From Thermorudis peleae (lineage in GTDB: Bacteria; Chloroflexota; Chloroflexia; Thermomicrobiales; Thermomicrobiaceae): 64,000 nt of DNA. The stretch spans positions 1,116,001-1,180,000 of the forward strand of contig NZ_JQMP01000003.1 in assembly GCF_000744775.1 (NCBI RefSeq), read 5' to 3'. This document shows positions 1 to 64,000 of this stretch, piece by piece (position 1 is the first letter of the stretch; the number at the start of each line of letters is the position of its first letter). The notes under the pieces were generated by a model. That model saw nothing but the letters and a program-made list of their open reading frames with translations, did no database searches and was not told the origin of the DNA. A program made the translations under genes and the position numbers.

Positions 1-106
1 GATCGATAAAGTGCGCGGTCTTGAAGTAACCATTACAACGACAGCAAAAACTGACCGCGAGGGGCGGCGGTTGCTCGAGTTACTTGGTATGCCCTTCCGC
101 GATTAG
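1..106 (+). CDS. rplE: 50S ribosomal protein L5, C-terminal end (partial)
   Basis: The reading frame starting at base 2 gives 34 residues ending in [21 protein letters not shown], the typical L5 tail. The 5' part lies before the window. L5 binds 5S rRNA in the central protuberance of the large subunit. The gene stands immediately upstream of rpsZ, as expected in the spc operon. Only the end is visible, but its match to the family tail and the gene order make the call firm. Confidence 0.93.
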
Positions 107-121
107 TCCAAGGGAGGATCG

Positions 122-307
122 ATGGCCAGGAAAGCCCTTATTGTCAAAATGCAAAAGCCGCAGAAGTACGCGGTGCGATATCGCAATCGCTGCAAGCTGT
201 GCGGTCGCCCGCGTGCGTACATGCGGAAGTTTGGCCTCTGCCGCATTTGCTTCCGCCAGCTTGCGCTGCAGGGCAAGCTCCCCGGTGTGACGAAGGCAAG
301 CTGGTAG
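122..307 (+). CDS. rpsZ: 30S ribosomal protein S14, type Z (zinc-binding)
   Basis: This 61-residue protein has the C24-x2-C27 and C40-x2-C43 pairs that bind one zinc ion, which marks it as the short S14 form; the long zinc-free form is about 100 residues. S14 sits in the head of the small subunit. The start at 122 follows a GGGAGG ribosome binding site. It is the second gene of the visible spc operon, 15 bases after rplE. Confidence 0.97.
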
Positions 308-331
308 CGTGTAGGCAAGGGAGGCGCGCAA

Positions 332-730
332 ATGACGATTACCGATCCAATTGGTGACATGCTCACACGGATTCGCAACGCCCAAATGGGCAAGAAGCAA
401 GAGACGCGTCTACCGGCCTCGCGCATGCTCGTCGAGATCGCGCGGATCTTGAAAGAAGAGGGCTATATAGCTGACTATCACCTCGAGCCAACAACGCCCC
501 GCGCGACACTGGTGATCCGGCTCAAATATCTGCCTGACAAGAAGCCGGCGATTCGTGAGCTGCGCCGTGTCTCGAAGCCTGGGTTGCGAATCTACGTGGG
601 CAAGGAAGAGTTGCCACGAGTCAAAAGTGGCCTTGGCATTGCCATCCTCACGACGTCGCAGGGCGTCATGACGGATGTCGAAGCACGCCGGCGTGGCATC
701 GGCGGCGAGCTGATTTGCACTGTCTTCTAA
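332..730 (+). CDS. rpsH: 30S ribosomal protein S8
   Basis: The 132-residue product starts MTITDPIGDMLTRIRNA and ends with the conserved S8 motif around RRRGIGGELICTVF. S8 binds 16S rRNA helix 21 directly and in other bacteria is the autogenous repressor of the spc operon. GGGAGG lies just before the ATG. Length is standard. The gene lies 24 bases after rpsZ and 33 bases before rplF, consistent with one transcript. Confidence 0.97.
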   Translation: MTITDPIGDMLTRIRNAQMGKKQETRLPASRMLVEIARILKEEGYIADYHLEPTTPRATLVIRLKYLPDKKPAIRELRRVSKPGLRIYVGKEELPRVKSGLGIAILTTSQGVMTDVEARRRGIGGELICTVF

Positions 731-763
731 GGAAACTCGCTGGAAAGTGGAGGAGCGGCAGCG

Positions 764-1309
764 ATGTCACGAATTGGCCGTCGTCCAATTCCGATTCCCG
801 CCGGAGTCGATGTAGCGATCGAGCCAGGATATATCAGGGTCAAGGGGCCAAAGGGAGAGCTGGAGCTGCGCCACGACCCAGGGATTCAGGTGAGCCGACA
901 GGACGGCACGCTGGTGGTGCAGCGTCCGTCTGAGGAGCGACGGTATAAGCAGCTCCATGGACTCTATCGCACGCTGATTGCGAATATGGTTCAGGGAGTA
1001 ACTGAGGGATACCGCAAGGATCTCGAAATTCAAGGCGTTGGGTACCGTGCTGCGTTGGAGGGCAAGACGCTTGTCCTCCAAGTTGGCTATTCACACCCTG
1101 TACGTGTTGAACCACCGGCGGGGATCAGCTTCGTCGTTGAGTCGCCGACGCGTATTGGTGTTGTCGGCATTGATAAGCAACTTGTCGGTGAGATTGCCGC
1201 ACAAATTCGCCGCATTCGTCCGCCTGAACCGTACAAGGGGAAGGGGATTCGTTACCTCGGCGAAGAAGTGCGGCGCAAGGCTGGTAAGACTGGTAAGGTC
1301 AAGAAGTAG
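764..1309 (+). CDS. rplF: 50S ribosomal protein L6
   Basis: The 181-residue product begins [12 protein letters not shown] and ends in a [12 protein letters not shown] segment followed by a lysine-rich tail, the conserved L6 signature near the C-terminus. L6 lies near the sarcin-ricin loop and the factor-binding site of the large subunit. Two tandem L6 domains fit the length. GTGGAGGAGCGGCAGCG precedes the ATG. Position between rpsH and rplR is canonical. Confidence 0.97.
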
Positions 1310-1378
1310 CAGAATCGGGTGTGCCAGGGCGAAACGGTCGGCCGAGGATCGCGCTGGCGAGAACCCTAGGAGGACGAT

Positions 1379-1756
1379 ATGGCACGATTTCAATACAAGC
1401 GCCAGCTATCACCGCGAAAGCGGCGACATTTGCGGGTGCGAGCGAAAATCTTTGGGACGCCTGAGCGCCCGCGGTTGAATGTCTTTCGGAGTAATGAACA
1501 TATCTATGCGCAAATTATTGACGATACAAAGGGGCACACGTTAGTTGCGGCCTCAACGCTTGAAAAAGCGGTCCAGGAACGCTTTCCTGCTGAGCACCCC
1601 AAGACCGTTGAGGCGCGGATTGTTGGACTGGTCGTTGGTGAGCGCGCTTTAGCGAAGGGAATTACGCGCGTCGTTTTCGATCGTGGCGGCTATAAGTACC
1701 ACGGACGCGTGAAGGCCCTCGCTGAAGGTGCGCGTGAAGCTGGACTCATTTTCTAG
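1379..1756 (+). CDS. rplR: 50S ribosomal protein L18
   Basis: The 125-residue product has the basic N-terminus typical of L18 ([19 protein letters not shown]) and the closing [25 protein letters not shown] block. L18 binds 5S rRNA with L5. The start follows TAGGAGGACGAT. The 69-base gap after rplF is slightly longer than elsewhere in this operon but holds no evident terminator. Confidence 0.97.
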
Positions 1757-1776
1757 AAACGAGGAGTGATAACGAT

Positions 1777-2352
1777 ATGGGCAAAGGAAGAACGAAAATC
1801 TGGCCGTTTGCCCAGCGGGTCAAACCCGACCAGGTTGGGGATCTCCGGGAGCGTGTGATTCAGATCAACCGGGTCGCGAAGGTCGTGCAGGGAGGACGGC
1901 GCTTCCACTTCTCGAGCGTCGTCGTTGTCGGTGATGGCGAAGGTCATGTTGGGGTAGGGATCGGAAAAGCGACAGAAGTGCCCGACTCCATCCGTAAGGC
2001 CGTTGAAAATGCCAAGAAGCGTCTTATCCGTGTGCCGCTCGACCGACGAACAATCCCTCACGAAATCGAGGTCAAGTTTGGGGCGACGCGAGTACTTATG
2101 CGCCCAGCTGCTCCTGGTACGGGTGTTATTGCCGGTGCTGGTGTGCGAGCTGTCGCCGAAGCGGCAGGTATTCGCGACCTCATTGCCAAATCACATGGCA
2201 GCAACAATCCGGTTAACGTCACCCAGGCCGCTCTGTTGGCTCTGAGTATGCTTGAGTCGCCTGAGCAGGTCGCCGCTCGACGGGGTATCCCAGTAGAGCG
2301 GCTCCGACCACGTAAGCGTGTCCAAGAGGAGTCGGGGGATGGCTGCGCCTAA
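1777..2352 (+). CDS. rpsE: 30S ribosomal protein S5
   Basis: The product is 191 residues. It contains the double-stranded RNA-binding-like N-terminal domain ([24 protein letters not shown]) and the C-terminal domain with [22 protein letters not shown] and GSNNPVNV. S5 acts in decoding accuracy and translocation. A GAGGAG site precedes the ATG. The C-terminus is a little longer than in E. coli, and its last 14 bases overlap the start of rpmD. Confidence 0.97.
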
Positions 2353-2584
2353 GCTGCTCCGCATTACGTATATCAAAAGCATGATTGGCTATCCAAAGGA
2401 TCAGCGCGCAACGTTATATGCGCTTGGGTTGCGCCGACTGCATCAGAGTGTGCTGAGGCCCGATACCCCAGCTGTTCGTGGGATGATTGCAAAGGTTCAG
2501 CATCTGGTGCGTGTCGAGCCAGTGGAGGACGATCGGACGGCAAGCGGTGTCCTGTCGGCTGATCGTCAGGAGGTGGCGTCATGA
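2339..2584 (+). CDS. rpmD: 50S ribosomal protein L30
   Basis: The 81-residue product starts [20 protein letters not shown]; the KSxIG and [10 protein letters not shown] motifs define L30. An upstream GTG at 2318 would add seven residues, but the ATG at 2339 has an AGAGGAG site at good spacing and gives the usual N-terminus. It starts inside the end of rpsE. The tail of about 20 residues after the usual L30 end is an extension of unknown role. Confidence 0.94.
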
Positions 2585-3021
2585 AGTTGCATGATTTGCG
2601 GCCCGCTCCGGGTGCTCACCGACCGAAAGTGCGAGTTGGCCGCGGAATTGCTGCTGGCAAAGGGAAGACTGCGGGCCGTGGCACGAAAGGGCAAAAGGCA
2701 CGAAACAAAGTTCGGCCCGGGTTTGAAGGTGGCCAGAACCCGCTCTACATGCGGCTTGGGCGGAAGCGTGGCTTTCGGAACCCGTTTAAGCTGGTCTACG
2801 AAGTGGTCAACGTCGGAGTGCTGAACGCGCTTGAAGTCGATGGGCCGATCACCCCAGAAGTGCTCTTTGCGCATCGCCTAATTCGCGGGCTTGAGTATCC
2901 TGTCAAAATTCTTGGCGATGGTGACGTAACTCGACCGTTGCATGTTCGCGCCCATGCGTTCTCAGAAAGTGCGCGAGAGAAAATTGCCGCCGCTGGCGGA
3001 ACGGTGGAGGTTATCGCCTAA
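2581..3021 (+). CDS. rplO: 50S ribosomal protein L15
   Basis: The product is 146 residues, beginning [22 protein letters not shown] and followed by the glycine- and basic-rich segment [16 protein letters not shown] that threads through 23S rRNA. L15 is a late-assembly protein of the large subunit. The start overlaps the rpmD stop as ATGA, suggesting translational coupling, and its own stop overlaps the secY start. Confidence 0.97.
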
Positions 3022-4319
3022 TGCTCCAAAACGTCCTCAATGCCTTTAAACTGCCCGATCTCCGACGCCGGATCTTTATGACGATCGGCTTGCTTATTGT
3101 CTTCCGCTTTATTGCAACCATTCCGGTGCCTGGTGTCGATCGGGCAGCGCTGAATCGTCTTCTTGAGACGAACCAGTTGCTCGGCGTGCTTAATCTCTTT
3201 TCAGGGAGCACGCTCACGCATTTTTCAATTGTCGCGATGGGAGTGTATCCCTACATCACGGCCTCAATCATCATGCAACTCCTGACGCCCGTCATTCCAA
3301 GCCTTGCCGAGCTTTCCAAAGAGGGCAACTATGGCCGGATGAAGATTAATCAGTACACGCACTGGCTTACGGTTCCGATTGCCTTGCTGCAAGGCTATGG
3401 GCAGGCAGTTCTTATGGCGCGGGCAAATGTGCTCCGCGACTTTGGGCTTTTCAACAGCTCGACCGCTCTGCGGAGCATTGCTCTGCTGCTTATGATGACC
3501 GCTGGAACCATTTTCCTCGTCTGGCTCGGTGAGCTGATCACTGAGTTTGGTATTGGCAATGGCATCTCTATCATCATTTTTGGTGGGATCGTTGCTCGCT
3601 TGCCGGCTGCAGTAGCCCGACTGGTTACGGGTGGGACACTGACACAAAACCTCATTGGTACCGTTGCCTTTGCCGCGATCGGTATTCTCACCATTGTTGG
3701 GATCGTGTTGCTCACGGAAGGACAACGCCGCATTCCGGTGCAGTATGCGCGCCGTGTCCGGCACGGCCGTGTCTATGGTGGAGGAACTACGTATATTCCG
3801 CTGAAAGTTAATTCTGCTGGCATGATTCCGTTGATTTTCGCAATTAGCATCCTGCTCTTGCCAGGCTTAATTGCGAATTTCTTTGCGACATCCGAACGTC
3901 CATGGCTGCGCGACCTTGCCGGTGGTATTGCAGCAGCGTTCAATCCAAATGGGTTGCTTTACCAGATCGCATACTTCATTCTCGTTATTGCCTTCACCTA
4001 CTTCTACACGATGGTGCTCTTCCAGCAGCAGAATATTGCCGAAACGCTGCAGCGCCAGGGGGCCTTTATCCCGGGTATCCGCCCAGGGCGCATGACCGAT
4101 GAATATCTGACGCGGGTATTGATGCGTATTACGCTTCTTGGCGCTATCGGATTGGGCATTGTGGCAGTGTTGCCCTATCTGATTGCCAAGATCACGGGGG
4201 TGACGATCCTTTACCTGAGCGCCACATCGCTGTTAATTGTGGTTGGAGTGGCGATCGACACTATGCGGCAACTTGAAGCGCAGCTGCTCATGCGCAATTA
4301 TCAGGGCTTCATCCAGTAG
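3021..4319 (+). CDS. secY: Protein translocase channel subunit SecY
   Basis: The 432-residue polytopic membrane protein forms the protein-conducting channel of the Sec translocon with SecE and SecG. About ten hydrophobic segments are visible, and the family motifs GIGNGISIIIFGGIVARLP and RRIPVQYARR are present, the latter in the cytosolic loop that contacts SecA and the ribosome. The start overlaps the rplO stop by one base (TAATG). Its place between rplO and adk is typical of bacterial spc operons. Confidence 0.97.
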   Translation: MLQNVLNAFKLPDLRRRIFMTIGLLIVFRFIATIPVPGVDRAALNRLLETNQLLGVLNLFSGSTLTHFSIVAMGVYPYITASIIMQLLTPVIPSLAELSKEGNYGRMKINQYTHWLTVPIALLQGYGQAVLMARANVLRDFGLFNSSTALRSIALLLMMTAGTIFLVWLGELITEFGIGNGISIIIFGGIVARLPAAVARLVTGGTLTQNLIGTVAFAAIGILTIVGIVLLTEGQRRIPVQYARRVRHGRVYGGGTTYIPLKVNSAGMIPLIFAISILLLPGLIANFFATSERPWLRDLAGGIAAAFNPNGLLYQIAYFILVIAFTYFYTMVLFQQQNIAETLQRQGAFIPGIRPGRMTDEYLTRVLMRITLLGAIGLGIVAVLPYLIAKITGVTILYLSATSLLIVVGVAIDTMRQLEAQLLMRNYQGFIQ

Positions 4320-4329
4320 GCGGTGCAAG

Positions 4330-5040
4330 ATGGCAGAGCGGCGGCACGTCCTGATCATTGGCCCACAAGGCTCCGGGAAAGGGACGCAGGCGGCGCGTGT
4401 CGCTCCGGCACTGGGTTTAGTGCATGTCGCAATGGGCGATCTCTTTCGCTCCCTGATGCAGCACGATACCCCACTCGCTCGTGAGGTTCGCTCGTACTAC
4501 GATCGCGGGGCCCTCGTTCCGGATGAACTCACGCTACGCGTACTCTTGGCTCATCTTGATGAGCTCGCTGAGCGCGATGGTGCCTACCAGGGAACGCTGC
4601 TGGATGGTTTCCCGCGTACTCGTGCCCAAGCTGAGGCGCTCGATCGCGTGTTAGCTGAGCGGCACGAGCAGATTGCGGCGGTTGTGGAGCTGGCTGTTCC
4701 ACGAACCGTGCTCATTGAACGATTGAGTGGCCGTTTGATCTGCCCTCAATGTGGGGCGGTATATCATCGCGTTTTCGCGCCACCGCAGGTGCCTGGCCGT
4801 TGCGACCGCTGTGGGGGCGAGTTGATCCAGCGTTCTGATGATACGCCAGAGGCGATCGCACGGCGCTTGGATCTTTACGAGGAGCAGACTGCCCCTCTGC
4901 TTGAGTACTATCGCCAGCGTGGCCTGCTGCTGACGGTAAACGGCGATCAGCCGATTGAGCAAGTCACGCATGAACTTATTGCTGCGCTTCGTCCACGGCT
5001 TGAGGATTCGCATGGCAATCACGCTGAAATCACATCGTGA
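4330..5040 (+). CDS. adk: Adenylate kinase (zinc LID type)
   Basis: The enzyme interconverts ATP + AMP and 2 ADP. The chosen ATG at 4330 gives 236 residues and the N-terminus RRHVLIIGPQGSGKGTQA, which carries the P-loop directly after the first strand; an in-frame start at 4237 lies inside secY and is unlikely. The LID domain has CPQCGAVYH and CDRCGG, a four-cysteine zinc site typical of Gram-positive and thermophilic adenylate kinases. The DGFPRT motif is present. It lies 10 bases after secY and overlaps map by 29 bases. The Shine-Dalgarno signal is weak, so coupling to secY is likely. Confidence 0.95.
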   Translation: MAERRHVLIIGPQGSGKGTQAARVAPALGLVHVAMGDLFRSLMQHDTPLAREVRSYYDRGALVPDELTLRVLLAHLDELAERDGAYQGTLLDGFPRTRAQAEALDRVLAERHEQIAAVVELAVPRTVLIERLSGRLICPQCGAVYHRVFAPPQVPGRCDRCGGELIQRSDDTPEAIARRLDLYEEQTAPLLEYYRQRGLLLTVNGDQPIEQVTHELIAALRPRLEDSHGNHAEITS

Positions 5041-5767
5041 AATCGCACTCATGCACCAAGCCGGCCGCATTCTGGCTTCGATCTTGGCCGAGCTTTCTAC
5101 GGCAGCTCGACCAGGGATGACAACCCGTGAACTTGATCACCTAGCCTGTCGCTGGATTCAGGAAGCGGGTGCTGAGCCAGTGTTTCTTGGCTATCGCGGC
5201 TATCCAGCTTGCCTCTGCACGTCTGTCAACGACGAAGTCCTTCACGGCATTCCAGGATCGCGTCGATTAGAAGCAGGAGACCTACTCTCACTTGATCTCG
5301 GCTTGCGCTTTCACGGTTTAGTCGTCGATGCGGCTGTAACGGTGATTGTTGGAGATTCCGTCCATCCTGAAGCTGCCCGCTTGATTACCGCAACGGAAGA
5401 GGCATTTTGGGCTGGCTGTGCCGCAGCACAGCCAGGCAACCGGGTTGGCGATATCGGGGCAGCAATTGAGGATGTTGCACGTCGGTATGGCTATGCGGTT
5501 ATTGCTGACTATGGTGGGCATGGGGTGGGGCTTGGGCTGCATGAGGAACCTTCGGTCCCGAATACAGGCCCGGCTGGGCGTGGCCCATTATTGCGGGCGG
5601 GGATGACACTCGCAATTGAGCCGATGTTGACGAATGGGTCAGGTGAAACAGTTGTGCGTCCTGATGGATGGACTGTGGTCACAAAAGATGGTGGCCTTGC
5701 GACTCACTATGAGCACACGGTGCTGGTGAGCGAGACGGGACCGATCGTATTGACAATGGCGGAATGA
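5012..5767 (+). CDS. map: Methionine aminopeptidase, type I
   Basis: This M24-family metallopeptidase removes the initiator methionine from new proteins. The 251-residue product (start 5012, preceded by GAGGATT) shows the five metal ligands of the fold: Asp in LSLDLGL, Asp in VVDAAVT, His in GGHGVG, Glu in AIEPM and Glu in HYEHT. There is no N-terminal zinc extension. The start lies within the adk 3' end. Its last codons overlap the -35 box of the infA promoter, so the gene end doubles as regulatory DNA. Confidence 0.95.
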   Translation: MAITLKSHREIALMHQAGRILASILAELSTAARPGMTTRELDHLACRWIQEAGAEPVFLGYRGYPACLCTSVNDEVLHGIPGSRRLEAGDLLSLDLGLRFHGLVVDAAVTVIVGDSVHPEAARLITATEEAFWAGCAAAQPGNRVGDIGAAIEDVARRYGYAVIADYGGHGVGLGLHEEPSVPNTGPAGRGPLLRAGMTLAIEPMLTNGSGETVVRPDGWTVVTKDGGLATHYEHTVLVSETGPIVLTMAE

Positions 5768-5778
5768 TGCGCTATGTT
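5750..5778 (+). promoter_or_regulatory. Sigma-A type promoter for infA and the alpha operon
   Basis: TTGACA (5750-5755), a 17-base spacer and TATGTT (5773-5778) lie across the stop codon of map. An alternative -10, TATACT, starts at 5778 but leaves a 22-base spacer. The position implies that infA-rpmJ-rpsM-rpsK-rpsD-rpoA-rplQ can be transcribed independently of the upstream spc genes. Confidence 0.65.
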
Positions 5779-5830
5779 ATACTTTCGCTTTGTGGCGCGT
5801 GCGCACGTGTGCGCATGAGTGGGGTGGTGT

Positions 5831-6052
5831 GTGCCGAAGAAGGATGTCATTGAAGTTGAGGGCACCGTGACAGAAGCGCTGCCGAACGCGATGTTCCGCG
5901 TGCAGCTCGACACGGGGCATGAGGTGTTAGCTCACGTCTCCGGGAAATTGCGCGTTAACTTCATCCGAATTCTCCCTGGAGATCGTGTCCGGGTTGAACT
6001 GTCACCGTATGATCTGACACGCGGGCGCATTACGTATCGGCTGCGCGGCTGA
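5831..6052 (+). CDS. infA: Translation initiation factor IF-1
   Basis: IF-1 binds the A site of the 30S subunit during initiation. The GTG at 5831 gives a 73-residue protein starting (V)[19 protein letters not shown], matching the usual OB-fold factor in length and N-terminus; an upstream GTG at 5819 would add four residues (GWC) not typical of the family. [19 protein letters not shown] is the conserved rRNA-binding stretch. It follows its own promoter and precedes rpmJ by 23 bases. Confidence 0.95.
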
Positions 6053-6075
6053 CGGTTGGGTCAGGAGGGAATGCG

Positions 6076-6189
6076 ATGAAGGTGGCTTCATCAGTGAAGC
6101 GTCGCTGCGATAAGTGCCGGATTATTCGCCGCCACGGCGTTGTCCGTGTGATCTGCACTAACCCGAAGCACAAGCAGCGCCAGGGCTAG
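6076..6189 (+). CDS. rpmJ: 50S ribosomal protein L36 (zinc-binding)
   Basis: A 37-codon gene starts at the ATG at 6076, after TCAGGAGGGAATGCG. The product begins [14 protein letters not shown] and carries C11, C14, C27 and H32, the zinc ribbon of the L36 form that needs zinc. L36 is the smallest large-subunit protein. An earlier ATG at 6071 runs directly into a stop. The position between infA and rpsM is canonical. Confidence 0.96.
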
Positions 6190-6205
6190 TAGGGGGTGTG
6201 TGACA

Positions 6206-6595
6206 ATGGCCCGCATTGCTGGCGTTGATCTCCCGCGCGATGAACGGGTTGAAATTGCCTTAACGCGCATTTACGGCATTGGTCTCTCAACGTCGAAAAA
6301 GCTGCTGGCGCGCACGGGGATTGATCCAAACACCCGCGTTCGCGACTTGACTGATGACGAGGTACAACGACTACGCGACATTATCGAAAAGGAAATGGTC
6401 GTTGAAGGAGACCTCCGCCGAGAGGTCGCGATGAACATCAAGCGCTTAATCGATATTGGTTGCTATCGCGGGCTGCGCCATCGTCGCGGTCTTCCGGTGC
6501 GTGGTCAGCGCACGCGGACGAATGCGCGAACGCGGAAAGGGCCACGGCCGCGAATTGGTGCGGCAAAAAAGGCCAAGCGCCAGCAGGCGGCGTAG
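6206..6595 (+). CDS. rpsM: 30S ribosomal protein S13
   Basis: The 129-residue product begins [26 protein letters not shown] and ends in the basic [25 protein letters not shown] tail that contacts the P-site tRNA. A GTG at 6200 would add two residues (MT); the ATG at 6206 matches the family N-terminus. AGTAGGGGGT upstream serves as ribosome binding site. S13 forms intersubunit bridges with L5. Confidence 0.96.
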
Positions 6596-6635
6596 TGCGG
6601 GCAGGATATGCTGAGACGAGGCAAGGGGGCAAGGC

Positions 6636-7052
6636 ATGGCTGACCGGCGGCGAGGAGCCCAGCGAGGGCGGACGACAACCCGTCTCCGCCGGCGTGAACG
6701 GAAGAATATCCCGCGTGGGCGTGCCTATATCCAGGCGACCTTCAACAACACGATCGTGACGATGACTGATCCCAATGGAAACGTCATCGCCTGGGCCAGT
6801 GCGGGGTCGTCGGGCTTTAAGGGCTCGCGGAAGAGCACGCCGTACGCCGCACAGGTGGCAGCGGAAAATGCTGCACGAAAGGCAATGGAGCACGGCATGC
6901 GTCAGGTCGATGTCTTTGTGAAAGGACCGGGCGCAGGCCGAGAGATGGCGATTCGCGCACTGCAAGCCGCGGGCCTGCAAGTGCTCTCAATTACGGACAT
7001 TACGCCGGTGCCGCATAACGGGTGCCGGCCACCGAAGCGTCGCCGTACGTAA
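6636..7052 (+). CDS. rpsK: 30S ribosomal protein S11
   Basis: The 138-residue product has an arginine-rich N-terminus, then the S11 core: [36 protein letters not shown] and the closing [19 protein letters not shown]11 lies on the platform near the Shine-Dalgarno duplex. GGCAAGGGGGCAAGGC precedes the start. The order rpsM-rpsK-rpsD-rpoA is the standard alpha operon. Confidence 0.97.
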
Positions 7053-7098
7053 GACATACCTAACCGGTTGTGTTGCCCGGATGGGCAAAGGAGGATGA

Positions 7099-7734
7099 AT
7101 GGGACGATATATTGGCCCAGTCTGCCGACTGTGCCGTCGTGAAGGCATCAAGCTCTACTTAAAGGGCGAGCGTTGCTTTGGGCCCAAATGCCCGATCACG
7201 AAGCGACGAGGCGCTCCAGGGCAGCATGGCCAGCAGCGCACTCGCCGACCTTCGGAGTATGCGCTTCAGCTTCGCGAGAAGCAGAAGCTGAAGAGGATTT
7301 ACGGAATTCTTGAGCGCCAGTTCCGTCGTCACTTCGACGAGGCGGAACGGCGGCCTGGTCTTACCGGCGATAATCTCTTGCAGATTCTCGAGACACGGCT
7401 GGACAACGTTGTCTACCGTCTCGGCTTTGCTGACTCACGGCGCCAGGCGCGCCAGCTTGTCCGGCATGGCCACTTCCTCGTCAACGGGCGTAAGACCGAT
7501 ATTCCGTCCTACCTGGTGCGCCCGGGTGACATCATTGCGGTGCGGCCACAGAGTCGCGAACGGGAATATTTCCAAATTGTCGCGGAGACTGCGGCATCGA
7601 AACCGGTGCCGAGCTGGCTCGTACGCGACTTGGAGACGTTGAGCGGTCGTGTCGTGAGCTTGCCAACTCGCGACCAGATTGACTTGCCACCCATTAATAC
7701 TCAGCTGGTCGTTGAGTGGTACAGCCGTCGGTAG
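7099..7734 (+). CDS. rpsD: 30S ribosomal protein S4 (zinc-binding form)
   Basis: The 211-residue product starts [17 protein letters not shown]9, C12, C26 and C31 form the zinc knuckle of the zinc-dependent S4 form. The S4 RNA-binding domain follows ([30 protein letters not shown]). S4 is a primary 16S binder and in other bacteria an autogenous regulator of the alpha operon. AAAGGAGGATGA precedes the ATG. S14, S4 and L36 here are all in their zinc-binding forms. Confidence 0.97.
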
Positions 7735-7794
7735 TGTGCAGGTCGAACTCTGGCATTGCGTCACGAACACATCCTGCGGGAGGGCTGAATAGCC

Positions 7795-8793
7795 GTGTTA
7801 GAATTTGCCCGACCTCGCGTAACGCAAACGCATGGAGCGCCTGGATATGGGCGGTTTGTCATTGAACCACTCGATCCAGGCTATGGAACGACCTTGGGCA
7901 ATGCTTTGCGCCGAATTCTGCTGCGCTCGTTGCCGGGCGCAGCGATCAGCCGTATTCGTATCACCGGCGTTTGGCATGAGTTCTCGGCAGTCGAGGGTGT
8001 CCGTGAGGACGTTACGGAGATTGTCCTGAACCTCAAGGGCGTCCGACTGCGCGTCGTCACACCGTTTGAGAACGAAGTGCGTGCAACGCTCTTTGCTCAA
8101 GGCGAAGGGGTTGTACGCGCTGGAGACATTGAGTGGCCGAGCGAAGTCGAAGTAGTCAACCCAGATCACTATATCGCCACGCTCGATAACGAAGATTCGC
8201 GACTTGAGATGGATTTGTGGATTCGGCGTGGGCGTGGATATTTGCCTGCCGAAGCGCAGCAGATTCGCACGATCGGTGAGATTCCGATTGATGCGATTTT
8301 TACGCCAATTCAAAAGGTGAACTTTGTCGTTGAACATACGCGTGTTGGACAGTTCACAGATTACGATCGGCTGATTATTGAAATCATCACTGATGGAACA
8401 ATTGATCCCGCTGATGCGCTTTCGCAAGCTGCCCGAATTCTCGTCGACCACGCGCGGATTATCGCGGAGTATGAGCCAGAGCTTGCGGGCGAGGCTGCAT
8501 CAACTGGTATCAGTGGCGCAGGTGATCGCCCGCTGTCCGATTTGGGCCTTTCTCAGCGTGTCCTGAACGCGCTGCGTTCTCGCCAGTTTGAACGTGTCTC
8601 GCAGCTTTTGGCTGCCAAGCCGGATCAACTTCTGGCGATTCGCAACTTTGGACCACGGGCGTTGCAAGAGGTTCGTGACCGTTTGCGCGCGCTTGGCTAC
8701 ACCGAGGGTCCTCTCTTTGCTGAACCCTCAGGGGGCTTCGGTGAGGATGAGGAGAGTAATCTGCACGATTTGATCGAACAGGAAGGGACGTAA
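7795..8793 (+). CDS. rpoA: DNA-directed RNA polymerase alpha subunit
   Basis: The 332-residue product has the N-terminal assembly domain (GYGTTLGNALRRILLRSLPGAAI) and, after an acidic/Ala-rich linker near residue 235, the C-terminal helix-hairpin-helix domain (LGLSQRVLNALRSRQFERVSQLLA, RNFGPRALQEVRDRL), which contacts UP elements and activators. It starts with GTG after GCGGGAGGGCTGAATAGCC. Alpha dimers nucleate polymerase assembly. rplQ follows after only three bases. Confidence 0.97.
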   Translation: MLEFARPRVTQTHGAPGYGRFVIEPLDPGYGTTLGNALRRILLRSLPGAAISRIRITGVWHEFSAVEGVREDVTEIVLNLKGVRLRVVTPFENEVRATLFAQGEGVVRAGDIEWPSEVEVVNPDHYIATLDNEDSRLEMDLWIRRGRGYLPAEAQQIRTIGEIPIDAIFTPIQKVNFVVEHTRVGQFTDYDRLIIEIITDGTIDPADALSQAARILVDHARIIAEYEPELAGEAASTGISGAGDRPLSDLGLSQRVLNALRSRQFERVSQLLAAKPDQLLAIRNFGPRALQEVRDRLRALGYTEGPLFAEPSGGFGEDEESNLHDLIEQEGT

Positions 8794-8796
8794 GGG

Positions 8797-9150
8797 ATGC
8801 GCCATCGCAAGGCTGGGCGGAAATTCCATCGTACGACCAACCAGCGGAAGGCGCTGTTCCGTAACCTTGCCATTTCGCTCATTTTGCATGAGCGGATTCG
8901 CACAACTGAGGCGAAGGCGAAGAGCCTTCGACCGTATGTTGAGCGCCTGGTAACTATCGCCCGGGAGGATACCGAGCACCATCGCCGGTTGGTTCGCGCA
9001 CGCATTCCTGATGAGCGTGCGGTGGCAAAGCTCTTCGAAGTGATTGCGCCGCGATTCCAGGGACAGCCTGGCGGCTATACTCGGATTTATAAGCTGGGCA
9101 CGCGGCGTGGAGATGGTGCGCCAATGGCGCTCATCGAGTTCGTTGCCTAG
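8797..9150 (+). CDS. rplQ: 50S ribosomal protein L17
   Basis: The 117-residue product begins MRHRKAGRKFHRTTNQRKALFRNL, the L17 signature, and ends at the usual bacterial length with GDGAPMALIEFVA. L17 lies near the exit tunnel. It starts three bases after the rpoA stop with GGAAGGGACG overlapping the rpoA end, so translation is probably coupled. Confidence 0.97.
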   Translation: MRHRKAGRKFHRTTNQRKALFRNLAISLILHERIRTTEAKAKSLRPYVERLVTIAREDTEHHRRLVRARIPDERAVAKLFEVIAPRFQGQPGGYTRIYKLGTRRGDGAPMALIEFVA

Positions 9151-9183
9151 CGTTGTGTGGGATAGCCCAGTGCAGCAGGCAGC

Positions 9184-10056
9184 ATGGAATACTGGCACTG
9201 CCGCATCGACTTGGGGTATGACGGGACAGCCTTTGCTGGGTCACAACGCCAGCCTGGACGGCGGACCGTTCAGGGAGAACTGGAGGCCGTGCTCAGTCGG
9301 CTTACCGGAGAGCCGGTCCGCGTGGCACTTGCCGGTCGAACTGATCGCGGCGTCCATGCATGTGGGCAAGTCGCATCGGCGGCAGTGCGCTGGCGACATG
9401 AACCGGCAGCGCTGGGACGTGCGCTCAATGCCTGCCTCCCTGAAGACATTCGTGTCTTCGGGGTTCGGCCAGTGCCGTCGGATTTCCATGCCCGGAAAAG
9501 TGCCTGCTACCGTGAGTATCGCTATCGGCTTTGGGTCGGCGCGCGCCCGCCTGTCCTTCTCCAGCGGTATCTCTGGTGGGTGCCGGACGAGCTCAGTGAC
9601 CGCGCATTGGAAGCGGCGACAGCGTACCTTCCGGGCGAACGCGACTTGCGGGCGTTCACAGGCAAGGGCATGGGAATACCTGGACATCCGAATCGGACCG
9701 TTCGCCAGATTTACGTTGCACAGTGGCGAACACTCTCAACCTGGGAGCGAGCTCATGGAGCCAGGGTGCTGGAGTTTCGCATTGCCGCCAACGGGTTTCT
9801 TCCACACGTGGTGCGAACGATCGTTGGCGCGTTGGTTTGTGTCGGTTTGGGCCAGCAGCCACCGGAGTGGTTCGCGTGGCTCTTGGCCCAAGCTGACCGC
9901 CGGCTTGCGCCGCCGCCTGCGCCGCCGCAGGGGCTGGTACTCTGGCGCGTTGGCTATCCTGATGAACCAGGGATCACGTTGCTGATGCAAGGGCAGGAGA
10001 TCGAGGATGAAGACCTACATACCGAGAACCTATATGGCGAAACCTGGCGAAGTTGA
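9184..10056 (+). CDS. truA: tRNA pseudouridine(38-40) synthase TruA
   Basis: TruA converts U38-U40 of tRNA anticodon arms to pseudouridine. The 290-residue product contains the catalytic Asp54 in [10 protein letters not shown], and the family motifs [17 protein letters not shown] and [13 protein letters not shown]. The AGCAGGCAGC region before the ATG is a weak ribosome binding site. The C-terminus is somewhat longer than usual and overlaps the start of rplM by 50 bases, so the last residues may be evolutionarily recent. truA between rplQ and rplM is a common arrangement. Confidence 0.93.
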
Positions 10057-10456
10057 GCGTAAATGGTATGTCGTCGATGCAGAGGGAAAGACGCTTGGTC
10101 GGCTAGCGGCCCAGATCGCTCACATTTTGCGCGGCAAGCATAAGCCAACCTATACCCCGCATATCGATGTTGGGGACTTTGTTATTGTCATTAATGCGGA
10201 AAAGGTGCGGGTGACCGGCACCAAAGCGGTCGATAAAGTGTATTATCGTCACTCTGGTTATCCTGGGGGGCTGAAGGCAACAACGTTCCGTGATTTGATT
10301 GCCAAGCATCCGACTTGGCCGATTGAACTTGCTGTGCGGCGCATGTTGCCAAAAGGGCCACTCGGCCGCCGACAGTTTAAGAAACTCAAGGTTTATGCCG
10401 GGCCGAACCATCCGCATGCAGCGCAAAAGCCTGAGGTGCTGCAGATCGATGCCTAG
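10007..10456 (+). CDS. rplM: 50S ribosomal protein L13
   Basis: The 149-residue product begins [20 protein letters not shown] and continues with [17 protein letters not shown] and [19 protein letters not shown], diagnostic for L13. Two starts are possible: 10007, with AGGAG eight bases upstream and the common MKTY opening, or 10034 ([11 protein letters not shown]). The first is preferred. L13 is an early assembly protein of the 50S subunit. The gene overlaps truA and is followed by rpsI. Confidence 0.95.
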
Positions 10457-10469
10457 TGAAGGAGGAGCC

Positions 10470-10898
10470 GTGGTCGAGACGCGTGTCGCGCCGCAGCCGA
10501 CAGCGAAAGAGCGTTACTTCTATGGACTTGGGCGACGAAAGACTGCAGTTGCTCGTGTTCGTCTCTACCCTGGTACGGGTCGTGTCTTCGTAAACGGTAA
10601 GAATGCCGATGAGTATTTCGGTGGCCGTGATCTCTATCGTGTGATGATTACGGAGCCACTACGCCTGGTGAATTTGCTCGATCGATTCGATATCCGCGTC
10701 CGCGCCGTTGGTGGAGGTCTCTCTGGGCAAGCTGGGGCGATTCGTCTTGGCGTTGCTCGGGCATTGGTGGCCTATAACCCTGAATTGCGTCCAGTATTAA
10801 AGCGGGCTGGTTTCCTCACGCGTGATCCACGCGTCAAGGAACGCAAGAAGCCAGGACTCAAGCGAGCCCGCAAGGCGCCGCAGTATACAAAGCGCTAA
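10470..10898 (+). CDS. rpsI: 30S ribosomal protein S9
   Basis: The product contains [21 protein letters not shown] and ends [17 protein letters not shown], whose C-terminal Lys-Arg reaches the P site. The GTG at 10470 has a perfectly placed GAAGGAGGAG and gives 142 residues; an in-frame ATG at 10449 overlaps the rplM stop and would add seven residues, but then the GGAGGAG would lie inside the gene. S9 follows L13 in nearly all bacteria and the two are co-expressed. Confidence 0.95.
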
Positions 10899-10928
10899 GC
10901 ACCTACCCGGTGCACAACCGTGCATGTT

Positions 10929-10966
10929 ACGCCGCCATGCATCCGCTCTATTGGGCATGGCGGCGT
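10929..10966 (+). terminator. Strong hairpin closing the ribosomal operon
   Basis: A perfect 12-bp stem (ACGCCGCCATGC / GCATGGCGGCGT, arms 10929-10940 and 10955-10966) with a 14-base loop lies 30 bases after rpsI. The trailing sequence TGTATGCTCTTTAT is only moderately T-rich. It sits between the convergent rpsI and the - strand gene ending at 11023, so it may serve both directions. Confidence 0.6.
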
Positions 10967-11022
10967 TGTATGCTCTTTATCATAAAAACAGTTGTTATGT
11001 TCGAGCAGGCATTCAGCGAATG

Positions 11023-11898
11023 CTACCGTGTATCGCTTTGTCCAGATTGTCGGTCGCGTTGATGGGACTGGTGCGTAGATGGCGGGGAGGTAAGGGAGGG
11101 AGCGATCCCACTGCGGCAGAATGCAATCGCTTGAGCAAGAGCTTCGTGAATGCGAGTGCGACGAGGGAAGCCGAATGCAAGTGGGCTTAGCTCAAGCGAA
11201 AGCGTTCCTTGATACCTATGGTTCCGAAGTGTTTGAAGTAGTTCATAGAGGGGAAGCCTGCCTTTGCCAGGTAACTGATGGTGATAGATGAGCGAGTCAA
11301 TCAGAATTGAGCCGGAGTGCCCTGGCCGTAAATCACTCAAATGGACATGGGCTAGGCGAGGCAGGAACAATTCTGCAGTTTGGACAAGATCCCACTGTGC
11401 ACTGCCAGCATGGGCAGTATCCAGCGTGTAGCGCAAATCCCATTCTTCGACAAGGCGCATAAGTCGCTCGCGGGCAAGTGGCCGGTTTTCTGGTGTGACA
11501 GGAAGATTCTCAGCTGCCAGTTGAATGCCATGACCTTCGAGAATAAAGCGCGCCTGGTCTAAAGCCTGATACCACCGTTGCGCAAGGCTGCTGCGCAAAT
11601 CATCAGGAGGATGGAGTACTAACACCTTGACATTGGGCAGCATGGTGCTGAAGCGCGCTGATGCGACGAGGTCTTCGGCAAGTGCATTCCCCCGCGGCCA
11701 AAGGCGGAGCGCTGCATGAACCGCGATAATCGGCAGAGAGAAACGCGTTTCCAGTTCACGAACCATTGTCGCTGGTCGACGAAGAAGACGCGGCGTAAGC
11801 ATGAGTTCAACACCATCTGCTTGTGCCGCACGGATGAGAGCAAAGCATGATGGGAGGGGAAGCCACCCAAGCGAGCCGGTCGAGACGAGCACACGCAT
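11023..11898 (-). CDS. Sugar phosphate isomerase/epimerase-like TIM-barrel protein
   Basis: The 291-residue product resembles the xylose-isomerase-like (AP endonuclease 2) superfamily: GVELMLTPRLLRR near the start, AAENLPVTPENRP, LDTAHAG around residue 160 and HVHLSDLRPG are at positions where these enzymes carry metal ligands (Glu, Asp, His). The final 30 residues are Ser/Thr/Gln-rich and look unstructured. The substrate cannot be told from sequence. It is the last gene of a - strand run, 99 bases after the P1 peptidase gene, and ends close to the rpsI hairpin. Confidence 0.75.
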   Translation of the reverse strand: MRVLVSTGSLGWLPLPSCFALIRAAQADGVELMLTPRLLRRPATMVRELETRFSLPIIAVHAALRLWPRGNALAEDLVASARFSTMLPNVKVLVLHPPDDLRSSLAQRWYQALDQARFILEGHGIQLAAENLPVTPENRPLARERLMRLVEEWDLRYTLDTAHAGSAQWDLVQTAELFLPRLAHVHLSDLRPGHSGSILIDSLIYHHQLPGKGRLPLYELLQTLRNHRYQGTLSLELSPLAFGFPRRTRIHEALAQAIAFCRSGIAPSLTSPPSTHQSHQRDRQSGQSDTR

Positions 11899-11997
11899 TG
11901 GTCTTCACCTTTTTGCTGCGCCGAACGCGGATAAGGCGTCCTGCGGTCTCTCTGCCTTGCTATCAGTGTAGCACTCGCAGCGGGGGAGTGAACATAG

Positions 11998-12936
11998 CTA
12001 GTGGTGTTTGACACTCGCAAGGATTGCCATCTCCATGGCACATTCAGCTGCGACGGCTGCGCGGATCCGCGTAAACGGCTCGGGTGAGCCCTCCTGTGCA
12101 GCGAGGACGAAGACTGTGTCCCCATCAACAACGGTATGGGCAGGCCAAATCGTGCGGGCTACTCCATCATGCGCGGCGATAGCCATGCGTGTCAGGAGAT
12201 CCGTGTCTGCCGGAATCGTTGTTGCGATAACGGCGATGGTTGTCTGTTCCAGAGGCTGAACTCTTGGGGGCTGGCGCAACAGCGCCCATCGCAGGTCAAT
12301 GGGGTTACCATCTTGGTCTCGTGGGGCGGCAACAAATTGTCCGGTAGCAGGATCAACGATCATTCCGGCGGCATTCACCGCGACGAGTACGGCAATACTG
12401 CCCTCAGGAAGATCAATGCGTGCAACACCGAGTCCAGATGGCTGGGCCATTGCTGGATCGAGCAGCTTGGCGACTGTTGCGCCGGCCCCGGCTCCGAGAC
12501 GACCTGACTGCCACCCGTCTGGCCTTGCTGCCTGAGCAGCTGCGTAGCCAGCAGTGGCATCAGGCCAGAGAGGATTCCCTGGAACGAGGTCGTAGAGCAC
12601 TGCAGCAGCGACAATTGGCACAGGAAGAGCAGTTGTTGGGAACCCGCGGCCCTGCTCACGGAGCCATTGCATGACGCCTTCTGCTGCTGCGAGACCAAAG
12701 GCGCTTCCGCCGGTAAGGAGCACAGCGTTCACTCGTTGGACGAGCGCTCCTCGCTGCAGCAGATCCGTCTCGCGTGTTCCGGGTGCCCCGCCACGAACAT
12801 CGACAACGGCAAGTGCTAACCCGTCTTCAGCGATCACGACACTGCATCCAGTTTGGCCACTCGGGTGTGTCCAATGGCCAACGCGAAATCCCGGAAGTGC
12901 AAACGGTTCTTGTGCTTCCATGGTGTGCTCTCTCAT
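11998..12936 (-). CDS. P1 family (DmpA-like) peptidase
   Basis: The 312-residue product fits the S58/DmpA aminopeptidase family: an N-terminal GFRVGHWTHPSGQTGCSVVIAEDG, a DVRGGAPGTRETDLL block and the motif LLTGGSAFGLAAAEGVMQWL are characteristic. Such proteins are Ntn-type hydrolases, some cleaved autocatalytically into two chains; substrates include N-terminal D/L-amino acids and beta-peptides. The ATG at 12936 overlaps the stop of the upstream metallo-hydrolase gene (ATGA); a second ATG at 12921 has a better GAGAG site, so the true start may lie there. The physiological substrate is unknown. Confidence 0.82.
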   Translation of the reverse strand: MREHTMEAQEPFALPGFRVGHWTHPSGQTGCSVVIAEDGLALAVVDVRGGAPGTRETDLLQRGALVQRVNAVLLTGGSAFGLAAAEGVMQWLREQGRGFPTTALPVPIVAAAVLYDLVPGNPLWPDATAGYAAAQAARPDGWQSGRLGAGAGATVAKLLDPAMAQPSGLGVARIDLPEGSIAVLVAVNAAGMIVDPATGQFVAAPRDQDGNPIDLRWALLRQPPRVQPLEQTTIAVIATTIPADTDLLTRMAIAAHDGVARTIWPAHTVVDGDTVFVLAAQEGSPEPFTRIRAAVAAECAMEMAILASVKHH

Positions 12937-13712
12937 GCGCTGAAGGTAAGCTGCAAACCCGGCTGAGCAAGAATCACTGGTTGCCCGAATGCTGCAGCCG
13001 CATCACGAGCGAGATACTCAGTCCCGAGGTTGGTCCAATAGTGCGTGAGAATGAGTGTCGGCGTGCCAATCGCCCGAGCGAGGTGCCCTGCTTGCTGTGC
13101 TGTGAGATGCCCCTGGAGCGAGGTATCAGGAGGTTGTTCACGGAGCGTGCCCTCACAGATCAAGGCATGCACGCCAGCGAAGAAGTCGACAAGTGATGGT
13201 ATTGGGCCCGTATCAGCGCTATAGCCAATGTGCCACTGTCCATCGGTAATGCGGATTGCCCAACACGGAACCCAGTGTTGCGTTGGGGTGAAAATCAAGG
13301 TGAGATCGCCGCACTGGAGTGTCTCCGTTGGGTTGTATTCCATAAGCGAGAAGACTTCTGAGAAGAAGCCTTCTGCCTCTTCTGCATCAACTGCAAGGGC
13401 CGTTGCCATCCTATGCAGTAAGGCTTTACCACCTGGTGGAAGCCAGAGCGGGAGGTGGCGGCGAGTTAGCCCAGGCATATATTTCAGCCCGTAGCGAAGA
13501 GGGATGAGATCCAGGATATGGTCAGCGTGGAGATGAGAGATGACAATTGCAGTAAGCGCGTCGAGCGGACGGTGAAGCTGGAGCGCTGCGAGAGTATCAG
13601 GCCCACAGTCAAGGAGCAACGCTGTCTTTTCACTTTCAATGAGATATGCAGAGCATCCCTGCCCAGGATTTGGGCATGCTGCTGCCCCGCCGAGCACTGT
13701 CAGTCGGATCAT
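12933..13712 (-). CDS. Metallo-beta-lactamase fold hydrolase (RNase Z-like)
   Basis: The 259-residue product carries the metal motif H60-L-H62-A-D64-H65 and later YSADTGP and a C-terminal histidine in LILTHYWTN, together the dinuclear zinc site of the fold. The N-terminus MIRLTVLGGAAACPNPGQGCSAYLIE resembles RNase Z-like hydrolases, but the exosite arm expected of true tRNase Z is not evident. The start overlaps the histidine phosphatase stop (ATGA), and the stop overlaps the P1 peptidase start, so the three are translationally coupled. Confidence 0.85.
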   Translation of the reverse strand: MIRLTVLGGAAACPNPGQGCSAYLIESEKTALLLDCGPDTLAALQLHRPLDALTAIVISHLHADHILDLIPLRYGLKYMPGLTRRHLPLWLPPGGKALLHRMATALAVDAEEAEGFFSEVFSLMEYNPTETLQCGDLTLIFTPTQHWVPCWAIRITDGQWHIGYSADTGPIPSLVDFFAGVHALICEGTLREQPPDTSLQGHLTAQQAGHLARAIGTPTLILTHYWTNLGTEYLARDAAAAFGQPVILAQPGLQLTFSA

Positions 13713-14350
13713 ATCTGGACCTCCAGTGTGTCTAAATGGTGGGTATCGCCAGCAATAAGAAGGCGAGCTGGCCCATGCTCAGGAACAACGAGTTCAGTAA
13801 TGCTCGCATTTGGCAGAGGATTCCGTGACCAGCGCACGGGATCATCACCAATCAGAAGGGCAATGGCTGCGCCGATCACGCCTCCATGAGAGACAATCAC
13901 GATGCGCTGCCCCCTGTGTGCAGCGAGAATCTCGCGTATGGTACGATCGACGCGCTCGTAGAATTCACGGGCTGATTCACCTTCAGGAAAGCGTAGGTCA
14001 AGATCATTCGCTCCACTCATCACGCGAGCGAAAATTGCGGGAAACCGTTCTCGTACTTCTTCAAGCGTTAATCCCTCAGCGAGGCCGAAGTTAAACTCTG
14101 TTAATCCTTCATGAAGTTGCACTGGAAGGTTCAGCCGTTGGGCAATAGGCTCAGCGGTTTCTCGAGCTCGTCGGAGAGGGCTACTGTAGAGTGCATGAAG
14201 GGGACGGAGTTCAGCTAAGCGTTCCGCGGCTCGTTCGGCCTGGGCATGACCGAGTGGAGTAAGGGGAGTATCATTGCGTCCGTTGAGTAACCCTTGGTTG
14301 TTGCTTGGTGTTTGACCGTGACGGACGAGAAACACGGTCGTCTCTAGCAT
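13709..14350 (-). CDS. Histidine phosphatase family protein
   Basis: The 213-residue product begins MLETTVFLVRHGQTPSNN, with the catalytic His in the RHG motif near the N-terminus; the second histidine lies in IVIVSHGGVIG and an acidic residue in LTEFNFG. These enzymes transfer phosphate through a phosphohistidine; members include phosphoserine and alpha-ribazole phosphatases, and the substrate here is not decidable. The ATG at 14350 has GGAAAGGA in front. Reading could open further upstream in the same frame, but that stretch runs through the endonuclease III gene in another frame and is spurious. Confidence 0.88.
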   Translation of the reverse strand: MLETTVFLVRHGQTPSNNQGLLNGRNDTPLTPLGHAQAERAAERLAELRPLHALYSSPLRRARETAEPIAQRLNLPVQLHEGLTEFNFGLAEGLTLEEVRERFPAIFARVMSGANDLDLRFPEGESAREFYERVDRTIREILAAHRGQRIVIVSHGGVIGAAIALLIGDDPVRWSRNPLPNASITELVVPEHGPARLLIAGDTHHLDTLEVQI

Positions 14351-15059
14351 GCTGAGTTTCCTTTCCATCAGAGCTTTGTTGACCCATGCGTACCAAGCCA
14401 GTCGAACAGTAATCGAGAATGGGACAGGTTGGACACCGTGGATTGCGCGCGTGACAACATTGGCGTCCATGGCGAATGAGCAGTACGTGAAACGCCGCTC
14501 GGTATTCTGGAGGAACGAGTGCAGCAAGGAGTTGATGGGCTCGCTCACTTGTACATCGTGGAGGAAGTAGCCCCAACCGCTGCGCGACACGATAGACATG
14601 GGTATCGACAGGTAAGGCTGGACGCCCGAGGCCAAAAAGCAACACGCACGCAGCCGTCTTCGGCCCGACGCCTGGTAGTGTCTCAAGCCAAGCTTGTGCC
14701 TCAGCGAGCGGGGCTGTGGCGAGCCAGGCGAGTCGCTCTTGTCCTTCCTGCAACATCGTACAGATGACGGCGCGAATGATTGGTGCTTTGTGGCGGCTGA
14801 GTCCGGCTGAACGAATGGCTTCAGCAATTTCAGCAATGTGCGCACGGCAGACCTCTTCTCAGGTTGGGAAGCGTTGCCGCAACTTCTGGTAGGCGAGAGC
14901 GGCGTTGTGATCGCTCGTATGTTGCGAGAGAATCGTCTCAACGAGTTCCCCAAGGATGTCATTGGTCGGTTCTATGATCACAGGGCCGTAGCGTTCCTGG
15001 AGACGCGCAAGGAGTACATCAAGATGGGGCAGTATCGGTGGAGGAGCCTGTGCAACCAA
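14271..15059 (-). pseudogene. nth: Endonuclease III, interrupted by one in-frame TGA
   Basis: Endonuclease III excises oxidized pyrimidines and cuts at AP sites. One frame from a TTG at 15059 (after AAAGGGTGGG) to 14271 encodes all family parts: N-terminal helices ending KLRQRFPT, the helix-hairpin-helix LPGVGPKTAACVLL, the catalytic Asp in PVDTHVYRVAQRLGLL, and the 4Fe-4S cysteines in CHARNPRCPTCPILDYC. A TGA at 14859-14861 falls where relatives have Trp (FPT-W-E), splitting the frame after 66 codons. The ends are otherwise intact, so this is a fresh nonsense change, a sequence error, or readthrough. The last 80 bases overlap the histidine phosphatase gene. Confidence 0.85.
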
Positions 15060-15093
15060 GGTTTCGTCCCACCCTTTCGCTATGACCCAGTAT

Positions 15094-15140
15094 AAAAAAC
15101 ACGCGCCTGCTAGCGCAGTATCTCACTAGCAAGCGCGCGT
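15094..15140 (-). terminator. Rho-independent terminator of hsp20
   Basis: On the - strand a GC-rich stem with small imperfections (arms about 15125-15140 and 15100-15112; CTAGCA pairs with TGCTAG and the outer parts are GCGC-rich) is followed by a run of T residues before TATACTGG. It lies just after the hsp20 stop and before the endonuclease III start. Confidence 0.7.
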
Positions 15141-15160
15141 TTTGCTCTGTGCCTGAATTG

Positions 15161-15589
15161 TTAACGAACGTGAACAGGAATCCGCCGCTGGGTTCGCGGC
15201 TCAGCCTTAGGCAGGCGAATCTCCAGGACTCCATGCTCTAGCGTGGCTTGGGCTTCCTCTTCACGTACAGGGGCTGGCAAAGTGACCGATCGATAGACAG
15301 TTCCAATGCGGCGCTCGCGAATGTGCCAGGTGCCGCGTGTTTCCTCGTGTTCTTCGCGAATCTCCCCACGGATCGTGAGTACGCCCTGATTCACTTCGAC
15401 GCTGAGGTCTTCGGGGCGAATGCCCGGAACTGAGGCACGAACGATGACTGCGTCATCAGTTTCCTGAACATCAACCGGAACTGAGCTCTCGCCTTCGCGA
15501 CCAGTTCTGCCAAGTTCCGTGAGCACACGGTCAAGCCGTTCTCGTAGTGCTTCAAGATCCCGCCATGGTGACCAACTTGTCAAACTCAT
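15161..15589 (-). CDS. Small heat shock protein, Hsp20/alpha-crystallin family
   Basis: The 142-residue product is an ATP-independent holdase that captures unfolding proteins. From residue about 40 it shows the alpha-crystallin domain: VDVQETDDAVIVRASVPGIRPEDLSVEV, GVLTIRGE and the closing ATLEHGVLEIRLPK. The C-terminal RRIPVHV contains the I-x-V anchor that drives oligomer assembly. The ATG at 15589 follows GGGAGGGAAACA; an upstream in-frame ATG at 15622 would add 11 residues without a better site. It is transcribed alone, ending in a clear terminator. Confidence 0.93.
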   Translation of the reverse strand: MSLTSWSPWRDLEALRERLDRVLTELGRTGREGESSVPVDVQETDDAVIVRASVPGIRPEDLSVEVNQGVLTIRGEIREEHEETRGTWHIRERRIGTVYRSVTLPAPVREEEAQATLEHGVLEIRLPKAEPRTQRRIPVHVR

Positions 15590-15802
15590 TGTTTCCCTCC
15601 CTATGCTATCAACGACGTTCATCTATGATTATGACGTAAGCATACGCAAAAATGCTCCCGGCTCGATGGCGTGGCGGCGCAGTAGCGGCCGCACAACCTG
15701 ATATTCTTGCCAGGAGAATCATGGTCTGCTGTGGCATGTTATCCTCAGGCTATTATGGGAACGCGGACGACGGTGCTTGTCCTGAGAAAGGGAGTGGGAG
15801 CG

Positions 15803-16177
15803 ATGCGGGTACGCTATCATGACCTCGGTGTTGATCGCGAGAAGGTTGAGCACCTTCTCGAGCGGGAATTACGCGTCATTGAGCGTCAATTAGAAGACAT
15901 TGATGATGACTTGAAGGCGCTCGATGTAACGATCGAGCACTTTCAGCGTAGTGATACTTACGAAGCGCGCTTACGGTTGAGCGTTCCCGATCGCGAGCTG
16001 GCAGCGCGTGGCGAAGGCGTGAATCCGCTGCATGCACTTCGCGATGCGTTTGCCGAACTGCGCGAGGAACTCGAGCGCTATCTCGCTAAGATGCGCGGCG
16101 AGGACTTTAAGCGACGTGCTCGACAACATCCAAGTCTTGCCAAGCCAGTCCTCCCTCCGGAGGAGCCGGAATCATAA
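15803..16177 (+). CDS. Ribosome hibernation promoting factor-like protein (S30AE fold)
   Basis: The 124-residue product (ATG at 15803 after GGGAGTGGGAG) resembles the HPF/RaiA family: an acidic helix region, then a beta strand VTIEHFQRSDTYEARLRLSVP and a helix NPLHALRDAFAELREELERYLAKMRG, the pattern in which these factors bind the 30S decoding site. It lacks the C-terminal dimerization domain of long HPF. The adjacent sigma factor 23 bases downstream suggests a stress or stationary-phase role. The family call rests on pattern only. Confidence 0.7.
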   Translation: MRVRYHDLGVDREKVEHLLERELRVIERQLEDIDDDLKALDVTIEHFQRSDTYEARLRLSVPDRELAARGEGVNPLHALRDAFAELREELERYLAKMRGEDFKRRARQHPSLAKPVLPPEEPES

Positions 16178-16200
16178 TTGTTGGTCAAGGAGTTGAGGCA

Positions 16201-16893
16201 ATGACTGCTGAACAACCGCAGCAGGCAGGCTACGAAGCAGGTTCGTGGCAGCGTGTCACGGCAAATCTGCGCGCATTCAGTCAAGCCATTGAGGACTCGC
16301 CGCGTAAGCGGATAGCACAACAACTCCTCAGTCACCTTCGGCCGCTCCAGCGGTTTGTACGACGAGAGTTACGCCGCTGGACTGAAGTTCGGGGGCTTGC
16401 GCCAGAAGCAATTCCAGAGGAGGAAGTGCTCGATACAGTTATCCTGCGAGCACTTGACCGAGCGGCCGAGGCACCCGAGCGTGGATTCTGGCGTTGGCTT
16501 CGTGGGTTGGTGCGCCGTGAAATTCGCCGTCGCATTGATGATGAGCTGCGGCGCTTACAGCATGAGCGTTCACTTGAGGAACCAGTAGGGTATCTCGGTG
16601 AAGAATGGCCGGACCAGATCGTTCGGCTGCTTGATATTCTTGCTGATCCGACTGCTGCCCTGCCCGAAGATGTCGTCGTTGATGAAGAGACGCGGCGGAT
16701 TTTGGAGCAGGCGCTCGATCGCTTGCCGGAACGATGGCGTGAAGTCTTTTTATTGCGGACAGTTGATGGGTGGGACGTTCATGATATTGCGCAATCAGAA
16801 GGGATAAGCGAAGAAGAGGTTGAACGCATTGTTCAGGCTAGTCGCATCTTTCTTGCCGATGTGCTTCGTGAAGTACAACCTGAACTTGCCTGA
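16201..16893 (+). CDS. Sigma-70 family RNA polymerase sigma factor (ECF-like)
   Basis: The 230-residue product has a helical N-terminal part with RGFWRWLRGLVRREIRRRIDDELR, resembling the end of sigma region 2, and a C-terminal region 4 helix-turn-helix (LDRLPERWREVFLLRTVDGWD, IAQSEGISEEEVERIVQASR, about residues 165-220). No anti-sigma gene is adjacent. It follows the hibernation factor-like gene in the same direction and precedes pncB by 20 bases. Region 2 is divergent, so promoter specificity cannot be guessed. Confidence 0.78.
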   Translation: MTAEQPQQAGYEAGSWQRVTANLRAFSQAIEDSPRKRIAQQLLSHLRPLQRFVRRELRRWTEVRGLAPEAIPEEEVLDTVILRALDRAAEAPERGFWRWLRGLVRREIRRRIDDELRRLQHERSLEEPVGYLGEEWPDQIVRLLDILADPTAALPEDVVVDEETRRILEQALDRLPERWREVFLLRTVDGWDVHDIAQSEGISEEEVERIVQASRIFLADVLREVQPELA

Positions 16894-16913
16894 GGAGAAG
16901 GGGAAGTTGTCGC

Positions 16914-18305
16914 ATGAGCCCCACACCGCTCGAACTAACGCTTTCGACCGACCTCTATGAGTTGACGATGGCCGCAAGTTACGTGGCCCTTGGTTTACAC
17001 GACCAGGCCGTCTTCAGTTTGTCAGTGCGAAGCTTACCCTCCAATCGCCCTTTTCTCGTTGTCGCCGGCATCCAGGAAGCGATTGAGCGTGTTGCAACGC
17101 TTACCTTTCCTCCTGAAGCGATTGCCTATCTTCAGACACTCCCGAATTTGCCGAGCGATTTCGTTCGACAACTTGAGCATTTCCGCTTCACCGGAGACAT
17201 TTGGGCTGTCACAGAAGGCACCGTAGTTTTCCCCAACGAGCCTATTCTTGAGGTTCATGCTCCAATTGAGCAGGCGCAGCTTCTAGAAACACTTCTTCTC
17301 AACGCTATTCATTATCCAAGCCTTGTGGCAACGAAGGCCGCGCGATGTCGTCTGGTTGCGCCCAATAAGACGTTGATTGATTTTGGATTGCGGCGGACGC
17401 CAAGCATTGATGCTGGCCTCGCTGCGGCGCGTGCTGCCTATCTCGCCGGCTTCGCTGGGACGAGTAATGTGCTCGCTGGGCAACGTTATGGCATCCCTGT
17501 TTCTGGCACGGTTGCCCATTCGTTCATCGAGGCATTTCCTTCTGAGCTTGAAGCGTTCCGAGCCTTCGCTCAAACGTATCCGGGCAATCCCATTTTGTTA
17601 ATTGATACCTACGACACCGTGCGTGGTGCTCAGCATGCCATCCTCGTTGCCCAGGAACTCCGAGCGCAAGGACGTCGGCTGGCTGCGGTTCGCCTCGATA
17701 GCGGTGATCTGCTTGCATTAAGCCGTCAGGTGCGGCGCATGCTCGATGAAGCGGGATTCCCTGATGTCCAAATCTTTGCAAGCGGTGGGCTTGATGAGTA
17801 TGAGATCGCTGCGTTACTCAGCGCAGGTGCACCGATCGATGGATTCGGGGTTGGTTCTCGGCTTGGGACGAGCGCCGATGCGCCATTAGTCGATATGGCG
17901 TACAAGCTCGTTGAGTATGCGGGCCATCCAACCTTGAAGTTGAGCACTGGGAAGCAGTCGCTTGTTGGGCCGAAACAGGTCTGGCGGCAGATCGGTCCGG
18001 ATGGACGCTATCAGCGAGATCGCGTTACCTTGCGTGAGGAACGGGCTCCTGGCCCCGATTGGCAACCGCTCTTGCACTGCGTAATGCGCGGTGGGGAGCC
18101 GATGCCATTTCCATCTCTCGATGAGCTCCGTACAGCCCATGCGACAGAAATGGCACGATTGCCAGATTCACTGCGCTCGCTCGATGCCTCCACGTCGCAC
18201 TATCCCGTTGAATACAGCCCGTTACTCCAGGAGCGGCAGGCAGCGGCGATTGCGCACATACGTGCCCGAGAAGGTTTAGAAGTCGATGGAGGCCAAGCAG
18301 AATGA
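16914..18305 (+). CDS. pncB: Nicotinate phosphoribosyltransferase
   Basis: The enzyme makes nicotinate mononucleotide from nicotinate and PRPP in NAD salvage. The 463-residue product starts LTLSTDLYELTMAASY, and SGTVAHSF places the phosphorylatable histidine at H202. LLIDTYDTVRGA, RLDSGDLLALSRQVR and FGVGSRLGTS are PRPP-binding family blocks. The ATG at 16914 follows GAGGAGAAGGGGAAG. It overlaps the DksA-type gene by four bases (ATGA). Confidence 0.95.
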   Translation: MSPTPLELTLSTDLYELTMAASYVALGLHDQAVFSLSVRSLPSNRPFLVVAGIQEAIERVATLTFPPEAIAYLQTLPNLPSDFVRQLEHFRFTGDIWAVTEGTVVFPNEPILEVHAPIEQAQLLETLLLNAIHYPSLVATKAARCRLVAPNKTLIDFGLRRTPSIDAGLAAARAAYLAGFAGTSNVLAGQRYGIPVSGTVAHSFIEAFPSELEAFRAFAQTYPGNPILLIDTYDTVRGAQHAILVAQELRAQGRRLAAVRLDSGDLLALSRQVRRMLDEAGFPDVQIFASGGLDEYEIAALLSAGAPIDGFGVGSRLGTSADAPLVDMAYKLVEYAGHPTLKLSTGKQSLVGPKQVWRQIGPDGRYQRDRVTLREERAPGPDWQPLLHCVMRGGEPMPFPSLDELRTAHATEMARLPDSLRSLDASTSHYPVEYSPLLQERQAAAIAHIRAREGLEVDGGQAE

Positions 18306-18709
18306 CTCACGATACGAACGAGAACCAGCAGTGGCTTGCGCGACAGCGAGAGCGACTTCTGGAGCGACGCGCTCAACTGCTCCATCAGGTACGAGAACAG
18401 CACGAGGTGGCAGCTGACCAGGCAGAAAGCCAAGCAGATGAAGGAGCAGCGCTCTCCACGCATCCAGCGGATGCCGCAAGTGATCTTGCCGAGGCAGAAA
18501 TTAGTGTTACCGTCGGGTTGACTTTGCAGGAAGAGTTGCACGAGATCGATATGGCCCTCGAGCGCCTCGACAACGGTTCCTATGGTATCTGCATTGACTG
18601 TGGCAAACCGATTTCCCGAGAACGACTTGAGGCAATCCCATGGGCGTTGCGCTGCATTGCTTGTCAAGAGCAGTGGGAAGCGCGGCGCGAGGTTCACGGA
18701 GCACGCTGA
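18302..18709 (+). CDS. DksA/TraR-type C4 zinc finger protein
   Basis: The 135-residue product has a long charged N-terminal coiled-coil region followed by C97-x2-C100 and C118-x2-C121 (CIDCGK and LRCIACQ), the zinc finger of the DksA/TraR family. In proteobacteria DksA enters the polymerase secondary channel and works with ppGpp; GSYGICIDCGKPISRERLEAIP is typical of the YteA/DksA-like proteins of other phyla, whose targets are less clear. It overlaps pncB and lies 1 base from the convergent AarF-family gene, so no separate terminator exists between them. Confidence 0.87.
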   Translation: MTHDTNENQQWLARQRERLLERRAQLLHQVREQHEVAADQAESQADEGAALSTHPADAASDLAEAEISVTVGLTLQEELHEIDMALERLDNGSYGICIDCGKPISRERLEAIPWALRCIACQEQWEARREVHGAR

Positions 18710-18710
18710 G

Positions 18711-20387
18711 TTAGCGACGATGCCGCCGTTCATGCGTTAAAGCAAGCGCTGCGATGAGCAAGAAAAGGCCAAGCGTAATCAGGATCCAGGTTAATGCCTG
18801 GGAAAGCCAAGCTGGTCGGGTAGCGGCGACGAGAAGGCCAAATGCAACCGTTCCAGCAGTAATGAGGAGTGCGACGATCAGTCGATTTATCATGATCCGT
18901 AGATCATGGACAAGCCTGGGGTATTCTGCAATATGCATGGTTACTTCAAGATCTGCATGCTCGAATTGCCACAGGAGGCGATCGAGACGGCGTGGGAAGT
19001 CGCGCATGAGGCGGATTGTGTCATTGACCATCGTCCCAATGCGAGGTAACCAATATTCTGGCCGATACCGTTCAACGAGGAGCTGTCGCACAATGGGCTC
19101 AGCGACTGGCAACGGAGTAAAGGACGGATCGATGTGACGTGCGACGGCCTCATGGGTAGCAATTGTCTTGAGCAGAAGGGCAAGCTCGCTCGGTAGCACG
19201 AGATGGTGCCGACGCATGATTGTGAACGCATCGGCGATAATGTGTTGAATCTGGTAGCTTCCGATTGGGAGTCCTGCATAGCGATCAAGCAAATAGGCAA
19301 GATCGCGCCGAAGTGCTCCACGATCAACCGAATGGTGCAGAATGCCTAAACGCTGGAGCGCATCGATCACCAGGTCAAGATCACCGCGTACTGCTCCTAC
19401 TAATCCATCAAGAAGCGTATCGCGCATCTCCGGTGTAAGGTGACCGACCAATCCAAAGTCATAGGCGACAATTCGGCCGTCTTTCAAAACCGCGAAGTTG
19501 CCTGGATGCGGGTCCGCATGGAAAAAGCCGTGCTGCAAAATCGCAGTTAAGACAATGCGGGCAGCACGTTGTGCAAGTGCATGACGATCGATTCCTGCTG
19601 TGTCCAACGCAGCAATGTCATCGATTGGAATACCATGGATCCGCTCAAGCGTAAGCACTTGCTCGGTGGTGTAATCCCAGTAAACAGTTGGAACGACAAG
19701 ATCGGGTGAATGACGAAAGAAATTGCCAAAGGTTTCGGTGTTTTTCCCCTCATGGCGATAATCGAGCTCCATCCGAATTGCGCGCGCAAATTCTTCTGCC
19801 AATGCCGGAAGATCATATGCGGCAGCAAGCGGGGCATACCGTTGGGCAATGCGGGCAAGTGTCGTAAGGAGCTTGAGGTCTTCTTCGATCTGCTCGCGAA
19901 TACCAGGCTTTTGCACTTTCACTGCAACGGGTAATTGGCTGGGAAGTCGGGCGGCATGGACTTGCCCAAGTGAGGCGGATGCTAGTGGAGTAGGATCAAA
20001 ATGAGCGAAAAGTTGTGTGAGCGGTCGCCCAAGTGAAAGCTCGATGGTAGCCACTATCTGGTCGGTTGGGATTGGTGGGAGTCGGTCACGAAGGAGCGCG
20101 AGTTCCGTAATATAAGGCGTGGGCAGCAGATCTTCTCGAGTCGAGAGGAGCTGGCCAAGTTTAATGAACGTTGGCCCTAGCTCCTCAAGCGCTTGGCGCA
20201 GATGCTTTGCTGTTGTCGGTACGTCGAGTGGACGCTGTCGTGTCGTACTGCGGCGGCCAAGCAGTGGGCTCAAGCCGAGTTGCTCAGCAAGCAAGCCAAG
20301 ACCGTGGTGCGAGATGACTGCCGCAATCTGGCGCAAGCGCCGTCGCATCCGCGGATCAGTTGGGAAAAGCAGTTGACGAACTGACAT
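18711..20387 (-). CDS. AarF/UbiB (ABC1) family atypical kinase
   Basis: The 558-residue product shows the family hallmarks: KxGQ in FIKLGQLLSTREDLLP, the alanine-rich loop LASASLGQVHAA with the following VAVKVQKP lysine, HADPHPGNFAVL and DFGLVGHL. Two hydrophobic segments close the C-terminus, placing it in the membrane. UbiB-type proteins support isoprenoid quinone synthesis or lipid handling; the exact role in menaquinone-using bacteria is unsettled. The ATG at 20387 follows GAGAAGAGGAG. The gene is divergent from htpX. Confidence 0.9.
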   Translation of the reverse strand: MSVRQLLFPTDPRMRRRLRQIAAVISHHGLGLLAEQLGLSPLLGRRSTTRQRPLDVPTTAKHLRQALEELGPTFIKLGQLLSTREDLLPTPYITELALLRDRLPPIPTDQIVATIELSLGRPLTQLFAHFDPTPLASASLGQVHAARLPSQLPVAVKVQKPGIREQIEEDLKLLTTLARIAQRYAPLAAAYDLPALAEEFARAIRMELDYRHEGKNTETFGNFFRHSPDLVVPTVYWDYTTEQVLTLERIHGIPIDDIAALDTAGIDRHALAQRAARIVLTAILQHGFFHADPHPGNFAVLKDGRIVAYDFGLVGHLTPEMRDTLLDGLVGAVRGDLDLVIDALQRLGILHHSVDRGALRRDLAYLLDRYAGLPIGSYQIQHIIADAFTIMRRHHLVLPSELALLLKTIATHEAVARHIDPSFTPLPVAEPIVRQLLVERYRPEYWLPRIGTMVNDTIRLMRDFPRRLDRLLWQFEHADLEVTMHIAEYPRLVHDLRIMINRLIVALLITAGTVAFGLLVAATRPAWLSQALTWILITLGLFLLIAALALTHERRHRR

Positions 20388-20399
20388 GGCACTCCTCTT

Positions 20400-20417
20400 C
20401 TCCTGGGAACCCAGGAG
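20400..20417. promoter_or_regulatory. Palindromic candidate operator between aarF-like gene and htpX
   Basis: CTCCTGGG and CCCAGGAG are perfect inverted copies separated by two bases (20400-20407 and 20410-20417). The site lies 12 bases before the start of the - strand kinase gene and 12 bases upstream of the -10 box of htpX, a position suited to a repressor or activator of the divergent pair. Confidence 0.4.
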
Positions 20418-20429
20418 TTCGCGGGAAAG

Positions 20430-20435
20430 TATAAT
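20430..20435 (+). promoter_or_regulatory. -10 element of htpX promoter
   Basis: A consensus TATAAT lies 45 bases upstream of the htpX start. No good -35 box is found 16-18 bases before it; the palindrome at 20400-20417 occupies that region, which would fit an activator-dependent promoter. Confidence 0.45.
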
Positions 20436-20480
20436 GATTGGGTGCAAAAGACCAGTTTGTCTGGTCGAGGAGGATTAACA

Positions 20481-21398
20481 ATGGCCTACAGCATGCGTCG
20501 AGTTGCTCGATGGAGCCGTGATATTGGCTTAACGATTCGGATGTTCGTAGTCATGGGCTTGCTTACCCTGATCTATCTTGCCTTCTTCGCCTTCCTTGCC
20601 TCTCGCGGGGTAAGCACGATCAGCTTGCTAGTGCTCGCAGCGATCATGGTTGGGATCCAGTATTTCTTCTCAGATAAGTTAGCTTTGCTCGCCGCGGGGG
20701 CGCGGGTCGTTGATCGGCAGCAGGCACCAGAGTTGTACGCGATGGTTGAGCGCCTAGCAGCCCAGGCCGATTTGCCCGTTCCGAAGGTTGCGGTCATCGA
20801 TACACCAGTGCCCAATGCCTTCGCCACAGGCCGAAGTCCGAAAGCTGCCGTGGTCGCCGTAACAACTGGTCTGCTTCGGACGCTTGAACCTGAGGAAGTC
20901 GAAGCGGTACTAGCTCACGAGATGACCCATATCCGGAATCGTGATGTTATGGTGATGACGATCGCAAGTTTCTTTGCCCTCGTTGCGCAACTGATCACGC
21001 GCTGGGCATTCTGGGGAAGCCTCTGGGGCGGTGATAACCGCGATCGCCGTGATGGTGGCAACGTTTTTCTCCTGATTTACCTGGTCTCGATGATTGTGTA
21101 CTTTGTGAGTACGCTCCTCATGCTGGCGCTTTCTCGCTATCGGGAATTTGCAGCGGATCGTGGAGCGGCTTTGATTACCGGTGCGCCATCGCGGCTTATT
21201 TCGGCACTGCTGAAGATTAGTGGCGTCATGCAGCGGGTACCCCAGCAAGACTTGCGTGAAGTTGCGGCGATGAACGCTTTCTTCATTGTTCCGGCGATTC
21301 GCGGGGAAGATATTGCCGAGTTATTCGCAACCCATCCATCGCTTGAGAAGCGCATCGCACGGCTCCAAGCGCTGGCTCGCGAGCTGGAGGGTGTGTGA
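20481..21398 (+). CDS. htpX: HtpX-type membrane metalloprotease (M48)
   Basis: The 305-residue protein is a membrane protease that degrades misfolded membrane proteins. H146-E147-M-T-H150 is the zinc motif and the third ligand lies in YREFAADRGAA; PKVAVIDTPVPNAFATGRSP is the M48B signature. Two hydrophobic stretches precede the catalytic domain and two follow the HExxH. The ATG at 20481 has GAGGAGGATTAACA in front. It overlaps pspAB (GTGA), an arrangement that ties it to the phage-shock-type module. Confidence 0.93.
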   Translation: MAYSMRRVARWSRDIGLTIRMFVVMGLLTLIYLAFFAFLASRGVSTISLLVLAAIMVGIQYFFSDKLALLAAGARVVDRQQAPELYAMVERLAAQADLPVPKVAVIDTPVPNAFATGRSPKAAVVAVTTGLLRTLEPEEVEAVLAHEMTHIRNRDVMVMTIASFFALVAQLITRWAFWGSLWGGDNRDRRDGGNVFLLIYLVSMIVYFVSTLLMLALSRYREFAADRGAALITGAPSRLISALLKISGVMQRVPQQDLREVAAMNAFFIVPAIRGEDIAELFATHPSLEKRIARLQALARELEGV

Positions 21399-21973
21399 AG
21401 CGGCTGCTCGATATCATTCTCGGCCGAACGCAGCCTCCGCCAGCACGGGCTGATAACCTGCTGGCAATTGCCTCCGCTGCGGTAACAATGCAGGCCCAGC
21501 TTGGTCTCACCCCAAGTGACCAGGCTGGGCTTGTTTTTCGTCCAGTTGAGTCGCCGTACTTTGACCGAGCAGAAAAGGAAGTCGAGGAATTGCTCGCAGT
21601 CAGTGCCAAGGAGACCGGGAGCGCGTACCGCACGTTCCGTGATCAATATGGATATCGCTGGGTTGTTCTTCAGGACCCGCAGTTTGAGGATCTTGTAAGC
21701 ATCGTCCAGATGGCGGCGACAACATTTATTGAGCAGGGGTTCGGCGAGCAGCTACTTGCCGCAGTTTTTCGCTTTACAACCTCAGAGGGCAAGCCCTTCT
21801 ATTGGCTGTATCAATTTAAGCGAGGAGCATTTTCTCCGTTTGCACCGATTCCCGGCAGTAATCAACGTCGTGACCACGCCCTGGAACTGCGTTTTGCCAA
21901 CGCAATGGGACGAGAGTTGCCAGTCGAAAAAGCGCTTGAGTATTGGTATCCCCTTTGGGATATTCCCTTTTAG
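21395..21973 (+). CDS. pspAB: PspA-associated protein PspAB
   Basis: The 192-residue product begins (V)KRLLDIILGRTQPP and then LLAIASAAVTMQAQLGL, VFRPVESPYFDRAEKEVEELLAV, YGYRWVVLQD and FIEQGFGEQLLAAVFRF, the order seen in PspAB, which accompanies PspA and HtpX in archaea, actinobacteria and chloroflexi. Its biochemical activity is unknown. It starts with GTG inside the htpX stop, so the two are translationally coupled. The call relies on recalled family pattern plus the PspA/PspAA neighbours. Confidence 0.82.
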   Translation: MKRLLDIILGRTQPPPARADNLLAIASAAVTMQAQLGLTPSDQAGLVFRPVESPYFDRAEKEVEELLAVSAKETGSAYRTFRDQYGYRWVVLQDPQFEDLVSIVQMAATTFIEQGFGEQLLAAVFRFTTSEGKPFYWLYQFKRGAFSPFAPIPGSNQRRDHALELRFANAMGRELPVEKALEYWYPLWDIPF

Positions 21974-22173
21974 CTTGTTAGCGTGTACTCTACGCGACTT
22001 CTCTGGTCTGTCATACCCGAGTGTGCTCTGTTGAGACATGCTCCTCACTTACTCTGTCTTCTCGTATCTTCGTGAGCCAACGCACCAATGAACAAGAGCT
22101 GGCAAGCACTAACTTGGGATCGATGCGGTTTAGTACTGCCAGCACCCAGGACAACGGATCGCGTTCCAGAAGC

Positions 22174-22452
22174 TTATCCTGGAATCAGTCCTTCGTCCTT
22201 GAACAACTCCCGTGCTTCTTCGAGGGAAATATCGGGTGGTGGCAGGATAAGGTCGGACTCCAGGATTTCCTCTGGCGACACTGGTTGCCCATGTTGCCTC
22301 ACAAAATCAAGCAACTGGTTTAGTGCTGTACGAAACTGCCCTTCATCTCCTGTCTGGATCAGTTGGACAAGGTGATTGTCCATTGCGTTCAGCTGGCTAA
22401 GCATTGCGTCATCAAGCCGAAACTGTCCTTCAGTTGCAATCCGAATAATCAT
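22174..22452 (-). CDS. pspAA: PspA-associated protein PspAA
   Basis: The 92-residue product begins MIIRIATEGQFRLDDAMLSQLNAMDN, matching PspAA, a small partner encoded next to PspA. The rest has LLDFVRQHGQPVSPEEILESDLILPPPD-type sequence, again family-like. The ATG overlaps the pspA stop codon as ATGA, so synthesis is coupled to PspA. It faces pspAB tail to tail across about 200 bases with no clear terminator. Confidence 0.85.
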   Translation of the reverse strand: MIIRIATEGQFRLDDAMLSQLNAMDNHLVQLIQTGDEGQFRTALNQLLDFVRQHGQPVSPEEILESDLILPPPDISLEEARELFKDEGLIPG

Positions 22453-23195
22453 TGTGCTTGCTTCCCTTCTCCAAGCGGTTTGGGTTGCTCAGGTTGTCCG
22501 AGTTCGCGGCGCAGGGCGGCAAGTTCCGCATCGATTGACTGGCTTACGGTAACACGTGAAAGCTCACGGCTGATGTCATCCTGGCCGCTGCCGACGGTTA
22601 CGTCTTCAAGTGCGCCTGAAGCGAGCAACTCATCAATAGCGCCAGCTCGAGCCTGGAGTTCTTCTGTCTTGCGCTCAGCCCGCTCAAGTGCGAGGCCAAC
22701 GTCTGCCATTTCTTCGGAGATGCCTGTCACCGCCTCGTTAATTCGTACTTGTGCTTCAGCAGAGGAGTATTGCGCCTTAATGACCTCCTTGCGCGTGCGG
22801 AAGGCTTCGACCTTTGTGCGTAACCGCATCTCGGCTTGTTCCAGTTTTGCCTGCTCTTGCTCAAGTGTAGCGATTTGCTGATCGAGAGCAGTAATCTGCT
22901 GCTGCGCCAGCGCTTTCCGCTCCAATGCCATGCGAGCAAGATCTTCCCGGCCAACGGCCAGGGCTTGCTTGGCTTGTTCGGTAAGTTGATCGACTTTCTG
23001 TTGTAATTGACCACGTTGAATTTCTAATCGACGCTTCGAGGTCGTCACATCAACAATGCCACGACGAACCTGTTGGAGAAGTTGTAACTGCCGCTCATAA
23101 GCGTAATCAAGCGTTTCGCGTGGGTCCTCGGCACGATCGAGCAGATGGCTCAGTTTCGCTTTGATGACCGTTGTCATACGTGAAAACAAGCTCAT
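22449..23195 (-). CDS. pspA: PspA/IM30 family membrane-maintenance protein
   Basis: PspA and its relatives Vipp1/ESCRT-III form helical assemblies that stabilise damaged membranes. The 248-residue product is almost entirely helical and coiled-coil: MSLFSRMTTVIKAKLSHLLDRAEDP with an amphipathic first helix, a long region of Gln/Glu/Lys/Leu heptads, and a C-terminal VTVSQSIDAELAALRREL helix. The ATG at 23195 follows AAAGGAG. It is followed by pspAA with overlapping codons. Confidence 0.93.
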   Translation of the reverse strand: MSLFSRMTTVIKAKLSHLLDRAEDPRETLDYAYERQLQLLQQVRRGIVDVTTSKRRLEIQRGQLQQKVDQLTEQAKQALAVGREDLARMALERKALAQQQITALDQQIATLEQEQAKLEQAEMRLRTKVEAFRTRKEVIKAQYSSAEAQVRINEAVTGISEEMADVGLALERAERKTEELQARAGAIDELLASGALEDVTVGSGQDDISRELSRVTVSQSIDAELAALRRELGQPEQPKPLGEGKQAQ

Positions 23196-23237
23196 TGCGC
23201 GCTCCTTTCGTGTGCGCTGCGTGTCTTTCGGGAAGGG

Positions 23238-23246
23238 AGTATACCA
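23238..23246 (-). promoter_or_regulatory. Extended -10 promoter candidate for pspA
   Basis: On the - strand TGGTATACT forms an extended -10 (TGn plus TATACT), about 40 bases upstream of the pspA start. No convincing -35 lies 16-18 bases upstream. A local promoter would let pspA-pspAA be induced separately from the protease gene upstream. Confidence 0.4.
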
Positions 23247-23407
23247 GTACAGCACATGTGGTGAGGGAGACAATGGTACTGTAGTAGGTGAAAGAAGCCG
23301 ATAATGGAAGAGGGTCGATTGGGGAGAAATGCAACTTGTGCACAAGGTCGAGCAATGCCTTGGCGCGCTAAGCAGAGGGCAATGCTCGTTCGATCACCGC
23401 ACCCCGT

Positions 23408-24271
23408 TTAGCCTCGTTCTCCGCGCGATGGAGCGGTACGGCGACCCCGTTCAGGTGGCTGATATGGGAGCGGAATGTATTGAACGGAAGGGCGTCGCTG
23501 AGCGGCCTGCGGATAAAGGTCCATCAGGGCGTATACTTCTTCAGGAATGCCGGTTTGTACAGGAAGACCAAGCTTACGCGCTTCTTCAACCGTAATCGGA
23601 TAGTCGTGTGTCCATTGCCCGCACGTAAGTTCCTCGGCGAGCTTTGCGGCCTGTTCAGCAGCCATGCCATTCGCCGTTAAGATTTGGAAGACGGTCTCAC
23701 GTACTTGGCGAAGCGCCTTTGCACTCATGTCAGCAAGAATCAGCGTCTGATCATCGATCTCCGCTGGAGGCTTTTGCTCGAGCACCTTCAGAATCGAGGC
23801 TGCAGGATATTGCCCAAGTTGCGGATCGACAGGACCAAGCACCGCATTTTCGTCCATGACGATTTCATCCGCAGCCAAGGCAATCAGCGTACCACCCGAC
23901 ATGGCATAGTGCGGAACGAATACTGTCACTTTTCCCTGATGGCGGATGAGTGCATTGGCGATCTGCTCAGCTGCCAGGACAAGTCCACCAGGAGTGTGGA
24001 CAATCAAGTCAATTGGAAGGTCATCTGGGGTAAGGCGAATTGCGCGGAGGACTTCCTCCGCATCGTCGATATCGATGTAGCGGGCGAGTGGAATACCGAG
24101 AAATGAAATTGCCTCTTGGCGGTGGATTAAGGTGATAACGCGACTACCACGCTTTCGTTCGATAGCGTGGATCAGCCGGTAGCGCTGGGCTTCAAGCCAA
24201 CGCCGCTGCACCGCTGGCGCAACAATCGAGAAGAGCAAAAGAATCCAGAAAAGAAATCCAACGATATCCAT
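23408..24271 (-). CDS. Membrane-anchored Clp-fold serine protease (SDH/DUF114 type)
   Basis: The 287-residue product has one N-terminal membrane segment (residues about 4-20) and a Clp/crotonase-fold domain: LIVHTPGGLVLAAEQIANAL, then the nucleophile S125 in HYAMSGGTLIALAADEIVM, and GPVDPQLG. This is the pattern of the serine dehydrogenase proteinase-like family related to SppA. It is upstream of pspA on the same strand with a 212-base gap, so a role in membrane protein quality control fits the neighbourhood; that link is inference. Confidence 0.87.
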   Translation of the reverse strand: MDIVGFLFWILLLFSIVAPAVQRRWLEAQRYRLIHAIERKRGSRVITLIHRQEAISFLGIPLARYIDIDDAEEVLRAIRLTPDDLPIDLIVHTPGGLVLAAEQIANALIRHQGKVTVFVPHYAMSGGTLIALAADEIVMDENAVLGPVDPQLGQYPAASILKVLEQKPPAEIDDQTLILADMSAKALRQVRETVFQILTANGMAAEQAAKLAEELTCGQWTHDYPITVEEARKLGLPVQTGIPEEVYALMDLYPQAAQRRPSVQYIPLPYQPPERGRRTAPSRGERG

Positions 24272-24499
24272 TGGTGTTCCCTTATCAGCGCTACTTTTGC
24301 ATCAACCTCCGCTGGAAGGGAATATATCATAGGATCGCAGAGCGGACAACGAATTCTGCCGTCGATGAACTAGTACGCAACACGAGCATGCGCTGTGGAA
24401 ACTCTCGTGCTGTGTCCTGCGCATGCGAATATTCTGCGGCGTCACGCCCAGGGCGATCGCTCCATAGCAAAATGAAAGCGTGACTTGCTGCAGGTTATC

Positions 24500-25606
24500 T
24501 TAGGAAAAGGCAATAACCCCGCGCTTAACTGCTCCTTCTCGCAGCGCTTGAAATGCAAGATTGATCTCGTCAAGGCTGAAGCGCTGACTAATCAATTCGT
24601 CAAGCTTAAGGCGACCGGCCCGGTAAAGCTCGAGAAAGAGTGGAATATCGCGAGGAAGGTCAACCGAACCATAGAGTGTGGCTTTCAGCGTTCGTTCTTC
24701 ACGGAAGAAGGGTAGGAGATCGAGTGACAGCTGTGACCCTGCTGGTGCTAATCCCACAATCACGGTCGTTCCGCCTTTACGTGTCGCTGCATATGCTTGC
24801 TGGATAGTCTCAGGATGCCCGATGACTTCAAATGCGTAGTCGACACCGCGTCCATCAGTCAGCTCACCGACGGCTTCAAGTAGACTGCGCTCGCGCGTGT
24901 TAACGAGGTGCGTTGCACCGAGTTCCTGTGCCCACGCGAGCTTCTGGGGGTTAATATCCGCTGCGATGATGGGCCAGGCGCCGACAAGTGCTGCTCCCTG
25001 GACGACATTCAGTCCTACCCCACCACAGCCAAGCACGAGGACGCTTTCCCCCGGCTGAACCCGCGTAGCGCGCAGGACAGCTCCAACCCCAGTAGTGACT
25101 GCGCAGCCGACAAGTGCTGCTCGGTCGAGCGGAATATCGGCTGGGAGCTTCAGAAGGGCCTGGCGAGGCACAACAGTGTACTCCGCAAAGCAGGAAACAT
25201 TGAGAAAGTGGTGAATATCTCGCCCGTTGAGGTGGAAGCGCGTTTTCCCATCAAACATCCTGCCACTTGTCCGAATCGGCGTACCATAATCACAGAGTGC
25301 AGGACGGCCAATTCGGCAATAGTAACACTGGCCGCAGAACGCGCGAAAAATGAAGAGTACGGGATCTCCCGGTTGTAGGTCAGAAACCCCTGGGCCGACA
25401 GCTTCTACTCGGCCAGCGCCTTCATGCCCAAGCACTGCCGGAGTGACAAGTGGGAGTTCACCAAGAATGTAGTGCAGATCACTGTGGCAGACGCCAGCGG
25501 CTGCCACGCGGACGAGTACTTCCCCGTGCTGGGGTGGATCAATTTCGATCTCATCGACTTCCAGCGGCTTGCCTGGCTCCATAAGCATTGCTGCTCGTGC
25601 ACGCAT
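24500..25606 (-). CDS. Zinc-dependent alcohol dehydrogenase (MDR family)
   Basis: The 368-residue product has catalytic-zinc ligands C40 (GVCHSDLH) and H61-E62 (GHEGAG), a structural zinc lobe C91-x2-C94-x2-C97-x7-C105, and an NAD-binding LGCGGVGLNVVQGA. The sequence order matches class III-like alcohol/formaldehyde dehydrogenases and related aryl-alcohol enzymes; glutathione- or mycothiol-dependent types cannot be excluded. The ATG at 25606 follows AAAGGGTAGGCAC. It is divergent from the CoA-transferase operon, and a metabolic link between them is possible but unproved. Confidence 0.9.
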   Translation of the reverse strand: MRARAAMLMEPGKPLEVDEIEIDPPQHGEVLVRVAAAGVCHSDLHYILGELPLVTPAVLGHEGAGRVEAVGPGVSDLQPGDPVLFIFRAFCGQCYYCRIGRPALCDYGTPIRTSGRMFDGKTRFHLNGRDIHHFLNVSCFAEYTVVPRQALLKLPADIPLDRAALVGCAVTTGVGAVLRATRVQPGESVLVLGCGGVGLNVVQGAALVGAWPIIAADINPQKLAWAQELGATHLVNTRERSLLEAVGELTDGRGVDYAFEVIGHPETIQQAYAATRKGGTTVIVGLAPAGSQLSLDLLPFFREERTLKATLYGSVDLPRDIPLFLELYRAGRLKLDELISQRFSLDEINLAFQALREGAVKRGVIAFS

Positions 25607-25702
25607 GTGCCTACCCTTTCTCCTGGCTATCCTTTGCGTGCCATAGTATCGCATGATCAAGTGACCATGTACATTCTCGTCCTTCCCTTTCGAACGACGT
25701 GC

Positions 25703-25733
25703 TTGACGCTGCTAGGGATTGATCACTTAGAAT
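25703..25733 (+). promoter_or_regulatory. Promoter candidate for the CoA-transferase/ABC operon
   Basis: TTGACG (25703-25708), a 19-base spacer and TAGAAT (25728-25733) lie 32 bases upstream of the start at 25766. The spacer is longer than optimal, so an activator may be needed. Confidence 0.45.
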
Positions 25734-25765
25734 CGCACTCGTAGAGGACGTGAGGAGTCACACAC

Positions 25766-26974
25766 ATGGGAGCAGAGACCAGGGCAGCCTTAACGGGGAT
25801 TCGTGTGCTTGAACTCGGCACATTTATTGCTGGGCCATTTGCCACCCACATCTTGGCTGACCTTGGGGCGGATGTCATTAAAGTTGAGCCTCCAGGCAAA
25901 GGAGACCCTCTGCGTGAATGGGGATTTGGGGCGCGCGATGGGGATTCGTTGTGGTTTGCCGTTCAATCACGCAATAAGCGTTCCATTGTGATTGATTTGA
26001 AACGCCCTGAAGGTCAAGCTCTAATTCATAAATTGCTCCCGGCCTGTGATATCGTTGTCGAAAACTTTCAACCTGGTACGCTCGAGCGATGGAATCTAGG
26101 TTGGGAAGTGTTACAGCAGATCAATCCCCGTGTGATCCTCGTGCGTATTTCCGGCTTTGGCCAGACGGGTCCTTATCGGTTGCGACCGGGCTTCGGTAAC
26201 ATTGCCGAATCGATGGGGGGTATTCGCTATATTACTGGCTATCCTGATCGTCCACCGGTCCGCGTCGGGATGAGTTTAGCTGACCATGTCGCTGCACTCT
26301 ATGCCGTCATTGGTGCTCTGGCAGCGCTTCAAGCACGCACGGTGACTGGGCGTGGTCAAGTGGTGGACGTTGCCTTAACAGAGAGTATGTTTAGCTTCCT
26401 TCAGGATGCTCTGCCACAGTATGTCGCCCATGGGCGTGTGCAAGAGCGTGTTGGGAATGCCTTGCAGTTTGCTGCGCCGTCAAATATCTATCAGACACGT
26501 GATGGGCACTGGGTTGCCATTAGTGGCAATGCCGACAGTATTTTCCGCCGGCTGATGCATGCCATTGGCCGCGATGATCTTGCGGTGGATCCTGAGTTGC
26601 AATCAAATCCGGGACGAGTCGCTCGTGAGGCGGAACTCGATGAGGCAATTGAAACTTGGACGCGACAGCATACACTTGAGGAAGTTTCTGCAACGCTGGA
26701 AGCAGCCGAAGTGCCCTATGGCCCAGTCTATAGCATCCGCGAGATCGTCAATGATCCACAATATCAAGCTCGGGAGATGATTGTGATGGTCCCGCATCCG
26801 CGCTTCGGGCAGGTTGCTATGCCCGGCATCGTGCCGCGACTTTCCGAAACGCCGGGTTCAATTCGGTGGCCTGGACCGGCTCTTGGGCAAGATACGGATG
26901 CTGTCTTACGCGAACTTGCTGGGCTTGATGAGGAAGCACTGGCACAACTTCGGGATGCTGGGGTGATACAGTGA
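25766..26974 (+). CDS. CoA-transferase, CaiB/BaiF (family III)
   Basis: Family III enzymes move CoA between acyl groups through an aspartyl-anhydride intermediate. The 402-residue product opens GIRVLELGTFIAGPFATHILADLGADVIKVEPPGKGD-like, with SRNKRSIVIDLKRPEGQ, NFQPGTLERWNLG and the likely catalytic D173 in GMSLADHVAALYA. The substrate cannot be assigned. It overlaps the ABC ATPase gene by four bases and heads a run that ends in an HMG-CoA lyase-family gene, suggesting activation of an imported carboxylate. Confidence 0.92.
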   Translation: MGAETRAALTGIRVLELGTFIAGPFATHILADLGADVIKVEPPGKGDPLREWGFGARDGDSLWFAVQSRNKRSIVIDLKRPEGQALIHKLLPACDIVVENFQPGTLERWNLGWEVLQQINPRVILVRISGFGQTGPYRLRPGFGNIAESMGGIRYITGYPDRPPVRVGMSLADHVAALYAVIGALAALQARTVTGRGQVVDVALTESMFSFLQDALPQYVAHGRVQERVGNALQFAAPSNIYQTRDGHWVAISGNADSIFRRLMHAIGRDDLAVDPELQSNPGRVAREAELDEAIETWTRQHTLEEVSATLEAAEVPYGPVYSIREIVNDPQYQAREMIVMVPHPRFGQVAMPGIVPRLSETPGSIRWPGPALGQDTDAVLRELAGLDEEALAQLRDAGVIQ

Positions 26975-27798
26975 AGCACTATGGTAACGAAACGGCGGCA
27001 CCTCCGGCGATTGAGCTTGAAGAGGTAACGCGCTGGTTTGCGACGCCACGCGGACGGTATGTGGCAGTGGCGGATATTACATTTACTGTTCCGCGTGGAC
27101 AATTTGTCGCCTTGGTGGGACCGAGTGGTTGTGGGAAGTCAACGATTCTTTCGATGGTCGCTGGGCTCATCAGTCCGAGTCGAGGCGTCGTGCGTATTGA
27201 TGGGCAACCACTGGTTGGGATCAACCATCGAGCTGCCTTCATGTTTCAACAGGATGCGCTCCTGCCCTGGAAAACAGTACTTGATAACGTTGCCTTTGGT
27301 CCAATGCTTCGTGGTGTACCAAAACGTGAAGCGAGGGACATGGCCCGGACCTGGCTTGCGCGCGTTGGCCTGCGCGGCTTCGAAGATCGCTATCCCCATC
27401 AACTCTCGGGTGGCATGCGGAAGCGCGTTTCGATTGCGCAAGACCTGGTGAATGATCCCCAGATTCTGCTGATGGACGAACCGTTCAATGGGCTCGATGC
27501 ACAGACACGGACAATGATTGAAAACGAAGTCCTGCAGCTCTGGTCTGGATCGAATAAAACTGTCCTCTTTGTTACGCATGATCTTGAAGAAGCAATCGCG
27601 ATGTCCGATCGTGTCATTCTCCTAACAGCGGGACCGGCTCGTATTAAAGGTGATTATCCAGTCATGCTTGAACGACCGCGAAATGTTCAGGAAGTGCGCT
27701 TTCAGCCCGCGTTTGCCGCGTTATATGAGAAGATCTGGGACGACTTGAAGAGTGAGGTTCTTACGAGCTATCTGCGGCAACAGGCAGTGAGTGGCTAG
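26971..27798 (+). CDS. ABC transporter ATP-binding protein (SsuB/TauB/NrtD type)
   Basis: The 275-residue product has Walker A GPSGCGKST, a Q-loop in FMFQQDALLPW, the signature LSGGM and Walker B ILLMDEPFNGLD followed by the switch His in THDLEEAIAMSDR. The sequence type is that of nitrate/sulfonate/taurine-class importers, which also include carriers for thiamine precursors and organic acids. It begins with GTG overlapping the CoA-transferase stop, so the transporter is translationally tied to the enzyme. Confidence 0.93.
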   Translation: MKHYGNETAAPPAIELEEVTRWFATPRGRYVAVADITFTVPRGQFVALVGPSGCGKSTILSMVAGLISPSRGVVRIDGQPLVGINHRAAFMFQQDALLPWKTVLDNVAFGPMLRGVPKREARDMARTWLARVGLRGFEDRYPHQLSGGMRKRVSIAQDLVNDPQILLMDEPFNGLDAQTRTMIENEVLQLWSGSNKTVLFVTHDLEEAIAMSDRVILLTAGPARIKGDYPVMLERPRNVQEVRFQPAFAALYEKIWDDLKSEVLTSYLRQQAVSG

Positions 27799-27816
27799 GA
27801 ATAGAGGGACGCAGAG

Positions 27817-28680
27817 ATGGAATCGCGTGCGGTAAGCGTGGAGACACCGTCTCCGGAAGCGCTCCACGAATTTGGACAACTGGAACGGCAAGAGCGTCGA
27901 CGCCGTCTTCTTGTCCACATTCTCCAAGTGCTTGTGCTCGTTGGAATTCTCGCTGCCTGGCAGTTGGTGACAACTATAGGCTGGGTTAGCCCATTCTTCG
28001 TCAGCCAGCCGACAGCAATCTTCCATCGTCTTGTCACCTGGTTTGGGACAGGATTTATCTATCGACATATTGAGGCGACGATCTATGAGACCATTGTTTC
28101 GTTTATCGTTGGTGTTCTGTTCGGGATCCTCTTTGGATTTTTGCTTGCTCGGAGCGCGTTGCTGGCTGACGTCCTGCAACCGTACGTCGCCATGCTCAAC
28201 GCGTTGCCACGTGTCGTCCTTGCGCCGATTTTTGTTCTCTGGTTTGGGCTTGGCATGCTCTCGAAGATTGCGCTTGGGGTCTCGCTTGTGTTCTTTATTG
28301 TCTTCTACAACACGTTTCAAGGTGTGCGTGAAGCTGACCCACGAGTCATCGACAAGGCGCGCATGCTTGGGGCAACTGAGTGGCAAGTTATTCGCCATGT
28401 CCAATTGCCGTCGGCAATCACCTGGATCCTTTCAAGCCTTCATACGAGCTTTGGGTTCGCTCTTGCTGGTGTCGTGGTCGGTGAATATCTCGGGGCAACG
28501 CATGGGATTGGTTATCTCGTTGCTCTCAACGAAGGGAATTTTGATAGTACCGGCGTCTTTGCTGGCATGACGGTTCTTGCGATCTTGGTCTTGGTGATCG
28601 AGCTTGGTATTGGTCCCCTTGAGCGATGGTTGCTCCGCTGGCAGCCACAGCAGGAAGCTAGTCGCGTGCGAGAAGGTTAA
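27817..28680 (+). CDS. ABC transporter permease (SsuC/TauC type)
   Basis: The 287-residue product has about six membrane segments (first near residues 32-52) and the EAA loop EADPRVIDKARMLGATEWQVI, which docks on the ATPase. FVLWFGLGMLSKIALGVSLVFFIVFYNT is typical of the nitrate/sulfonate family permeases. It lies 18 bases after the ATPase gene. With the ATPase and the binding lipoprotein it completes a three-component importer. Confidence 0.93.
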   Translation: MESRAVSVETPSPEALHEFGQLERQERRRRLLVHILQVLVLVGILAAWQLVTTIGWVSPFFVSQPTAIFHRLVTWFGTGFIYRHIEATIYETIVSFIVGVLFGILFGFLLARSALLADVLQPYVAMLNALPRVVLAPIFVLWFGLGMLSKIALGVSLVFFIVFYNTFQGVREADPRVIDKARMLGATEWQVIRHVQLPSAITWILSSLHTSFGFALAGVVVGEYLGATHGIGYLVALNEGNFDSTGVFAGMTVLAILVLVIELGIGPLERWLLRWQPQQEASRVREG

Positions 28681-28717
28681 GCAACGTGCACAGCGTAAGG
28701 AGGTGAGGAGGAGTAGG

Positions 28718-28777
28718 ATGCGGGTTACCCATCGGTGGTGTGGGAGTAGGGCTGTACAGGAGGAGAGTGAGAAGTGA
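28718..28777 (+). CDS. 19-codon leader ORF before the binding-protein gene (candidate)
   Basis: An ATG at 28718 with an outstanding AAGGAGGTGAGGAGG upstream opens a 19-codon frame (MRVTHRWCGSRAVQEESEK) whose TGA shares bases with the ATG of the substrate-binding protein gene (TGATG). The arrangement suggests translational coupling or stalling control rather than a functional peptide. No relatives are recognised. Confidence 0.3.
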   Translation: MRVTHRWCGSRAVQEESEK

Positions 28778-30024
28778 TGCAGCATCAAGGGATGATGCCA
28801 TCATTGACTCGGTGCACTCGGCGAGCAGTGCTTCGCTGGGCGCTTGGCGCCGGACTGTCATCGCCAGTCGTTGCCGGTTTGCTCGCTGCATGTGGTAGTA
28901 ACGCTACGCCAACTGCGAGCACAAGTAGCGGAGGTGCGAGTACCGCGGCGAGCCTAACCCCGACTACCAGTCGGCCAACGTCCGTGGTCACCGTGACGAC
29001 GAATACAGCAACAGCACCTGCTGCTTCAGCGACAGCTGTGGGGACGGCGTCTCCAGTTGCCCTGAATTTGCCCAAAGTGACACCCGAGAAGACGAAGATT
29101 ACCTTCGCAGTTGGTGGTCAAGAGCAGTTCATTTACCTTCCACTGACGTTGGCCAAGCAACTTGGCTACTTCCAGGAACAAGGAATAGATGTCACGATCG
29201 CCAATTTTTCCGGTGGCTCGAAGGCTGCTGAGGCATTAGTTGGCGGTAGCGCTGACTTTGTGATGGGATTCTACGACCACACGATACAGGTGCAACCGAA
29301 AGGCCAATACCTTCAGTCAGTCTGTCTCATTGACCAGTATCCTGGTATCGTCTTGCTGGTCAGTCAGAAAGCTGCCGATAAAATCAAGACGCTTGATGAT
29401 CTCAAAGGCAAGACGGTCGGGGTAACGGCTCCTGGCTCTTCCACACAATTTTTCCTGAACTTTATCCTCTCACAACATAATATTCCCCAAGATGCTGTGA
29501 GTGTGGTTGCTATTGGTACGGGAAGCACGGCATACGCCGCTATTGCCGAGGGCAAGGTCGATGCTGGGATGACCGTTGATCCTGCTGCAACGCAACTGGT
29601 ACAAGACGGCAAAGCTACGGTTCTCTGGGATACGCGGTCACAGAAGGACACCGTCGCAGCATTCGGCGGGCCATATCCAGCAGGGTGTTTCTATAGCAAG
29701 GAAGATTTTATCAAGAATAATCCACAGACTGTTCAGGCATTGGTTAATGCAGGCTTAAAGACGCTGGCCTGGATTCAATCGCATAGTGCGGCTGAAATTG
29801 CTGACAAGATGCCGCCCGATTTCTACGCTAACAACAAGCAACTATATGTCTCATCATTGCAAAATTCCCTGACACTCTTCTCTCCCAATGGGCTGATGCC
29901 GGCAGATGGCCCCGCGACGGTGCGGAAAGTGCTGGCTCTTTCTGACGCGTCGGTCAAAAATGCGCAGATCGATCTGAATCGTACCTATACGAACCAGTTT
30001 GTTCAGGCCGCATTAGGCAAATAG
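28777..30024 (+). CDS. ABC transporter substrate-binding lipoprotein (SsuA/NMT1-like)
   Basis: The product starts with an arginine pair (TRRAVLRWAL) and a hydrophobic segment ending in the lipobox LLAAC, giving lipidated C39, so it may be exported by Tat or Sec and anchored outside. A Thr/Ser/Ala-rich linker of about 55 residues follows, then a periplasmic-binding fold of the SsuA/THI5/NMT1 type: FIYLPLTLAKQLGYFQEQGIDV, GGSADFVMGFYDH, TVGVTAPGSSTQFF, ALVNAGLKTLAWI. Starts at GTG 28774 or ATG 28777 are both possible; the ATG is preferred. The ligand is unknown, but gene context points to an organic acid. Confidence 0.9.
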   Translation: MQHQGMMPSLTRCTRRAVLRWALGAGLSSPVVAGLLAACGSNATPTASTSSGGASTAASLTPTTSRPTSVVTVTTNTATAPAASATAVGTASPVALNLPKVTPEKTKITFAVGGQEQFIYLPLTLAKQLGYFQEQGIDVTIANFSGGSKAAEALVGGSADFVMGFYDHTIQVQPKGQYLQSVCLIDQYPGIVLLVSQKAADKIKTLDDLKGKTVGVTAPGSSTQFFLNFILSQHNIPQDAVSVVAIGTGSTAYAAIAEGKVDAGMTVDPAATQLVQDGKATVLWDTRSQKDTVAAFGGPYPAGCFYSKEDFIKNNPQTVQALVNAGLKTLAWIQSHSAAEIADKMPPDFYANNKQLYVSSLQNSLTLFSPNGLMPADGPATVRKVLALSDASVKNAQIDLNRTYTNQFVQAALGK

Positions 30025-30047
30025 CACTGGAATTGAGGCACGAAGAC

Positions 30048-30947
30048 ATGTCGCTGCCAGCGCGCGTACGCATCACCGAAGTTGGGCCGCGCGATGGACT
30101 ACAAAATGAAGCGGTAATACTTTCGACTGAACAGAAATGCCAGTTGATCAAGCTCTTGATTGAAGCTGGCATACGCGAAATTGAGGTCGCTGCCTTTGTC
30201 CATCCGCGTTGGATGCCGACAATGGCCGATGCTGAGGCTGTGCTTGCCGCGGTACCCCGAGGTCAAGGCGTGCGCTACAGCGTCCTCATTCCAAATCTTA
30301 AAGGCTATCAGCGAGCGGCTCCGTTACGACCGGATGAAATTGTCGTGGTGTGCTCGGCAAGTGAGCGACATAATCAGGCAAACCTGAACCGGTCGACAAC
30401 TGAGTCGCTCGCTGAATTCCAGCAGGTAGTGGCTCTGGCTCGGCACGATCACCTTCCCGTGAGAGGTGCAATTGCAACGGCCTTCTGGTGTCCGTACGAA
30501 GGGCGCATCAGTGTCAGCAGAGTTTGCGATGTCGCCGAGGCCTATGCTGCAATGGGCGTTCAAGAAATTGCTTTGGCTGATACCCTTGGTGCTGCCGATC
30601 CACGCCATGTACGGGAACTTGTGCTGGCAGTCCGTGAGAGCACGGGCTTGCCAGTAAGCCTCCATCTGCATAACACCGCTGGACTGGCCCTTGCCTGTCT
30701 TGTTGCTGCACTCGACATCGGCGTCGAGCGCTTCGACGCATCGATCGGTGGGCTTGGGGGGTGTCCCTACTGCCCTGGAGCCGCTGGCAATGTAGCCACG
30801 GAAGATGTGGTGTTTTTGCTGGAGCGACTCGGCATTCAGACAGGAATTGACCAAGCGAAGTTGCTTGACGCCGCTCGCTACGTGCAGATGCTTGTTGGTC
30901 ATCCGCTGCACAGTTATCGCCTCGTCACTGCTGGGACGATTGTGTAG
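30048..30947 (+). CDS. Hydroxymethylglutaryl-CoA lyase family enzyme
   Basis: The 299-residue product is a DRE-TIM lyase: ITEVGPRDGLQNE with the metal-binding Asp near residue 16, HLHNTAGLALA with two metal-ligand histidines, and the mobile loop GGLGGCPYCPGAAGNVATED containing the active-site cysteine. HMG-CoA lyase cleaves 3-hydroxy-3-methylglutaryl-CoA to acetyl-CoA and acetoacetate in leucine breakdown; related enzymes accept other 3-hydroxy-acyl-CoAs. The ATG at 30048 has GAGG upstream; a TTG at 30033 would add five residues. It follows the binding protein by 23 bases in the same operon. Confidence 0.9.
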   Translation: MSLPARVRITEVGPRDGLQNEAVILSTEQKCQLIKLLIEAGIREIEVAAFVHPRWMPTMADAEAVLAAVPRGQGVRYSVLIPNLKGYQRAAPLRPDEIVVVCSASERHNQANLNRSTTESLAEFQQVVALARHDHLPVRGAIATAFWCPYEGRISVSRVCDVAEAYAAMGVQEIALADTLGAADPRHVRELVLAVRESTGLPVSLHLHNTAGLALACLVAALDIGVERFDASIGGLGGCPYCPGAAGNVATEDVVFLLERLGIQTGIDQAKLLDAARYVQMLVGHPLHSYRLVTAGTIV

Positions 30948-30999
30948 ATTGCATGTATCCTTACAAGGGAATTTTCTGTGAATGGAAAGGCGGTAGACC

Positions 31000-32175
31000 A
31001 TGAGTCTGGCGCGTGCGCTCGACACGGTGCTACAACAGGCAGTCGAGCGAGGAGATGTGCCAGGAGTCGTTGCGTTTGTTGCCAATGATCAGGGGCTTCT
31101 CTATGAAGGAGCCTTTGGTGTTCGCACAGTTGGTCAACCTGATCCGATGTCACGTGACGCAGTCTTTTGGATTGCGTCAATGACGAAGCCCATTACCACC
31201 GTTGCCGCATTACAATTGGTTGAGCAGGGAAAACTGAGCCTCGATGCACCTGTTGGCTTAATCGTGCCTGAATTAGCTGAGCCGCAAGTTCTCGAGGGGT
31301 TCGATGAGTCAGGGAAGCCGAAGTTGCGCTCAGCGAGTCGCCCACTCACACTCCGACATCTGCTCACGCACACGTCCGGATTTTCCTATGATTTTTTGAG
31401 TTCAGACTACCAGCGATATATGGCAATCACCGGCTTGCCTTCGATTGGCACCTGTCAACGCGCGGCTCTCGCATTGCCGCTGCTCTTTGAGCCTGGTGAG
31501 CGTTGGGAATATGGCATTAGCATCGACTGGGTTGGCCAGATTGTCGAACGGGTTACTGGTGAATCGCTTGAGGAGTACTTCGGTAAGCACATTTTTGACC
31601 CACTCGGCATGAGGGATACACGATTCCTTTTGCGTCCAGATATGCAAGCACGCCGTGCTGGTATGCATCTCCGACAGCCAGATCAACGCCTTGTGCCAAT
31701 TCCATTTGAGGTACCCCAGCAACCAGAATTCTTTATGGGTGGCGGAGGGCTCTATTCAACTGGACCTGATTACATCACCTTCCTTCGGATGATCTTGCGT
31801 GGCGGTGAACTGGATGGCGCGCGCATTTTGCAGCCGGAAACGGTTGTTGCCATGGGCACCAATCAGATTGGGGCACTAGCGGTTGGTGCGCTCGTGAGTG
31901 CTGACCCTACACAGGCACGGGATCTTGAATATTTCCCTGGTTTGCGCAAGAAATGGGGCTTTGGCTTCATGATCCTTGAAGAGGATGCGCCAACTGGGCG
32001 GAGCGCTGGAAGCTTGGCGTGGGGAGGGCTGGCAAACACAACGTTCTGGATTGATCCTGCCAAGCGCGTTGCAGCTGTGATCTTGCTTCAGGTTCTGCCT
32101 TCAGGTGATCCGTTAGCGCTCCAACTCTTCGAAGCATTCGAGCGAGCGCTCTATACCCAGCTTGCTACGCGCTAG
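31000..32175 (+). CDS. Serine hydrolase, beta-lactamase class C/EstB-like
   Basis: The 391-residue product has the S60-M-T-K63 tetrad of penicillin-binding-type hydrolases, the motif HLLTHTSGF, and a YGIS segment in place of the Tyr-x-Asn motif, a substitution common in esterases of this fold. The third motif is replaced by AWGGLAN. No signal peptide is present, so it acts in the cytosol and is more likely an esterase than a beta-lactamase. It follows the lyase by 52 bases and ends in a terminator, so it may belong to the same operon. Confidence 0.87.
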   Translation: MSLARALDTVLQQAVERGDVPGVVAFVANDQGLLYEGAFGVRTVGQPDPMSRDAVFWIASMTKPITTVAALQLVEQGKLSLDAPVGLIVPELAEPQVLEGFDESGKPKLRSASRPLTLRHLLTHTSGFSYDFLSSDYQRYMAITGLPSIGTCQRAALALPLLFEPGERWEYGISIDWVGQIVERVTGESLEEYFGKHIFDPLGMRDTRFLLRPDMQARRAGMHLRQPDQRLVPIPFEVPQQPEFFMGGGGLYSTGPDYITFLRMILRGGELDGARILQPETVVAMGTNQIGALAVGALVSADPTQARDLEYFPGLRKKWGFGFMILEEDAPTGRSAGSLAWGGLANTTFWIDPAKRVAAVILLQVLPSGDPLALQLFEAFERALYTQLATR

Positions 32176-32191
32176 GCGTGAAGATCAACAT

Positions 32192-32240
32192 AAAGCCCTC
32201 GGGGACACGCTACGCTCAAGGCCGTCCCTGAGGGCTTTTG
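32192..32240. terminator. Bidirectional rho-independent terminator
   Basis: A 15-bp stem with one G-T mismatch (AAAGCCCTCGGGGAC at 32192-32206, GTCCCTGAGGGCTTT at 32224-32238) carries A residues on the left and T residues on the right, so it can end transcripts from both the serine hydrolase operon (+) and the pentose transporter (-). Confidence 0.85.
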
Positions 32241-32248
32241 TCTATGGC

Positions 32249-34324
32249 CTATGCCCGTCCGGCAGCTTCCTGTGTTCGCCGCGTTATGACATCGATGGAG
32301 ACTGCAAGGAGAAGCACAGCACCAGTAACCATGAACTTAATTGCCGACGGTAATGCAAGGAGATCCATCCCATTCGCGATGGAACCAATAACCAGTGCAC
32401 CAAGTAAGGCTGACCAGGCACTGCCGCGGCCGCCGAAGAGGCTCGTTCCGCCGATGACAGCGGCAGCGATGGCGTCGAGGAGGAGGTCACCGGAGCCAGA
32501 GGATTGGTTAACAGCCAGAAGGCGAGAGGCTGCAAGGATGCCGCCGGCTGCAGCTAGGAGTGAACTGAGCATGAAAACAATGATGCGAACGCGTGTGACA
32601 TTGATCCCCGCGCGTCGAGCGGCTTCGGCATCACCACCGACGGCGTAGATGTAGCGACCAAAACGTGTGCGGCGGGTCAAGAGATCAAAGCCAACAACAA
32701 CGAGCAGAAAGATCAGCACGCCAAGTGGGACACCGGCAATGCGCACCTGCGTGGCGCTGCGGTTCACGCTCATGATTGCCACGGCGCCAAGCGTTGCGAC
32801 AGTGATTGCCACAGCCCGCATGAGCATACCGGTCGTTGAAGCAACGGGAAGGCCAGCCTTCATCCGTGATTGTCGGCTGCGAATCATGCTTCCAATCGAG
32901 AACACAACAAAAAGTGCGCCAAGAACCCAACCGAGCCAAACTGGGAGCAGTGTGTTCGCTAGACCGACGATAAAGCGATCGTTCAAGTTAATGGTTCCCG
33001 TCGGGCCGAGAACTTGAAGCAATGCTCCTTGCCAGCCCAAGAGTCCAGCAAGGGTGACGATAAACGATGGAACTCCAACTTTGGTTGTCCAGGTGCCTTG
33101 AATGAGTCCAATGACAGCACCTGCTGCTAGTCCTGCGAGGACGGCAAGTGGTCCAGCAAGATGATGGCGGGTTGAGAGAACGGCCATAATGCCTGCTGTT
33201 AGCCCGCTGACCGCGCCGACTGAGAGGTCAATCTCACCCAAGAGCAGGATAAGCACAACGCCGACAGCGATTGTACCGAGGGCTGCAATCTGGGCAAGTA
33301 AGTTCGTCAGGTTTAACGGTGTGAGGAAGTTGTGGTTCAGCGCTTGGAAGATCAGCGCAATGATCACCAGTCCAATCAGGACCGGCAATGTGCCAACGCG
33401 ACTCGCAAGAGCCGAGCGAATGACCCCGACTAACCCTCCACGCCGACTTACCGGTGCAGCGACTGTCGTCTCAAGCGAAATATCTTGGTGTCCATCAATC
33501 TCAGCAGGTTCAGCGGTGTCGGGAACCTCAAGCGTGGCCCCAGTAATTGCGCCTACGACCTGGTCGGGGGTTGCCTTGCGTGCATCATAGGTGGCAACCC
33601 GTCGGCCTAGACGCATGACGACGATGCGGTCAGCCACTTCAAAGACATCAGGGAGGTTATGGCTAATGAGAACGACGCCAAGTCCACGTTCGCGGAGCCG
33701 CTTGATCAGGTTAAGAACGTTCCGTGTTTGCGCAACCCCAAGGGCAGCGGTTGGCTCATCAAGGATGACAACCTTTGAGTTCCACATGACGGCTCGCGCA
33801 ATGGCGATCGATTGCCGTTGTCCACCTGACAGTGTTGCAACAGGGCGGCGAACCGATGGAAGGACAACGGACAGGTTCTGCAATACCTCGATGGCTTGTC
33901 GTTCCATCTGGATTTCGTTGAGGGGCTGAATTCCCGGAGGCGCGACGTGATCGAGTTGGGTAGTCGCTTCGCGGCCGAGAAAGAGATTCGCGACGACATC
34001 AAGATTGTTGCAGAGAGCGAGATCTTGATAGACCGTTTCAATGCCCAGGCGCGCTGCATCGGCTGGTGAGCTAACCGTCACTTGCTGACCGTTAAACCAA
34101 TACTCGCCGCTATCTGGCTGGTAGACTCCTGAAATGATCTTGGCAAGGGTAGATTTTCCTGCGCCGTTATCGCCAACAAGTGCAACAACTTCGCCGGGAT
34201 AAACTTCAAAGGAGACATCTTTCAGGGCTTGGACAGCACCGAACCGTTTGCTGATGTGGCGCAGCATGAGAATTGGCTGACGCTCGTGTGCCGTATTAGT
34301 AGCGGGCTGCGTCTGCACTTCCAT
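32249..34324 (-). CDS. Fused ABC ATPase-permease of a pentose-type (XylG-XylH-like) importer
   Basis: One 691-residue polypeptide combines a single nucleotide-binding domain (residues about 20-260: Walker A GDNGAGKST, signature LSGGQRQS, Walker B VVILDEPTAALG) with a XylH/RbsC-type permease (about 310-690; LLLGEIDLSVGAVSGLTAG and GRYIYAVGGDAEAARRAGI are the diagnostic segments). Usual sugar importers of this class have a two-domain ATPase and a separate permease. Here a half transporter would dimerise. The binding-protein gene lies 132 bases upstream, so pentose or related sugar uptake is likely; the sugar is not decidable. Confidence 0.9.
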   Translation of the reverse strand: MEVQTQPATNTAHERQPILMLRHISKRFGAVQALKDVSFEVYPGEVVALVGDNGAGKSTLAKIISGVYQPDSGEYWFNGQQVTVSSPADAARLGIETVYQDLALCNNLDVVANLFLGREATTQLDHVAPPGIQPLNEIQMERQAIEVLQNLSVVLPSVRRPVATLSGGQRQSIAIARAVMWNSKVVILDEPTAALGVAQTRNVLNLIKRLRERGLGVVLISHNLPDVFEVADRIVVMRLGRRVATYDARKATPDQVVGAITGATLEVPDTAEPAEIDGHQDISLETTVAAPVSRRGGLVGVIRSALASRVGTLPVLIGLVIIALIFQALNHNFLTPLNLTNLLAQIAALGTIAVGVVLILLLGEIDLSVGAVSGLTAGIMAVLSTRHHLAGPLAVLAGLAAGAVIGLIQGTWTTKVGVPSFIVTLAGLLGWQGALLQVLGPTGTINLNDRFIVGLANTLLPVWLGWVLGALFVVFSIGSMIRSRQSRMKAGLPVASTTGMLMRAVAITVATLGAVAIMSVNRSATQVRIAGVPLGVLIFLLVVVGFDLLTRRTRFGRYIYAVGGDAEAARRAGINVTRVRIIVFMLSSLLAAAGGILAASRLLAVNQSSGSGDLLLDAIAAAVIGGTSLFGGRGSAWSALLGALVIGSIANGMDLLALPSAIKFMVTGAVLLLAVSIDVITRRTQEAAGRA

Positions 34325-34395
34325 TGCTGTACCCTTCCCAGGTGCCGAAACAAAACACTTATTTGAAGGTGAAACAGGCTCACGATACAGTGAAG

Positions 34396-34423
34396 CGTCA
34401 GGAGGGGTATACCCCTCCTGACG
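34396..34423. other. Perfect 28-base palindrome between binding protein and transporter genes
   Basis: The half CGTCAGGAGGGGTA is followed directly by its exact reverse complement. In the transcript it folds into a hairpin of about 12 bp with a tiny loop, located 33 bases after the binding-protein stop. It lacks a following T-run, so it is better explained as an mRNA-stabilising or attenuating hairpin that raises the binding protein over the transporter; a protein-binding site is the alternative. Confidence 0.7.
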
Positions 34424-34456
34424 TGTTCTTCATGACAGGCTGACCGTTTTCTAGGC

Positions 34457-35737
34457 TTACTGCAGCCCTGCGTTCTTGCATGCCGTCGCGTAATCAGCAG
34501 TGCAGATCTGCTGCACTGTCCAGAAGCCATCCTTCACGACGGTGTCTTTAATATTGTCCTTCGTCACAACAATTGGTGTCAGCAACACTGAGGGCACATT
34601 AATCTTGCCATTTGGGGTTGTCTTGCCGGCTGTAACACTGCTCGGCACGGGCGTGTTGGTGAGCAGCGAATATGCGAGTTCAGCAGCAATTTCCGCTTCA
34701 GGCTTCAATGGCTTGTAGACAGTCATGTACTGCTCACCAGCGACGATCCGCTGAATTGCCGCAAGCTCAGCATCTTGCCCTGTCACTGGAGGCAGCGGAT
34801 TCAGCCCTGCCGCCTTCATCGCAGCAATCGCACCACCGGCTGTACCGTCATTTGCCGCATAGACACCGTCAACTTTGTTGCCCAACGCTGTCAGTGCTTG
34901 CTGCATCTCGTTTTGTGCCTGGTCCGGACTCCAGTCCGGCGTATCGTACTCTTTGGCGATCACCAACTTGCCAGCCTGCACCAACGGATCGAAGACGCTA
35001 TGGGCGCCGGCTTTGAATTGACCAGCATTGGGGTCTGTTGGCGCGCCGTTGATCATCACAATCTGGGGCTTGCTTTTACCGCTTAAGGCCTGAACAAGCG
35101 CTTGGGCCTGAAGCTGACCAACACGCGTGTTGTCGAACGAGATGTAGTATGTTACGCCATCAGAATTCTGGATTAGTCGGTCGTAAGCAATAACCGGAAC
35201 GCCCTGTGCCTTTGCCTTATCGGCAATCACCGCGGCAGCCTTGCCATCAACTGGATCAAGGACAAGTACCTTGGCGCCGTTTGCAAGCGCGGCTTCAGCT
35301 TGTTGCTGCTGTGCGCTTGCGTCTTGGTTCGCATTGCTGTAGATGATCTTGCAGTTTGGACAGAGCGCCTTTAGTTTTGCTTCGAAGAGTGGGCGGTCTT
35401 TACTTTCGTACCGTGCCGTCTTTGATTCAGGTAGAAGCAGCGCAATAGTTCCGCTGGCCGAGGTCGACGGCGTGACCCAGTCGGCAATGCCAGGCGTTGC
35501 CTGGGCAGTGCTCACAGCTGTCGCGCTGGCAGTTGTCGTCGCGCTACCAGCACTCGTTGTTGCCGTTGCTGCTGCTTTCGTGGCCGTTGGGCTTGCCATG
35601 CTTGTTGCTGCGGTAGGCGAGCTTGTTGTACCTGCACTTGTTGAGGTCGTTGGAGTTGGTGTAGCGCTCCCACCACAGGCAACTGTCAGTGCAAGTAGGG
35701 CACTGACGAGAAGCAACCAAATACCTCGCTGTTTCAT
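34457..35737 (-). CDS. Sugar ABC transporter substrate-binding lipoprotein (XylF-like)
   Basis: The 426-residue product has a lipoprotein signal ending LTVAC (C21), a Thr/Ala/Ser-rich linker to about residue 95, and a pentose-binding fold: IALLLPESKTARYESKDRPLFE, IIYSNANQDASAQQQQAEAAL, VLVLDPVDGKAAA, VIAYDRLI and YYISFDNTRVGQLQA, all in XylF style. A Cys pair (LCPNCK) sits in the first subdomain. The ATG at 35737 follows GAGGAGGGTCCAC. It is the first gene of the operon with the fused transporter. Confidence 0.9.
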   Translation of the reverse strand: MKQRGIWLLLVSALLALTVACGGSATPTPTTSTSAGTTSSPTAATSMASPTATKAAATATTSAGSATTTASATAVSTAQATPGIADWVTPSTSASGTIALLLPESKTARYESKDRPLFEAKLKALCPNCKIIYSNANQDASAQQQQAEAALANGAKVLVLDPVDGKAAAVIADKAKAQGVPVIAYDRLIQNSDGVTYYISFDNTRVGQLQAQALVQALSGKSKPQIVMINGAPTDPNAGQFKAGAHSVFDPLVQAGKLVIAKEYDTPDWSPDQAQNEMQQALTALGNKVDGVYAANDGTAGGAIAAMKAAGLNPLPPVTGQDAELAAIQRIVAGEQYMTVYKPLKPEAEIAAELAYSLLTNTPVPSSVTAGKTTPNGKINVPSVLLTPIVVTKDNIKDTVVKDGFWTVQQICTADYATACKNAGLQ

Positions 35738-35807
35738 GTGGACCCTCCTCACGTCTTGTACCACCCACCACAAACAAGACAAAATTGGTGAAAACTACAA
35801 CGTCCAC

Positions 35808-35837
35808 AGGATAGCATACAATCTGCAAAACACGCAA
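35808..35837 (-). promoter_or_regulatory. Promoter candidate for the sugar transporter operon
   Basis: On the - strand TTGCGT (35832-35837), an 18-base spacer and TATCCT (35808-35813), preceded by TG at the extended -10 position, lie about 70 bases upstream of the binding-protein start. The inverted repeat at 35753-35780 falls just downstream of the expected start of transcription, a good place for a sugar-responsive repressor. Confidence 0.4.
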
Positions 35838-35989
35838 GACCTCATCTACGCTTTTAACGAATATAATGTCGGCCGGTCGTGAATTCTCTCCTGGCTTATG
35901 CACGTGGACTTGCCTATCACCCCTCCCTCTGCGTAATCATGCAAAAGCAGTTTGCGACGATGCTCAAGCACCTGATTGGCTTATACCCC

Positions 35990-36018
35990 TTGACAGTGGT
36001 GCTCGAACTCGCTATGCT
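35990..36018 (+). promoter_or_regulatory. Near-consensus sigma-A promoter of the iron permease gene
   Basis: TTGACA (35990-35995), exactly 17 bases, then TATGCT (36013-36018). Transcription would begin near 36025, giving a leader of about 54 bases that includes a short GC-rich inverted repeat (ACTCGGG and CCCGGGT). Confidence 0.72.
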
Positions 36019-36078
36019 AAACCCGACTTGATTACTCGGGATTCTCCCGGGTGGAGGCGAGCACTGCAGGGAGGGATG

Positions 36079-37068
36079 ATGGGCAAGTCAGTTGTTTCAC
36101 GGATGTTCCATGATATTGTTCTTGTGGGAGCCATTGCGCTCCTGCTTGGCATTATGATTTGGCAAGGGTTGCGCTTCGGTGGTAGCCCTGACCCAGAGCA
36201 AGCCGTTGGAGCATGGTCTGCCGGTATTTCCGCCGCTGTTCTCGTATTTCGTGAAGGGTTGGAGGCGATTCTGGTTCTCGCAGCCCTGTTCGCAAGCTTG
36301 CAGCGGGCGCAAGCTGCGTTGACGCGGCCGATTAGCGCTGGTGCACTTGCGGCTCTGGCGATGACGGTTCTTACCTGGTTTGTCGTTGTCTGGCTCATTG
36401 GCCTTGCCCAGTCGACGTTCTCCGAGTTGCAGGTGCAGGCGGCAACGGGCTTGCTTGCTGTCGTGGTGTTACTCGTGGTGATGAATTGGTTTTTCCATAG
36501 GGTTTATTGGACTGAGTGGATTCGCGTCCACACTCGACGGAAGACGGACCTCGCGCAGCAGTTGAAAGCTGGGTTGTTAACTCCGCGTCGGGCCTTTTTG
36601 GGCCTCGCATTGTTGGGCTTTAGCGCGGTCTATCGCGAGGGATTTGAAACGGTGCTCTTCCTGCAAGATACCCGTCTGCGCTGGGGTATGAGCGTGATTG
36701 AGCTTGGTGCAGGGCTTGGGTTGCTGTTGACGCTGATCGTGGGGTGGCTGACCTTGCTTGCCCATCGGCGGCTCCCGTATCAGCGCATGCTTGTTCTCAC
36801 CGGTGCGATGCTCGGGCTGGTCTTCGTTGTAATGGTTGGCGAGCAAGCGCAGGAAATGCAATTGGCAGGTTGGCTGCCAACGACGCAACTGCCGCTGCCT
36901 ATTCCTGACTGGCTCGGCACATGGTTTGCTCTCTTCCCGACTGCAGAGACGCTATTAGCTCAGGCGCTTGCCGCAACCCTTGTGCTAGGGTCCTTCCTCG
37001 TCGTTAAGTTGCGCACAGCACGTGCCGCTCGCTTACTTGAGACCTCTCCAGCACAATCATCGCTATAA
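36079..37068 (+). CDS. FTR1-type iron permease
   Basis: The 329-residue polytopic protein has the two FTR1 motifs: FREGLEAILVLAALF (R58-E59-x2-E62) and, around residue 195, YREGFETVLFLQD, whose Arg-Glu-x-x-Glu residues carry iron through the membrane. Seven hydrophobic segments are visible. No ferroxidase, EfeO or EfeB gene lies next to it, so it may act alone or with partners elsewhere. Starts at 36076 and 36079 compete; GGGAGGG fits the second better. It is expressed from its own strong promoter. Confidence 0.87.
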   Translation: MGKSVVSRMFHDIVLVGAIALLLGIMIWQGLRFGGSPDPEQAVGAWSAGISAAVLVFREGLEAILVLAALFASLQRAQAALTRPISAGALAALAMTVLTWFVVVWLIGLAQSTFSELQVQAATGLLAVVVLLVVMNWFFHRVYWTEWIRVHTRRKTDLAQQLKAGLLTPRRAFLGLALLGFSAVYREGFETVLFLQDTRLRWGMSVIELGAGLGLLLTLIVGWLTLLAHRRLPYQRMLVLTGAMLGLVFVVMVGEQAQEMQLAGWLPTTQLPLPIPDWLGTWFALFPTAETLLAQALAATLVLGSFLVVKLRTARAARLLETSPAQSSL

Positions 37069-37112
37069 ACGCAACGACGAGTAAGACGGAGAACGCTGAT
37101 GGTGGGGGAAGC

Positions 37113-37139
37113 AGAAAGCGCTTCCCTCGCTTTCTTCTA
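37113..37139 (+). terminator. Terminator of the iron permease gene
   Basis: An 8-bp stem AGAAAGCG/CGCTTTCT (37113-37120 and 37128-37135) with a seven-base loop ends in TTCT, 45 bases after the permease stop. The stem is short, so efficiency may be moderate. Confidence 0.5.
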
Positions 37140-37400
37140 CAGCGTGGGCGTGTGTGTGATAGCACGATACCTTGCCTGAGGCAAAGATTGTGGTGCTCCG
37201 TGAAACTCGTGGAACGTATGCGATTGCAAGACGTTTGGGAAGGGAGCTTGGCACGGAAATCCCTTGTGCGTTGCAACAACAAACTGGTGATGCTGCGATA
37301 TTGGTCACACGCAGCAAGGGAAGGCGTGTTAGCAGAGGCGGAGCACGTGCCAGAAACGTAGCCCAAGCAGATACTGGTCTTGCGTGTTCCGTGGATCGTG

Positions 37401-37409
37401 TGCTATACT
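37401..37409 (+). promoter_or_regulatory. Extended -10 promoter of tRNA-Arg
   Basis: TGCTATACT forms an extended -10 (TATACT at 37404-37409), about 37 bases upstream of the tRNA. A weak TTGCGT starts 18 bases before the -10 at 37380. Confidence 0.5.
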
Positions 37410-37445
37410 GAGAGGCGCTGTGGCGAGAGATCGCCCAGTAAGTGA

Positions 37446-37518
37446 GCGCCCGTAGCTCAGTGGATAGAGCGTTAGGTTGCGGACCTAAAGGTCGGGGGTT
37501 CGAGTCCCTCCGGGCGTA
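37446..37518 (+). tRNA. tRNA-Arg (anticodon GCG)
   Basis: The acceptor arms GCGCCCG and CGGGCGT pair with one G-U. The D arm TAGCTCAGTGGATAGAGC, anticodon stem TTAGG/CCTAA with loop TTGCGGA, and the T arm with GTTCGAGTC are all standard. The anticodon GCG reads CGC/CGU arginine codons. The discriminator is A and CCA is not encoded, so it must be added by nucleotidyltransferase. Confidence 0.95.
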
Positions 37519-37524
37519 CGAGAT

Positions 37525-37552
37525 GAAATGCAGGGCAGCAGCCCTGCATTTC
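37525..37552 (+). terminator. Hairpin after tRNA-Arg
   Basis: A perfect 12-bp stem GAAATGCAGGGC/GCCCTGCATTTC with loop AGCA follows six bases after the tRNA. The T-run is short and interrupted, so it may be a terminator or a processing barrier. Confidence 0.65.
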
Positions 37553-37562
37553 GCGCACCTGT

Positions 37563-37650
37563 GGAGGGGTGTCCGAGTGGTTTAAGGTGCCGCTCTCGAA
37601 AAGCGGTAGGCGTGATGAGCGCCTCGTGGGTTCGAATCCCACCCCCTCCG
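37563..37650 (+). tRNA. tRNA-Ser (anticodon CGA)
   Basis: The 88-base gene has acceptor arms GGAGGGG/CCCCTCC, the anticodon stem CCGCT/AGCGG with loop CTCGAAA (anticodon CGA, codon UCG), a long variable arm typical of class II tRNAs and a T arm with GGTTCGAATCC. The discriminator is G and CCA is not encoded. Its variable and T arms are almost identical to those of the next tRNA-Ser. Confidence 0.95.
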
Positions 37651-37662
37651 CTATGGTGATCT

Positions 37663-37690
37663 CTCGCCCGCTTTGTTCAAAGCGGGCGAG
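37663..37690 (+). terminator. Hairpin after tRNA-Ser(CGA)
   Basis: A perfect 12-bp stem CTCGCCCGCTTT/AAAGCGGGCGAG with loop GTTC is followed by GCTGTTTCTTC, moderately T-rich. It starts 12 bases after the tRNA. Confidence 0.7.
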
Positions 37691-37781
37691 GCTGTTTCTT
37701 CGACAGGTCTTTGCTGGACGAAAACGGCCACTCTTTGCTAGAGTCTTATAGCGAGCGGCGCAAATGGCTGCTCGAATATGT

Positions 37782-37870
37782 GGAAGGGTCGCATAGTTGG
37801 CCGAGTGCGCGCGACTGGAAATCGCGTGGGCGTGATGAGCGCCTCGTGGGTTCGAATCCCACCCCTTCCG
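37782..37870 (+). tRNA. tRNA-Ser (anticodon GGA)
   Basis: Acceptor arms GGAAGGG/CCCTTCC, anticodon stem CGCGA/TCGCG with loop CTGGAAA (anticodon GGA, codons UCC/UCU), long variable arm and standard T arm. The discriminator is G. Unlike the two upstream tRNAs, CCA is encoded at 37871-37873. The D arm (GCATAGTTGGCCGAGTGC) differs from that of the neighbouring tRNA-Ser, while the variable and T arms are shared. Confidence 0.95.
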
Positions 37871-37873
37871 CCA

Positions 37874-38282
37874 CGATTTTTCCTTTCCTATCTGCTCGCT
37901 GCATCCCCAGCCTTCTTACCGCCTGCCGACAAAACAAACATGCGCCATGCACATGGGTGTTGTGTTTCTCGGGTTGTCAGTTCGTTCAGGTTCTACAATA
38001 CTAGCATAACATTGATTCTGTAGGGAAATCAGCCATCTTCGCGCAATCATTAAGATACATGGCTCGTAGTGAAGGTGTGACAGACACAGGGATTATACAC
38101 GACATTATACGAGATATTTTGCTTCATGGCTTCCTGCCCGCAAATGCAGGCTAAGAGCTGCCTACCTCCTAATGAAAGCCTGGATGCTTACGGTTGTGCT
38201 GGTGCTGGGGCCCATCGCCAGTAAGAATCAGCGCGGAGTGTCTCGAGCCGTTGTTTACAGCGATCGTGCTGTCTATCAACGT
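37874..38282. other. Intergenic region after the tRNA cluster
   Basis: About 410 bases with a T-rich start (GATTTTTCC) that may end the tRNA transcript. Nothing else is recognised: no frame with a ribosome binding site, no repeats and no tRNA-like or riboswitch-like fold. Confidence 0.5.
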
Positions 38283-38322
38283 AAGGCAGAGAGGCAAGTC
38301 CGATTACTTGCCTCTCTGCCTT
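38283..38322 (-). terminator. 17-bp hairpin terminator after the ppdK operon
   Basis: A perfect 17-bp stem (arms 38283-38299 and 38306-38322; AAGGCAGAGAGGCAAGT and its complement) with loop CCGATT lies 21 bases after the last - strand gene. No T-run follows on either strand, so rho-independent action is not certain, but stem strength is exceptional. Confidence 0.7.
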
Positions 38323-38343
38323 GACGGGTGAGAATGTCTCTTC

Positions 38344-38571
38344 CTAGCTATTTCTCCGGTTTCTTATCGAAAATGCGCTCAAGCATGTGCTCGCCAACAA
38401 CACACCAATGGCGCAGCCGTGGAGGAAGCCAAGCCAGACATCGCCAATTGCTGTGCTCATACGGGAAAGTACACTTGCGAACAGATTAACGCTCCCGCCA
38501 AGCAGCAACAGGATTGGCCAGAGCTTGGCAGCGCGCTCAGGCTGAAGCTTCTTGTCCCACAAAGCGTTCAC
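38344..38571 (-). CDS. Small membrane protein of unknown function
   Basis: The 75-residue product has two hydrophobic segments (residues about 17-33 and 46-65: LWPILLLLGGSVNLFASVL and WLGFLHGCAIGVLLASTCLSAF) and basic ends. It begins with GTG directly adjacent to the ppdK stop (TAGGTG), with AAAGGGG inside the end of ppdK as ribosome binding site, so it is translated with ppdK. No family is recognised. Confidence 0.6.
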   Translation of the reverse strand: MNALWDKKLQPERAAKLWPILLLLGGSVNLFASVLSRMSTAIGDVWLGFLHGCAIGVLLASTCLSAFSIRNRRNS

Positions 38572-41214
38572 CTATACATCCCCTTTCTGAGCGCCTAACG
38601 CAGCATGTGCTGCCGCAAGCCGAGCTATTGGTACTCGATATGGCGAAGCGCTCACGTAATCAAGGCCGGCGTCGTGGCAGAAGTGGACGCTCGCTGGATC
38701 ACCACCATGTTCGCCACAGATGCCGAGTTTGAGTGTTGGCCGTGTCTTGCGCCCACCGTCACGAGCAATCTCGATAAGCCGTCCCACGCCTTTCCGGTCG
38801 AGGGTCTGGAAGGGATCAGCTGGGAAGATGCCGTTCTGGATGTAGTAGGGAAGAAAGCGGCCGGAATCGTCTCGGCTGAGACCAAAGGTGGTCTGTGTCA
38901 GGTCGTTTGTGCCGAAGCTGAAAAACTCGGCCTGTTGTGCAATTTCGTCTGCAGTCAATGCAGCGCGTGGTAGTTCGATCATGGTCCCGACATGATACGG
39001 GATCGTGCGGCCAGCTTCGGCAAAGAGTTCCTGGGCAACACGGTCAATAATGGCTCGCTGGCGTTCCAACTCGCGGACATCAGCAACCAGAGGGATCATG
39101 ATCTCGGGATGTACCTTGATTCCCTGGGCAGCACAATGGAGCGCGGCGCTGAAAATTGCCCGTGCTTGCATCTCGGTAATCTCCGGGGCTGTGATGCCGA
39201 GGCGACAGCCGCGATGCCCAAGCATGGGATTCGCTTCGTGCAGCGCCTGCACCTTCGCGCGAATGACGTCCGGTGCAACGCCAAGTTCGTTCGCAACTGC
39301 AACAATCTCCTCTTCGTCTTTCGGGAGGAACTCATGAAGCGGTGGGTCGAGTGTGCGAATAGTAACCGGGAAACCATCCATTGCCGTGAAAATACCAATA
39401 AAATCCTCTCGCTGCATTGGCTCGAGCTTGGCAAGCGCAGCGCGGCGCTCTTCTTCTGTCTGTGCAAGGATCATCTGACGCATGGCGACGATGCGATTGC
39501 CCTGGAAAAACATATGCTCTGTGCGGCAGAGGCCAATTCCCTCAGCTCCCAGTTCGCGAGCTTTGGCTGCGTCTTCAGGTGTATCAGCATTGGCTCGCAC
39601 GCCGAGACGTCGGAACTGGTCTGCCCATTGCAGCAATGTTGATAATTCGCCGCCGACGCTTGGCGGCAGGGTTGGAATAGTCCCGACGTAGACTGTCCCC
39701 GTTGCTCCGTCAATCGTAATAGGATCTCCAGCGCGGACAATTGTCGAACCAACGCGGAAAACTTTCTGCTGGTAGTCAATTTCAAGTGCGCTACAACCAA
39801 CAACCGCTGGTTTTCCAATACCACGGGCTACGACAGCAGCATGAGAGGTCATGCCACCACGTGCGGTGAGGATCCCTTGCGCGGCCAGCATGCCATGGAA
39901 GTCATCCGCTGAAGTTTCGACGCGTACCAGGATGACCGCTTCACCGCGCTCAGCGCGGTGCTTCGCCTCGTCCGGGTCAAAGACGACGATACCGCTGGCT
40001 GCACCCGGGCTTGCTGGAAGCCCTGTTGCCAGCGGCTGGCCCTGCCAATTTGGATCGATCGCCGGGTGAAGGAGTTGCTCAACGTGCTCCGGTTCAACGC
40101 GCAGCACAGCTTCCTGCGGCGTGATAATGCCTTCCTCGACCATGTCAACGGCAATTTTGACGGCGGCGCGTCCCGTCCGCTTGCCAGTGCGTGTCTGGAG
40201 CATGTACAGCTTGCCATGCTCAATCGTGAATTCAAGGTCTTGCATATCTCGGTAGTGCCGCTCAAGGCGCTCAGCGACATCGAGCAGTTGCCGATACGCG
40301 CCCTGAAGCAACGGATCATCGGCCATGGCGTGAATTGGTTGTGGTGTCCGAATACCGGCAACAACGTCCTCACCCTGAGCGTTGGTCAGGTATTCACCGA
40401 ACACCACCTTTTCTCCGGTATTGGGATTGCGGGTGAACGCGACACCAGTTGCGCAATCAGGGCCGAGATTGCCGAACACCATTGCCTGAACATTCACTGC
40501 AGTCCCAAGATCATGCGGGATCCCGTGAGCGTTTCGGTAATCGATCGCCCGCCGATTGTTCCAGGAATCGAAGACCGCCATAATCGCGAGTCGCAGTTGC
40601 TCAAATGGATCCTGCGGGAAGGAGCGGCCAGCCTCACGTTCCACGATTGCTTTGAACGCTTCGACAAGTTGCCGCCATGTTGTGGCCGGAATTTGGTAGT
40701 CATGCTGAATACCAAGTTCCCGCTTCTGTTCGTCGATAAGGTCCTCAAACAATTCGGCAGGCACGCCAAGTACGACCTTAGCAAACATTTGGATAAGCCG
40801 GCGATAGCAGTCATAGGCAAAGCGCTCGTCTCCACTCAATGTGGCGAGACCCCGGACCGTCTCGTCAGTCAATCCGAGGTTAAGAATGGTGTCCATCATC
40901 CCTGGCATTGAGAACTTGGCACCAGAGCGAACCGAGACGAGGAGTGGCGCCTCAGGATCGCCAAAGCGACGGCCAATCTGGCTTTCGATATCATGAAGGC
41001 CTTCGAGCACCTCATCCCAAAGACCAGGAGGGAACTCACGTCCCTGGTTGAGGAACGTGACACAGGCTGCGGTCGTGATGGTGAACCCAGGCGGGACGGG
41101 GAGGCCAATCCGCGTCATCTCGGCGAGATTTGCGCCTTTGCCGCCGAGGAGATCACGCATCTTCGCGTTGCCCTCACGAAAAAGCATTACCCACCGTCGT
41201 GTTGTTGTCGCCAT
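38572..41214 (-). CDS. ppdK: Pyruvate, phosphate dikinase
   Basis: The enzyme interconverts pyruvate + ATP + Pi and phosphoenolpyruvate + AMP + PPi. The 880-residue product has the N-terminal ATP-grasp domain (GGKGANLAEMTRIGLPVPPGFTI, VSVRSGAKFSMPGMMDT), the swivelling phosphohistidine domain (LTARGGMTSHAAVVARGIGKP, catalytic His) and the C-terminal PEP/pyruvate barrel (RTEHMFF, GTNDLTQTTFG, GICGEHGGDP). Length is normal. The start has GGAGGGAGGGAGAAGACC. It follows the helicase gene by 48 bases. Confidence 0.96.
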   Translation of the reverse strand: MATTTRRWVMLFREGNAKMRDLLGGKGANLAEMTRIGLPVPPGFTITTAACVTFLNQGREFPPGLWDEVLEGLHDIESQIGRRFGDPEAPLLVSVRSGAKFSMPGMMDTILNLGLTDETVRGLATLSGDERFAYDCYRRLIQMFAKVVLGVPAELFEDLIDEQKRELGIQHDYQIPATTWRQLVEAFKAIVEREAGRSFPQDPFEQLRLAIMAVFDSWNNRRAIDYRNAHGIPHDLGTAVNVQAMVFGNLGPDCATGVAFTRNPNTGEKVVFGEYLTNAQGEDVVAGIRTPQPIHAMADDPLLQGAYRQLLDVAERLERHYRDMQDLEFTIEHGKLYMLQTRTGKRTGRAAVKIAVDMVEEGIITPQEAVLRVEPEHVEQLLHPAIDPNWQGQPLATGLPASPGAASGIVVFDPDEAKHRAERGEAVILVRVETSADDFHGMLAAQGILTARGGMTSHAAVVARGIGKPAVVGCSALEIDYQQKVFRVGSTIVRAGDPITIDGATGTVYVGTIPTLPPSVGGELSTLLQWADQFRRLGVRANADTPEDAAKARELGAEGIGLCRTEHMFFQGNRIVAMRQMILAQTEEERRAALAKLEPMQREDFIGIFTAMDGFPVTIRTLDPPLHEFLPKDEEEIVAVANELGVAPDVIRAKVQALHEANPMLGHRGCRLGITAPEITEMQARAIFSAALHCAAQGIKVHPEIMIPLVADVRELERQRAIIDRVAQELFAEAGRTIPYHVGTMIELPRAALTADEIAQQAEFFSFGTNDLTQTTFGLSRDDSGRFLPYYIQNGIFPADPFQTLDRKGVGRLIEIARDGGRKTRPTLKLGICGEHGGDPASVHFCHDAGLDYVSASPYRVPIARLAAAHAALGAQKGDV

Positions 41215-41262
41215 GGTCTTCTCCCTCCCTCCAGTTGCAGGCGTCGCATGGACGCCATTCCT

Positions 41263-43437
41263 CTACTCAACTGTCAGGTTTGCAAGGCTGACAAGGAGTC
41301 GCTTCGTTCCATGACGTTTAAAGGCTACCGCGACTTCCTGGTCGCCGGGAAGATCGTGCACGTCAACAACGATGCCATCTCCAAAGGTCTTGTGGAAGAC
41401 ACGCATCCCCTTCCTGAGTCGCACAGTTGGCGTAGGAGTGTGATGTAGCCGGCTGCGTTGCTTCAAGGAATGCTCGAGGAATGATCGCCGTTCGGACTTC
41501 CCTCCATACTCTAGCAACTCATCTGGGATGTCGTCGAGGAAGCGCGAGCGAACACTCCAGCTTGACGTTCCCCAGCGAAGACGCCGGTTGGCGAAGCTAA
41601 TGTACACTTGTTCCTTCGCTCGCGTCAGACCGACGTAGAAGAGACGGCGTTCTTCTTCAAGTTCGGCCTCGTTCTCGATTGATCGCGAGTGAGGAACGAG
41701 GCCTTCTTCGATGCCGACGAGGAAAACAACCGGGAACTCTAATCCTTTTGCTGCGTGAAACGTGATGAGCGTGACATGATTGCGCTCGTCGTTTAAAAGA
41801 TCCGCATCGGTAACAAGCGCAGCTTCGTCGAGAAAGAGCGGAATCCCTTGGTCTGCAGGTAGGTGATCGTATTGTTGCAACAGACTCGCGAGTTGCGTCA
41901 AGTTTTCCCAGCGGTCGATATCTTCAGGATCACGTGCTTCACGGTAGAGTGCACTCAATCCAGCTTCCTCAAGCATACGTGCGAAAAGAGCGCTCGCAGA
42001 CAATTCGCAAGAAAGCGTTTGCCAGCGCTGCAGATGATCTGCGAGTATTGCTAAGCGCTGCCGAGTGCGTCCCGTAAGCTCACAGCAGGCAAGATGGTGA
42101 TCGCGAAGAAGCAAGCCAATCGGCATAGCATGTTGGGCAGCCACGCGCTCGAGGCTCCGCCATGTCTGTTTGCCAATGCCATTCCCAAGAGGTGTGTTCT
42201 CAATGACCCGCCGCAGGCTTACGTCGTCGGCTGGGTTGATCAAGATGCGGAGGAGGGCAAGCGCGTCTTTAATCTCACGCCGTTCATAGAAGCGCAGGCC
42301 GCCAATGAGCTGGTAAGGAATACCGGCCTGGACAAGCGCCTGCTCGAGTGGTTGGCTTTGGGCATTGGTGCGATAGAGAATGGCGAAATCTCGGTATTGT
42401 CGTATTCCACGCGCGACAAGTATGCGAATTTCTTCGACAACGCGCGTCGCTTCCTCAAGGTCATCAGCGCATGCCCAGAGGGTGATTGGGAGCCCCGTGT
42501 CATTCAGTGTGCGCAGCGTCCTTTGGATACGCAGCCGATTCGCCCGGATGACGTGGTCAGCTGCCCGAACGATCGTGGCTGTCGACCGATAATTCATCGA
42601 CAAATGAATCTCACGAGCATCGGGGTAGTCGCGCTTGAAATTGAGAATGTTGTGGATGTCAGCATGCCGCCAGCCATAGATTGACTGGTCGGGGTCGCCG
42701 ACAACAAAGAGATTCCGATGGCCTCGTGCAAGAGCGCGAACGAGCAAATACTGTAAGTGATTCGTATCTTGATATTCGTCGACGTGAATGTAGTGCCACC
42801 GATCCTGATATCGCTGCAACACTTCGGGAAATTCGTCAAACAGCGCAAGCGTTTTGGTGAGTAGATCATCGAAATCGAGTGCGCTTGCTCGCTCGAGGCG
42901 TCGTTCATATTGCGGGTATACGCGAGCAACGACTTCGTCAAAATAGGATTCAATCGGATAGCTGGCTGGAGAAATTTGCTGATTTTTGGCAGCTGAGATG
43001 CGAGCGAGGATGGCACGCGGACTAAACCGCTTCGGATCAAGATTGAGCTCTTCAAGGACATGACGGACGAGAGCCAACTGGTCCTCGTCATCATAGATGA
43101 CGAAGGAAGGGTAACCGAGCGCGGCATATTCAACGCGCAGGATACGCGCGCAAATGCCATGGAAAGTCCCGGCCATGACGTGTTCAGCTACCTGCGGATC
43201 AAGGAGTTGGGCAAGTCGTTCGCGCATTTCCCGGGCAGCTTTGTTCGTGAACGTTACCGCAAGAATCTGGTGCGGGCGGGCATAGCCTTCAGCGATGAGG
43301 TAGGCAATACGATGGGTCAGGACGCGAGTCTTGCCGCTTCCGGGCCCAGCAACAACTAACACCGGCCCATCTACTGCCGTGACAGCTTCTTGCTGTTCGC
43401 TGTTCAGCGCTTGCAGCAGTTCTTGCGTCATTCGCAT
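41263..43437 (-). CDS. UvrD/PcrA-type DNA helicase
   Basis: A superfamily 1A 3'-5' helicase of 724 residues acting in repair and removal of proteins from DNA. Motifs are visible: Q motif LNSEQQEAV, Walker A AGPGSGKTRVL, FTNKAAREMRERL, Walker B-like HVDEYQDTN, VGDPDQSIYGWRHAD, LSMNYRS, and VTLITFHAAKGLEFPVVFLVG. The tail (RKGMRVFHKTFGDGIVVDV) is the PcrA-type C-terminal beta domain that binds RNA polymerase. Starts at 43437 and 43431 are equivalent; an in-frame start at 43575 lacks support. Confidence 0.94.
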   Translation of the reverse strand: MRMTQELLQALNSEQQEAVTAVDGPVLVVAGPGSGKTRVLTHRIAYLIAEGYARPHQILAVTFTNKAAREMRERLAQLLDPQVAEHVMAGTFHGICARILRVEYAALGYPSFVIYDDEDQLALVRHVLEELNLDPKRFSPRAILARISAAKNQQISPASYPIESYFDEVVARVYPQYERRLERASALDFDDLLTKTLALFDEFPEVLQRYQDRWHYIHVDEYQDTNHLQYLLVRALARGHRNLFVVGDPDQSIYGWRHADIHNILNFKRDYPDAREIHLSMNYRSTATIVRAADHVIRANRLRIQRTLRTLNDTGLPITLWACADDLEEATRVVEEIRILVARGIRQYRDFAILYRTNAQSQPLEQALVQAGIPYQLIGGLRFYERREIKDALALLRILINPADDVSLRRVIENTPLGNGIGKQTWRSLERVAAQHAMPIGLLLRDHHLACCELTGRTRQRLAILADHLQRWQTLSCELSASALFARMLEEAGLSALYREARDPEDIDRWENLTQLASLLQQYDHLPADQGIPLFLDEAALVTDADLLNDERNHVTLITFHAAKGLEFPVVFLVGIEEGLVPHSRSIENEAELEEERRLFYVGLTRAKEQVYISFANRRLRWGTSSWSVRSRFLDDIPDELLEYGGKSERRSFLEHSLKQRSRLHHTPTPTVRLRKGMRVFHKTFGDGIVVDVHDLPGDQEVAVAFKRHGTKRLLVSLANLTVE

Positions 43438-43585
43438 GTCGTGCTCGCTTTCTCTCTCAGTTTGGCTTCCCAGCCCCTCTACGACGTAGGCTTCCTCAAG
43501 CGTACCGCATGTCCGTACACTCTTGCTCCACCTTGGTGAAAGAATCCGGTGGGGAGAGGATGTTTCACATGGCATCCTGCTGGCG

Positions 43586-43614
43586 TTGACGGGAAGTGCA
43601 CGGGACGCTACACT
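43586..43614 (+). promoter_or_regulatory. Promoter of tRNA-Met and probably tilS-hpt
   Basis: TTGACG (43586-43591), a 17-base spacer and TACACT (43609-43614) place the transcript start a dozen bases before the tRNA. No terminator lies between the tRNA and the tilS-hpt gene, so both may share this promoter, with the tRNA released by processing. Confidence 0.65.
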
Positions 43615-43633
43615 TAGTTGGAGGAAAAGCGAT

Positions 43634-43705
43634 GCCGGTGTAGCTCAACGGTAGAGCAGGGGACTCATAAGCCCTTGGTTGGTGGTTCGAATCCGCCCAC
43701 CGGCA
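43634..43705 (+). tRNA. tRNA-Met (anticodon CAT)
   Basis: Acceptor arms GCCGGTG/CACCGGC, D arm GCTCAACGGTAGAGC, anticodon loop CTCATAA and T arm GGTGG/CCGCC with TTCGAAT. The anticodon stem pairs GGGGA with GCCCT, leaving an A-G mismatch at the loop-closing position. The discriminator is A and CCA is not encoded. An elongator tRNA-Met is most likely; a tRNA-Ile with lysidine at C34 has the same gene-level anticodon, and the adjacent lysidine synthase gene makes that alternative worth keeping. Confidence 0.88.
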
Positions 43706-43774
43706 CAGCGCGAGCGGTACTCGCCGCTCGCCTTTGCTTTTTATCCATGTCATACGATATGCGCAGTGCTGGCA

Positions 43775-45802
43775 ATGGATCGGTCGACGAGGCCCAGTGA
43801 TCAGCTGCCTGCTCCAGCGCGCAAGATCCTCCAGGCAGTTGCAACACACCTGAAGCAGGCGCAGGTTGAGGTGACCGCGACGCTCGTTGTCGGGTTTTCG
43901 GGCGGCCCCGATTCGTTGACTCTACTCTGGGCGCTTGCCGAATTGGAGCGCCGCGGCCAAGGCCCTCGAATCGTTGCTCTCCATGTCGATCATCAGCTTC
44001 GTCCAGAATCAGCTGACGAAGCGCGCCAGGCGCAGGCGCTTGGCGCAGCGTTGGGTGTCCCTGTGCAGGTTACTCAGGTGGATGTGACCCAATGGGCGGC
44101 ATATCACGAGGGTGGCATCGAGGCGGGAGCGCGAGCAGCGCGCTATGGTGCGCTCGGAAAGCTAGCACGGCAGCTTGCGACACCATGGGTGGCTGTTGCC
44201 CATACACGTGATGACCAGGCAGAGACTGTGCTTCTTCGATTAATCAGCGGAGCAAGTCTCGAGGGCCTTGCTGGGATGCGCTACTGCCATCGCCGACCCG
44301 TTGCGCTTGATCCTTCCGGCAACGACGTGGTTGAGTTGTCGATTCTTCGGCCGCTTCTCGATACGAGTCGAGCGGAAATTCGTGCTTGCCTCATGTCGCT
44401 TGGCCTGACACCAATTGATGATCCCTCGAACACATCACTCGCCTACCGCCGCAATCGCATTCGCTACCAAGTCCTCCCTGCTCTTGAGGACATTGCACCT
44501 GGTGCAACAGGCGTTATCGCGCGTGTTGCGATGTTTCTCCAAGATGATGCTGATTACCTTGCTCAAGAAACCGCTCGGTATGTCACAGACCTTGTCCGCC
44601 AAGAGAAGAATGTCATCTGGGTCGAACGGCAGAAGTTGGTGCACTTGCCGGTTGCGATCCAACGGCGCGTGCTGCTTGCTGCAGTCCAGCACGCCGCGCA
44701 TGGACGACAGGTGCGCGTAGCATCAGAGCGTCTTGAGGCGTTACGGAGTGCGAGTGCCCATGCTGTGGGCACTCGTATCGAACTAGGACATGGGTTACTC
44801 GCGTATGTTGATTACACGGTGATTGCGATCGGACACCAAATGGTCCTTGAGCGTGCCTTACGTTCTCGCTGGCAAGGGCCGCTCCTGCTGACGCCAATGA
44901 CACTCGCTATTCAGGGGCACCAGCTCATCGCGTTCCCAGGTGGCTGGATTCTCTCCATCGATGCAGCGGAGCCGGTGACGCTACGAACTCGGCACCACGG
45001 TGATCGGTTGCGTGTCTCAACAGATCGCCTTGTGCGATTGCAAGATTGGCTTGTTAATGAAAAAATCCCACGATACCTACGGGAATGGCTTCCTGTTGTA
45101 GCCCGTGACAAGGAGGTGCTCTGGATCGCTGGTGTTCATCCGGCAGCGGCGCAGCTGCCAGGCGCGAGCGTTCAACTTATCTCTCACGATCCAACAATTC
45201 CCAAAGCGTGGCAGGTGTTGGCAGAGAAGGAGGAACAGTCGATGGGCGATATTGAGCCATCAGCCTTGCAGGCGGGGCTTGCGGAAGTCCTGATTGATGA
45301 GCAAACCCTTCAGCGCCGGGTGACAGAACTAGGAGCAGAGATTGCACAACACTATGCTGGAAAGCGACCGTTACTCATTGGGGTGCTCAGCGGTGCCTTC
45401 GTTTTTATGGCTGATCTCGTGCGGCATATGCCCATTCCATTGTCCATCGATTTTATGGCGGTCTCCAGCTATGGTAAGGCGACGGTGACGTCAGGGGTCG
45501 TGCGAATTTTGAAGGACCTTGATCGCCCGATCGAAGGAGAGGATGTGTTGCTCGTTGAGGACATCGTTGATAGTGGGCTCACGTTGCAATACCTCAGCGA
45601 TGTCCTCCGCCGGCGCAATCCGGCAAGTCTCCGCGTTGTCGCGTTGTTGCGCAAACAAAAAGCTGATGCCTTGCCTGTTCCAGTCGATTGGGTCGGTTTT
45701 GAAATCCCCGATGTCTTTGTGGTCGGCTATGGGCTTGATGTGGCAGGGAAATATCGTAACTTGCCATTTGTTGCCATCTACCGCGCCGAAGCGCCGGTAT
45801 GA
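43775..45802 (+). CDS. tilS-hpt: TilS-HPRT fusion: tRNA(Ile)-lysidine synthase / hypoxanthine phosphoribosyltransferase
   Basis: The 675-residue frame joins two enzymes. Residues 1-480 are TilS, which modifies C34 of tRNA-Ile2: PP-loop SGGPDS at 42-47, HVDHQLRPES, AHTRDDQAET, DDPSNTS and RNRIRYQVLP. Residues 490-675 are a purine phosphoribosyltransferase: IGVLSGAFVFMADLVRH and the PRPP loop LLVEDIVDSGLTL. No stop separates them. The ATG at 45242 (residue 490) still has AAGGAGGAACAGTCG before it, so a free 186-residue HPRT may also be made. The 43775 start has no clear ribosome binding site. Confidence 0.92.
   Translation: MDRSTRPSDQLPAPARKILQAVATHLKQAQVEVTATLVVGFSGGPDSLTLLWALAELERRGQGPRIVALHVDHQLRPESADEARQAQALGAALGVPVQVTQVDVTQWAAYHEGGIEAGARAARYGALGKLARQLATPWVAVAHTRDDQAETVLLRLISGASLEGLAGMRYCHRRPVALDPSGNDVVELSILRPLLDTSRAEIRACLMSLGLTPIDDPSNTSLAYRRNRIRYQVLPALEDIAPGATGVIARVAMFLQDDADYLAQETARYVTDLVRQEKNVIWVERQKLVHLPVAIQRRVLLAAVQHAAHGRQVRVASERLEALRSASAHAVGTRIELGHGLLAYVDYTVIAIGHQMVLERALRSRWQGPLLLTPMTLAIQGHQLIAFPGGWILSIDAAEPVTLRTRHHGDRLRVSTDRLVRLQDWLVNEKIPRYLREWLPVVARDKEVLWIAGVHPAAAQLPGASVQLISHDPTIPKAWQVLAEKEEQSMGDIEPSALQAGLAEVLIDEQTLQRRVTELGAEIAQHYAGKRPLLIGVLSGAFVFMADLVRHMPIPLSIDFMAVSSYGKATVTSGVVRILKDLDRPIEGEDVLLVEDIVDSGLTLQYLSDVLRRRNPASLRVVALLRKQKADALPVPVDWVGFEIPDVFVVGYGLDVAGKYRNLPFVAIYRAEAPV
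45228..45244 (+). promoter_or_regulatory. Internal ribosome binding site and ATG for free HPRT
   Basis: AAGGAGGA lies seven bases before an in-frame ATG at the exact boundary between the TilS and HPRT parts. It is the best Shine-Dalgarno sequence in the gene and far stronger than the one at the main start. Confidence 0.55.
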
Positions 45803-45876
45803 TCATGCGTCAAGATTGGCAGCGCTTATGCCGAAACGCTAGAGGGGTGGAGGTGACAGAAAGCAACCTGGCAGTT

Positions 45877-45885
45877 TGCTATAAT
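45877..45885 (+). promoter_or_regulatory. Extended -10 promoter of ftsH
   Basis: TGCTATAAT is a full extended -10 with consensus TATAAT (45880-45885), 66 bases upstream of ftsH. A GTGACA lies upstream but with a 21-base spacer, so recognition probably rests on the extended -10. Confidence 0.55.
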
Positions 45886-45950
45886 CAAAACACCTCGAGC
45901 CGCCCTGTGAAAGAGCAGGGTAACGGGGCAAGCGAGCGTGGAGGCCGCGA

Positions 45951-47924
45951 ATGAGCGACAACAAATGGCTGCGCAACGGCTTTGTTTGGATGATCCTCAT
46001 TATTGCCGTTGTTGCAGTGTGGTTTACGTTCCTCGGGAATGATTCACGAGGACAACGGATTACCCTCGCTGACCTTGCGGCAGACATTAAAGCTGGCAAG
46101 GTAGAACGTCTCGTGATGACGGAAGGGTCCAGTCAAGTCCAGGTTCAATATGTCGGTTCGCAAGAAGTCAAAGTAACGAACCTGCCAGCGAATGTCAGTA
46201 TTTTTGATGCACTTAATGAGTATGGTATTCGGCCAGACCAGGTCGATATCCAAGTTAATCCAGCAAGTCAGTGGGGAAATTGGCTAGGAGCACTGACCTA
46301 TATCTTGCCTCTCGTCTTTGTGATTGGGTTCTTCGTCTTTGTGATGCGCCAAGCGCAGGGTACGAATAACCAGGCGTTATCGTTTGGCAAAAGCCGTGCC
46401 CGCGTTTTTACCAGTAACCGGCCAACCGTGACGTTTGATGATGTGGCTGGGGTGGATGAAGCGAAAGAAGAACTGCGGGAAATTGTCGAATTCCTGAAAT
46501 ATCCTGAGAAGTTTGCCGCGCTTGGCGCTCGCATCCCGCGTGGTGTCCTGCTGGTTGGCCCGCCGGGTACCGGCAAGACATTACTTTCGCGTGCGGTTGC
46601 GGGTGAGGCTGGCGTGCCATTCTTTAGCGTCAGCGGCTCAGAGTTTGTCGAAATGTTTGTTGGTGTTGGCGCTAGCCGCGTCCGCGACTTGTTTGATCAA
46701 GCGAAGCGTAATGCCCCGTGCATTGTCTTTATTGATGAGATCGATGCTGTTGGCCGACAGCGCGGTGCTGGCCTTGGCGGTAGTCACGATGAGCGCGAGC
46801 AGACACTCAACCAGATTCTGGTTGAGATGGATGGCTTTGATAGCACGACCAACGTAATCGTCATTGCAGCGACGAACCGACCTGATGTCCTTGATCCTGC
46901 ATTGCTCCGTCCCGGGCGCTTTGACCGTCAGGTTGTGCTTGATCGGCCTGACTTGAACGGCCGACTGGCCATCTTGAGGGTGCATGCGCGGGGCAAGCCG
47001 CTCGAAAGTGATGTGAGCCTCGAGGAGCTAGCACGCCAGACGCCAGGATTTTCAGGTGCTGACCTTGAGAACCTGATCAATGAAGCGGCGATTCTCGCAG
47101 CTCGGCGTAACAAGAAGACCATTGGGCGGCGTGAGTTGTTCGAAGCAATCGACCGTGTTGTCGCTGGTCCCGAGCGCAAGAGTCGTGTGCTGAGCGAGCG
47201 TGAGAAGCTCATGACCGCGTATCACGAGGCTGGGCATGCACTCGTTGCGCGAATGTTGCCTCACGCTGATCCCGTTCACAAGGTGTCGATTGTCGCGCGG
47301 GGCATGATGGGTGGTTACACGCGCGTCTTACCCGAAGAGGATCGCTTCTTCTGGACGAAGAAGCAGTTTGAAGCGCAACTTGCAGTCTTTATGGGAGGCC
47401 ATGTCGCCGAAGAGCTTGTCTTCCAAGAGGTCTCTACTGGAGCAGCGAACGATATTGAGCGAGCGACCAACTTGGCCCGTCGCATGGTCACGGAATATGG
47501 GATGAGTGAGCGACTTGGTCCCCTCTCCTTTGGTAAGAAAGAGGAATTGATCTTCCTTGGTCGGGAGATTAGCGAACAACGGAACTATAGTGATCAAGTC
47601 GCCTATGAAATCGACCAGGAAGTTCGTCGGCTCATCGAAGAGGCATATAACCGTGCGAAGGAGATCTTGCTCCAGCACATGGACAAGTTAGAGAAAATCG
47701 CGATGCTCCTTGTTGAGCGTGAAACGATTGATGGGAGCGATATTGAGGCGCTGTTTGATGAACCTCGGCCGCGACCAGAGCTGGTTGGTCCGCCGCTAAC
47801 CCGGCCGGCAGCGGTGATTGCGGCCGAGCAAGCGCGAGATCGTGAGCAGGCTGATGGGCAAGACCTCTCTGTGCCCCCTGTTCCTAAACCCTCACCGCAA
47901 ATTCGGCCACAACCTGCATCGTAA
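45951..47924 (+). CDS. ftsH: ATP-dependent zinc metalloprotease FtsH
   Basis: The 657-residue membrane AAA+ protease degrades damaged membrane proteins and regulators. Two membrane segments (residues about 10-29 and 107-127) flank an external domain; the AAA module has GPPGTGKT, a Walker B in [16 protein letters not shown] and [21 protein letters not shown]; the protease domain has HEAGH. The C-terminal 50 residues are Pro/Arg-rich. AGCGTGGAGGCCGCGA precedes the ATG. tilS-hpt-ftsH is a widely conserved order. Confidence 0.97.
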
Positions 47925-47953
47925 AGCTGGTTAGACAAGCAAGCAACGATTGA

Positions 47954-47985
47954 GAAAGCCCGCCGGTTTTACCAGGCGGGCTTTC
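47954..47985 (+). terminator. Rho-independent terminator of ftsH
   Basis: An 11-bp stem GAAAGCCCGCC/GGCGGGCTTTC (47954-47964 and 47975-47985) with a ten-base loop follows 29 bases after ftsH. The T residues lie within the stem end, as is common for terminators of the AAAGCCC...GGGCTTT type. It also faces the convergent small gene. Confidence 0.75.
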
Positions 47986-48026
47986 GAGTTGTTGCGTCTC
48001 AACCCATTCGTGGCCAAACAACTGTG

Positions 48027-48275
48027 TTAGGCAATTGACCCGTCTGGGAGCGGACAATCAATCGCAACAACCTGATCGTAGTCGTACCAGCCGGAGTCGA
48101 GGACAAGCCGATAATCTTGCCGACGCATCAATGCCTGGGCATCGCGCGTCGTTAGCCGCACGAGGCGGGTACCACAGCCAGGGCGAAGATAGTACCGGCC
48201 TTCCTGGTCACGGAAGAGAAGGCTCTCGCGACGGTTGCCGTTTCGTCCGACCAGCTGAAAGGTCTGTCGCTCCAT
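48027..48275 (-). CDS. Small conserved-looking protein of unknown function
   Basis: The 82-residue product (MERQTFQLVGRNGNRRESLLFRD...) is soluble, rich in Arg, Asp and Tyr, with alternating beta-like segments. The ATG at 48275 has GGAGGGAGGGCAGCT upstream, and codon use matches neighbouring genes, so it is probably real. It is monocistronic, ends against the ftsH terminator, and begins upstream of tRNA-Ala on the same strand. No family is recognised. Confidence 0.6.
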   Translation of the reverse strand: MERQTFQLVGRNGNRRESLLFRDQEGRYYLRPGCGTRLVRLTTRDAQALMRRQDYRLVLDSGWYDYDQVVAIDCPLPDGSIA

Positions 48276-48400
48276 AGCTGCCCTCCCTCCGTGTTATGAC
48301 CTAGCCACGCGGACTTCGCTTTGATTCGCACATCCATCCCCAAGGAGCCGACAGGGCGGCTTCGAGGTCAATTAAGCCAATTTGACGCATGATCGCGTGG

Positions 48401-48473
<73 letters not shown>

Positions 48474-48493
48474 ACGCGCTTTGCGCGTCTATC

Positions 48494-48523
48494 AGTATAC
48501 GCTAGGGCACGATGAAGCGTCAA
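48494..48523 (-). promoter_or_regulatory. Promoter of tRNA-Ala
   Basis: On the - strand TTGACG (48518-48523), 18 bases, TATACT (48494-48499); transcription would begin near 48487, about 14 bases before the tRNA. Confidence 0.65.
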
Positions 48524-48795
48524 GGGTGATCAGAGCAAATCAAACCATTAGCTGTGATCGATAGAATAGCGGGATTACCCATATGGTGTAGACTACCCTT
48601 GTTGCCATCACTCCTAATAAATCGGCTGTTCGCTGGTGCAGTCTATGTTACGCCCCAGAGGAAACGGTGCTGTTGTGAGGCGTAGCGTACCGACAAACGG
48701 TGGGAGCCCTTGGACCGAAGGGTAGGCATATGTAGTGCTCAACGCATGTTGTGCAGAATGCACTATTGGCTGATTCAGGAAGGGAGGCTCTTGCT
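48524..48795. other. Gene-free stretch with clustered small hairpins
   Basis: Between the tRNA-Ala promoter and the broken ORF no frame is supported. Three successive inverted repeats lie at 48649-48684 (TACGCC/GGCGTA), 48689-48701 (ACCG/CGGT) and 48707-48722 (CCCTT/AAGGG), followed by GTGCA/TGCAC. They could be the leader of the downstream ORF or part of an unrecognised structured RNA; no known riboswitch class was matched. Confidence 0.4.
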
Positions 48796-49101
48796 ATGAT
48801 CTTACTGTCCCAGCCTCAGGCGATGGAACAGCCCCAGACAGACGAGGAGGTGGCGAGCTTTCTCGCCCGGTATCTCCTCCATGACCGCTCGCTCCCCGTC
48901 TACTACGGCTTCCTTCCCCAGCCGTATGGATGACTCCAGCTGGTCTTCTACCTCCGGAACCAACCGTTCCCGGCCTCCTGGCTGGTGGCCCCATCCAAAG
49001 AGAAGGTCGACTCCATCCTCGAGGCCCTGGGGTATGTGGGGGCTGAGCGGGAGCGGCTCTGGTCGCTGATCGAGGGGATCCAGGCCCTCCTTGCCTCTTG
49101 A
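48796..49101 (+). pseudogene. Orphan ORF of about 101 codons split by an in-frame TGA
   Basis: An ATG at 48796 with GGGAGG upstream opens a frame that runs 45 codons to a TGA at 48931-48933 and then continues without further stops to TGA at 49099-49101. The two halves read as one protein (FLARYLLHDRSLPVYYGF..., then LQLVFYLRNQPFPASWLV... and a final helical WSLIEGIQALLAS). C- and G-ending codons such as CTC, GAG and CAG dominate, unlike neighbours that often use CTT, GTT and GAA. No family is recognised. It lies between two tRNA genes, consistent with acquired and decaying DNA. Confidence 0.55.
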
Positions 49102-49164
49102 CATCCGGCCACTTCTGCTATCAACTGGCAGCAGAAGGAAGGATAATCATGCAACAGGATCTGG

Positions 49165-49237
49165 AGCGGGAGACGGGATTCGAACCCGCGACAACCGGCT
49201 TGGGAAGCCGGCACTCTACCAACTGAGTTACTCCCGC
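49165..49237 (-). tRNA. tRNA-Gly (anticodon CCC)
   Basis: On the - strand: acceptor arms GCGGGAG/CTCCCGC, D arm TAACTCAGTTGGTAGAGT, anticodon stem CCGGC/GCCGG with loop TTCCCAA (anticodon CCC, codon GGG), T arm with GGTTCGAATCC. The discriminator is T and CCA is encoded at 49162-49164. Confidence 0.95.
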
Positions 49238-49255
49238 ATTCTTTTGTCATTACAC

Positions 49256-49285
49256 AGTATAGCAGACATGTCTCCTCCGTGTCGA
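49256..49285 (-). promoter_or_regulatory. Promoter of tRNA-Gly
   Basis: On the - strand TCGACA (49280-49285), 18 bases, then TATACT (49256-49261) with TGC before it, giving an extended -10. The start of transcription falls about 12 bases before the tRNA. Confidence 0.6.
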
Positions 49286-49380
49286 GTACGACGTGTGGTA
49301 TGTTTGCGCAGCTGGTCAGAGCGTACCTGATGACGCGCCTCCTGCTCCGTGGCTCTGCGTGCGCTGCGTAGGCGACCATG

Positions 49381-49409
49381 TGATGATCCCTCAAACACGT
49401 CACTCGCCT
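49381..49409. repeat. 29-base near-copy of a tilS segment upstream of thrC
   Basis: Bases 49381-49409 match 44416-44444 inside tilS at 27 of 29 positions. In tilS the segment encodes DDPSNTSLA; both mismatches fall on third codon positions and are silent in that frame. Similarity fades within a few bases on either side. Confidence 0.7.
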
Positions 49410-49488
49410 CTCCACGCTCTTTGCACAATGCGCTATCGAGCGCGCAACGTCGTACACTGAGCACGGTGATGGACCGGAGGTTGGGATC

Positions 49489-50760
49489 GTGGGTGTGGAT
49501 AGTGCAGAGAGTTGTCTTCTTCAACTGCGTTGTACAAACTGTGGCCAACGATGGCCAGCTGATACGGTACAAACAACCTGCCCAAGCTGTGGCCGGGTCT
49601 TATTCGCCGAGTACGATCTTGAGGAGCGTGCTCGGCGTGCAATGACGCCCAAAGCACTCGTACAGCGCTCCTGGACGCTCTGGCGTTATGCGGAATTGCT
49701 CCCAGTTCGCAATCCAGTCCATCGATTAACGCTTGGTGAGGGTGGCACACCGCTTATCCCGTCGATGCGCTTTGCAGAATATCTCGGGCTGAAGCATCTT
49801 TGGTGGAAAGATGAAGGGCAGAATCCCACTGGGTCATTTAAAGCTCGTGGGCAAGCGGCGGCCATCTCTCGCGCGCGAGAACTTGGTGTTCGCGTTGTGG
49901 CTTTGCCTTCGGCCGGCAATGCAGCAGCTGCTATGAGTGCCTATGCTGCGCGTGCTGGGATGCGTGCAATTGTGTTTATGCCTGCGGATACCCCACCTGC
50001 AATGCCGGCAGAGTGTCGAGCCTACGGCGCTCACGTCTTTCTGGTTCATGGCTTGATTTCTGATTGTGGCCAGCTTGTTCGGCGCGGAAGCGAGCAGTTT
50101 GGTTGGCTTGATGTTTCGACGCTTCGAGAGCCGTATCGCGCTGAAGGAAAAAAGACGCTAGGGTTTGAACTCGCGGAACAGCTTGGGTGGCAGTTACCTG
50201 ACGTCATCATTTATCCCACCGGAGGTGGCACGGGAATCGTTGGCATGTGGAAGGCCTTCAGCGAATTGGAGTCACTTGGTCTCATTGGCTCTCATCGCCC
50301 ACGGTTTGTGATGGTGCAAGCCGAAGGATGTGCGCCATTGGTTGAAGCGTTTCACCGTGGTACCCGGCATGCTACCCCGTGGGAACATGCTCAGACGCTT
50401 GCCCCTGGCATCCGCGTGCCATCAGCAATTGGTGATTACTTGATCTTGGATGCAGTGCGTGCAAGTCACGGTATTGCTGTGACGGTGAGTGATCAAGAGA
50501 TCCTTGATGGAATGGTTCGGCTTGCTCGGTTTGAGGGGATTTTCACCGCCCCAGAGGCTGGTGCAACAGTTGCTGCACTTATGAAACTTCGTGAGACCGG
50601 CGAAATAACGGCAGAGACCTCTGTTGTCTGTTTCTTGACCGGCACTGGACTCAAGCATATTGACCTCATCGCAGGTGACTATCCAGTGCTTGATCCTTCG
50701 TCTCCTGACGAGGCATTAGCGTATGTTGCCTCGGTGCTTCAGGAGGCTGGTAAGGGCTGA
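49489..50760 (+). CDS. thrC: Threonine synthase
   Basis: This PLP enzyme turns O-phosphohomoserine into threonine. The 423-residue product has an N-terminal zinc ribbon (C15, C18, C31, C34), then the fold II core with the PLP lysine K118 in NPTGSFKARG, SAGNAAAAMSAYAARAG and the phosphate-binding YPTGGGTGIVG. Start GTG at 49489 has GGAGG nine bases upstream. Cysteate synthase or a related fold II enzyme is a less likely reading. Its last 22 bases overlap the end of the convergent mutM. Confidence 0.9.
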   Translation: MGVDSAESCLLQLRCTNCGQRWPADTVQTTCPSCGRVLFAEYDLEERARRAMTPKALVQRSWTLWRYAELLPVRNPVHRLTLGEGGTPLIPSMRFAEYLGLKHLWWKDEGQNPTGSFKARGQAAAISRARELGVRVVALPSAGNAAAAMSAYAARAGMRAIVFMPADTPPAMPAECRAYGAHVFLVHGLISDCGQLVRRGSEQFGWLDVSTLREPYRAEGKKTLGFELAEQLGWQLPDVIIYPTGGGTGIVGMWKAFSELESLGLIGSHRPRFVMVQAEGCAPLVEAFHRGTRHATPWEHAQTLAPGIRVPSAIGDYLILDAVRASHGIAVTVSDQEILDGMVRLARFEGIFTAPEAGATVAALMKLRETGEITAETSVVCFLTGTGLKHIDLIAGDYPVLDPSSPDEALAYVASVLQEAGKG

Positions 50761-51578
50761 CAGGTTGGACAGTAGGTCGTTGTACGCCCAGCAACAATCA
50801 TCTGCTGAAGTGGCGAGCCGCAGCGATAGCATGGTGCTCCGGGAGAACGGCCATACACTTGTAGCGTATACTGATTCGTTCCCGGTTCCCCGAGCCCATC
50901 GCGATAATCACGAAACGTTGTGCCATGACGGGTAATAGCGTTTGTCAGAACAGCTCGCATCGCATGCAGGAGTCGTTCACTCTCAGCAAGGCCCAATCGT
51001 TCGCTTGGCGTACATGGGTGCAGTCGTGCGGCAAAAAGGATTTCATCGGCGTAAATATTGCCGATGCCTGCAATAACATGCTGATCCAAGAGTGTTGCCT
51101 TCAGAGCCCGGCGATGTCGAGTAATGCGCGCAGCGAGCCGTTCTGCTGTAAGCTGGGGATCAAGCGGTTCTACCCCTAATCGACGGTCAAGTTCGGCATA
51201 CGCTTCAGGCGTTAAGACAGCAAGCCGACCGAAGCGGCGAGGGTCGTAGTAGCGTAGAACGCGACTATCATCGAGTGTGAGGTACAGGTGCGTATGAGAA
51301 GATGGAAGACCAATGGCTGGATTCAGTACAAGTACACCGGTCATGCCGAAATGCACAAGAAAAATACGGTGATCATCCAAGAAGAGCAGCAGGAACTTGC
51401 CGCGTCGTCCGGTCCCTACGATTCTTCGTCCTGTCAGACTGGCAAGCAATGTGCGGGAATCCTGATTCGGCACAAGGTCTGCGAGTTTTGAGCTTCCCAC
51501 TGCCTGGGTAATTGTGGTACCCATAAGGAGAGGATGAAGCGTTTGTCGGATGGTCTCGACTTCAGGGAGTTCAGGCAT
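50739..51578 (-). CDS. mutM: Formamidopyrimidine-DNA glycosylase
   Basis: The enzyme removes 8-oxoguanine and nicks the abasic site. The 279-residue product begins MPELPEVETI with the catalytic Pro and Glu at the N-terminus after Met removal; GRRGKFLLL holds the conserved lysine, RYYDPRRFGRL and GIGNIYADEILF are family blocks, and the C-terminal zinc finger is CYRCGSPL...YCPTC. It overlaps thrC tail to tail by 22 bases and is divergent from the HIT gene with only 24 bases between starts. Confidence 0.96.
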   Translation of the reverse strand: MPELPEVETIRQTLHPLLMGTTITQAVGSSKLADLVPNQDSRTLLASLTGRRIVGTGRRGKFLLLFLDDHRIFLVHFGMTGVLVLNPAIGLPSSHTHLYLTLDDSRVLRYYDPRRFGRLAVLTPEAYAELDRRLGVEPLDPQLTAERLAARITRHRRALKATLLDQHVIAGIGNIYADEILFAARLHPCTPSERLGLAESERLLHAMRAVLTNAITRHGTTFRDYRDGLGEPGTNQYTLQVYGRSPGAPCYRCGSPLQQMIVAGRTTTYCPTCQPLPAS

Positions 51579-51602
51579 GGTCCTTCACCGCAAGGAGGAG
51601 GA

Positions 51603-51953
51603 ATGACTGAGCAGTCTTGCATTTTCTGCGCAATTGCAGCTGGACAGCAGCCAGCTACTGTTGTCTATCGCGATGATCGTGTCACGGCGTTTTGGGATAT
51701 CCGCCCTCAGGCCAAAGTCCATGTGCTGATTATCCCAAACCAGCACTTTTCATCGTTGGACGACGCTATCAATGCTGACCCAGCGCTTCTCGGGCACTGC
51801 CTCCAGGTTGCAGCGCGGTTGGCTCGCGAGCAGGGAATCCACACCACAGGATATCGTGTGGTGACGAATGTTGGTCCCCATTCGGGGCAAAGTGTCTTTC
51901 ACTTGCATTTCCATCTTCTTGGTGGCAATCCGCTTCGACTCGCGCTTGGCTAG
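51603..51953 (+). CDS. HIT family protein (HINT-like nucleotide hydrolase)
   Basis: The 116-residue product carries the histidine triad H100-L-H102-F-H104 in QSVFHLHFHLLGG and CIFCAIAAGQQPA near the N-terminus, typical of HINT purine nucleoside phosphoramidases; it lacks the length of GalT or Fhit. The ATG at 51603 has AAGGAGGAGGA directly before it. Any promoter must lie within the mutM coding region because the intergenic gap is only 24 bases. Confidence 0.93.
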   Translation: MTEQSCIFCAIAAGQQPATVVYRDDRVTAFWDIRPQAKVHVLIIPNQHFSSLDDAINADPALLGHCLQVAARLAREQGIHTTGYRVVTNVGPHSGQSVFHLHFHLLGGNPLRLALG

Positions 51954-52108
51954 GTTGCTCAGGGTGTGGCGGACAAGATGGTTTCTTGATCGGGGATCGG
52001 AGAATGCACTTGCCCACGATTCTCCGGATAGCCTATTTGAGTTGGGTACGCAGTGATCACCATGGCCGTTCGCCTGCGTTTCTTACCTCAGGCGGTGTGT
52101 GACGTTGC

Positions 52109-52462
52109 TCAGTTGAGTTCATCGTCGGGCTCATTCTCGATATGAAAGACCGTTTGAAACTCGTCGTGAAGCGTGCGTGACTGGAAGTATTCTGTGTAGT
52201 CGCCACGCATTGGTGGTGCTTGTCCATCTGCGAGTGTGAGGCCAGTTGCAAGTTCTGTAATCTTCAGCTCAGCTTGGTCAAGAATGCTGTTGCAGAGGCG
52301 AATGAGTTCGATACCACGCTGATATTCTTGGAGCGCTTCTGTAAGTGTCAGCGTGCCAGATTCAAGCCGCTGGACAATCTGTTCAATCTCTGCCACGAGT
52401 TGCTCGTAGACTTCGATGGCTGGCTGCTCACCGTCGAACGGGGCAGAGTGCTCATCAGCCAT
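52109..52462 (-). CDS. xseB: Exodeoxyribonuclease VII small subunit
   Basis: The 117-residue product has the XseB helical core (YEQLVAEIEQIVQRLESGTLTLTEALQEYQRGIELIRLCNSILDQAE-type pattern, about residues 18-65). It exceeds the usual 75-80 residues by a C-terminal extension rich in acidic residues. The ATG at 52462 follows AAGGAGGCCACA and overlaps the xseA stop by eight bases. It works with XseA to degrade single-stranded DNA. Confidence 0.92.
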   Translation of the reverse strand: MADEHSAPFDGEQPAIEVYEQLVAEIEQIVQRLESGTLTLTEALQEYQRGIELIRLCNSILDQAELKITELATGLTLADGQAPPMRGDYTEYFQSRTLHDEFQTVFHIENEPDDELN

Positions 52463-53678
52463 TGTGGCCTCCTTGTGCTTTGGATACCGGACGAATTGTG
52501 CCCTCAGCATGCCCATCAGCAAAAATCACGTGCACTGCCTGCGGATCAGAAAGTTCGCCAGCCGAATGAAGCCACCGGCGAGTTGTGGGATCCACAATAA
52601 TGCTATAGCCCCGCTCGAGCGGGTGCCGAGGGTGAAGGAGCGTCAATTCACGCTCAAGGCTTGTGAGGTGCATGCGTGCTCGCTGCAACTGAGTGGCAAG
52701 GATGCTGTTCATGCGTCCAACAATGTCGTCAAGTCGGATGCGACCATCGTCGATAACCCGTCGCGGGCTGGCGTGGTCAAGCCGGGCAGAGAAGCTACGG
52801 ATCAGTGCACGCTGATGTGCGAGCAGGAGTTCGGTAGCCTGACTGGCACGCTGGGCATATCCCCAAACCGCTTGCTGTAAATCACGGATGTCTGGTGTGA
52901 TCTGTTCAGCCGCTGCTGAAGGTGTTGGTGCGCGGAGATCGGCGACGAAGTCGCAGAGCGTATAGTCCGTCTCATGGCCAATCGCCGAAACGATTGGGAT
53001 ACGGGATGCGAAAAGCGCACGGACAAGTTGTTCATCATTGAAGCACCAGAGGTCCTCAAGCGAGCCGCCGCCTCTCGCAAGGACAATCAGTTCGGCCCGT
53101 CCATCACGGTGGAGTGCCTCCAGCGCAGCAATGATCGTCGCGGGGGCGTCTTCGCCTTGCACCAGTGCTGGAGCAAGAAGAAGATGTGCCAGCGGGTAGC
53201 GTCGACGCAGGATCGTCTGGATGTCATGCCAGACTGCTCCTACTGGCGAGGTAATAACGCCAATGTATCGTGGCCGCGGTGGCAGGGGACGTTTGCGTGA
53301 TGGGTCGAAAAGTCCCTCACGCTCAAGCTTAGTGTAGAGTGCTTGGAAACGCTGGCGTAAGAGCCCTTCACCAATCGGGTGAATGAGGTCTGCATACAAC
53401 TGGTAGACGCCGTTCGGCTCATAGACCCGAACTGCTCCGTGGACGACAACGGCGTCGCCATTTTTAGGCAAGAAAAGCTGCCGTATTGCATCGCGACGAA
53501 AGAGCACGCATTTAATCTGCGATCGCTCATCGCGAAGTGAAAAGTAGATGTGGCCATTTGATGAGCGCACAAAATTTGTGACTTCTCCTTGAATCCAGAC
53601 ATCGCGTAGGATCTGATCGTTCTCGAGAATCTCCTGAATGTATTCGGTTATGTCTGAGACATTGAAAATATGCTGCAT
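52455..53678 (-). CDS. xseA: Exodeoxyribonuclease VII large subunit
   Basis: The 407-residue product starts with an OB-fold domain (VSDITEYIQEILENDQILRDVWIQGEV, SNGHIYFSLRD) and continues with the catalytic region GVITSPVGAVWHDIQTILRRRYP, LARGGGSLEDLWCFNDE and VSAIGHETDYTLCDFVADLRAPTPSAAAE. The helical part that binds XseB follows. It lies seven bases after accB and overlaps xseB. Confidence 0.96.
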   Translation of the reverse strand: MQHIFNVSDITEYIQEILENDQILRDVWIQGEVTNFVRSSNGHIYFSLRDERSQIKCVLFRRDAIRQLFLPKNGDAVVVHGAVRVYEPNGVYQLYADLIHPIGEGLLRQRFQALYTKLEREGLFDPSRKRPLPPRPRYIGVITSPVGAVWHDIQTILRRRYPLAHLLLAPALVQGEDAPATIIAALEALHRDGRAELIVLARGGGSLEDLWCFNDEQLVRALFASRIPIVSAIGHETDYTLCDFVADLRAPTPSAAAEQITPDIRDLQQAVWGYAQRASQATELLLAHQRALIRSFSARLDHASPRRVIDDGRIRLDDIVGRMNSILATQLQRARMHLTSLERELTLLHPRHPLERGYSIIVDPTTRRWLHSAGELSDPQAVHVIFADGHAEGTIRPVSKAQGGHNG

Positions 53679-53685
53679 TAAGCAC

Positions 53686-54192
53686 TCATCCAGCTGAGTC
53701 GCGGCGAATTTGAATCAGCGGCTGACCATATTCTACTGCTTGCCCGTTCTCAACTAGAATAGCGATAACGGTACCGGCATACTCAGTCGTAATCTCGTTC
53801 ATCACCTTCATCGCGGAGATAATGCCGATCGTTTGCCCTGCTTCAACGTGATCTCCGACTTGTACAAATGGCTCAGCATCAGGAGAAGGTGCAGCGTAGA
53901 AGGTGCCGACGAGCGGGGCACGCACGGTATAGAGTGCTGGATCCTCAGTCGCTGAGCTTGCTGGGGCAGCACCAGAGGGTGCAGGTGCCAGCGGTGCTGC
54001 GCTCGTCGGGGGGGTACGCTGTTCTGCTGCCTCGAGGACAATATGTAACGACCCCTGGGCAACTTCGAGCCGCCGGAGTCCTGCCTGCTCCATCAGCGTG
54101 ACAAGCTCACGAATGACATTCGTCAAGGATACATAATCAGGAACAAGATCAACGTGATCTATTTGCTGCTTCTGCTCGCTTGACCATGTCAC
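53686..54192 (-). CDS. accB: Biotin carboxyl carrier protein of acetyl-CoA carboxylase
   Basis: The 168-residue product has an N-terminal helix pair, a Pro/Ala-rich hinge (about residues 58-82) and a biotinyl domain in which the lysine of SAMKVMNE is the biotin site; the canonical motif is AMKM, so Met-to-Val follows the lysine. APLVGTFYAAPSPDAEPFVQVGD is typical of the fatty-acid synthesis BCCP. The carboxylase gene accC is not next to it; xseA follows by seven bases and efp precedes by 21. Confidence 0.93.
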   Translation of the reverse strand: MTWSSEQKQQIDHVDLVPDYVSLTNVIRELVTLMEQAGLRRLEVAQGSLHIVLEAAEQRTPPTSAAPLAPAPSGAAPASSATEDPALYTVRAPLVGTFYAAPSPDAEPFVQVGDHVEAGQTIGIISAMKVMNEITTEYAGTVIAILVENGQAVEYGQPLIQIRRDSAG

Positions 54193-54213
54193 CGCTTTGC
54201 ACTTCCTTGCTAC

Positions 54214-54774
54214 TTACTGCACGCGCTCCAGGTATTCGCCTGTTCGCGTGTCAACTTTCACAATATCGCCAACGTTAACAAAGAGCGGGACAGTGACTAC
54301 TAAGCCAGTTTCAAGCTTGGCTGGTTTGCCACCGCCGGTTGCGGTGTCACCACGAATACCAGGATCAGTCTCAACAACTTGCAATTCGACTGTAACTGGA
54401 AGTTCAACTTCAACCGGTTGCCCTTCATAGGTTAACAGATCAAGCGTCAAGTTCTCTTTCAGGTAGTTCACCGCTTCGCCAAGTGCTTCTCGGTCGAGTG
54501 CAAATTGCTCATAGGTGTCGAGGTCCATGAAATGGTATTGATCTGCGTCTTGATAAAGATACTGGACGCGGTGACGCTCGAGTGGAGCAAGTTGGAACCG
54601 TGAACCTGCTTGATAGGTGGTTGTGATCGTTGCTCCGGTACGGAGATTGCGCATGGTAAGGCGCACAAAAGCACTACCGCGCCCCTGCTTGACATGCTGG
54701 TAATCGAGGATCCGGTAGAGTTCCCCATCAATGAGTAACGTCAGCCCTTTACGCAGATCGCCTGTCTCAATCAT
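54214..54774 (-). CDS. efp: Translation elongation factor P
   Basis: EF-P relieves ribosomes stalled at polyproline. The 186-residue product has the three-domain layout, with the N-terminal DLRKGLTLLIDGELYRILDYQHVKQGRGSAF, the OB domains and a closing GDIVKVDTRTGEYLERV. At the loop that reaches the peptidyl-transferase centre it has arginine (R32, in QGRG) instead of the usual lysine in PGKG. efp-accB adjacency is common in Firmicutes and Chloroflexi. Confidence 0.96.
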   Translation of the reverse strand: MIETGDLRKGLTLLIDGELYRILDYQHVKQGRGSAFVRLTMRNLRTGATITTTYQAGSRFQLAPLERHRVQYLYQDADQYHFMDLDTYEQFALDREALGEAVNYLKENLTLDLLTYEGQPVEVELPVTVELQVVETDPGIRGDTATGGGKPAKLETGLVVTVPLFVNVGDIVKVDTRTGEYLERVQ

Positions 54775-54811
54775 CGGTTGCTACTCCTTGTCATCTCTCC
54801 TCAACGCGTTA

Positions 54812-55915
54812 TCATGCGAGCGGCAGTGTGATCCGCTTCGGTACTGTTGTGAGTATACGCAGCCCATCTGGCTCGATGACAACGAGGTCTTCAATGCGGA
54901 TGCCAAACTGCCCGGGTCGATAAATTCCCGGCTCAAGTGTCACGACGCTACCAGCAGGCAGCGGCTCCTCATTGCGCGGAGAGAGCGCAGGGCCCTCGTG
55001 AACGCGAACGCCTACCCCATGTCCCAGTGAATGGGTGAACGCTTCCCCATACCCTGCTGCCGCGATGTGCTCGCGTGCAATTCCATCGGCTGCTTTGCCG
55101 GTCATACCGGCGTGGAGTTGCCGTTCGACTGCTTCAAGCGCTTGGAGGACAACGGTAAATGCGTATTCCGCTTCCGACGGAAGTTCACCGAACCAGACAG
55201 TTCGAGTCAGGTCAGCGCAATAGCCATCGACCATTGCGCCCATATCGATGACCACCGTTTCACCCGGTGCAATTGAGCGATCACCCGGGGTATGATGTGG
55301 CAATGCAGCGTTGGGGCCACTGGCCACAATTGTCGGGAAAGCTGGGCGATCAGCACCGTGTTCAAGCATGGCTTGATCAAGGCGCCTCGCAAGTGTGCGC
55401 TCCGTCTGTCCTGGCGTGAACTCGGCAAGTGCAGTCAGCAGCGCTTGCTCGGTGATCTGCTGTGCGTGAATGATACGTTCAAGCTCGTCGGCAGTTTTGA
55501 CCTCACGCAGTGCATCAACCGCCGAACCAAGCGGCTCAAGGCTTATCCCTTCACCAAGCGTCTGTGAGAGCGTTTGATAGTCCTGGTAAAGGATCGCCCC
55601 ATCTTCAAAGCCTATGCGACGGGCACCACATTCTTGGAGTAAGAGCGCATCGGCACGGGCAAAGTTGCGTTCACGGTCGTAAATTTGGAAGTGTGGTGCT
55701 TCTTGTCGTGCTTGTGGTGCGTTCATGGTTGAAACGACCAAGTAAGCTTCCTGGTGCGTGATAACCACGTGCCCTGCTGACTCGTTCGGGGCAATATCTT
55801 CGCCGGTGTAGCCGCTGAGCCAGAACCGGTTTGATGGGTGAGTAATCACTACCGCATCGAGTGCCCGCTCTGACAGGAGCGCACGCAGACGTGACAAGCG
55901 GTGTATCCTGTTCAT
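54812..55915 (-). CDS. M24 family Xaa-Pro aminopeptidase
   Basis: The 367-residue product has an N-terminal creatinase-like domain (VVITHPSNRFWLSGYTG) and a pita-bread domain with metal ligands in VIDMGAMVDGYCADLTRTVWFG, HSLGHGVGVRVHEGP, TLEPGIY and RIEDLVVI. Such enzymes release residues before proline or cleave X-Pro dipeptides. The start at 55915 follows GTAAGAGAAGTA; a GTG at 55936 overlapping aroQ is possible. Its place between aroQ and efp is a frequent gene order and matches the proline theme of EF-P. Confidence 0.92.
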   Translation of the reverse strand: MNRIHRLSRLRALLSERALDAVVITHPSNRFWLSGYTGEDIAPNESAGHVVITHQEAYLVVSTMNAPQARQEAPHFQIYDRERNFARADALLLQECGARRIGFEDGAILYQDYQTLSQTLGEGISLEPLGSAVDALREVKTADELERIIHAQQITEQALLTALAEFTPGQTERTLARRLDQAMLEHGADRPAFPTIVASGPNAALPHHTPGDRSIAPGETVVIDMGAMVDGYCADLTRTVWFGELPSEAEYAFTVVLQALEAVERQLHAGMTGKAADGIAREHIAAAGYGEAFTHSLGHGVGVRVHEGPALSPRNEEPLPAGSVVTLEPGIYRPGQFGIRIEDLVVIEPDGLRILTTVPKRITLPLA

Positions 55916-55923
55916 TACTTCTC

Positions 55924-56382
55924 TTACCCCTTCCACTCGTCTTTTGCGTATTCCAAAAAGTACTGTAGGGCCAAGAGATATCCGGCAGGCCCAAGACCGA
56001 CAATCTGTCCTCGGGTAACCGGCGCCGTTACGGAGCGGTGACGAAATGGTTCACGGGCATGAATGTTTGAGAGATGAACTTCGATTGCTGGTGAAGGCAC
56101 AGCGGCCAGCGCGTCACGGAGTGCGATGCTATAGTGTGTCAGCGCACCGGGATTGATGATAATGCCGCTTGCGGTGAAGCCATACTGCTGAATGGCGTCG
56201 ATCAGCTCCCCCTCATGATTCGATTGTATGATGATCAGTTCAACACCATGAGCGTGTGCACGCGCCTCAAGTTGGGCATTGATCTCAGCCAGCGTGGTGT
56301 GCCCGTATATGGTCGGCTCACGCTGGCCGAGAAGATTCAGGTTTGGGCCGTGCAGAACGAGAATAAATCGTTGATCTGCCAT
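55924..56382 (-). CDS. aroQ: 3-dehydroquinate dehydratase, type II
   Basis: The dodecameric type II enzyme makes 3-dehydroshikimate in the shikimate pathway. The 152-residue product shows [19 protein letters not shown] with the active-site tyrosine, [31 protein letters not shown] and [13 protein letters not shown]. The ATG at 56382 comes directly after the stop of the upstream GH18 gene; an overlapping GTG at 56385 is an alternative. Only weak Shine-Dalgarno sequence is present, so coupling to the upstream gene is likely. Confidence 0.96.
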
Positions 56383-56384
56383 CA

Positions 56385-58118
56385 CTATCGAATCCAGCCC
56401 TTTGCACGGAGCGTATCGGTACCGAGTAGCCCAAGAAGGACTTTATATGGGTCGGGATTTTCCGGGTGATATTCGAATCGCGCTCGTTCGAAATATTGCA
56501 CTGTGCAGCCACAGGCTGGGTCAGTGAATTCCTCGGAGATAGGATAGCCAAATAGGGCAAGCGATTCGCGGAAAGAGATTCCTGGGTCGCCTAGATCAAG
56601 GCCGTGGGATTGCCAGTACTGTCGGAAAGCGTTGCAGAGACGATGTCCAGTCTCAGGGAAGAACTGACAGGAGGCATCGCTTTGGGTTGTTGGTGGAAGT
56701 GGCTGGAACGGCGGCGTGCTGAGCAGTCCGCGCCGTTGCGCATCGGTGACGCCGAGCCGTCCCAGTTCTACTTCGTAGGGTGTGCCCTTGAATTCCGGGT
56801 GATATTCAAAGCGTTGGCGTTCAAAGTACTGCACGGTATAGCGTTGGCCAGTGTCTGGGTTGAACTCATCAAATTCTTCTGTCAACGGGTATCCAAAGAC
56901 TGGAAGTCCACCAGAACGTTGCCAGAATGCTTTAAAACCATAGGCAAGTGAATGACCAGTCTCAGGAAAATAGAGGCGATCAGCAGTCGATGGGAAAGGA
57001 GGAATGCGCGTTGCCGGGGTATTCAACTGCGCGACTTCGTTCCAGACTGCCGGATCCTCCTGCCCTAAACGCCAAAAGGCGAAGCCTGCAAGGGTTTGGT
57101 CAAGCATGAAACGGAACCGTGCGGCGATGCTGGCTGCGTTGGCGTACCACACCTGGTGGAGATGCTGTTGGCTGTCCACATACGTTATCCATGGTTCCTG
57201 GGCTTGTGGGTCAAAGCCTGTCTGGACACCTGGTTGTTGCATGAGTACTTGCACCTGGTCGAAACGGAGAGCCTTGGCAGGTGGGCCAGCTACGGTGTCC
57301 CAATCATAGCCATAAAGCGAGAGGCCAAGCAGAAGCTGTGAGCGTGGCACCCGCTGCGTGAGATAGGCCATGACTTGTGTGATCCAGTCAAGAGGTGCAA
57401 TTGGGCCAGGTGTCGCACTTCCCTGACTATGATGGTCATAGACCATGACAATGAGGTAGTCCACTGAGCGGGCAAGTGCTGCATAATCGTACGCGCCGCC
57501 CCACCGTGTCGGTGCGTCGGAGGTTCGGGGGATGACTGCTTGTGTCACCAGTTTGCCAAGCGGATGAAGCGCTGCACTCAGTTCCGTCATAAACTGGGTA
57601 AGTAGCGGGGCATCTGCAGCGTTGACCGCCTCAAAGTCGATGTTGATCCCGTCATACTGGTTTTGCTGGATGAGCGTGACGAGTTGTTGAATAACACGTT
57701 GCCGTAGTGCAGTGTTGCTCAGGAAAGCGTGAAAGTCGTCCCATTGCGGAACGTTCTTGATCATTGGGACAATCTCGACGTGATTTTGTTTGAGGAAGCG
57801 CACAACTGTTGGATCACTATTATCAGTGATGGTGCCATCAGCTTGGAGTTGATAGAAGTACGGAGCAACGACGTCAAGTTGGCCGACATGAGCTTGGAGG
57901 GAAGTCCAGGAGGTTCGATCATACGTGACATAATATGCCCAACGGAGCGTTGCTGGGCGTGCCGTGAGGGGAGCAGGAGTGGCTAACGTTCCAACGAGAC
58001 TTAGTACGACGCTAAGCACAAGGCCTGCTGAGCAGAGCCGTTGGAGGCGTCTACTGCTGCCGCTCGTCCCGTTTGACTTTGGCGAGTCGGTCTCAGCTTG
58101 TTGGTTCCCCCGAGTCAT
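56385..58118 (-). CDS. Secreted GH18 glycosidase with C-terminal FPETGH repeats
   Basis: The 577-residue product has a basic N-terminus and hydrophobic segment (residues about 23-48) acting as signal or anchor, then a GH18 barrel of the YaaH/SleL type: [28 protein letters not shown], and D156-G-I-N-I-D-F-E163, where E163 is the catalytic acid. YaaH-type enzymes cut peptidoglycan or spore cortex. Two C-terminal repeats, about 70 residues each, share FPETGH, FGYP(L/I)(T/S)EEF and VQYFERxRFEYHPE. Start 58118 has GGGAAGGGGAACT. It lies 34 bases after the membrane protein gene. Confidence 0.85.
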
Positions 58119-58152
58119 AGTTCCCCTTCCCTGGATACAGGCAGTCGTGTCG

Positions 58153-59373
58153 TTATCCTCGCGGCAGGGTTTGCGCTGCAACGGCTGGAACGGCAATCTG
58201 CACCGGTATTGGCTTGTTGAGCCCTTCGATTTGTGCCTGACCGACGAATTCTGCTAACGGGGTAAGATATCGGCGTGACGCATCTCCGGCGTCAGTGTAA
58301 ACGATTTGGACCTGGGTAATCGTGACTTGCCCGGTGAGTTGTCCACTGCCGCTTGGCAGCAGGCTTGGGTCGAGGGCAATGTATCCACGACCCGCTTGCA
58401 CGTCGTTCCACAGGGTTTCAGCAGGGCGCAGGCTGTAGGTGGACGGTTCAAAGCGAGCTGGCCAGAAGACTCGTGCCTGCTGGATTGAGCCGTCAGGGGC
58501 TACTGCAATCTGAGCGCCGGGAATAGCCGAGAGTACTGGAGGGGAGCTTGGCGTAATGAGCACGAGGGTAAGGCCTTCATCGGCGACACGTCCGATCACT
58601 TGTCCTTGGCCTAAATTCGGCAGATCCCCAAAATATTGGGTTAGCCAGTACCGGGCTACAGCAATTGCCTGAGCGTCGCTAATCTGCCCGGTAGGCGTAT
58701 TTGCCCCACTCGTCGCGGTTGCAGCAGGCGTTGCTCTTGGTGTAGCGGCTGGCGTTTCGATGCGCTGTAAGCGCTGATATTGTATCGTGCTGCCTGATAC
58801 GGTGAGGAGTTGAGCGTTATCCTGAACGCTAAAGGCATTTTCGCCCTGTGGCTGGACAGCCCCCATAATCCCGAGCTTTTGCGCAATACTGGCAACCTGC
58901 TCCGCTGACCAGGTGCGAGGGATAAGCGCGTAGACTGGTGCGGTTTTCGGGACTTGATTGAGGTCGACGTTTAGCTTGTAGGATAGTTGGAGCCGGGAAA
59001 GCGCGGGATCAGGTTGCGGCAGGTTTGGAGCGGGCAGTTCGCCAAAGCTCCCAATAACAACCGTTGGGGCTGGTGTCGGGGTTGCTGCTGGTGTTGCTGT
59101 TGGCGTTGGTGATGGCCGCGCTGTTGGAGTAGCGGTCGGCGCAGTTGTTGGTGTAGCTGGTCCTGCCGGAACTGGCGACGCTGTTGCAATTGCAAGGGCT
59201 GGAGACGAGTTCGTCGGTGAAGCTGAGGCTGCGTGTGGTGCGGGTGACGTTTGTCGATTGAGGTCATAGAGTAGCCATCCTGCAATGGCTGCAACGGCGA
59301 GAATAGCGACTCCCGCGGCGAAGAGCGTGCGCTGGCTCGCCTGAGAGCGCCGCGTGGTGCGGTTTCGCGCCAT
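58153..59373 (-). CDS. Membrane-anchored Thr/Pro/Ala-rich protein of unknown function
   Basis: The 406-residue product has a short basic cytosolic head, one membrane segment (residues about 17-36) and a Thr/Pro/Ala/Ser linker of about 65 residues, followed by a secreted domain with repeated ALIPRTWSAEQVASIAQKLGI- and SDAQAIAVARYWLTQYFGDLP-like helices and beta-rich segments. A second short low-complexity stretch occurs near residue 210. The start at 59373 has GGGAGGGAAGAGAACCGA upstream. It is co-oriented with and directly upstream of the GH18 gene, so both may act at the cell surface. Confidence 0.7.
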   Translation of the reverse strand: MARNRTTRRSQASQRTLFAAGVAILAVAAIAGWLLYDLNRQTSPAPHAASASPTNSSPALAIATASPVPAGPATPTTAPTATPTARPSPTPTATPAATPTPAPTVVIGSFGELPAPNLPQPDPALSRLQLSYKLNVDLNQVPKTAPVYALIPRTWSAEQVASIAQKLGIMGAVQPQGENAFSVQDNAQLLTVSGSTIQYQRLQRIETPAATPRATPAATATSGANTPTGQISDAQAIAVARYWLTQYFGDLPNLGQGQVIGRVADEGLTLVLITPSSPPVLSAIPGAQIAVAPDGSIQQARVFWPARFEPSTYSLRPAETLWNDVQAGRGYIALDPSLLPSGSGQLTGQVTITQVQIVYTDAGDASRRYLTPLAEFVGQAQIEGLNKPIPVQIAVPAVAAQTLPRG

Positions 59374-59409
59374 TCGGTTCTCTTCCCTCCTTCAGTTTGC
59401 GCTGTTGAG

Positions 59410-61416
59410 CTAGCGAAGCACTTCTTGAATGCGACGCAGTTCAATAATCTGGTCACGAAGCAACGCCGCTTTTTCGAATTCCAGCTGCTTCGCAGCTTCC
59501 TTCATTTGCCGCTCGAGGTCACGGATCAGCCGGGCGAGTTCTTCTGGTGCAAGTTCTGCAATGACGCCAAGGTTATCTGACGATTGTGTCGTATCATAGG
59601 TGCTTCGTTGCTCAGCAACAGCTCGGACGCGATCAGTCAGGTCCTTCACCTGCTTCACGATACCACGCGGTGTAATGCCATGCGCTTCGTTATAGGCCAT
59701 CTGAATAGCGCGGCGGCGATAGGTTTCATCGATAGCCCGACGCATCGATTCCGTTACCGTGTCAGCGTACATGATGACGAGCCCGTTGACATGTCGAGCT
59801 GCTCGGCCAATCATCTGGATGAGTGAGCTTTCCGAGCGAAGATAGCCCTCTTTATCTGCATCAAGAATTGCAACAAGCGAGACCTCAGGCAGATCAAGAC
59901 CCTCACGAAGGAGATTGATTCCAACGACAACGTCATACACACCAAGCCGGAGGTCGCGGAGGATTTCTACCCGCTCGAGTGTATCGATTTCGCTGTGTAA
60001 GTAATGCGTGCGGATGCCGATTTCCTTGAGGTAATCCGCCAAGTCTTCGGCCATCTTCTTGGTCAGGGTGGTTACGAGAGCTCGTTCACCTCGCGCTACA
60101 CGTTGGCGGATTTCATGGATTAAGTCATCAATTTGTCCGCGTGTTGGGCGGACGCTGATTTCTGGATCGAGTAAGCCGGTTGGTCGAATGATTTGCTCAA
60201 CGATTTGCTCACTCACTTCTCGCTCAAACGGTCCAGGTGTTGCTGAGACATAAATTACTTGGTTAATCCGCTCAAGAAATTCCTCAAAGGTGAGCGGCCG
60301 ATTGTCCCGTGCAGACGGAAGGCGGAAGCCATATTCAACGAGAATATCCTTCCGGGATTTATCTCCATGGTACATCCCACGAACCTGTGGAATCGCGATG
60401 TGTGACTCGTCGATGAACATGATGTAGTCGTCGGGGAAATAGTCGAGCAGTGTCCACGGAGGCTCACCGGGGCCGCGGCGTGCAAGGTGGCGGGAGTAGT
60501 TCTCAATACCAGAGCAATAGCCAACCTCCCGAAGCATTTCTAAGTCGTACAGCGTCCGTTGCTTGAGACGGGCAGCTTCCAGTACCTTGCCTTGTGCTTC
60601 TAATTCCCGCACCCGCTCTTCGAGTTCCTGTTCAATATCCTGGATTGCAAGAAGCAACTTTTCTTGACTCGTCACCCAGTGCTTTGCTGGGTACACGAAC
60701 ACTTCAGTACGTTCAGTCAAGATCTCGCCAGTGAGTGGATCAAATTCGACAAGCCGCTCGATTTCGTCCCCCCAAAGCTCAACGCGGATCGCGGTTGAGC
60801 CCGATGCCGGAAAGATTTCGATGACATCGCCTCGCGCACGGAATGTTCCGCGAATCAGCGTCAGGTCATTGCGCTCATACTGAATGTCGACAAGATGGCG
60901 CAAAAGCTTGTCGCGGCGAATACGCTCCCCACGCCGTAGCGTGATCACCGTTTTCCCGTACTCTTCCGGTGAGCCAATGCCGTAGATGCAGGAGACGCTT
61001 GCGACAATGATCACGTCACGGCGAGTCAGAACGGCTTGGGTAGCGGCGTGGCGCAACCGATCGATCTCATCATTAATTTCTGTTTCTTTCTCGATATACG
61101 TGTCAGTCCTTGGCACATAGGCTTCAGGTTGATAATAGTCGTAATAACTGACGAAGTATTCGACAGCGTTATAGGGAAAGAATTCCCGAAACTCGCTGTA
61201 GAGTTGCGCAGCAAGCGTTTTGTTGGGAGCTAAGACAAGCGTTGGCCGCTGAACCCGGGCAATCACGTTGGCCATTGTAAAGGTCTTGCCCGATCCTGTG
61301 ACGCCAAGCAGCGTCTGATGGCGATATCCTCGCTCAAGTCCTTCGACGAGTTTTGCGATTGCTTGTGGTTGGTCACCGGTCGGCTGAAAGTCTGTTACCA
61401 GCTGGAACTCTGGCAT
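59410..61416 (-). CDS. uvrB: Excinuclease ABC subunit B
   Basis: UvrB verifies DNA damage and positions UvrC in nucleotide excision repair. The 668-residue product has Walker [13 protein letters not shown], the beta-hairpin region [48 protein letters not shown], motif V/VI blocks and a C-terminal UVR domain ([24 protein letters not shown]) that binds UvrC. Length is normal. The start follows CCTGGAGACGATCA. Confidence 0.97.
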
Positions 61417-61503
61417 TGATCGTCTCCAGGTCGTCAGTGCAGTAAACGCACCTGGGAAGTATACCCGTCAGTGCATCGAGGTGTGTTAGGGACAAGCAGT
61501 GCC

Positions 61504-61965
61504 CTATGTAATGGCATAAAACTCTGCTTCGTCTCCGCCAAGGGCAATGACATCGTAGATGTGTCGCACTGCCCAGCGTTGGCTACTCCAGGGAAGCCGA
61601 CTAACCGTCTCCTCGAGGTCGCACCATGCGTAGTCGTTGTAGTCACCAGCCAGCTGGATTGTGCTGGCATCTTCAATGAGGGCAGCAAACGAGGGGGCTA
61701 AGATAATCGCGTCCGCAAGGTGATCGTAGAACTGGTTGATGAAGTCGGCGGAATAGAGGCGGGCCGGAATCAGGCCAGCTTGTTCTCGCAATTCTCGGAG
61801 CGCGGCTTCGGTTGCTCGTTCCTGCGGCAAGATACGGCCGTGAACGGCTTGCCAGGTATTCCCTAACGGGACATCATCTCGCCGGTGTAAGAGTAAAAAC
61901 TGAATAACTTTCCGGTTTCGCCGGAACGGATAGACATCGACAATATCGCTCACAATCTTCGGCAT
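61504..61965 (-). CDS. Nudix hydrolase family protein
   Basis: The 153-residue product carries a Nudix box at residues 43-65 (G43, E49, R57-E58-L59-x-E61, G64-L65), but position 62, normally a second Glu, is Gln. Such enzymes hydrolyse nucleoside diphosphates linked to another group; dATP pyrophosphohydrolase-like members share VIQFLLLHRRDDVPLGNTWQAVHG. The ATG at 61965 is preceded by GGGAGGGTGTGAAGGC; longer in-frame extensions upstream have no support. It follows the small membrane protein gene. Confidence 0.85.
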   Translation of the reverse strand: MPKIVSDIVDVYPFRRNRKVIQFLLLHRRDDVPLGNTWQAVHGRILPQERATEAALRELREQAGLIPARLYSADFINQFYDHLADAIILAPSFAALIEDASTIQLAGDYNDYAWCDLEETVSRLPWSSQRWAVRHIYDVIALGGDEAEFYAIT

Positions 61966-62030
61966 GCCTTCACACCCTCCCTGCCCCTTCCTGGCCAAGG
62001 ATAGCGTGTGTGCCGGTAGCGGGCATAGTC

Positions 62031-62465
62031 TTATCGATGTCGACGCAATCGATCCCAGTATTCTCGAATACGCCAAAGCGATGAACGGCGGGTAAGTGAA
62101 ATGTCGCGTCCGCGCCACTGCCGGCTTGATGGATACGCTGGTCTGCGGAAGTTCAACAGAATCGGTATGTAGAGGGCAAGCAGGGACAGGAGGGCAAACA
62201 CTTGAGCCAGCCAATGGATCCAGTTGGTGACGATGAGAGCAAGGAAGACAAAGACAAATGCCCCCACATATCCTGTCCAGGCTGCAAGGTTGGCTGTGCG
62301 CCACCATCGAGGAGCGCGAATTGGATGAGTCAAACGGTAGCGATAGAAGCGGAGACGTAGGCTGGTAATCTGGCGTAGCCAGCGGCGCCAGCGTGGCTCA
62401 TGCTCCGCTTTTTCAAGGATCTCCAGGATTTGCTCTTCGAGGCGTGAGCGCTGTTTGTTTGCCAT
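62031..62465 (-). CDS. Small basic membrane protein of unknown function
   Basis: The 144-residue product starts with a helical charged segment (LEEQILEILEKAEHEPRWRRWLRQI) and has two adjacent membrane segments (residues about 68-110) followed by an Arg/Trp-rich tail. The ATG at 62465 follows CGGAGGCAGCACG, 13 bases after the cysteine desulfurase stop, so it is probably co-transcribed. No family is recognised. Confidence 0.7.
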   Translation of the reverse strand: MANKQRSRLEEQILEILEKAEHEPRWRRWLRQITSLRLRFYRYRLTHPIRAPRWWRTANLAAWTGYVGAFVFVFLALIVTNWIHWLAQVFALLSLLALYIPILLNFRRPAYPSSRQWRGRDISLTRRSSLWRIREYWDRLRRHR

Positions 62466-62478
62466 CGTGCTGCCTCCG

Positions 62479-63642
62479 CTAGCGCAGCTGAAGCGGTGTT
62501 CGGGCAAGCTCCGCGACTGCTGCGATCGCTTGATCGATTTCTTCTTCAGTGGTAAAGAATCCCGGCGAAAAACGAACGGTGCCTCCAGGGAATGCACCAA
62601 GCGCTTGACAGGCTTCTGGAGCACAATGAAGCCCAGTGCGACAGGCAATGCCGAAGGCCTGATCAAGGACTGTACCAATATCGACCGGTTCCCAGCCATC
62701 GATCAGGAACGAGACAACAGCTACGCGGTGAACTGGATCGCGCGGGGCGAGAACGCGAACACCAGGAATGTCTGAGAGGCCATCGATAAGCCGTGCTGTA
62801 AGCGCGCGTTCGTGGGCGGCAATACGGTCAATCCCAACTTCGAACAGGAAGTCGAGGGCAGCACCAAGGGCTGCAAGACCAACCGTGTTAACAGTGCCCG
62901 CTTCGTAGCGAGCTGGCAGTTCACGAGGTTGCACGTCTTCTTCAGAGTTGATTCCCGTTCCACCCTCACGAATTGGTGAAAGTTCTGCGGGATCAAGCCA
63001 GGGGGCAAGTACCAACGCTCCGGTACCAGGAGGACCCATCAGAGCTTTGTGCCCCCCAAATGCCAGGAGATCTGCTCCTAGTGCTTCGATCGAGAAGGGC
63101 AGTGCACCGATCGTCTGCGCCGCGTCAACGAGCAGCAGTGCACCATGTGCATGCACAACGTCGGCGATTTCGCGAATCGGTTGGACTGCCCCGTTAACGT
63201 TCGAGGCATGCGTGACAACCACCAGCCGGGTGTTCGGCCGAAGTGCTGCCTTAATCTGTTCAGGTGCGACAAACCCTTCAGGGTCAGCTGACACTTTCGT
63301 CGTTGTCACGCCAATAGCCTCGAGCGCCCGCAGCGGACGCCGCACAGAGTTATGCTCCATTACCGTCGTGACTACGTGGTCGTTTGGTGAAAGGACGCCC
63401 TTGATGCCGAGGTTGAGGGCGTCAGTGGCGTTAAGTGTGAAGACGATCCGCTCTGGCTGGCTGAGGCCGATGAGCCGTGCCAGCTTCCGACGCGTCTCTT
63501 CAACAGCACGGCTCGCCTCGAGAGCCATCCGGTGCGCAGATCGACCGGGATTGGCTCCCGCTCGCTGCAAGAAAGAGCCAAGTGTCTCATAGACGGCTGG
63601 AGGCTTTGGCCAACTGGTAGCAGCATTGTCGAGGTAAATCAT
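62479..63642 (-). CDS. Cysteine desulfurase family protein (class V aminotransferase fold)
   Basis: The 387-residue PLP enzyme resembles the SufS-like subfamily: MIYLDNAATSWPKPPAVYE, ANPGRSAHRMA, VDAAQTIGALPF (cofactor Asp), FGGHKALMGPPGTGAL with the PLP lysine, and a cysteine in IACRTGLHCAPEA. It could supply sulfur from cysteine to the ThiF/MoeB-type protein encoded 10 bases upstream. Which cofactor is made cannot be told, since the thiamine or molybdopterin partners are outside the window. Confidence 0.9.
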   Translation of the reverse strand: MIYLDNAATSWPKPPAVYETLGSFLQRAGANPGRSAHRMALEASRAVEETRRKLARLIGLSQPERIVFTLNATDALNLGIKGVLSPNDHVVTTVMEHNSVRRPLRALEAIGVTTTKVSADPEGFVAPEQIKAALRPNTRLVVVTHASNVNGAVQPIREIADVVHAHGALLLVDAAQTIGALPFSIEALGADLLAFGGHKALMGPPGTGALVLAPWLDPAELSPIREGGTGINSEEDVQPRELPARYEAGTVNTVGLAALGAALDFLFEVGIDRIAAHERALTARLIDGLSDIPGVRVLAPRDPVHRVAVVSFLIDGWEPVDIGTVLDQAFGIACRTGLHCAPEACQALGAFPGGTVRFSPGFFTTEEEIDQAIAAVAELARTPLQLR

Positions 63643-63651
63643 GGTTGCGAT

Positions 63652-64000
63652 TCACATTCCGATGTAACGCGCGTAGACGCTGCGTGCTTCGGTCGGATCG
63701 GTTGTGCCTTTCACGATCGCGCGGCCATCGGGGAACACAGTAAGTTCATACCGATCTGCCCGCAGTCGCAGCACGTACCGGTTATAGCTTACCGCACCAA
63801 CCTGGGTAAGGCGTGTGGCAAGTGCTGAAAGTGAGAGCGTGGCTGGGGGATACGGGACGACTTGGACGGCATCACGCCCGCACAGGTGCACCGTTTGGCT
63901 GGGGGTAGGGCCGGTGAGAAAATCAAACGTGTGTAGTCCACAACAAGGGCACTGGGGATCAGGGGAATTGAGAGGAATACGTGAACATTCAAGTGTCCAG
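63652..64000 (-). CDS. ThiF/MoeB-type adenylyltransferase, C-terminal part (5' end beyond window)
   Basis: The frame is open to the window edge and gives about 115 residues: a CPCCG zinc pair with FDFLTG after it, SQTVHLCGRDAVQV, and the closing YELTVFPDGRAIVKGTTDPTEARSVYARYIG, the typical end of ThiF/MoeB/HesA proteins that adenylate the C-terminus of a sulfur-carrier protein. The other part of the zinc site and the ATP domain must lie outside. A within-window start at 63891 (GTG) would give only the tail and is not the true start. Confidence 0.8.
   Translation of the reverse strand, partial: WTLECSRIPLNSPDPQCPCCGLHTFDFLTGPTPSQTVHLCGRDAVQVVPYPPATLSLSALATRLTQVGAVSYNRYVLRLRADRYELTVFPDGRAIVKGTTDPTEARSVYARYIGM

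Follow-up and report, generated by a model that had tools for sequence, protein, structure and literature searches.

A putative operon of Thermorudis peleae for import, CoA activation and cleavage of a hydroxy-dicarboxylate

Six consecutive genes of the Thermorudis peleae genome (2.93 Mb), located at positions 25766-32175 of the window, i.e. of the whole 64,000-nucleotide stretch analysed here, may form a catabolic operon for a short hydroxy-dicarboxylate, branched or plain, with an acid of the malate type, HOOC-C(OH)(R)-CH2-COOH, and primarily (R)-citramalate, as the best guess for its substrate. In our judgement the chances for and against this reading, drawn from sequence and gene context, are evenly balanced. 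The binding protein together with the ABC transporter would import the acid, a family III transferase would load it with CoA, the probable donor being succinyl-CoA or acetyl-CoA, and an HMGL-family metalloenzyme would split the 3-hydroxyacyl-CoA by retro-Claisen reaction into acetyl-CoA and a keto acid, which for (R)-citramalate would be pyruvate. The succession of import, CoA transfer and carbon-carbon cleavage was put forward in the initial annotation, and as a class of pathway it is well supported by gene neighbourhoods recurring in other genomes. The gene set, the intact catalytic residues and the recurring neighbourhoods are visible in the sequences themselves, whereas the direction of the route, the class of substrate, the products and the role of the esterase are inferred.

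Organization and boundaries of the gene cluster

Coordinates of the open reading frames, all on the + strand, together with Pfam and NCBIfam profiles confirmed the six-gene unit and the families initially ascribed to it. The unit opens with a family III (CaiB/BaiF) CoA-transferase (25766..26974; PF02515, 449 bits) and continues with an ABC transporter ATPase (26971..27798; PF00005), an ABC transporter permease (27817..28680; PF00528), a Tat-type lipoprotein solute-binding protein of the NMT1/SsuA superfamily, 3qsl subfamily (28774..30024; PF09084/PF13379), an HMGL-family (DRE-TIM) lyase (30033..30947; PF00682) and a cytosolic, AcmB-like S12/family VIII esterase (31000..32175; PF00144). For the lyase the ATG at 30048 looks better as a start than the TTG at 30033, and for the binding protein the ATG at 28777 is a possible alternative to 28774. 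Gaps between the genes are, in order, -4, 18, 93, 8 and 52 nt, the first value denoting the 4-nt overlap of the transferase and ATPase genes. Upstream, a divergent alcohol dehydrogenase gene lies 105 nt away, and downstream the segment 32176-32250, leading from the esterase to a convergent gene at 32249, folds into a long hairpin followed by a T-run (-33.5 kcal/mol, z = -4.0); this bidirectional intrinsic-terminator-like hairpin (32193..32240, assigned to neither strand) closes the operon. Divergent orientation of the upstream gene and the strong 3′ hairpin make the six genes look like a single transcription unit, the esterase gene being likely co-transcribed with the rest. Promoter scan gave no score above that of shuffled sequence. 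Beyond the hairpin, positions 32249-35782 of the - strand encode a single-NBD sugar-type ABC ATPase-permease fusion within one 691-aa ORF, adjoined by a gene for a sugar-type binding lipoprotein.

Recurrence of the transferase-lyase pair in other genomes

Related loci were gathered by alignment of the transferase, the scan of genome contigs with the binding protein as query having given no match. Among the 80 best transferase loci of named genomes 27 have an HMGL gene near the transferase; given 1-3 HMGL-type lyases per multi-megabase genome, we would expect about one such neighbour to arise by chance. The two genes also adjoin each other in five further members of the phylum (G006, G010, G023, G348 and G001, the latter being a family-level relative of the window genome), and a more distant form is present in G032. 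The grouping of these genes is thus non-random. The transporters accompanying the pair are diverse and comprise MFS permeases (L104, L106, L109, L112, L114), TctC proteins (L117, L123, L150, L172), TRAP DctP/DctM (L118), MatC (L149), GntP (L147), SSF (L105) and Liv-type permease (L190), with TTT-class transporters among them. Different transferase-lyase pairs may use different acids. No usable description of a transferase-HMGL pathway was found in the open-licence literature, judged from which the module appears to be undescribed so far.

A counterpart of the operon was revealed in Noviherbaspirillum galbum (L115), where the genes follow in the order LysR, binding protein, ATPase, permease, MFS, lyase, transferase, LeuC-like and LeuD-like, so that a set comprising five of the six window genes is found again in another phylum. 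The search for the same six-gene set, proposed in the initial annotation, succeeded for these five but not for the esterase, which stands outside the conserved module: its gene is absent from all other loci of the pair that were examined, and its closest relatives (63%, 54% and 48%) are encoded elsewhere with none of the other operon enzymes adjoining. The protein itself possesses SxxK (SMTK) and WGG motifs with no evident signal peptide, and its 439 bits with the methyl acetate hydrolase AcmB equivalog NF052559 fall below the cut-off of 550. Since its relatives lie away from the pair, a role as a conserved pathway enzyme was ruled out; that it frees the acid from an ester is speculation.

In G001, G006 and L127 an FCD regulator is followed by the pair and then by hydantoinase A/B, and in Sphaerobacter-like genomes (L038:5046-15234) the FCD regulator, transferase, lyase and hydantoinases A and B are accompanied by a second LeuCD, an order which suggests that a cyclic imide or lactam precursor feeds the pathway of the pair. 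In L115 and the Sphaerobacter-like genomes the pair has an additional LeuCD next to it; in G450 and G001 this LeuCD exists besides another copy, which in G001 is located beside 2-isopropylmalate synthase. In L143 and L147 the lyase gene is succeeded by that of a glyoxylate-reductase-like 2-hydroxyacid dehydrogenase, which fits a 2-oxo acid as the product; LeuCD or this dehydrogenase was found at few loci of the pair only. (R)-Citramalate and other 2-hydroxy-diacids are products of hydratases of the LeuCD/IPMI type. The window genome has just two genes of LeuC type, which lie next to those of isopropylmalate and homocitrate synthases, and in the absence of a third LeuCD the hydroxy acid itself would need to be imported.

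Two further arrangements were observed. In Geminicoccaceae-type loci (L166:6589-10122 and L179:6579-10140) a gene of GlcD-like FAD oxidase precedes the lyase and transferase. At another locus (L265:1963-7447) a binding protein from the subfamily of the window one is encoded divergently from an FCD regulator, a gene of the HMGL family (35%) and PrpB-like and PrpD-like genes, the last two recognized by eye; the HMGL-family enzyme of this locus might participate in a cycle of the methylcitrate type.

Active site of the lyase and the nature of the substrate

The lyase scores 363 bits with the HMG-CoA lyase subfamily PRK05692, above the curated cut-off of 246, and keeps residues R41, D42, E72, D204, H233, H235, C266 and N275 of human HMGL. 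A review (PMC6941031) ranks Arg41, Glu72, Tyr167 and Cys266 as the most critical residues of HMG-CoA lyase and assigns metal binding to Asp42, Asn275, His233 and His235, so the sole listed residue missing from the window enzyme is Tyr167, replaced by Ala146. Tyrosine at this position occurs in 0 of 33 lyases paired with the transferase versus 45 of 55 unpaired ones, the former number comprising 32 enzymes plus the window lyase, initially assigned to the unpaired group on account of its truncated locus. The tree placed the window lyase outside a 43-row clade (support 97) uniting human HMGL with the second HMGL of the T. peleae genome, which retains Tyr167 and groups with classical enzymes, although the tree leaves the deeper forks open, YngG of B. 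subtilis is also outside and the window branch is long; nor is the window lyase particularly near that of L115. Just two changes are required to explain the distribution of Tyr167 on the tree, and the contrast therefore distinguishes lineages and does not reflect numerous independent events.

These data bear on 3-hydroxy-3-methylglutarate, favoured in the initial annotation as the simplest substrate, which a SUGCT-like transferase would activate and the lyase would split into acetyl-CoA and acetoacetate. Of the solved structures, that of human SUGCT is indeed one of those nearest to the transferase, and the lyase exceeds the HMG-CoA lyase cut-off mentioned above; nevertheless, the transferase is slightly closer by score to YfdE, the tyrosine listed as critical is alanine in the window enzyme and a residue other than tyrosine in all the paired lyases, the lyase falls outside the clade of the human enzyme with the reservations given, and genes of acetoacetate utilization or the leucine pathway were not seen adjoining the operon. 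Asp173 of the transferase, aligned with the catalytic Asp of YfdE and SUGCT, is kept, and the protein is below the cut-off of every curated model that it matched, including the succinate-glutarate transferase equivalog NF052585 (306 of 750 bits); for the specificity residues of SUGCT no usable description was found in the open-licence literature. We consider 3-hydroxy-3-methylglutarate an unlikely substrate, this part of the initial proposal being weakened by the replaced Tyr167, by the position of the lyase on the tree and by neighbours at other loci that fit 2-hydroxy-diacids. Loss of Tyr167, the extra LeuCD and the 2-hydroxyacid dehydrogenase jointly point from it to 2-hydroxy-diacids of the malate or citramalate type. 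In terms of stereochemistry, as derived from a note in PMC6689899, (S)-HMG-CoA sterically matches (R)-citramalyl-CoA.

If a 2-hydroxy-diacid is indeed the substrate, many genes annotated as "hydroxymethylglutaryl-CoA lyase" beside a CoA-transferase would not serve leucine breakdown, the pair would represent a portable module for small hydroxy-diacids, and residue 167 would provide a simple test separating two types of lyase.

The importer and its relatives

Profiles matched by the ATPase are of Tau/Ssu/nitrate type, all below curated cut-offs, the permease is TauC/SsuC-like, also below cut-off, and the binding protein reaches 120 bits with the SsuA subfamily TIGR01728 at a cut-off of 163.5. 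The N-terminus of the latter combines a twin-arginine motif with a lipobox (RR...LLAAC), and it matches the Bordetella protein 3qsl (E 9e-75, 40% identity over 325 residues); the open-licence literature held no usable information on the 3qsl ligand. As a possible precedent for a carboxylate ligand we considered OphFGH, which imports phthalate by the ABC mechanism.

One may suppose that the ligand of the importer has no relation to the pathway, being a sulfonate, a thiamine precursor or another compound, and that only the transferase and lyase cooperate, acting on an internal metabolite. Consistent with this, the pair occurs with many other transporters, and members of the importer family frequently lie apart from the transferase, next to genes of TctD-like two-component systems in Oxalobacteraceae-type genomes and next to sensor/regulator genes in Chloroflexota. 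Against it, relatives of the importer adjoin the transferase, though not the lyase, at several betaproteobacterial loci (Lautropia L102, Caballeronia L113, Herminiimonas L138, as well as L184, L217 and L218, the last at a contig end) and accompany the whole pair in L115, and in the window the transferase and ATPase genes overlap. Identity to the window importer in L102, L113, L138, L184, L217 and L115 amounts to 43-46% for the binding protein, 53-57% for the ATPase and 42-51% for the permease. An unrelated ligand appears improbable to us, and the initial idea that the importer carries an organic acid and not a sulfonate is supported indirectly, via repeated pairing with the transferase; if correct, it would extend to carboxylates a transporter class commonly regarded as specific for sulfonate or nitrate. 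Of 246 genomes of the Noviherbaspirillum family, 72 possess between one and four copies of this importer family (loci L193-L221 and L222-L231), in many cases with two binding proteins and genes of a TctD-like two-component system.

Salvage in leucine or isoprenoid metabolism, in which the lyase would be another HMG-CoA lyase of the usual kind, with the transferase rescuing free HMG made in the cell, agrees with the family assignments, but it is highly improbable, as the other HMGL of the genome is the one that has Tyr167 and classical relatives and the importer would be left without a role.

Comparison with known systems

Returning to the catabolic operon for a hydroxy-dicarboxylate, we add a more tentative and rather doubtful generalization: the transferase-lyase pair would be a widespread, hitherto uncharacterised route for (R)-citramalate (and citraconate where LeuCD is added) or close 2-hydroxy-diacids, the mirror image of the (S)-citramalate Ict/Ccl route, supplemented in the window unit by an NMT1-type ABC importer of its own.

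The importer has its superfamily and subunit set in common with the sulfonate importers SsuABC/TauABC and its binding protein belongs to the 3qsl subfamily, but it differs from SsuABC/TauABC in scores below the SsuA/TauA cut-offs and in recurrent linkage to a CoA-transferase. The transferase shares the fold family and catalytic Asp with human SUGCT and E. coli YfdE, and, unlike them, stays below the cut-off of all curated models matched. With (S)-HMG-CoA lyases (HMGCL, YngG, LiuE) the window lyase has in common the fold family, metal ligands, Arg41, Glu72 and Cys266, and it is distinguished by the replaced Tyr167, by the neighbouring CoA-transferase and, with the reservations given above for the tree, by its place outside the human HMGL clade.

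Similar in layout is the Ict-Ich-Ccl system, in which an importer, a CoA-transferase and a carbon-carbon lyase are likewise combined. Ccl is a CitE-type lyase acting on (S)-citramalyl-CoA. The window unit differs in its DRE-TIM HMGL-family lyase, NMT1-type ABC importer and lack of an Ich hydratase, neither this hydratase nor a CitE-type citramalyl-CoA lyase being found among its six genes. In Pseudomonas aeruginosa (PA0878-PA0886) the importer, succinyl-CoA-dependent CoA-transferase and lyase are encoded together and yield acetyl-CoA and pyruvate (PMC9875883, PMC12290011), and the itaconate cluster allows the use of (S)-citramalate but not of (R)-citramalate or citraconate (PMC9875883). If our reading is correct, the operon described here would provide enzymes for the use of (R)-citramalate, which is beyond the reach of the known itaconate cluster.
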